IMG/VR virus record: IMGVR_UViG_3300004772_000026
Coordinates: 1 to 22,842 of that record
From: a virus
Direction: 5' to 3' (one strand)
DNA length: 22,842 nt
Position 1 is the first letter of the stretch, and every line of letters begins with the position of its first letter. The notes under the pieces were generated by a model that saw only the letters and a program-made list of their open reading frames with translations, was not told the origin of the DNA and did no database searches. The translations under genes were made by a program, and so were the position numbers. Of this stretch, positions 1 to 22,842 are shown in pieces.

Positions 1-29
1 TTAAAGGCGTATGTGCCGCTGGTTGCCAT
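1..29 (-). CDS. Start of a head-tail connector-like phage protein (partial)
   Basis: Only the first nine codons are in the window, reading MATSGTYAF, and the gene runs off the left edge. The start ATG at 29 follows an AAGGA ribosome binding site six bases upstream and lies nine bases after the stop of the preceding structural gene. From memory, N-termini of this type begin head-completion or head-tail connector proteins of podovirus-like phages of proteobacteria. The position directly after the virion proteins fits that. Nine residues cannot prove a family, so the function is an inference from this short match and context. Confidence 0.55.
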
Positions 30-38
30 GACATTTCC

Positions 39-2333
39 TTACGACATTGCTTCCTGGCAAACAACGCTCACACCCACTGGTGCCGCAGTGCCGCTTGTGG
101 TAATTGCAACAGACAAAATGTCCGGAATGTTACCTTTAATGTTGGTCAAAACCGGGAAAAAGTTTTGCAAATCAAGCGTCTGAAGCCCAGACGGCGGAGA
201 AGTAAACGCATAAACCACTTCACCGCCTGACAAATACCCTGCATTGTTGTCACGTTCTGCAAAAGAATATGTCGAACCCAACGCAGCTTCTGACTGGAAA
301 ACTGCACCAGAAAGACCAACCTGAATTGTTGGCGTGGAGGCGATTAGTTCAACCAAACAAGTTTGCGTTGACGAAATAATCAAAGACTGCGGCAAAAGCT
401 GACCACGGTCAATCAAACCGACTGTATAGTTGCACCCCGCGGTTGGTGCATATGGCAGCGCCAAACCAGTCACCACATCTTGGAAAGTCAAAGTAGTTGA
501 TGTGTTGGCAGAAACGCGCGCTGTATATTGCGCTGCAACACTACCAGATGTAGTTGTGATGGAACCAGGGTTATTACCATATCCGGCGTTAATAGTAAAC
601 GTGTTGGACGTAATTGCAATAACAGGATAAATGCCATTAACCGAAGCAGGAGAAAAGCCCGACAATGTAACAACATCATTGGTTGTCAGTGAGTGTGCAG
701 CGGCCAAAGTCACTGTTACGGTGCCGCCCGCAGCAGAAGAAGTAGAAGCGACAGTTGCCAATGTGCCAGTATTTACCTGATTAATTGTATACGTGCCAAT
801 GCCGCCTGTCGTTCCGCCCAACTGTGCTGTAATAATAAGCGAACTTGACGAAGAGAACGTGCCGCCTGATACTGTGCCGAGCACCATGCCAATAGCAATG
901 GTGCCGCTTGAAACTGCCGTTACAGTCAAAATAGACGTATTTGCCGCAATTGTGCCAGTAAAATTAACCGTGCCCGCCGTTGCACTAGAAATTGTAGTGG
1001 GAGCACCCGACGAAGCCGCAACCAAAGGAAAATAATTCAAGCCTCGGCCAACAACAGATGGCACATATACTGTCGTGCCCAAAACCGACGCCGTGCCCGA
1101 CGTGCTGTTTGCATAGCTGATGGTGTTCGACGTAACCGCCGTGACAGTTGCAGATGCGTTATTAAAGCCCGATGGCGTGACGCCAGAAACGTTCAAGGCG
1201 CTCCCGACCGCAGGCATGGTGCCTGAAGCTTGCACCTGAATGGTCGCCGTGGTGCCATTGCCGGTAATAGCCAAGGGCGTGGTGCTAACGCTGAACGGCG
1301 CAGATGAAGCCACCAGAGTGGTTGTCGTGCCCGACGTAACCGCGCCATTGGTGGAGGCTTGTGTAAAGGTGCTCTGTCCCATCGCCCGCATGCGGAAAGA
1401 CAAAAGCGGGTAACGAACTTTATTTGTCCCAACTGAAACAGTGGGAGTTGCTGGGTTCATACCATACGAATAAGTAAACCCGCGCTGTTTGTCGATAGTG
1501 CCTTCAATCAGCACTGACACGCCGAAATGACGAAAAATAGAAGCAGAGCTAGTGGACACGTTGCGCTGCTCATACCGCACTGGAAGACTGCCTGTGCGAG
1601 ACCATGGGACAACCTGGCCGCTGCCGGTATAAGTCCCGTTACCTGTGCCAATTTCGTGCAGAATATACGGTTCGCCGTTAAGAATAACGCCCCAACGCAA
1701 CGCACCCGCGCCATACCAAGAATATTCCATCCAAATCATCTGGACGTAATTCCAATTGATGGTGCCTTTGACGTTGTTTACATCTGACCAGTTTTCATAA
1801 GAAATGGCGGTATCAGTCGGCATGCCTCCCGAAGGAAACAGCGAATCCGTCCGCACAACAACATACATTCCAGCCGGGTTTGTTGAAGACGGAGTGCCTT
1901 GCTGGAAAAAAATGCCGTTGCCATCATCAAAGATGCCAACACGCTGCACCTGTCCGCTTATTGCGCCGCCAAAATTGACGTTAGACGCAACATACATGGA
2001 TTTCCCCGGCTGATACCGGTTGTAAGGCCGCGATTGGCGAACAGTAATATCACCCAAAGACGCAATTTGCATCTCCACGCCGCCCAAACCACCCATTGCA
2101 ATAATGGTGGCAGTGTTAGCCGCGTTGGTGGAATTTTGCCCGTAAGTAGTATTGTAAGTAAACCCTTCCCAACGCAAAGGCTGCGGGCCATATTCAAAGT
2201 CTGCATCAAAAATATTTTGATGAATAGACATTTTCTGGCGACCGTTGGTATCGCGCAACCGCTGGGGCAGCATCATCTGCCCCGCCTCCAAATCGTAGCT
2301 TGTTACCAGAGGCCCATCATTCAAACCAGCCAT
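39..2333 (-). CDS. Large phage virion structural protein with inserted beta-rich modules
   Basis: A 764-residue protein with no signal peptide or membrane segment, rich in Ser, Thr, Gly and Val. Residues 1-320 form a conserved-looking core; its features include SRPYNRYQPGKS near 101-112 and GIFDDGNGIFF near 133-143, which I associate with uncharacterised virion proteins of tailed phages. Residues about 321-428 and 450-615 are two low-complexity Thr/Ser/Gly stretches that look like beta-sandwich modules. Between them is the core fragment GRGLNYFPL, and the core resumes near residue 630 (DRGQLLPQS). The modules therefore appear inserted into an older protein. SD AGGGGA lies seven bases before the ATG. 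It follows another virion protein by 11 bases. The exact virion location (head fibre, surface or tail) cannot be told from sequence. Confidence 0.85.
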   Translation of the reverse strand: MAGLNDGPLVTSYDLEAGQMMLPQRLRDTNGRQKMSIHQNIFDADFEYGPQPLRWEGFTYNTTYGQNSTNAANTATIIAMGGLGGVEMQIASLGDITVRQSRPYNRYQPGKSMYVASNVNFGGAISGQVQRVGIFDDGNGIFFQQGTPSSTNPAGMYVVVRTDSLFPSGGMPTDTAISYENWSDVNNVKGTINWNYVQMIWMEYSWYGAGALRWGVILNGEPYILHEIGTGNGTYTGSGQVVPWSRTGSLPVRYEQRNVSTSSASIFRHFGVSVLIEGTIDKQRGFTYSYGMNPATPTVSVGTNKVRYPLLSFRMRAMGQSTFTQASTNGAVTSGTTTTLVASSAPFSVSTTPLAITGNGTTATIQVQASGTMPAVGSALNVSGVTPSGFNNASATVTAVTSNTISYANSTSGTASVLGTTVYVPSVVGRGLNYFPLVAASSGAPTTISSATAGTVNFTGTIAANTSILTVTAVSSGTIAIGMVLGTVSGGTFSSSSSLIITAQLGGTTGGIGTYTINQVNTGTLATVASTSSAAGGTVTVTLAAAHSLTTNDVVTLSGFSPASVNGIYPVIAITSNTFTINAGYGNNPGSITTTSGSVAAQYTARVSANTSTTLTFQDVVTGLALPYAPTAGCNYTVGLIDRGQLLPQSLIISSTQTCLVELIASTPTIQVGLSGAVFQSEAALGSTYSFAERDNNAGYLSGGEVVYAFTSPPSGLQTLDLQNFFPVLTNIKGNIPDILSVAITTSGTAAPVGVSVVCQEAMS

Positions 2334-2344
2334 TGATTTATCCC

Positions 2345-3211
2345 CTAGTAAGGCGCGTTGCTATACTGGCTGTACGTTACAGTCAGAGAGCCGGTGCCAC
2401 TTGTAATTGTTGCTTTTGCATAAAGCGGAGCATACGTGTAGTTTGATTGAATAGTGGTATTGGAATTAACGGCTGATGCATCAGCCGAATTAAGCCACAC
2501 GACTTGATACGGAGCAACCGGCAAAAACGGGCTATTGGGGTCTTGCAAAGTTTGCTGCAACGAATACGTCACCGTGCCCGTAACCGTCACTTGAATGCCG
2601 ACTTGACCAACGGAAAATTCATCCAAACGAACCCAGGGGCTAGAAGCTACAGTTGTCGTGCCAACTGTAATGTTATCAGATGATGCCCCGTCGATTAAAA
2701 CAGATGTAACTGTTTTAAAATCCAAATTAGTATAAACTGATGCAGCACTAGGGCCAGTAATCAATTCAGTAATTGGGTTGTTTGCCCAATCTGTGCCTGT
2801 TACAGTAAATGTTCTGCTTGTTTCATTTCCTACTGCTGTGATGAGCACACGGCGCGGCGTATCCAATGTAGCTACAGGAGCGCCATAGATAGTCGTAGAA
2901 CTTCTTTTTTGTGCCGGCGTGACTACATAAGTCCCAATGCCGCCTGAGCCTGTAATAGGCGTTGTGCCGCCAACCAAAGTATTGGCTGCTACACCTAGAC
3001 CACTAACTGGCTGACGAACGGCAAGCAGACCAGATGTAACCGCCGTAATCGTCAAAATGTTGCCAGAAATAGACCCTGTTCCCACAAATGATGTAGATAC
3101 AAGCGTACCATTCATTAAAAGTGCGCTTGCGCTACCAGCTGTCTGGCTGGTGCAAATGTTATTTGCTGAAGCAGTCGCCAAAGGGCCAACGGTAACTGTA
3201 ATCGGGCGCAT
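2345..3211 (-). CDS. Phage virion-associated protein, beta-rich
   Basis: A 288-residue Ser/Thr/Gly-rich protein of a type I recognise as an uncharacterised phage structural protein. Features include an N-terminus MRPITVTVGPLA, a central VTGTDWANNPITELITGP strand pair at about 137-155, then SSPWVRLDEF and a C-terminal all-beta part. The central segment resembles ISGYDIYGFPMTENILLTTG in the 420-residue virion protein at 4149-5411, so the two probably share a domain. Residues about 40-111 (ISGNILTITAVTSG then GGIGTYVV) look like an inserted beta module. The start ATG has AAGGA six bases upstream. It lies three bases after the stop of the preceding small gene. Function is unknown beyond a likely virion role. 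Confidence 0.8.
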   Translation of the reverse strand: MRPITVTVGPLATASANNICTSQTAGSASALLMNGTLVSTSFVGTGSISGNILTITAVTSGLLAVRQPVSGLGVAANTLVGGTTPITGSGGIGTYVVTPAQKRSSTTIYGAPVATLDTPRRVLITAVGNETSRTFTVTGTDWANNPITELITGPSAASVYTNLDFKTVTSVLIDGASSDNITVGTTTVASSPWVRLDEFSVGQVGIQVTVTGTVTYSLQQTLQDPNSPFLPVAPYQVVWLNSADASAVNSNTTIQSNYTYAPLYAKATITSGTGSLTVTYSQYSNAPY

Positions 3212-3214
3212 CGG

Positions 3215-3385
3215 CTATCCTTTGTGTTTTATTCGGCGCGAAGCTGCCGCATTATCAATCAAATTAGGATAAGGACGCCCTGCCGCGCGAGCCATTGCCT
3301 TAGCCATTTTGGCGTGCTTTTTGTCTAAATGCTTGGTTTCGTGGTCTTTAGGGAGTTTAGTTTCCCAAAAAGGTTTCTTTGCCAT
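3215..3385 (-). CDS. Small basic phage protein of unknown function
   Basis: A 56-residue Lys/Arg/His-rich protein beginning MAKKPFWETKLPKD, with a central helical KHAKMAKAMARAAGRPYPN segment. I chose the ATG at 3385 because it lies one base after the TAA of the preceding gene, as in neighbouring junctions. An in-frame ATG at 3400 would overlap the upstream gene by 14 bases and has GGTGGG abutting it, too close to act as an SD. No clear SD precedes 3385, so translational coupling is likely. It sits in a run of three small basic proteins between two virion genes. Similar short proteins occur in phage head operons, but I know of no assigned function. A DNA-binding or virion-packaged role is possible from charge alone. 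Confidence 0.65.
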   Translation of the reverse strand: MAKKPFWETKLPKDHETKHLDKKHAKMAKAMARAAGRPYPNLIDNAAASRRIKHKG

Positions 3386-3386
3386 A

Positions 3387-3656
3387 TTAGCACTTAACAT
3401 CCCACCGTTTCAATGCAAGATTAATACGGCTGTTAGGGTTATGAGCAGTTTTGGCCGAAGTCAGTTTTTCCTTCATGCCGCACATGCGCGTGCGAAAATT
3501 TTCGCGGCGCTGTGCAGCTTCAGGGCTGTGCTTGGCTTCAGAAGAAGTGACCGGGCGTTTAATGTTGTGCCCTTCAGCCTTCAAAGAGGCCCGGCCACGT
3601 TCGTTAAGCCCCCCAGAGGGGGATTTACCTTCCTTGCGTGTCCAGGCCCCGGCCAT
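3387..3656 (-). CDS. DUF6321-like small phage protein
   Basis: An 89-residue basic protein with three motifs: MAGAWTRKEGKSPSGGLNERG at the N-terminus (TRKEGK..GGLN), CGMKEKLTSAKTAHNPNSRIN in the second half, and an aromatic C-terminus LKRWDVKC. From memory this pattern matches a phage family annotated DUF6321, in which the N-terminal TRKEGKNP.GGL and the C-terminal NSRIN motifs are the conserved parts. The function is unknown. The start ATG at 3656 lies one base after the TGA of the upstream gene, so the longer 137-residue open frame, which would run far into that gene, is not needed. The usual sizes in this family are similar, so it looks intact. Confidence 0.75.
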   Translation of the reverse strand: MAGAWTRKEGKSPSGGLNERGRASLKAEGHNIKRPVTSSEAKHSPEAAQRRENFRTRMCGMKEKLTSAKTAHNPNSRINLALKRWDVKC

Positions 3657-3657
3657 G

Positions 3658-4137
3658 TCAGTCCATCGTCTCAGGCTCAAGGTGCCGGCCAGCAGCCGAC
3701 GTGCCATGACGAGCCGAAGTGAAGGGGTTCTGGTCAGAGCCAGCAGTGCGCCCGCCAGACTTACGCGGCTTGCGCCCGGCATGATGATGAGCTTCACCAC
3801 CGTGCATCTTGCCGACTTCCTTCTTCTTCTTCTTCATCATCATGATTGCCAGCATGCCGCCATGCTTGCGGGGCGCACGGCCACCACGCTTGCGCTCGCC
3901 CATGGCTTCCGCTTCGGAATCAATGTGCTTAGCGTCAGTGCGATGAGCTGGGTTCATGTGCAAATCCATTTCGGCTTCATTGTCGCCATCCATGGCCGAT
4001 TCCGGTTCGCCGTGCGAAGCAGGAAGCGAAGCGCCTTTGTAATGCGCCTTGCCGCCAGTCTTACGGTGCTTGCGCGCATGGGGGGCGTGATGGACGCCTT
4101 CATGCGCAATTTTGTGAACGTTATGGTGCTTCGTCAT
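3658..4137 (-). CDS. His/Lys/Gly-rich basic protein with KxGG(R/K)x motifs
   Basis: A 159-residue low-complexity protein rich in His, Lys, Gly, Ala and Met. Short repeats of K-x-G-G-[RK]-[AT] type are visible (KTGGKA, KRGGRA, KSGGRT), plus KHGGML, a MMMKKKKK run and HAGRKPRKSGG. The last is nearly the same as HAGRKPRKAGG in the 317-residue protein at 9975-10928, so the two are related in composition and motif. SD AAGGA overlaps the stop of the preceding gene and lies nine bases from the ATG. The high positive charge and position among capsid genes suggest a virion- or DNA-associated role, but this is inference. A longer frame runs antisense across this gene; I take it as a shadow because the operon spacing fits only the minus strand. 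Confidence 0.75.
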   Translation of the reverse strand: MTKHHNVHKIAHEGVHHAPHARKHRKTGGKAHYKGASLPASHGEPESAMDGDNEAEMDLHMNPAHRTDAKHIDSEAEAMGERKRGGRAPRKHGGMLAIMMMKKKKKEVGKMHGGEAHHHAGRKPRKSGGRTAGSDQNPFTSARHGTSAAGRHLEPETMD

Positions 4138-4148
4138 TATAATAATCC

Positions 4149-5411
4149 TTACGCCTGGGTGACGCCGAAAAGGCCCGCAGTCGAGCCGATGTTATAAACA
4201 TGCGGAGATTGCTTAACCACGATGCGGTTAGCGCCTGTGGAAGAAGCCGTAACCGCGAAGGTGCCGCGAACGTCGCCCGTCGTGGCGTTGCCCGTGCCTG
4301 CGCCCGAAGCGCTGGTGGCGGGAGTTGTCACCGATGCCACATAGTTAGTTGCAGCCGTGACAGCAGTCGGGTTGAGAGATGCCGACGAGTTGATAATAAG
4401 GTCAGCAAAGTTATCTGACCGGAGCGGGAACCCAATAACGTTGGACGTGCCAACCGCATAAGTTACGCTATCGGTAACGCTTGGAACAACGCTTGCAATA
4501 TACTTGAATGCCTTCAGCCCGTTTACCGCAGTGCTTTGCGTAGAACCGGTTGTCAGAAGGATATTCTCCGTCATCGGGAAGCCGTAGATGTCATAACCCG
4601 AAATGGCAAACGTAATTGAAGCGGTCGGCGTGCCAGAAGTCGGCGTAATCGAAACGGCGCGGGCCACCAGAGCCTGCGGGTTCCACAACTGGACAGTGCC
4701 CGAAGAACCAAACGGAACCAAGCAAGTTGCAACAGAGTTACCAGTTGCCGAAGTAACGCCCTGCGTGCCGGTGATAGTAATGGGCGAACCGCTGGTGCCC
4801 TGGGCCTGGGTTGCGCCGCTCACGGTGTAAACGCCCGTAAAACCCTTGCCAGCGGCAGTGGTGCCAGTGGCCGGACCATAACCCGTAATCACGCAGCTCG
4901 TGAAGCCAGTGTTGCTGCTGTTCAGCACCATACCAACAGTAAGCGGGTTGTTGGAAGCAGTGGTGACAAACAGCAAGTTACCTGCCGTGCCTGACGTGCC
5001 GTTGCAGATGTAGCCAGAAACCGACGTGTAAGTGTCAAGGCCAATCAAACCCGTTACTGGGGCACCGGTGTTGGGGTTGGTAATAGTGAGGTTCGTGGCA
5101 ATGCCGCTGGTTGCTGAGTTGGTAGAAGTCAGCGTCATTGCAGTTTTGGCAGTGACCGCAACCGCAGTTGTAACAATTGCCGTGCCTGAAGCCGTTGCGG
5201 GAACGGCATTTAGCGTCATAACGTTGTCAAAACCCAAGAAACCAGCAGTAAGAGCGCCAAAATCCTGCCCCGGCTGGTAAGCATAATACTGACGAGGGTC
5301 TGCAATTCCCGCGCCGCCCCAGAACAGAGAAGGCCCCTGTTCTGGGTTGTAATCATAATTGGGCGCTGCGCCGTAAACGACAAGCGGACCCGAGAAAGCA
5401 GTAATAGACAT
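4149..5411 (-). CDS. Phage virion structural protein, beta-rich
   Basis: A 420-residue protein immediately downstream of the major capsid gene. The N-terminal part is aromatic (YDYNPEQGPSLFWGGAG, then QYYAYQPGQDFG) and the rest is Thr/Ser/Ala/Gly-rich and probably all beta. Residues about 132-222 form a Gly/Thr-rich segment (VGMVLNSSNTGF, FTGVYTVSGA) that looks like a beta module similar to inserts in three other virion proteins here. Residues about 268-290 (ISGYDIYGFPMTENILL) resemble a segment of the 288-residue virion protein. SD AAGGA lies nine bases before the ATG, 12 bases after the capsid stop. It may be a head decoration, fibre or surface protein, but the exact role is not visible. 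Relative position and abundance-style SD favour a virion component. Confidence 0.8.
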   Translation of the reverse strand: MSITAFSGPLVVYGAAPNYDYNPEQGPSLFWGGAGIADPRQYYAYQPGQDFGALTAGFLGFDNVMTLNAVPATASGTAIVTTAVAVTAKTAMTLTSTNSATSGIATNLTITNPNTGAPVTGLIGLDTYTSVSGYICNGTSGTAGNLLFVTTASNNPLTVGMVLNSSNTGFTSCVITGYGPATGTTAAGKGFTGVYTVSGATQAQGTSGSPITITGTQGVTSATGNSVATCLVPFGSSGTVQLWNPQALVARAVSITPTSGTPTASITFAISGYDIYGFPMTENILLTTGSTQSTAVNGLKAFKYIASVVPSVTDSVTYAVGTSNVIGFPLRSDNFADLIINSSASLNPTAVTAATNYVASVTTPATSASGAGTGNATTGDVRGTFAVTASSTGANRIVVKQSPHVYNIGSTAGLFGVTQA

Positions 5412-5423
5412 CTGCTAGGTTCC

Positions 5424-6338
5424 TTACGAGGTCGGGAAGTTGCCGTAAATCGCGCGGTAGTTGTAGTAGCCAAAGCTGTAACGTTCGTAGCCCTTAACCA
5501 GCAGGTTATCAGTCTGGAAATCAACCTGCATATCAGTTTCGAACGGGATACGCTCCATGTAGCTCAGACCGTCGATGTTGGTCAGAAGGAACCAAGCATA
5601 AGCTGAGGTCAAGAAATCATTGACCATGTAGCCTTCTGACAGACCGCCCGCCGTGGTAAGAATGGCGTTCACGTCGTTGTCAGCCGTGCCAGGCCGAAGC
5701 TCCGTCTTCATCAAACGAATGGCAACCGGCTCAAGCTGCGGCGGGATAACCAACTTACGACCGCGAGCAAAAATCTTCAGACCAGCTTGGTCTTTGAAGT
5801 TCGTGCGGACAGAAATCATCGAGTTCAGCAAAGTGGCTTCGTTCAAATCAACCTGAGTTGACGGGGTATTGGCAATCGTGCCGCCGTCAATAGGATGTGC
5901 CGTGGAGCAAAGCGCAACACCGTCACCGCCAACCGCGTTGTTGTAAGTCTGCGCCGTGTTGAGGATAGACGCCCCGTAAATTTCTTTGGTCTGGTGAAAA
6001 GCTTCAATCAGGCCCAAGTTAGACGGGTGAAACTGCGTCTTATAGATGTTATCGTCAATTGCCTTGCGGGTAATGGCGTAACCAAGACCAATTTCAGTGT
6101 GTTCCTGGTTATACACATAACGCTCACCAGCGCCGTTGTCGAAGCCAGTCTGACCACCTTCCTGCTTAAGCTGGGCAAGACCCAAGAAGCGCAGTTCCGC
6201 CGTGCGTTCAACCGCCAGCTTGGAATCGTGCTTCGTGAAAATCTTGTCATACTGAGACGGAATCATCTCATACTTACCTTCAATCCCCCGCAGGCCGGGA
6301 AGCAGAAGGTCTTTAATGGCACTAAGATTAACAGCCAT
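5424..6338 (-). CDS. Major capsid protein (HK97-fold type)
   Basis: A 304-residue protein lacking low-complexity regions. It has an N-terminal MAVNLSAIKDLLLPGLRGIEG and a middle part with YVYNQEHTEIGLGYAITRKAIDDN. A P-domain-like AGLKIFARGRKLVIPPQLEPVA is followed by the C-terminal MERIPFETDMQVDFQTDNLLVKGYERYSFGYYNYRAIYG. This C-terminus (beta strand plus aromatic YERYSFGY..YRAIYG) is typical of Mu gpT-like and related HK97-fold major capsid proteins. It forms the icosahedral shell, assembling on the scaffold. A GGGAG SD lies nine bases from the ATG. It lies between the decoration-type protein and another virion protein, as expected for a head module. Its ~300-residue length is normal for the group and shows no separate N-terminal delta domain, consistent with the separate scaffold-like gene upstream. 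Confidence 0.9.
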   Translation of the reverse strand: MAVNLSAIKDLLLPGLRGIEGKYEMIPSQYDKIFTKHDSKLAVERTAELRFLGLAQLKQEGGQTGFDNGAGERYVYNQEHTEIGLGYAITRKAIDDNIYKTQFHPSNLGLIEAFHQTKEIYGASILNTAQTYNNAVGGDGVALCSTAHPIDGGTIANTPSTQVDLNEATLLNSMISVRTNFKDQAGLKIFARGRKLVIPPQLEPVAIRLMKTELRPGTADNDVNAILTTAGGLSEGYMVNDFLTSAYAWFLLTNIDGLSYMERIPFETDMQVDFQTDNLLVKGYERYSFGYYNYRAIYGNFPTS

Positions 6339-6352
6339 GATTAATTACTCCC

Positions 6353-7243
6353 TTAGATGCCAGCAAAGCCGCGCGGCATCGAGTTATTAAACCCGACAAC
6401 GATACGGTTGTAAGCAGTGGTGCTATCGTTTCCGTTGATGCTTGCCAGCGGGCTGGTTCCGCCCGGCGTGTAGTTGGCAAGCGAAATAATGCGGAACGGC
6501 AGGAAGGAGTTGGAAGCATAGGTGCCACCCACGTTTGCAACCAGCGTCTGCGTGTCCGCGTAAGCGCCCGACAGGCCGTTGGCGGTCGAGCCAGTGCCCA
6601 TGGAGAACCCAATGTTCTGACCAATGCTGGTCAAGCTAACCGCAACCGCCGTGCCCGAAGACGCGCCAGTCTGCACAAGAAACTGAGCGTTCGGGTCACT
6701 GACAATGTAAGCCGTCACATCGCCGTTAGCATCCGAACCAGGCCAATAGTTGCTGAACACCGGGCGCTTTTGCGAAGTGGACAGATACTTGCAACCGATG
6801 AAAATACCAGCAACCGGCGTGAACACCGTGGCAGCGCCAAAAGTCAACGTGGAGCTAAACGCGCCAGTGACGTTGAAAGTTGCAGTGGTCGTCGTGGAAG
6901 CGGTAATCTGGAAAGGACCGTTGAAACCACCGCCCGTCGCAAACGACGTGCCGGTGAATACAATGGTCGAACCGACCGCAGGGGCAGTCGTGGAAGTGAA
7001 CGTTGCAACCGCAACGCCGCTCGTCACCACAATGCCGCTGACCGCCAAAGACTGCGGGGCAGAAGCCGCAGCAATATAACCAGTGCCAAGACCGGTCGTG
7101 CCAGTCGCCTGGACAACAGGGTCTCCAAAATAAATTGCAGTGGCGTTGCTGGAAGAAATAGACGAAACAGTCTGCTCAAAGGTCGGGGTAGCACCCGTGC
7201 CGATATACTGCGAAAATCCGAACGGCGCGTTAGTGTTCGCCAT
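6353..7243 (-). CDS. Head decoration or capsid-associated structural protein
   Basis: A 296-residue protein starting MANTNAPFGFSQYIGTG, with NATAIYFGDPVV near 33-44, then GIFIGCKYLSTSQKRPVFSNYWPGSDA near 146-170 and DPNAQFLVQTG. I recognise this pattern from head structural proteins next to major capsid genes in many phages. Residues about 64-142 are a Thr/Ser/Gly-rich beta segment (VGSTIVFTGTSF, GPFQITASTTTTATF) that appears inserted between two conserved blocks. It is the first gene of the second head block, after the terminator at 7360-7395 and a 157-base leader. SD AAGGAG lies nine bases from the ATG, and an anti-SD CTCCTT beside it can pair with it. Decoration versus structural function is inferred, not shown. 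Confidence 0.75.
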   Translation of the reverse strand: MANTNAPFGFSQYIGTGATPTFEQTVSSISSSNATAIYFGDPVVQATGTTGLGTGYIAAASAPQSLAVSGIVVTSGVAVATFTSTTAPAVGSTIVFTGTSFATGGGFNGPFQITASTTTTATFNVTGAFSSTLTFGAATVFTPVAGIFIGCKYLSTSQKRPVFSNYWPGSDANGDVTAYIVSDPNAQFLVQTGASSGTAVAVSLTSIGQNIGFSMGTGSTANGLSGAYADTQTLVANVGGTYASNSFLPFRIISLANYTPGGTSPLASINGNDSTTAYNRIVVGFNNSMPRGFAGI

Positions 7244-7359
7244 GACGGTTGACTCCTTAAAAGGAGGTTCCCATCATCGCGCACCGGGGCGATGAGTAAA
7301 CCAAGTTTTTATTCAAATCTTCCACACCGAGGGAAGTGATATAGTAAAGCCACAGAAAC
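7244..7359 (-). promoter_or_regulatory. Leader of the decoration/capsid operon block with candidate SD-masking hairpin
   Basis: Non-coding stretch between the terminator and the ATG at 7243. An inverted repeat at 7253-7266 (CTCCTT and AAGGAG on the plus strand) places an anti-SD against the SD of the decoration-type gene. A second hairpin, TCATCGC/GCGATGA at 7274-7295 with an 8-base loop, lies just upstream. No clear sigma70 promoter was seen (a weak TATATC sits near 7335-7340), so a phage-type or atypical promoter is likely. Confidence 0.5.
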
Positions 7360-7395
7360 AAAAAAAATGCAAGAGATTTTTTACATCTCTTGCAT
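7360..7395 (-). terminator. Strong intrinsic terminator ending the first head operon block
   Basis: An 11-bp perfect stem (ATGCAAGAGAT at 7367-7377 pairing with ATCTCTTGCAT at 7385-7395) with a 7-base loop. In the leftward direction it is followed by eight T residues (the A run at 7360-7367 on the plus strand). It begins six bases beyond the stop of the gene at 7401-8027. It separates the packaging/scaffold block from the decoration and capsid genes. Confidence 0.88.
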
Positions 7396-7400
7396 AAAAA

Positions 7401-8027
7401 TTACACAGCCCCGTTTGGAATAGGTAGCGGCTCAAAATTATTGCGCACCTTGGTGTTCAATTCACCAAATTCGTTGCTCGTCTGCGCAAGGCTCTTTTTG
7501 TTAGACGCCACATATTCTTGTGCTGCCCGAAGTTCTCTTTGCCGCGCGCGGTCAACAAGAATCTTAGGGCGTTCGTAAAGGCGCATGCCTTTGCGGTCGA
7601 TAGTTTCATTTTTCCCAGGCATCATGTCCCGATGACGGTTGGCCGGCACCGGTTCCCACCCATTGCGAGCCAGTTCATAATCATATGATGGGTCGTTCTG
7701 GCCCAGCACCGTATGACGCCGCCATTCATACTCCCAACCATCAGGCACACGCGCTCGGTCAATATAAAACTCATCCGAGTTAACGCCCAAATTACCGCCC
7801 GCAGCCTCAAGCACTTCCGCCGCGCGAATGGCAGCGCGCGCACGCGGGTCATCCTCACGCATCTTCGGGCGTGGTGCAGAAGGCATCGAAGGAGTAGGGT
7901 TTTCATTGTCAACAGGAGCAGCAAAAGTTTTAGTCAGCAAGCTCTTCGACGTCTTGCGGGGAGGCATCAGCCGGCGCGGCGACTTTGCGCTAGGTGCAAC
8001 AGGCTTTTCGTTCAAATCATCACTCAT
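7401..8027 (-). CDS. Conserved phage protein of unknown function between scaffold and capsid
   Basis: A 208-residue hydrophilic protein. The N-terminal ~60 residues are basic and disordered (PPRKTSKSLLTK). Central motifs are DGWEYEWRRHTVLGQ and DPSYDYELARNGWEPVP, followed by HRDMMPGKNETIDRKGMRLYERP. The C-terminal ~50 residues are predicted helical and end in NFEPLPIPNGAV. The DGWEYEWR, NGWEPVP and LYERP blocks recur, from memory, in unassigned proteins next to capsid genes of phages. Its ATG shares one base with the scaffold-like gene stop (TAATG) and GGGAG lies six bases upstream. The intrinsic terminator follows its stop directly, so it is the last gene of the first block. A role in head assembly is inferred from position only. 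Confidence 0.75.
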   Translation of the reverse strand: MSDDLNEKPVAPSAKSPRRLMPPRKTSKSLLTKTFAAPVDNENPTPSMPSAPRPKMREDDPRARAAIRAAEVLEAAGGNLGVNSDEFYIDRARVPDGWEYEWRRHTVLGQNDPSYDYELARNGWEPVPANRHRDMMPGKNETIDRKGMRLYERPKILVDRARQRELRAAQEYVASNKKSLAQTSNEFGELNTKVRNNFEPLPIPNGAV

Positions 8028-8899
8028 TATCGGCTCCCACGTTGAATTTTCAATTTCTGCTTAGCGTATTCTTCCGGCGTCATTTTGTTCAACCGAGCAA
8101 TGTCCATTTCCTCGCTTGTCAAGCGCATGGTCCGGCTGCCAGGCGTCCCACGAGTGACCGGTGCCGCCGCAGGTGCCGGTTGCTGCGCAGCACGAGGCCG
8201 AGCAGCTTGTTCCATGGGATTTTCTGCTGCCACAACCGACACAGGAGGAGCAGGCTTTTTAATCTTCAACGTGGTTTCAATGGCGTCAAAATATTCGTCT
8301 GTGTCTGGGACGATACCTTCTGCGGTCGCCAAGTTATGCGCCGCCACCATACGTTGGAAATTGCGGCTGTCTTGAGCATATTCAGGATGCGCACGAACCC
8401 ATGACGCCGAACGAGGAGACAAGCGTGAAGCCAATTCCTCAACAGGGTCTTGAGTGCTGCGTATTTCTTGCGGAGGCTTGCTCCGCATGGCTTCTTCGCC
8501 GTTTCGGAGTTGAAGCAGCTTAGCTTCAGCGCCAGACATTTCTTTCTGGATTGCTGCCGCTGTCTGGTAATCCCCCGCAGACATTGCCTCAGCATACCGT
8601 GCCACGTAAATTTCAGCATTGCTTTCCAAAGTGCTAATTGCACTACGGATAAGCTGCAAATTGCTCGAATCTACTTCATTTTGGCGTTGGGCTGCTTTTT
8701 GTTCAGCTCTAAACCGGGCGGCTTTTTCCGCTGCAAGCTGCCGTTTTAGTTCTTCAACTGCGGCGGTTTCGTCAATTCGTTGAGGTTCTTCTGTTGCAGG
8801 AGCAACCTCTCTGACTTCGACAGTGGCTTCGCCCGTTTCTGACGGTTCCGTTTCAATTTCGACGGAAACATCTTTGGTTTCATCTGTTTCTTCGGTCAT
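8027..8899 (-). CDS. Putative capsid scaffolding protein
   Basis: A 290-residue protein with a strongly acidic N-terminus (MTEETDETKDVSVEIETEP), a long charged coiled coil at about 45-130 (EELKRQLAAEKAARFRAEQKA) and a Pro/Ala-rich linker. A short basic C-terminal segment ends in YAKQKLKIQRGSR. This composition (acidic, highly helical, small basic tail) and the place between portal and major capsid are characteristic of scaffolding proteins, which bind coat subunits and are removed on maturation. The start ATG at 8899 shares its A with the TAA of the GroES-like gene and has AGGG seven bases upstream. An upstream in-frame GTG at 8905 is less likely. Motif-level proof is not possible because scaffolds share little sequence. 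Confidence 0.75.
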   Translation of the reverse strand: MTEETDETKDVSVEIETEPSETGEATVEVREVAPATEEPQRIDETAAVEELKRQLAAEKAARFRAEQKAAQRQNEVDSSNLQLIRSAISTLESNAEIYVARYAEAMSAGDYQTAAAIQKEMSGAEAKLLQLRNGEEAMRSKPPQEIRSTQDPVEELASRLSPRSASWVRAHPEYAQDSRNFQRMVAAHNLATAEGIVPDTDEYFDAIETTLKIKKPAPPVSVVAAENPMEQAARPRAAQQPAPAAAPVTRGTPGSRTMRLTSEEMDIARLNKMTPEEYAKQKLKIQRGSR

Positions 8900-9291
8900 T
8901 ACCACACCCTATCCGGTTGGTCGATACGCCCACGCACGTTAATATCTTCAAGAACGCGGCACAATACGCCGTTCACAGTAATGCTCCACCCATCAGACGG
9001 GCGGAAAAATACCCAATCGTCCAATTTAATGCTCATTCCTGAAAACCAGCCGTCGCCATTATCAACAAATGCGCCAAAACCCGTTTTAACAATCAAACCT
9101 ACCTTAGATTGCACACGGTCTTCGTCTCGATGAGTATCAGGAAGATACAAACCAGATTTTGTCTTTTCAGGACGAAGGTAAACTGCAATCAAAACTTGAT
9201 TATTGAACAGTTCAACTGCGCTGATATCTCCCAAATCTGTTTTTAGCTTTGTCGCAGGGTCAACGTCATGCACCATTGTCATGAACGGCAT
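8899..9291 (-). CDS. Phage GroES-like co-chaperonin
   Basis: A 130-residue protein that reads as a Cpn10/GroES fold. VLIAVYLRPEKTKSGLYLPD at about 33-52 contains the mobile-loop-like TKSGLYLP segment. It is followed by VGLIVKTGFGAF (64-75), then a roof-loop-like region and DDWVFFRPSDGW. The C-terminal strand reads GVLCRVLEDINVRGRI. GroES caps GroEL; phage versions such as T4 gp31 direct folding of large capsid proteins. The start at 9291 has GGAG seven bases upstream. A longer frame to 9447 would overlap the neighbouring gene heavily and adds an unrelated hydrophobic stretch. At about 130 residues it is longer than host GroES (about 97), as other phage versions are. It lies directly before the scaffold-like gene, which supports a role in capsid assembly. 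Confidence 0.8.
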   Translation of the reverse strand: MPFMTMVHDVDPATKLKTDLGDISAVELFNNQVLIAVYLRPEKTKSGLYLPDTHRDEDRVQSKVGLIVKTGFGAFVDNGDGWFSGMSIKLDDWVFFRPSDGWSITVNGVLCRVLEDINVRGRIDQPDRVW

Positions 9292-9304
9292 GTAAAAACT
9301 CCGG

Positions 9305-9505
9305 TTAGCGTTGGTCTGTGATTGATTTAGTTTCGTCGCACAACGAAAGAGCAAGTCGGAGCCCTTCAATGGCTCCGACTTTCCAGCAATAATCAGAAAA
9401 ATCAGCAATACTATGCCGATTCGCAATGTGTTCCATGCGTTCGACAATAGCGTCGCTGATAAATTTCCTGATTAGCGCATCATAATGCTGGGCTTGCGTT
9501 AGCAT
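9305..9505 (-). CDS. Small phage protein of unknown function
   Basis: A 66-residue mostly helical protein (MLTQAQHYDALIRKFISDAI, later CWKVGAIEGLRLALSLCDE) with no motif I recognise. The ATG at 9505 shares its A with the TAA of the upstream DUF551-like gene (TAATG), and AGAGG lies seven bases before it, so coupling is likely. The open frame continues upstream to 9532, but that would extend into the neighbour without an SD. It is one of three small genes sitting between the Gly/Lys/His-rich protein and the GroES-like gene. Nothing in the sequence indicates a function. Confidence 0.7.
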   Translation of the reverse strand: MLTQAQHYDALIRKFISDAIVERMEHIANRHSIADFSDYCWKVGAIEGLRLALSLCDETKSITDQR

Positions 9506-9696
9506 TATGGTGCCTCTGGCAATTCCATCCAATGGGTGATGCCGTCAGAGTCAATTTCATCGCCGTTGCGGGCACAGAAAAAAAACCCATCTTCATCAAG
9601 CCATACCGTTAGACAACGGTCATATTCTACTGACCATACCATGATATCGGTGCAGTCAGTTGGGGCGGTGTCAATGGGCATCCATTCATTCGTCAT
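9505..9696 (-). CDS. DUF551-like small phage protein (copy 1)
   Basis: A 63-residue protein with the pattern NEWMPIDTAPTDCTDIMVW at the start and ITHWMELPEAP at the end. The W-x-P-I-x-T-A-P opening and the T-H-W-x-x-L/P-x-P close are the hallmark of small DUF551 phage proteins, whose function is unknown. The start at 9696 has GAGG nine bases upstream; the in-frame ATG at 9705 sits directly against that GAGG and is less likely. It overlaps the end of the acidic protein by 11 bases and its own stop overlaps the next start. It is the most distant of three paralogs here; the other two are adjacent at 15890-16263. Confidence 0.75.
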   Translation of the reverse strand: MTNEWMPIDTAPTDCTDIMVWSVEYDRCLTVWLDEDGFFFCARNGDEIDSDGITHWMELPEAP

Positions 9697-9973
9697 CTTC
9701 GTCATCCTCGGCGCTCAGAGCTTCAATCGTTGCCATCACGCCTGCAACAAACCCGCTGAAATGCGCGTGCGCGACTTCGCAATAGTCTTCGTCTTCCTCG
9801 TCCTCGTCCTCATCGTCCTCATCGTGCATAGCTTCGTCAAAAATCAAATAAGCGTTTTCCGCCAATTCTTGGACTTCAATGAGAATTTCATCTCCCGCCG
9901 CGACAAGAGCATTCAAACGCTCCATAATAGCTTCAAACTGCGCGTTATCCAACTTAACTGACACTTCGTGCAT
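9686..9973 (-). CDS. Acidic small phage protein of unknown function
   Basis: A 95-residue protein. Residues 1-48 are helical (MHEVSVKLDNAQFEAIMERL). Then comes a run of almost only Asp and Glu at about 50-63, a short hydrophobic segment (HFSGFVAGVMATIEAL) and an acidic tail DDEDDE. The ATG at 9973 has GGAGG five bases upstream and lies one base after the stop of the preceding gene. Upstream in-frame ATG codons at 9988 and 10060 would overlap the preceding gene and lack a good SD. The composition resembles DNA-mimic or protein-binding acidic proteins, but I have no family match and do not assign a function. It overlaps the next gene by 11 bases. Confidence 0.7.
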   Translation of the reverse strand: MHEVSVKLDNAQFEAIMERLNALVAAGDEILIEVQELAENAYLIFDEAMHDEDDEDEDEEDEDYCEVAHAHFSGFVAGVMATIEALSAEDDEDDE

Positions 9974-9974
9974 A

Positions 9975-10928
9975 TCAACCTCCACCATACTGTTTAATCT
10001 TTTCCAAACGCCCCCGACCGCCGCCTGCTCCTGCGTCGATAGGGTATTCAGCACGGCCACCAGACTTGCGGCCCATAGCCGCGCCAGGCGGCATCATTCC
10101 AGGCCCTGCGGGCGGCATGGGCATTCCAGCCGGCATAGGCATGCCAGCCGGCATAGGCATGCCAGCAGGCCCTGCCGGCGGCATCGGCATAGCAGGACGC
10201 GGCTGCATCTGTGGCATGCCCTGGTCTTGCCCCTGGCCGGCCCGTGGAGCGCCGATAATGATGTTGATGTTGGTCTTGCCCTTGGCACGCCCGCCATCCT
10301 TGCGGGCCATGCGGTCGCCCGTTGGGCGCGTGCCCTGCATTTCGCCATCGGACACACTTCGCGCCTTGCCGCCCATGCAACGTTCGCACCGGCACACTTT
10401 ATGGTGAATCTCACCGCCATGGGCCTTGCCCGTCAGCGCCTTGGGCTTGACCATCTTATGGATAAGCACACGGTCCTGAGCTTCGTCTGTGTGTGCTGCA
10501 CCGCCCCGCGCACGGTGCGTCAGTTCACTGCCCATGAAAGACGTGTTCAACGGGCCACCACCCATTTTGTGGGCACGCCCGCCTTTTTTCATGCCGCCGA
10601 CATGCTCATTGCCGCCGTCCCGGTATTCGTTGGCAATCTTCACATCCCGGTTCAACACGGCGTCAATCGGCGGCATTGCCTTGCCACCCGCCTTTCGAGG
10701 CTTGCGCCCCGCATGCATCTTGCCCTCTGCGCCTTCTGCCTTCAAAGCCCCGCCATGTTTGAATTGGCGCTTACTGACTGGGCGCATGCCCGTCTGGGCG
10801 TAGGCATTCAAAGCATCAGGCGGCGTGTAACCAGATGCGTCAATCGGTGCACCGCGAGGGTCAGCGCCAATCATGCGCGCAATCTTGCTTCTCATTGCCT
10901 CACGGGCCAGACGGGATTCTTTAGACAT
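9975..10928 (-). CDS. Gly/Lys/Met/Pro-rich basic repeat protein, possibly virion-associated
   Basis: A 317-residue low-complexity protein. The N-terminus (residues 1-50) is helical. Residues about 55-230 carry spaced K-x-G-G-[RK]-A or related motifs (KHGGAL, KAGGKA, KKGGRA, KDGGRA, and KSGGRA near the C-terminus). A CRCERC cluster near residue 178 could bind metal. Residues about 245-295 are Met/Pro/Ala/Gly-rich with tandem PAGMPM units, encoded by three 18-bp repeats at 10117-10170. HAGRKPRKAGG also appears in nearly the same form in the protein at 3658-4137. The ATG has CGGAG seven bases upstream and lies four bases after the ART gene. A long frame runs antisense (9879-10967) as a shadow of the high-GC codon pattern. 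Binding to packaged DNA is a guess from charge. Confidence 0.75.
   Translation of the reverse strand: MSKESRLAREAMRSKIARMIGADPRGAPIDASGYTPPDALNAYAQTGMRPVSKRQFKHGGALKAEGAEGKMHAGRKPRKAGGKAMPPIDAVLNRDVKIANEYRDGGNEHVGGMKKGGRAHKMGGGPLNTSFMGSELTHRARGGAAHTDEAQDRVLIHKMVKPKALTGKAHGGEIHHKVCRCERCMGGKARSVSDGEMQGTRPTGDRMARKDGGRAKGKTNINIIIGAPRAGQGQDQGMPQMQPRPAMPMPPAGPAGMPMPAGMPMPAGMPMPPAGPGMMPPGAAMGRKSGGRAEYPIDAGAGGGRGRLEKIKQYGGG
10117..10170 (-). repeat. Three tandem 18-bp repeats encoding PAGMPM units
   Basis: Three consecutive 18-bp units (10117-10134, 10135-10152, 10153-10170; core GGCAT[AT]CCAG), two differing by one base and the first by two. They lie in frame within the Gly/Met/Pro-rich protein at 9975-10928 and encode repeated PAGMPM. 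Copy number could vary by slippage. Confidence 0.85.
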
Positions 10929-10932
10929 AAAA

Positions 10933-12009
10933 TTACTCCGATTGCGGGCGCTTCAAAAGCGTTTTAGTTATATTTACAGCGTTTGTGGCATACTTGCCAG
11001 GGTTTGTCAAAGACATTGCGTGGTGCAACACGGGATTCTTCTGTGTGTTAACCACTTCGCCGCCCCGTTTATACCGGTGTTTAATGTCAATAATGCTGGG
11101 GTCAAAAATAACGTGATTGTGGGTAGGGTTGCCGGTTGGGCCACGACTGTTAGCGTCTAGGTAGCGAATGCCATGGATGCCTGCCTCCTGCAAAACGGCG
11201 GCAGCAGAGGGTGAATTTTCCCCATAACTGGAAAGAGCATGATGCAAATCTTTGCCGGTGGCTTCAACGCCAACATTTGCAGTTCTAGCAACATGTTGCA
11301 CAACAGGATTTTGCCCACTCAGCGGTTTATCCCAATCCAAAAAATGTTCTGGATTGGCGTTTACGCGAACGTGGTAAAGGTGCCCTCGTCTAGATGTTAT
11401 TCTTTCATATTCTTTTTGCATTTCTTTTATTTTTTCTTTTAAAACATCTTTATCTAAATTACGCCCTTCATTGTTTAACCACGTTGCTTTTTCATTATAA
11501 ACTTTTCTGTCTGCGGCATCAGTTGTATTTTTTTTATAACTTTCTGCTGTTGCTTTGTTTTGCGCAACATACAGCCCATGCCCATACGCTTGCGCGCCTT
11601 CGCCGGTTCCAATTTTATCCGACCGAAAACGCCCCAACGGAAAATCTTTCACCACCGACGCACCTTCCGGCACCGGTTGACTCGCCAAGACATGCTCTTG
11701 CTGCCCTGTGGGATGTTGAATCAATCGCTCCGCAGGAAATTCGTGCGGCGTGCCATGCCAGGCATCAAACCCCGTTTCATTTGCCGGCTCTACATCTCCC
11801 CCAGACGCAAACCCCATCGGAGAACCACTAACATGAACCCCCGGCAACATTGACGCAGGATGCTGCCCTACAGCACCGCCACCGGCCAGCATGGGCATGG
11901 CAGCCGAATAGGGGGCTCTATCCCCCGGCAACGGGCCAATTGCCCTACCAAGGCCCTTGGCAACCATAACGGCGCGTTTTACCGCGCGGTGAGGGTCATC
12001 AAATATCAT
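10933..12009 (-). CDS. ADP-ribosyltransferase-like effector (ART polyvalent-protein type)
   Basis: A 358-residue protein. Residues about 80-310 look like an ADP-ribosyltransferase domain of the kind found in phage polyvalent proteins. AWHGTPHEF (83-91) holds the H-G-T motif, and KIGTGEGAQAYGHGLYVAQ (132-150) holds the conserved glycine-rich strand and Tyr147. GIHGIRYLDANSRG (277-290) and HNHVIFDPSIIDI (297-309) form the closing strands. The third catalytic residue cannot be named with confidence. Compared with relatives I remember, about 35 residues separate HGTP from the GTGEG block, and a Lys/Glu helix at about 185-205 is encoded by AT-rich DNA, so both look inserted. The ATG overlaps the portal stop (ATGA) with GGAGG seven bases upstream. 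Being encoded beside the portal suggests it could be packaged and injected to modify host proteins, which is inference. Confidence 0.75.
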   Translation of the reverse strand: MIFDDPHRAVKRAVMVAKGLGRAIGPLPGDRAPYSAAMPMLAGGGAVGQHPASMLPGVHVSGSPMGFASGGDVEPANETGFDAWHGTPHEFPAERLIQHPTGQQEHVLASQPVPEGASVVKDFPLGRFRSDKIGTGEGAQAYGHGLYVAQNKATAESYKKNTTDAADRKVYNEKATWLNNEGRNLDKDVLKEKIKEMQKEYERITSRRGHLYHVRVNANPEHFLDWDKPLSGQNPVVQHVARTANVGVEATGKDLHHALSSYGENSPSAAAVLQEAGIHGIRYLDANSRGPTGNPTHNHVIFDPSIIDIKHRYKRGGEVVNTQKNPVLHHAMSLTNPGKYATNAVNITKTLLKRPQSE

Positions 12010-14294
12010 TGCCGTGCCTCCGCTTGGGCCACAATCGGTTGCGCAATCGGCGCACCTTCAGGATGGCGAATAATTTCTTTGGCCAATTGGAGCAGTTCCA
12101 GTTTCTCGCGGCTCTCCCGGTCTTGCGCCCGGTTCTGAGCCTCAGATGCAGCTACACGGTGCTGCACTTGCACCCCTGCCTGCTTGGTCTGCGCGTCTAA
12201 CAACCGCGCCTGCGCGGTCATTTGTTCCGCATTAGACGGGCCTTCTGGTGCTGCGGAAGCCTCTTTTTGATACACCGCCGCGTGCATCTGTGCCTTGGCA
12301 GCTTCAGCTTTGGCCTTCATTGCCTTGGTGTCAGCTTCCTGCTTTTTAATGTTCAGCGTTGCAATTTCTTTTTGGACAGCCGGCGGCAATGCCTGTTGCT
12401 TTTCTGGCGAAGCCATAAATTGCTCAGGATTGCTAAATCCAATCGCCGCCAACGCCGCCTTGTCAATCGCAATGGGGTCATACAACTGCGGGCTTGCCGC
12501 CTGGAGTTGTTTTAGCGCCATAATCTTCATGACCCGCTGACTATGAGACGCGGTGTTCGGGTCTGCCTGCGGCACCAACTCACAATCCGTCAAAGCTTTA
12601 AGGAAATTATTCTCGTCCCATTGATACGCGGGCTTTTTGTTTCGCTGCCAAAAACTCTCAGGATGCTCCCGGAACACTTTCACCAGCAACTGAAACTCCA
12701 ACGCCTGCGCAGCATGCAAGCGTTTGTGAACAGAGTTCATAATTTTGGTGGCTTGCTCAATCATCGCTAGAGTTGTGCCAACAGGCGCATCAGCTCGGCC
12801 TTCACCGACCTGTTGCTCCGACGTGCCGCCAATCCGCATGCCCGTGGTTGCCATGTCGCCAACCAACGCCATTAGGGCTTGGGACGGTTCCTTATACGGA
12901 AGCGGCATGACAGCTTGATTAATTGGCATACCTCCCGTCTTGACTGGCGAACCGCCGCCAGGAGGGACACGGAAGATGTTGCTGTTTTGCCTAGCCCCAA
13001 CATCTGCAAACAAAAAGCCCGGAAAGTTAGAATACATTCCAGCGTCCAAAAGCTCGCGCCAAGCAGCAGTAATAGCATTAGTAGTATTACCCAAAATGTG
13101 AAGAAGCCCAATGTCATAAAAACCAAGGCCAGGAACAAAAGTATATTTGACAAAATTTTCGCGGGCTTCCGGGAGTGTGTCTGCTTTGTCATAGTTCCTC
13201 ACAATGGACAAAATTTTCTTTGACGATACGTCAATCGTCACGCGATACGGAACCTCAAGCCCCGTTACTTTGCCTTTTAGTTTATGCTCAAACCCTACAA
13301 TATCCAACTCACAATACGTTTCATAAATCTCCCGGTCCCGGTCATTGGGGTTCGATACGTTTTCCGAAATACCCTGTTGTGCCTGCTTTTCTTCCTGCAC
13401 CGCGTCCATCTTGCGTTCATGCGGCGTTGACAAATCAACATCCCGATAAACGCCAAGAATTTGCAACCGCTTGACAACCGAGGGACGCATTAGCACCCGA
13501 TGCGTTACACGACGCGCATTGCTCAAATCCGTAGCGGAATTGTTCACAATCAAATCGTCTGCATCAACCGTTTCAGAAACCGGCCTATTGCGCAAAGGAC
13601 AAAAATACACTTTCTTAAAAGCCGTGCCGCCAAAACCCAAAAGCAGCAACATCCTGTCCGTGTCTGGATAATACTCAGTCGCCGTAGCTGTAAGATAGTG
13701 GTTTAAGTCTTTTTCCAGAGCATCGGCCAATTCATCATTGCCAATCAACGCGCCGTTATTGTCATCCCTGATTTTCACCGGGCCGTCTGTGGGTAGCAAC
13801 TCCGACCTGGCGTTAGCCTGGAACCGCAGCACGGCTTCCAGCAGCAGCGGGTGACGCACCCGGCTCATGCCCTCAACAGGAGCGCCGTCGGCGGCGCCCG
13901 CAAGGCCCGGAATCTCGACCTTCAAGCCCAGCAGCTTAATGCCTTGGGCGCGGTCCTCAACCCAATCCTGACGGCTCTGCATGTCGTCGTCAATGCCGCG
14001 CATCAAGTCGTCGCTGATACGTGCTAGTTCCGTTTCACTGATATCTTCAACCAGATTGTCAAACCACCCTTTAGGGTGCGCATCCCCTCCGGCAGCTACA
14101 GGAGAACCGTCAAGCGAAATAGTAACGCTCCCGTCATCGTGCTCAATGCGGATTATATTGCCATCGTCATCCGTTACAGGTTCATCCGGGCCTTGCGTGT
14201 CATCGAGCAAAACCTGTGCAGGGTCTGGCTGGTTCAGAGGCTCTGCCTCATTTTGCAACCGGATATGGGCGTTGGACGGGATAAGACCAGACAT
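12006..14294 (-). CDS. Portal protein
   Basis: A 762-residue protein with the style of P22-like portals. Residues about 80-170 (DISETELARISDDLMRGIDDD, then RHPLLLEAVLRFQANARSEL) form the entry region, and YCELDIVGFEHKLKGKVTGLEVPYRVTIDVS is near 330-360. A wing and crown part follows (NNAITAAWRELLDAGMYSNFPGF, then VGDMATTGMRIGGTSEQQVGEGRADAPVGT). The last ~120 residues, about 640-740, are a long charged Ala/Lys/Gln coiled coil. Portals form the dodecameric DNA channel at one vertex and work with the terminase. P22's portal is 725 residues, so the size fits. SD AAGGA lies seven bases before the ATG, and terL ends 10 bases upstream. The stop overlaps the ART start. Confidence 0.9.
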   Translation of the reverse strand: MSGLIPSNAHIRLQNEAEPLNQPDPAQVLLDDTQGPDEPVTDDDGNIIRIEHDDGSVTISLDGSPVAAGGDAHPKGWFDNLVEDISETELARISDDLMRGIDDDMQSRQDWVEDRAQGIKLLGLKVEIPGLAGAADGAPVEGMSRVRHPLLLEAVLRFQANARSELLPTDGPVKIRDDNNGALIGNDELADALEKDLNHYLTATATEYYPDTDRMLLLLGFGGTAFKKVYFCPLRNRPVSETVDADDLIVNNSATDLSNARRVTHRVLMRPSVVKRLQILGVYRDVDLSTPHERKMDAVQEEKQAQQGISENVSNPNDRDREIYETYCELDIVGFEHKLKGKVTGLEVPYRVTIDVSSKKILSIVRNYDKADTLPEARENFVKYTFVPGLGFYDIGLLHILGNTTNAITAAWRELLDAGMYSNFPGFLFADVGARQNSNIFRVPPGGGSPVKTGGMPINQAVMPLPYKEPSQALMALVGDMATTGMRIGGTSEQQVGEGRADAPVGTTLAMIEQATKIMNSVHKRLHAAQALEFQLLVKVFREHPESFWQRNKKPAYQWDENNFLKALTDCELVPQADPNTASHSQRVMKIMALKQLQAASPQLYDPIAIDKAALAAIGFSNPEQFMASPEKQQALPPAVQKEIATLNIKKQEADTKAMKAKAEAAKAQMHAAVYQKEASAAPEGPSNAEQMTAQARLLDAQTKQAGVQVQHRVAASEAQNRAQDRESREKLELLQLAKEIIRHPEGAPIAQPIVAQAEARQ

Positions 14295-14304
14295 TCAAAA
14301 TTCC

Positions 14305-15906
14305 TTAATACAACGGGGCGAGCGGTTTTCCGATGTGTTGCTTAGACCGCTCTATCTCATCAATTCGTTCAACGGTGCGTTGCAGCATTCCAATCTCTCG
14401 CAAATGCCGCAACGCCATCGACACTGTATCAACCAAGTCATCGTGTTTGCCTTTTGGAAAAACAGCAACTTGGTTGATAACCATCTGCGCCCAATCCTTG
14501 TTTGGCGCGTATATCATGCCCTCTGCAAACAAATGTTGCACGGAATATAACCGCGCGAGTTTATCTGTAGAACGCGGGTCTTGTAACTGAACAGAAAAAT
14601 CTTCGTTATAATACAGCCTTCTTAGCTCTTGTGCAACGCTAATTCCTGCGGCCTTGTTTTCAATTAGCAATTTGTCTACTTTAAAAAATTTGCACGTCTT
14701 GGCAACTTTTATAACCAAGTCGTGAAGCGCCAGCCGCTCCTGCCATCCCATGCACAGCATTAGGCGCGGGGCCCCATCTGCATCTTCCGCAGAGCCGCTA
14801 TGCAACCTACCTCGACCATCTACACTCCGGGTAGACCGCGCCGTCTGGTCTGCTGAAAACAGCCCCCATATTGTTAGAGCGCTGTAATCATTTTCTTGTT
14901 TTTCGGTGTAAGCCGTATCCAAAGAAGCAATGACAAAATCAAATAGCGGGTAATCGTCTGCCTCCCATAACTGCCACCAGTCAGGGTCAATAACGCCGCC
15001 GCCGCGCGGTGCTGGCAACTGCGCAAACTGCCCTGCCGTAGCGTAAGGCCCCATGATTTTTTCTTCACGCTCCACCACCCACAGCGGGAACCTGGCGGGG
15101 AACAGCAGCTCACCCACCTCAGTGCGAGGGTCTTCAAACCCTAGCCGCGTTGGTTGAGCCCGTGTCGGGTCATACCGCATAGGCAACATTAAATGGTCGT
15201 AACCAAGGTCTTCATCGAGAATAACGCCGGACACGTCTCCTTCGTGCAATCGCTGCATAACCACAACGATGGCGCTAGTTTCTGGATTGTTCAGGCGGGT
15301 TGGGACAGCTTCTTTGAACCACCGTATGGTTGTTTCTCGTTTCTGTTCCGATTCGGCCCCTTCAACGCTATGCGGGTCGTCAATAATAACGCGGTCGCCA
15401 CGATTACCCGTAATAGAGCCGGCAGCTGCGGCTTGCCTAAATCCTGTATCTGTGTTGTCAAATTTAATTTTCTGGTTTTGGTCTGTAGTTAGTTTGACAT
15501 GCGGCCAGCGGCTTTTATACCAGTCGCTTTCGACTAAACGCCGCATGCGCATATTGTCGCGGACGGCAAGGTCTTGTGTATGCGAGGCGCACACATACCG
15601 CATGTGTGGCAGATTGCACGGCCCCCACTCCCAAGCCGGCCAGAACACGCTGACGGCGAGGCTTTTCATGGTGCCTGGCGGAATGTTTACCAACAGCCGA
15701 TTGTAATTATCAACGTCATCCGTAATGGCTTCGAGATGCATACAGATGGCGTCAATGTGCCAACCGTGGATATATGGTTGCGATGGCTCAACAATATGCC
15801 ACGCCATTTGAATGAACGTTGCAAGGCTGTCACGACAATCGGCGCGGTCCAATTCTAGCAGCGTTTGCTTTGCGTCAATTGTTTTGCCGTCAATTTTGAC
15901 TAGCAT
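14305..15906 (-). CDS. terL: Terminase large subunit (packaging ATPase and nuclease)
   Basis: A 533-residue protein. The ATPase domain has a deviant Walker A NIPPGTMKS at 74-82, with Met where Gly is usual, as seen in many phage terminases. Walker B is VIIDD at 173-177. The nuclease domain has its acidic metal-binding residues in SLDTAYTEKQENDYSAL (Asp330), IENKAAG (Glu416) and KHDDLVDT (Asp489, Asp490 and Asp493). A hydrophilic ~28-residue stretch at about 351-380 (TARSTRSVDGRGRLHSGSAE) interrupts the nuclease fold between two strands and looks like an insertion. The ATG overlaps the previous gene by 17 bases. Seven small genes separate it from terS, which is unusual. It is confidently identified. 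Confidence 0.95.
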   Translation of the reverse strand: MLVKIDGKTIDAKQTLLELDRADCRDSLATFIQMAWHIVEPSQPYIHGWHIDAICMHLEAITDDVDNYNRLLVNIPPGTMKSLAVSVFWPAWEWGPCNLPHMRYVCASHTQDLAVRDNMRMRRLVESDWYKSRWPHVKLTTDQNQKIKFDNTDTGFRQAAAAGSITGNRGDRVIIDDPHSVEGAESEQKRETTIRWFKEAVPTRLNNPETSAIVVVMQRLHEGDVSGVILDEDLGYDHLMLPMRYDPTRAQPTRLGFEDPRTEVGELLFPARFPLWVVEREEKIMGPYATAGQFAQLPAPRGGGVIDPDWWQLWEADDYPLFDFVIASLDTAYTEKQENDYSALTIWGLFSADQTARSTRSVDGRGRLHSGSAEDADGAPRLMLCMGWQERLALHDLVIKVAKTCKFFKVDKLLIENKAAGISVAQELRRLYYNEDFSVQLQDPRSTDKLARLYSVQHLFAEGMIYAPNKDWAQMVINQVAVFPKGKHDDLVDTVSMALRHLREIGMLQRTVERIDEIERSKQHIGKPLAPLY

Positions 15907-16084
15907 CTGGCGGTTCTGGCAATGGTTGCCAATGCGTCGGCTCTATGTCGCCTGCCACAGTGCGCCATCCATGGGGGCGGGCAAGCGAACGCCACGCCAC
16001 GTCAATACTCATTCCGTTCCAGGCGAGTACTTCAACGCCGTATGTTTTAGGCGCAGTTGTAATGGGTTCCCAAGTCATTTGCAT
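15890..16084 (-). CDS. DUF551-like small phage protein (copy 3)
   Basis: A 64-residue protein with MTWEPITTAPKTYGVEVLAW at the start and PTHWQPLPEPPDASQN at the end, the W-x-P-I-x-T-A-P and T-H-W-x-P-L-P layout of DUF551 proteins. The same layout appears in the neighbour at 16084-16263, so the pair looks like a tandem duplication that then diverged. The ATG at 16084 shares its A with the neighbour's TAA (TAATG). A second ATG at 16078 is also possible and no strong SD is visible, so translation probably depends on coupling. The function of the family is unknown. The end overlaps terL by 17 bases. Confidence 0.75.
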   Translation of the reverse strand: MQMTWEPITTAPKTYGVEVLAWNGMSIDVAWRSLARPHGWRTVAGDIEPTHWQPLPEPPDASQN

Positions 16085-16263
16085 TACTTGGGCAGGTCTG
16101 GCAGCGGTTGCCAGTGCGTTGCACCGTCAAAAAGAATGCGCGCGTCATCATTCTCAAATGTCTTCCAATCGTAATCCCACCATGCGACTACCATTACTTC
16201 GCCATCTGACAGTAATACGGAAGAACCGTCTTGCGGCGCGGTTTTAATCGGCAACCATTTCAT
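16084..16263 (-). CDS. DUF551-like small phage protein (copy 2)
   Basis: A 59-residue protein opening MKWLPIKTAPQDGSSVLLSD and closing THWQPLPDLPK, a textbook DUF551 arrangement (W-x-P-I-x-T-A-P-x-D-G, then H-W-x-P-L-P). The ATG at 16263 shares a base with the preceding stop (TAATG) and has AGGA eight bases upstream. The open frame extends up to 16320, but that would overlap the preceding gene by 57 bases and is not needed. Copies at 15890-16084 (adjacent) and 9505-9696 (distant) are paralogs. Role unknown. Confidence 0.8.
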   Translation of the reverse strand: MKWLPIKTAPQDGSSVLLSDGEVMVVAWWDYDWKTFENDDARILFDGATHWQPLPDLPK

Positions 16264-16583
16264 TAGGCGTTTCCTTTCACTTCTGAAAAAAACAATGGAG
16301 CATTTGCCAAAAACGCGCAAACGCTCATTAATTGCACTTCATTTTCTGTTATGTCATTGGCGCGGCATTCTTCAACAAATTTAAGAACTTCACTCATTAT
16401 ATCGTTCAACGTTGCAAACGAATCCCGCAACCTACCTGTGGCGATAGCCTGGGCGAACGCGGGGGCGTGGTGCTCTATGGCTGTGGCCAGAGCCTGCCCG
16501 GTAGGCCGCAAGCCTTTGTTTGCCGGCAAGGCGGGGCAATTTTTCGTAATGTTCTCGAACAATTTTGCTTGGTCATGCGTCAT
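16263..16583 (-). CDS. Small phage protein of unknown function
   Basis: A 106-residue mostly helical protein starting MTHDQAKLFENITKNCPALP, with PTGQALATAIEHHAPAFAQA and NDITENEVQLMSVCAFLANA later. I do not recognise a family. The ATG at 16583 has AAGGGA seven bases upstream and overlaps the upstream gene's end by 11 bases. A frame start at 16607 would push further into that gene. Its TAA overlaps the next ATG, so it is one link in the chain of coupled small genes between terS and terL. No membrane segment or catalytic motif is evident. Confidence 0.7.
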   Translation of the reverse strand: MTHDQAKLFENITKNCPALPANKGLRPTGQALATAIEHHAPAFAQAIATGRLRDSFATLNDIMSEVLKFVEECRANDITENEVQLMSVCAFLANAPLFFSEVKGNA

Positions 16584-16734
16584 CGTGCTTTCCCTTGTCC
16601 CGTTCAATTCGCCATAGCGCGCGCATTTCGCGCAATTCGTCCGCGGTCACTGGAATAGCCCGCGCCTCCTCAAGGGCGCGGGCCTCGCGTGCTTTTTTTG
16701 CTTCGTCCCGCGTCGGCGGTAGCCTATGTTTCAC
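16573..16734 (-). CDS. Small charged protein whose 5' end lies in a parS-type palindrome
   Basis: A 53-residue Arg/Glu/Lys-rich helical protein (RDEAKKAREARALEEARAIP, then LREMRALWRIERDK). Two GTG starts are possible. GTG at 16734 (MKHRLPPTRDEA) has GGAGG nine bases upstream and is preferred. GTG at 16743 would give the N-terminus MFHVKH, but the SD is then only three bases away. Either start falls within or beside the perfect 16-bp palindrome at 16727-16742, which is also the 3' end of the upstream gene (reading VSRET then stop). The reading frame through the palindrome is dictated by it, so this gene may have acquired its start around a binding site. Function unknown. Confidence 0.6.
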   Translation of the reverse strand: MKHRLPPTRDEAKKAREARALEEARAIPVTADELREMRALWRIERDKGKHDDA

Positions 16735-17167
16735 GTGAAACACCCTCCTCCCGCATGGCGTGCAATTCGTCCGCCAGGCGCAGCAATAGCTCCCGCGTTG
16801 CTTCGTAACCGTAATTATCAACAATCTGGAAGAACGTCCAATCTGCAACGGTGTGCAAAAATTCGTCCGGTCTCCATCCCGCATCGACGACACGAGCCTG
16901 CAATAAATGCAAATGCGGGTCTATTGCGTCAGCGGCCTGGTCGTCGCGGTCAAAACCGTCTTGTGGTGCAGCGATAGACGATGCGTGTTTAGCAGCTAGC
17001 AAGTCGTCCATCTCTCGCACCCAGCCGGGCGGCATTGGGTGCTTGCCGGCCATGACGCGCTTGAGCGTCGCTGTATTGACGCCGAGCGCGCCAGCTAGTC
17101 GCTGCATGGCGCTAGGGTCAGCGCCGTAAAGCTGCATTGCAACATCGTCAATGTCAGTATACAACAT
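16724..17167 (-). CDS. Small protein with a possible N-terminal DNA-binding helix-turn-helix
   Basis: A 147-residue protein. Residues 20-41 (AMQRLAGALGVNTATLKRVM) look like a helix-turn-helix (G-V-N-x-x-T recognition helix), followed by GKHPMPPGWVREMDDLL. A central, more acidic part (SIAAPQDGFDRDDQAADAID) leads to a C-terminal helical half (RPDEFLHTVADWTFFQIVDN). The first 60 residues resemble a minimal phage regulator. The ATG at 17167 overlaps the preceding TAA by one base and the ribosome site AGGGC lies about eight bases upstream. Its last five codons and stop (VSRET) are formed by the palindrome at 16727-16742. The regulatory function is inferred from the helix-turn-helix only. Confidence 0.65.
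   Translation of the reverse strand: MLYTDIDDVAMQLYGADPSAMQRLAGALGVNTATLKRVMAGKHPMPPGWVREMDDLLAAKHASSIAAPQDGFDRDDQAADAIDPHLHLLQARVVDAGWRPDEFLHTVADWTFFQIVDNYGYEATRELLLRLADELHAMREEGVSRET
16727..16742. promoter_or_regulatory. Perfect parS-type palindrome
   Basis: The 16-bp sequence TGTTTCACGTGAAACA is identical to the bacterial chromosomal parS consensus bound by ParB. It spans the 3' end of the gene at 16724-17167 (last codons VSRET) and the 5' end of the gene at 16573-16734. Whether ParB binds it here is not known; no ParB gene is visible in the window. Confidence 0.8.
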
Positions 17168-17313
17168 TATCGTGCCCTACCACTGCGAATAGCATACATT
17201 TCGACTGCGAGATTATGTTGCGCCCGTGCAATCCGATTGATTGCGTTTGACAACACAACCAATCCGAGCCCGTTTGCAACACATGCAACATACAGCAGCG
17301 TTTCAAACCACAT
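17167..17313 (-). CDS. Small membrane protein of unknown function
   Basis: A 48-residue protein with one hydrophobic segment at about 3-24 (FETLLYVACVANGLGLVVLS) followed by a basic C-terminal half (NAINRIARAQHNLAVEMYAI). The layout fits a single-pass inner-membrane protein. The ATG at 17313 has GGAGG five bases upstream, and the gene overlaps the end of its neighbour by 11 bases. An ATG at 17325 has no SD, and the longer open frame to 17484 lies entirely over another gene. Its TAA shares a base with the next ATG. Membership of a lysis-type family (holin) is possible by shape but not supported by any motif or neighbour. Confidence 0.6.
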   Translation of the reverse strand: MWFETLLYVACVANGLGLVVLSNAINRIARAQHNLAVEMYAIRSGRAR

Positions 17314-17488
17314 CTTCGCCTCCATTGCGACTTCGCTCGATTTTATCCACTGGACTGGCGCGGCCGCAAGCGCCAAATGCGCGAACCCACATCGCGGCAT
17401 ATGCAGCACACCAAGCCTTGCCTTTTTCGCTTTGCAGCCATGCGTCGCGGTTTTGCGCCGCCTGGTGTAGTTCTGGCCAGACAATCAT
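17303..17488 (-). CDS. Small phage protein of unknown function
   Basis: A 61-residue protein with several Trp and Ala residues (MIVWPELHQAAQNRDAWLQS, then WCAAYAAMWVRAFGACG). The ATG overlaps the terS stop as ATGA, and its stop lies inside the next gene, so both junctions support it as a coupled gene. No SD stands out beyond terS sequence. I see no recognisable family. It is the first of seven small genes separating terS and terL. Confidence 0.65.
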   Translation of the reverse strand: MIVWPELHQAAQNRDAWLQSEKGKAWCAAYAAMWVRAFGACGRASPVDKIERSRNGGEDVV

Positions 17489-17970
17489 TCCGCTTTAACG
17501 TCCACCAGCGCCGCCCGGAGCTGTGCCCGCGCTTCGTCATCAAGGCGTCCAACGTCAATCGTTGCGACTGCGGTTTGAATAGGCCCTCCGTCACGGCCAG
17601 TAAGCTCAATCGCCTGCTTGTCACCGTATTTCTTTGGCGCAAGTTTAGCCGCAACCCATTGCCGCGCCCATATTTGCAATTTAACAACATTTACAGTCTC
17701 AGGCGTGGCTTTATCGGCCATATCAATTAATGACTCAATAATTGCGTCCTGTTGTGCTTCCCGTGCGCCCGCGATTATTGCCTTAAAAGCGGGGTCGCGC
17801 GCCATGCGCAAATATACTTCATCACGATTTAACCCCGGAATGAACGCGCAAGCCTTTTCGACTGACAAGCCCGACACGAGACCTGACCGCAACGTTTCCA
17901 CGTTGTCAGGATTGTCAAGAATCAGGCTCCTAGTTTTAGGTCGTCCGATGTGTTTGGTATTTTCTGCCAT
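17485..17970 (-). CDS. terS: Terminase small subunit
   Basis: A 161-residue protein. The N-terminal half has a helix-turn-helix-like segment: GLVSGLSVEKACAFIPGL at about 30-47, then NRDEVYLRMARDPAFKAIIA, followed by a helical linker (AREAQQDAIIESLIDMADKA). The C-terminal block APKKYGDKQAIELTGRDGGP is a familiar signature of small terminases, in which KYG, K and GRDGGP recur. Small terminases recognise the packaging site and stimulate the large subunit. The upstream 68-base gap holds a near-parS palindrome and a TTGACT hexamer. The SD is weak (GAAAG). The stop overlaps the next gene (ATGA). terL lies 1.6 kb away rather than adjacent. Confidence 0.85.
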   Translation of the reverse strand: MAENTKHIGRPKTRSLILDNPDNVETLRSGLVSGLSVEKACAFIPGLNRDEVYLRMARDPAFKAIIAGAREAQQDAIIESLIDMADKATPETVNVVKLQIWARQWVAAKLAPKKYGDKQAIELTGRDGGPIQTAVATIDVGRLDDEARAQLRAALVDVKAE

Positions 17971-18011
17971 GAGCTTTCATTACCAAATTACGCACCCAAA
18001 AGCAAGAAACC

Positions 18012-18027
18012 TGTTTCATGTGAAACA
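18012..18027. promoter_or_regulatory. Near-parS palindrome upstream of terS
   Basis: TGTTTCATGTGAAACA differs by one base from the site at 16727-16742. It lies in the 68-base gap between the 97-residue gene and terS, with a TTGACT hexamer at 18027-18032 (leftward) beside it. It may be a second ParB site or an operator on a terS promoter, although no matching -10 is visible. Confidence 0.65.
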
Positions 18028-18038
18028 GTCAATTGCGT

Positions 18039-18332
18039 TCACGATTTGAGGCTTGCGCCCGGCACAATGGTGACAGGCATTGCGTTAAATGGGTCGGAAT
18101 TCCAATCTGTTGAGTTATAAATCTCCATCTTGACGACGATTATGCCGTTGTTAGGCGCAATGCGTTCTCCCGCCTTAATTGAGGCTTTTGCCTCTTTAAT
18201 GACTTCTGCTTTGGTATTGCCAACAAACCGTGTCACTTTGCGCAAGCAGCCATTCGGGCCTTTAAGCTCATTACGCCCCGCCTTGACCGGAAAATGTTGT
18301 GTCATCCAAGCGACATACGGCAAATATTCCAT
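18039..18332 (-). CDS. Small phage protein of unknown function, first gene of the leftward operon
   Basis: A 97-residue protein opening MEYLPYVAWMTQHFPVKAGR, with a CLRKVTRFVGNTKAEVIKEA helix and a C-terminal beta part (NGIIVVKMEIYNSTDW). I do not recognise a family. The ATG has a strong GGAGGAG site about seven bases upstream, and a good leftward promoter (TTGACC, 17 bp, TATACA) lies 51 bases before the ATG, so it is probably well expressed. It precedes terS with a 68-base gap holding a palindrome. As first gene of an operon headed by a divergent promoter it might be regulatory, but nothing shows it. Confidence 0.7.
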   Translation of the reverse strand: MEYLPYVAWMTQHFPVKAGRNELKGPNGCLRKVTRFVGNTKAEVIKEAKASIKAGERIAPNNGIIVVKMEIYNSTDWNSDPFNAMPVTIVPGASLKS

Positions 18333-18383
18333 GGGGGCTGCTCCTCCATCCTATGCAGTGCCACTCAGTCACTGCCTGCATCC

Positions 18384-18412
18384 TGTATAAGCCCCACCGC
18401 GATTCAGGTCAA
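18384..18412 (-). promoter_or_regulatory. Leftward sigma70-type promoter of the terS operon
   Basis: On the minus strand, -35 TTGACC (18412-18407), a 17-bp spacer and -10 TATACA (18389-18384). It precedes the GGAGGAG site and ATG of the gene at 18039-18332 by 51 bases. The -35 overlaps the first two bases of the shared repeat at 18411-18443, so both directions could be controlled together. Confidence 0.75.
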
Positions 18413-18443
18413 CACGAAAAAAACACGCGCCCCACGTATTTTC
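18411..18443. repeat. Shared promoter-associated repeat, copy A
   Basis: A 33-bp element starting AACACGAAAA and containing CACGCGCCCCACGTATTTTC, lying between the divergent -35 boxes of the hub. The same element occurs as a 31-bp copy at 18902-18932, differing only by two A residues in the A run. GAAAA and TTTTC at the ends form an imperfect inverted pair. It may be an operator or an UP-type element for the adjoining promoter. Confidence 0.8.
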
Positions 18444-18446
18444 CTG

Positions 18447-18475
18447 TTGACGGTGTTACGTGCCGAGCGTATAAC
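18447..18475 (+). promoter_or_regulatory. Rightward sigma70-type promoter A
   Basis: -35 TTGACG (18447-18452), a 17-bp spacer and -10 TATAAC (18470-18475). The ATG of the 109-residue gene follows 48 bases after the -10. It lies three bases after repeat copy A. Match to sigma70 consensus is strong. Confidence 0.8.
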
Positions 18476-18523
18476 TTTCTTATCAGGACGGCAATGGTGC
18501 CGGACGAAACGAGGAACAGGACG

Positions 18524-18853
18524 ATGGCACGATACATTTTGATTGATAACGCTTCCGGCTACATTTTCGGCGACACTGCCGACTTCAGCGGCGTCATCGC
18601 GCAGGCGAATGGCGGCTCGCCCATCGACGCCGCACGCGAAATGGACGAGGCGGTGATTGGCGAGCATGGCCGCACTTACGAAGAGGTGAACAGCTTGGCC
18701 AGCAACGAAACCGGCTATCACGTCTATCGCGCAGACGTTGGAGGCAGTGACGCCGTGGTGACTGTGTGGGATGGCCAGGACCAGGACACAATCAACGCGG
18801 TAATCGCCTCGTGCCCACTGGTGGCCACAATCCGTTGCATTTCCGCCGCCTGA
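18524..18853 (+). CDS. Protein of unknown function in the rightward cassette
   Basis: A 109-residue protein starting MARYILIDNASGYIFGDTAD, followed by acidic helical segments (REMDEAVIGEHGRTYEEVNS) and a C-terminal beta/hydrophobic part (VVTVWDGQDQDTINAVIASC). Proteins of this shape are known from phage genomes only as unassigned; I recall no function. The open frame extends upstream to 18299, but the start here has GAGG nine bases upstream and sits 48 bases after a strong promoter -10, while the longer start would overlap that promoter. A perfect hairpin follows the stop by seven bases. Confidence 0.7.
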   Translation: MARYILIDNASGYIFGDTADFSGVIAQANGGSPIDAAREMDEAVIGEHGRTYEEVNSLASNETGYHVYRADVGGSDAVVTVWDGQDQDTINAVIASCPLVATIRCISAA

Positions 18854-18860
18854 CCACCCC

Positions 18861-18888
18861 GCCCGTGCTGCTACGCATCAGCACGGGC
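18861..18888 (+). terminator. Perfect hairpin after the 109-residue gene, possible terminator
   Basis: A perfect 10-bp stem, GCCCGTGCTG (18861-18870) and CAGCACGGGC (18879-18888), with the loop CTACGCAT. It starts seven bases after the stop. It lacks a T run, so it may attenuate or stabilise rather than fully terminate. Confidence 0.6.
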
Positions 18889-18901
18889 ATCCCCTAACAG
18901 G

Positions 18902-18932
18902 AACACGAAAAACACGCGCCCCACGTATTTTC
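18902..18932. repeat. Shared promoter-associated repeat, copy B
   Basis: A 31-bp copy of the element at 18411-18443, with two fewer A residues. It sits four bases before the -35 of promoter B. Two copies in the same orientation and context indicate duplication of a regulated promoter cassette. Confidence 0.8.
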
Positions 18933-18936
18933 TCAA

Positions 18937-18965
18937 TTGACGTGCGGTGCAGCTAGTCCTACAAC
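18937..18965 (+). promoter_or_regulatory. Rightward sigma70-type promoter B
   Basis: -35 TTGACG (18937-18942), a 17-bp spacer and -10 TACAAC (18960-18965), weaker than promoter A. The ATG at 19014 again follows 48 bases after the -10, exactly as for promoter A. It would serve the genes at 19014, 19307 and 19468. Confidence 0.7.
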
Positions 18966-19013
18966 AGTCGCAGGCCAGCCGATGGGGTTGGCGCAACACA
19001 CAGGAGCAATATC

Positions 19014-19310
19014 ATGACCGTTCGTAATCTCGCCGCTGAGCGTCGCCTGAATGAAGAGATTTTTAGCCCCAGCACGTTCAAGGTTCGCAATCTCTCGGTG
19101 CTCGCTTACGCGCAGGGGTTTACGCTGTGGCACTACAAGGGCGGCACCACGCCACTTGCTACCATGCGTGAACCGCATTTTTTCGACTCAGTGTCTGACA
19201 TGGTTCGGACTGGTGACATGGTGATGGCCTCCGGCGTTGACGGCGCAACTGTGTTGGTGGTGGCCGCGTCAGACCGTGAAATGGGCGTGATGATGGGGGG
19301 GCTGTCGTGA
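19014..19310 (+). CDS. Protein of unknown function with a C-terminal beta domain
   Basis: A 98-residue protein. The N-terminal 30 residues are basic and helical (MTVRNLAAERRLNEEIF). The remainder is beta-rich, with FFDSVSDMVRTGDMVMASG at about 56-74 and TVLVVAASDREMGV. The pattern 'phe-asp-x-x-x-D-M-x-x-x-G-D' followed by a beta hairpin is familiar from unassigned phage proteins with no known role. A good AGGAG site lies eight bases upstream, and a promoter closely resembling the one before the 109-residue gene lies 48 bases upstream. The stop overlaps the next GTG start (GTGA), so the two are coupled. Confidence 0.7.
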   Translation: MTVRNLAAERRLNEEIFSPSTFKVRNLSVLAYAQGFTLWHYKGGTTPLATMREPHFFDSVSDMVRTGDMVMASGVDGATVLVVAASDREMGVMMGGLS

Positions 19311-19486
19311 ATTGGCACCTTAACATCATTGACGCAGGTGGCACCAAGCGTGCCACCCAGGCTTATCCTACCCTCCACGCGGCCATGCAGGCTTGGCTAG
19401 CCTGCATCCGTGGGGGGGACATCACCAGCGCGCAGCTTGTGGATTATGATGGTGTGGAGCGCGCGAAATGGTCGAAATGGTGGTAG
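19307..19486 (+). CDS. Small GTG-start protein of unknown function
   Basis: A 59-residue protein not obvious unless a GTG start is allowed. GTG at 19307 overlaps the upstream TGA (GTGA), and a G-rich stretch provides a weak SD. It reads MNWHLNIIDAGGTKRATQAY at the start, has TLHAAMQAWLACIRGGDIT in the middle, and ends KWSKWW. The hydrophobic and aromatic distribution resembles small soluble proteins; no motif is recognised. The downstream XRE gene begins inside its 3' end (19468), so the reading frames overlap by 19 bases. Coding status rests on the two coupled junctions and the lack of stops. Confidence 0.6.
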   Translation: MNWHLNIIDAGGTKRATQAYPTLHAAMQAWLACIRGGDITSAQLVDYDGVERAKWSKWW

Positions 19487-19725
19487 ATGCGCCCGCGCTG
19501 CGGGCCTGGCGTATAAATAACCGTATGACATGCGAGCAGGCCGCAGCCCTGCTAGGCATTAACCGCAGGACATACGAGGGGCTGGAATCGGGCCGATATA
19601 GCCGCTCGCCGCTGTGGGGAGCGATAGCCCGTATAATTGGCCTTTTGGGGGGGCGACAGCCCCGTAGGAGGGCCGTAGAGGTATGCCGGGGACCTAGCAG
19701 CACTCGCCCCGGCCCGAGCCCATAA
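19468..19725 (+). CDS. XRE-family DNA-binding regulator
   Basis: An 85-residue protein. Residues about 8-60 form a small Cro/C1-type helix-turn-helix: ALRAWRINNRMTCEQAAALL (10-29), then GINRRTYEGLESGRYSRSPL with the T-Y-x-G-L-E-x-G-R recognition helix, then AIARIIGLLGG. The C-terminal 25 residues are Arg/Pro-rich. It would bind operator DNA and repress or activate phage promoters; the paired promoters of this cassette or the leftward operon are plausible targets, which is inference. The ATG at 19468 has GGAG eight bases upstream; a second ATG at 19477 would start after the same site. It is the last gene of the rightward cassette and faces rusA convergently. Confidence 0.75.
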   Translation: MVEMVVDAPALRAWRINNRMTCEQAAALLGINRRTYEGLESGRYSRSPLWGAIARIIGLLGGRQPRRRAVEVCRGPSSTRPGPSP

Positions 19726-19751
19726 AGAGGGTTTTTGCCTCTGTCTGCGTT

Positions 19752-19785
19752 GGCAGGCTGGTAGATAATCTCTACCGGCCTTGCC
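19752..19785. terminator. Long hairpin between convergent XRE and rusA genes
   Basis: GGCAGGCTGGTAGA (19752-19765) pairs with TCTACCGGCCTTGCC (19771-19785) with a 5-base loop, one G-U pair and one bulged T. It lies between two converging genes, so it may act in both directions. No T run follows on either side. Confidence 0.6.
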
Positions 19786-19792
19786 TGCAATA

Positions 19793-20200
19793 TCAAAATC
19801 GCCGGGCTGAAACCTCCAGGCGTGCTGCGCAGCCATACCGCTTCGTAACCACTAGGTGCGCCACTTGGGCGTCATCTACCCACAATACGCCGTTGAGAGC
19901 GTCTAGGACGTTTTTAACGATGTTGTCGATGTCGGGCTTGCCCGGCCGGGTAGCGCCGGCTACCGCTGCCTCCTTACGGCTACGCGACCACGATGCTGGC
20001 ACCGGGTAAATGGCCACTATCTTCACCATGACCGGGCCGGTCCATGGTGCGTGTGCAAACACAGCTTTGCACGCTTCTCGAATGGCCGCCTGCGCTGCCG
20101 CCGTTTTAGGGCGAGTAAAATATCGGTCTTTTGCACGCCCGGCCCTTTGCCAGCCCTGCGGCACGCCCGGCACGATAAACTCAACCGCATTGCATTCCAT
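19793..20200 (-). CDS. rusA: RusA-type Holliday junction resolvase
   Basis: A 135-residue protein that matches the RusA family in length and motif. The N-terminus reads VEFIVPGVPQGWQRAGRAK. The key acidic block is KPDIDNIVKNVLDALNG at 88-104 (Asp90, Asp92, Asn93, Lys96 and Asp100), followed by WVDDAQV (Asp109, Asp110 and Gln112) and a C-terminal basic segment. RusA cuts Holliday junctions symmetrically and helps process branched phage DNA before packaging. The ATG at 20200 has GGAG eight bases upstream. A GTG at 20209 is also in frame but its SD would be adjacent to it, so ATG is preferred. It is convergent with the XRE gene, with a strong hairpin between them. Confidence 0.88.
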   Translation of the reverse strand: MECNAVEFIVPGVPQGWQRAGRAKDRYFTRPKTAAAQAAIREACKAVFAHAPWTGPVMVKIVAIYPVPASWSRSRKEAAVAGATRPGKPDIDNIVKNVLDALNGVLWVDDAQVAHLVVTKRYGCAARLEVSARRF

Positions 20201-20520
20201 AGCGTGCACTCCGCAAAAAGGGGTTTATATCCGGTTTCCGTGTCGCTCTAAATTAGAAACCTAAACGCAACTGTTTCTTTTTGTAACCCTCTAACCCTTT
20301 GATATATATAAATATAATAATATAAAATATAATAATATATATAGTTATGTAGGTTTTGTAGGTTTCGCTGGTACGTGTCCCACCGCCCGTGTGTATAGGG
20401 TGGAAGGGAGTCTATAGAAAATAACCAGCGAAACCTACACAACTAATCTTTTCAAAGACTTAACTGCTTACAAAACTAAGTTTCGTAGGCAGCTTAGGGG
20501 GGTTTCGCTGGTACTCCCCT
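20201..20520. other. 320-bp non-coding region: candidate replication origin or control region
   Basis: No convincing gene lies here. It contains a 42-bp run of only A and T (20302-20343). Next to it are tandem 9-bp repeats TGTAGGTTT (20348-20356 and 20357-20365). The 16-bp sequence TGTAGGTTTCGCTGGT occurs at 20357-20372 and inverted at 20424-20439, and GGTTTCGCTGGTAC recurs at 20501-20514. An AGGGG/CCCCT inverted pair brackets the last copy (20496-20520). Together with the adjacent Prim-Pol gene this resembles an origin with iterons and an unwinding tract; operator repeats for rusA are an alternative. Confidence 0.6.
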
Positions 20521-22674
20521 TCAATCTTGGTCAACAGCGGCATATTTGGTCGTAGGTCGCCCGCCTGTCGGCCCTGGAGGCGCGGCTTGTGCGGTCACGT
20601 AACCAACTTCCACGAGCTGCGCCAGCAATTCCCTTAGTTGTTTCAGGTCAATTCGGATACCTTTAGCATACAGTTCACGGAGTGTCAAGGCCCCGTGCCG
20701 CCTGAGATACTCAACAATCCGATTAGCCTGTTTTGTGTGCTCATTATCCGCCATGTATGCCGATGCATCCCGCAGCAGGCCGCGTGTGCAGTGCATCGCC
20801 AAATCCCAACCCCATTGCACTGCCTCCCGGCCAATAACGGGTGCCTCCGGGTTGTCGCTCACTGCGCGCACAAGCGCCAGCTTCATGGCATTTTCCCCAA
20901 GCCGCGCGACGATTGACGCCGCGGCCGAGCCGGCCACCTTCCGCGCCCAAATATCCTCCTCATTCTCAAGCATATTGTCGTGTAGTTCGTCTGCATCGTC
21001 GTCACATGGGACAGTGTATGGCGTAATGCTTGCTGTCGAAACCATCGTTTCGGCCAGGTTTCCCCCAAAATCATGGCCCAATGGACCGCGCGCGATTGCT
21101 TTCAAATCCTGCAACAACGCGCCGCAAGGCTCTATGATTCCAGCATTTTTATTCCGCGTCGGTCGATGATTATCTGTAACAAATACGAGGAACCGGGCAA
21201 GTGACCCATCGAGCATAGCCCCCCCCTCCAACGCAGCCCAAAAGGTGCTTGGCGTGGTCATTCCGTAAAGGCAGCAATGTGGCTGCTGCAAATCAATGCG
21301 CGCGTTCTCTTTTTGGTCCGCGTATTCAGTGCCGCCATAACTGCCCTTGGCCCTGCTATACAATTTAAGCAGTTCTGACCAAATCTCCATGCGGTGGCCT
21401 GGCGCATTTTTCCCTGTGACGCCCCGCAGGAAAAGTCCCAGTTCGTCAATTTGGAACAACCGCGCAGGATGTTTGCCTAGACTGGTTAGCACAGCCCGGC
21501 CTGACGCGATATTCTCGCCGGCCATATACCGGTCAAGCCCCGCCTCGGAAAAGGCGCGCCGCACCACTTCTGGCGCGTGGTCCTTTCCTGCGCCAGATTC
21601 GGCAATGGCTGCGATGTAGATATTTGTCCTCAAGTCTGTGCGGGTGCGATATTTTCGCCCGGCCAGCACTCCAACGGCACAAATGGCAGCACCCAACGCC
21701 AAGAATGGCTGTGGCCGAATGGCGGTTTTGTTGCATTCTTCGACCAACATGCCGATGACACCGCCGACATCGAGAAGATTGGAGCCGATAGGCGCGGGCG
21801 GTTGTGGTTTTTTAGCAACAGTTTTCGCCAGGAACGGCGACAGGTCGATGTCGTTAAAATCGTTTGGCTGTGCCACAGCCGCAGCACGCGGCCTGCCTCC
21901 ACCGTCTCGATACGCGGTTTCCAGGGTTTTGAGCGCGTGGCGTTGGTCCCTGCACCGTATCAGGATATCCCCGACTGCCGCGCTGAGTTCGCCCCAAGCA
22001 ACGCTATGGTCTAGGTCACCAGATGCGACTAGCCCGCCGATGCTGTATGCAGCCTTGTTAATAGCGAAATGCTTCGCACCGTCTGGGGCGTTGCGTATGT
22101 TGGCGCATTCTGCCTCAAGGCCGGCAAGGGCGTAAGGGGAGCCGCCGTCTAGGATAGTCCGATGGACTGGCTGGACTATAATAGTCTGAGGTGTAACACT
22201 TGCCGCCTCGTAAATCCACTCTGGCAACGGTGCCACGTCATCGTGTGCAATCCAGATATAGCCCGGCGATGGCGGGACGATAACGTATCCCCCATCGCCC
22301 CGCACATCGACGCCAGGCGCAATTTTACCGGCGGAATTTCGCAGCATGGCAGGTGCGCGAAAATACAGATGGACACCGCCGGATTGCGTTTGAGCCATGA
22401 GCGTGGCTAGGATGGCCTGGGCGTGCGCGTCAAGCCACGCGCCGCCCTGCGCGCCGTCTTTGATGTCGATATCGATGACGACGAGGCCAGATGCCTGCCC
22501 TGTTGGCATGCCGATATGCGTGGCGTCAGAACGTGTGAACATCCGCCGGATATCGTCCGGGTCCTGTGACGCCATCTCCTTCCATTTCAGCCCCGCAACG
22601 GGGATTTTCCCGGAGCAAGGGAACACCGGCACGCCGTAGGTTTGCGCCATCCAAATGGCGTCAGCAATTATCAT
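20521..22674 (-). CDS. Bifunctional Prim-Pol and P-loop helicase (phage replication protein)
   Basis: A 717-residue fusion. Residues 1-160 are an archaeo-eukaryotic Prim-Pol domain: GLVVIDIDIKDGAQGG with the metal-binding Asp68 and Asp70, VHLYF with His102, and VDVRGDGGYVIVPPS with Asp123. Residues about 300-560 form a P-loop NTPase: AESGAGKD at 358-365, where Asp365 follows the P-loop Lys in place of the usual Ser/Thr, Walker B LFQIDELGLF with Asp410 and Glu411, and a probable Arg finger in DGSLARFLVF. The C-terminal ~70 residues form a winged-helix-like end (RRHGALTLRELYAKGIRIDL). The protein would prime and unwind phage DNA. The start ATG at 22674 overlaps the upstream TGA (ATGA) with AAAGG about eight bases away; the longer frame from 22785 is not needed. 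A repeat-rich candidate origin follows its stop. Confidence 0.88.
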   Translation of the reverse strand: MIIADAIWMAQTYGVPVFPCSGKIPVAGLKWKEMASQDPDDIRRMFTRSDATHIGMPTGQASGLVVIDIDIKDGAQGGAWLDAHAQAILATLMAQTQSGGVHLYFRAPAMLRNSAGKIAPGVDVRGDGGYVIVPPSPGYIWIAHDDVAPLPEWIYEAASVTPQTIIVQPVHRTILDGGSPYALAGLEAECANIRNAPDGAKHFAINKAAYSIGGLVASGDLDHSVAWGELSAAVGDILIRCRDQRHALKTLETAYRDGGGRPRAAAVAQPNDFNDIDLSPFLAKTVAKKPQPPAPIGSNLLDVGGVIGMLVEECNKTAIRPQPFLALGAAICAVGVLAGRKYRTRTDLRTNIYIAAIAESGAGKDHAPEVVRRAFSEAGLDRYMAGENIASGRAVLTSLGKHPARLFQIDELGLFLRGVTGKNAPGHRMEIWSELLKLYSRAKGSYGGTEYADQKENARIDLQQPHCCLYGMTTPSTFWAALEGGAMLDGSLARFLVFVTDNHRPTRNKNAGIIEPCGALLQDLKAIARGPLGHDFGGNLAETMVSTASITPYTVPCDDDADELHDNMLENEEDIWARKVAGSAAASIVARLGENAMKLALVRAVSDNPEAPVIGREAVQWGWDLAMHCTRGLLRDASAYMADNEHTKQANRIVEYLRRHGALTLRELYAKGIRIDLKQLRELLAQLVEVGYVTAQAAPPGPTGGRPTTKYAAVDQD

Positions 22675-22842
22675 TTTGCAACCTTTTGCATTGCGTTTTG
22701 CACAGCGACATTTTGAGCAATCAACGAATCGACATAGCCGGTGCAAATTGTCTCGACAAGCGCCATAAACTGCGCTGCGTCCCATTGGTGCGTATGCGCC
22801 GGCATCGTGTCAAGCAACTCGCCTGCCCTCTCCGCAGCGGCC
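22671..22842 (-). CDS. C-terminal fragment of an unknown gene upstream of the Prim-Pol (partial)
   Basis: The right edge cuts a gene whose last 56 residues are visible, ending TGA at 22671-22673, which overlaps the Prim-Pol start. It reads AAERAGELLDTMPAHTHQWD at the edge, then VETICTGYVDSLIAQNVAVQ and ends NAMQKVAK, so it is helical and hydrophilic. The overlap points to translational coupling with the replication protein. No family is recognisable from this fragment. Confidence 0.65.
   Translation of the reverse strand, partial: AAAERAGELLDTMPAHTHQWDAAQFMALVETICTGYVDSLIAQNVAVQNAMQKVAK

Follow-up and report, generated by a model that had tools for sequence, protein, structure and literature searches.

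Chromosomal-type parS palindromes recur at terminase and late genes of a tailed-phage family and are putative loading sites for host ParB

The ParABS system with its parS sites is the main bacterial chromosome-segregation system, and parS on a phage raises the question of which protein would read it and for what benefit. We analysed the whole IMG/VR record IMGVR_UViG_3300004772_000026, a linear tailed-phage sequence of 22,842 bp (the window), in which a first-pass annotation had pointed out two parS-type palindromes, one perfect and the other one base off.

Two parS palindromes among the packaging genes of the window

Both palindromes were recovered in a motif scan with the 16-bp consensus of chromosomal-type parS, tGTTNCACGTGAAACa (PMC7022226). 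Site 1 (16727-16742) reads TGTTTCACGTGAAACA, a perfect palindrome with 0 mismatches, and site 2 (18012-18027) reads TGTTTCATGTGAAACA, with 1 mismatch; no strand was assigned to either. No further site with up to three mismatches was found in the 22,842-bp window. The chance expectation at this threshold was 0.14 for the window, and far lower for sites 1 and 2 as found, in agreement with the earlier view that a perfect 16-bp match is hardly due to chance. The sites do not lie in the parAB or origin region of a chromosome; the record is that of a phage with terminase genes, and no parA or parB domain was detected in it.

The main genes of the window are all located on the minus strand. They encode an Sf6-like terminase small subunit, TerS (17485..17970; phrog_1482, 4e-23; PF20901, 4e-22), the terminase large subunit, TerL (14305..15906; phrog_38, 1e-79), a portal protein (12006..14294; phrog_1216, 9e-27), a GroES-like co-chaperonin (8899..9447; PF00166, 3.8e-8) and a Mu gpT-like major capsid protein (5424..6338; weak Pfam match). 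The capsid protein is the marker that defines the phage family used here, and the GroES-like gene is a syntenic family marker whose synteny extends to HTVC027P, among others. The HTVC023P-type pelagiphages (HTVC023P, HTVC027P) have homologues of the capsid, portal, GroES and TerL genes in the same order, which makes the window a distant member of the HTVC023P-like clade, with 40-42% identity in the capsid and about 30% in TerL. HTVC027P also resembles the window in having a parS-like site in its terS-terL interval, and the published genome papers on HTVC023P-type pelagiphages that were searched do not mention parS. Additionally, the window contains an 85-aa HTH gene of the Cro/C1 type on the plus strand (19468-19725), opposite to the main genes, and a 317-aa protein rich in Gly/Lys/Met-Pro repeats (9975-10928, minus strand), of which some relatives (L066, L120) encode a homologue.

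Site 1 lies in the terS-terL interval and was correctly described as shared by the end of one gene and the beginning of another. It forms the final codons of a 147-aa HTH protein (16724..17167, minus strand; PF13560, 2.5e-6), encoding its last five residues, VSRET, followed by TAG. Inside the site there is an in-frame GTG at 16734, preceded at good spacing by the SD sequence GGAGGAGG; this GTG is likely the start of the next, small ORF (16573..16734, minus strand), a start that we infer from the SD sequence, because the ORF stays open further upstream. Site 2 is located within a 68-nt gap (17971-18038), directly upstream of terS as had been noted, at a distance of 41 nt from the TerS start codon (17970).

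Two near relatives, L123 and L124 (99% identity in TerL, 96.7% in DNA), retain both sites, and they are the only close relatives that lend support to the window's own two sites. In both of them site 1 is TGTTCCACGTGAAACA, changed at a degenerate parS position, and site 2 is a perfect parS in L123 and the TGTTTCATGTGAAACA variant in L124. The differences are confined to positions of known parS variation (T/C at 5, C/T at 8). Loss of the sites with the encoded residues kept, which the first-pass annotation had named as evidence against its reading, was not seen in L123 and L124, a weak test at 3.3% divergence. Since the divergence from these relatives was too recent to show constraint, the viral collection was scanned.

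Recurrence and placement of parS in viral contigs

Scanning the collection for TGTTTCAYGTGAAACA yielded at least 120 stretches, and 85 of the 120 among the matches listed contained the perfect palindrome. When the whole collection was scanned for two composition-matched control palindromes, 20 and 26 stretches were obtained. Among the matches listed, 44 of the 120 parS contigs had family genes for terminase, portal or capsid, versus none of the 46 control contigs (Fisher p 6e-8); unexpectedly, many of the parS contigs turned out to be distant relatives of the window phage. A second parS variant, TGTTCCACGTGGAACA, was likewise found in at least 120 stretches, with family genes in 32 of the 120 listed and the site often upstream of terL.

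An unbiased sample was obtained by retrieving loci by TerL rather than by parS (n = 219, 1.81 Mb). With up to one mismatch allowed, parS occurred 52 times in these loci, versus 0 for 60 shuffled palindromes. On the basis of the control palindromes in both the whole-collection scans and the TerL-sampled loci we rejected a chance origin of the sites. We concluded that, in the control regions of the family's terminase and late genes, this exact 16-bp sequence is found far more often than chance would allow. Its presence was patchy, with parS in 19/80 and 14/80 loci of two TerL samples, both seeded with parS-bearing phages, and in 2/29 TerL-bearing contigs of bacterial genomes. As most family members lack the site, parS is not essential to the packaging module. 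The TerL tree required 14 changes of parS state, at least 12 of them on well-supported branches. In another family, phrog_2 terminases (L112, L036, L029) also have parS just upstream; one member served as query in this search, the alignment of three phrog_2 terminases being too divergent.

Within 2.5 kb upstream of terL we found 14 of 20 and 23 of 29 sites (expected 3.3 and 9.8), and inside terL none in the TerL-sampled loci (expected 4.2 and 7.6). The usual place in the HTVC027P-like TerL clade was 20-150 nt before terL. In a clade nearer to the window, whose freshwater-type TerL is 46% identical, the sites, 2-5 in number and all perfect, occupied the terS-terL interval or a position immediately upstream of terS. 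The number of perfect copies in one phage reached five, and in L025/L066 five were scattered over the terS-terL interval. This interval was barely alignable between relatives, and the 16-mers were nevertheless kept. Copies within one genome had only the 16-mer in common and their flanks were unrelated, so that we rejected a duplicated repeat. The flanks of apparently orthologous sites were ~60% identical with the site itself intact, a contrast that is somewhat overstated because the sites were chosen by matching. Window site 1 and the site of L339 lie within coding ends, and other sites in promoter-like gaps just before terL. A second hot spot was found at roughly a dozen loci, where the site follows the stop codon of the capsid gene at a distance of 1-60 nt.

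The region before terL had further features. Just before the terL start of L214, L215 and L219-L233, a block GCCATGTTTCTGACAAATAAT and a AGGGGCCCC motif were observed in parS-bearing and parS-lacking members alike; these elements had no match in Rfam and are perhaps a packaging or promoter element. In L292-L297 the terS-terL interval was long, gene-poor and fast evolving, with many GGGTCCC(C) repeats.

Host-type variants and partition genes

The first-pass annotation had seen no ParB gene, and ParB and ParA domains were indeed not detected in the 22.8-kb linear fragment. Among parS-bearing viral records, the ParB-type HTH (PF17762) was detected in 0/40 (controls 9/14) and ParA (PF13614) in 0/29 (controls 14/14); most of these records are fragments, and the absence of parB is firm only for the complete ones, e.g. 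HTVC027P and QDWS535. PF02195 scored above the cut-off in 1/32 parS-bearing records, a 110-kb contig on which no family terminase was seen. A phage-encoded ParABS was rejected, as the parS-bearing records were without ParB HTH or ParA. No integrase was found in the window, which is a fragment, or in the family members tested. The Pelagibacter phage HTVC027P, with CGTTTCACGTGAAACA at 16412 between terS and terL, is obligately lytic (PMC12753301). Plasmid-like prophage partition appeared unlikely given this lytic phage and the family members without integrase. In the Alcaligenes phage QDWS535, TGTTCCACGTGGAACA is located 2.2 kb upstream of terL.

All seven bacterial genomes with contigs of the phage family encode ParB (7/7), these being genomes of the host pool and not proven hosts. 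In this pool, two Pelagibacteraceae genomes had a perfect parS ~2 kb from parB, and Acidisoma had CGTTTCACGTGAAACA, the HTVC027P variant, 1.9 kb from parB. A Porticoccaceae genome carried TGTTCCACGTGGAACA on the parB contig, and Salinisphaera carried TGTTTCATGTGAAACA, the variant of window site 2, on a contig with two other parS sites. The published parS consensus permits these variant positions, B. subtilis having TGTTNCACGTGAAACA and Caulobacter t/cGTTt/cCACGTGAAAca (PMC7022226). Different parS variants were found within one phage family, and the known degenerate positions were respected across unrelated terminase families.

The phage sites are like the chromosomal parS of the ParABS systems of B. 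subtilis, Caulobacter and Pseudomonas in their sequence (TGTTTCACGTGAAACA, with the tolerated variants TGTTCCACGTGAAACA, TGTTCCACGTGGAACA, CGTTTCACGTGAAACA and TGTTTCATGTGAAACA) and in their number of 1-5 copies in a small region. They differ from them in their location next to genes for terminase or capsid on phage genomes without parA and parB, mostly in lineages without a detected integrase. The phage-plasmids P1 and N15 have ParA and ParB genes as well as partition sites of their own. For the cyanophage Mic1 a ParABS with its own site, AAATCACCTAAGTTAGGTGATTT, has been proposed (PMC7156551). Common to these phages and those studied here are partition-type sites on the phage genome; in contrast to P1, N15 and Mic1, with own ParAB and own sites, the site found here is that of the host chromosome and ParAB was not found. 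Phages of the CTX-phi type exploit the host XerCD via dif-like sites, for integration by site-specific recombination. The likeness is a phage copy of a host chromosome-maintenance site by which a host protein would be used, whereas parS has no recombinase. Where the ParB fold has been surveyed in phages, the subject was proteins and not host-type sites (PMC12704722). In the literature covered, with preprints and most subscription papers outside its scope, no report was found of host-type parS on phages without ParB.

The putative reader of the sites and its benefit to the phage

We propose that the palindromes are host-type chromosomal parS, probably maintained so that host ParB loads on the phage DNA. 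Two options had been put forward at first, recruitment of host ParB and a phage regulator of the same specificity; the former is favoured by the kept consensus and the missing parAB, and the latter is disfavoured. Host ParB appears to be the most likely reader, because the parS consensus and its degenerate positions hold across unrelated terminase families, and because one phage family has different variants, in phages without parA/parB. None of the regulators near the window sites was common to other parS-bearing phages.

During infection, host ParB would bind the phage parS and close as a CTP-dependent clamp. The clamped ParB might then spread across the packaging locus and recruit ParA-driven positioning and/or SMC loading. 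Several copies, a free position within one region and an exact host specificity suggest a ParB loading platform rather than an operator. The likeliest benefit would be that replicated phage DNA is organised or positioned near the packaging start in the lytic cycle; the location of the sites next to the terminase genes suggests a benefit for concatemers before packaging. Modulation of late-gene transcription might be a side effect or an alternative purpose. Whether lytic phages have widely and repeatedly acquired the host centromere site at the packaging locus, so that host ParB/ParA/SMC gathers, positions or disentangles their DNA for packaging, is a broader idea that we regard as quite possible, though we would stop short of calling it probable.

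If true, the chromosome-segregation machinery would be a resource exploited by lytic phages during infection, phage DNA segregation would be host-directed without any phage partition gene, and the terminase-adjacent placement would link the host segregation machinery to packaging or late-gene control. The parS variants could also serve as a sequence handle to connect uncultured phages with hosts. The idea is directly testable, because HTVC027P with its host Pelagibacter HTCC1062, and QDWS535, are cultured and these phages carry such sites.

The main rival retains host ParB as the reader and assigns it a transcriptional purpose, as a silencer or roadblock that would time or tune the late genes from the promoters of terL and terS and from the position behind the capsid gene. 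We consider this unlikely, though it deserves attention, because the sites also occupy promoter-like gaps before terL, as well as positions 1-60 nt past the end of the capsid gene and the position 41 nt upstream of the window terS. Chromosomal ParB is known to change the expression of genes near parS (PMC7022226), which counts in its favour. However, the five scattered copies of L025/L066 and the sites in coding ends (window site 1, L339) are unlike operators, and the capsid gene already has a strong terminator of its own.

Less probable still is a decoy, in which parS on many phage copies would titrate ParB away from the chromosome and, to the advantage of the phage, bring the segregation and division of the host, or its SMC loading, to a halt. 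Phage copy number multiplied by 1-5 sites could outnumber the chromosomal sites, and phage sites are perfect matches. A decoy would need no fixed place, yet the sites are concentrated around the terminase and late genes, and a single site per genome is common.

It is very unlikely that a phage-encoded protein with parS specificity, such as TerS, an HTH regulator or an unrecognised ParB-like protein, reads the sites. TerS and HTH proteins are encoded close by, and many phage genes have no assigned function, but the motif and its variants equal bacterial parS, the sites are found next to terminases that belong to unrelated families and the ParB HTH was found in none of the 40 records. The 147-aa HTH protein next to site 1 is unlikely as a common reader, since tblastn gave no match to it in the other parS-bearing loci (L003-L122), and it was rejected on this result.

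The hot spot after the capsid gene touches on a known RNA, Mu-gpT-DE (RF03012). L601:5409-5468 matched its covariance model above the curated gathering score, with the parS palindrome as the variable arm; the same arm was again the palindrome in L560:4597-4653 and L046:3705-3761, both below the curated score, and contained TGTTCCACATGGAACA in L416. L369:1008-1066, downstream of the capsid gene, matched below the gathering score, and the window had no match. A role of the palindrome as an RNA hairpin or terminator with only incidental likeness to parS would agree with these arms, with a parS RNA foldable into a 6-7 bp hairpin and with the terminator-like score of site 2, but it is scarcely credible and was rejected, as folding was weak (ordinary energies, z -0.07 and -1.1), composition-matched palindromes were absent from 1.8 Mb, the exact letters were kept beyond mere pairing and the strong terminators after the capsid gene were separate hairpins, independent of parS.

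Some sites were paired. L016, of another phage family, has two parS pairs (5525 and 5551, 12130 and 12154) with 24-26 bp spacing, the first pair between head and tail genes, and L215 has a similar pair with 24 bp spacing before terL. GC skew, used to see whether the sites mark a replication origin, showed no clear switch in HTVC027P and two contigs. Only in QDWS535 (L489 / OK172329.1:47934), where the parS variant falls in the annotated ORF 61, is the minimum of the cumulative GC skew close by, 534 bp away.
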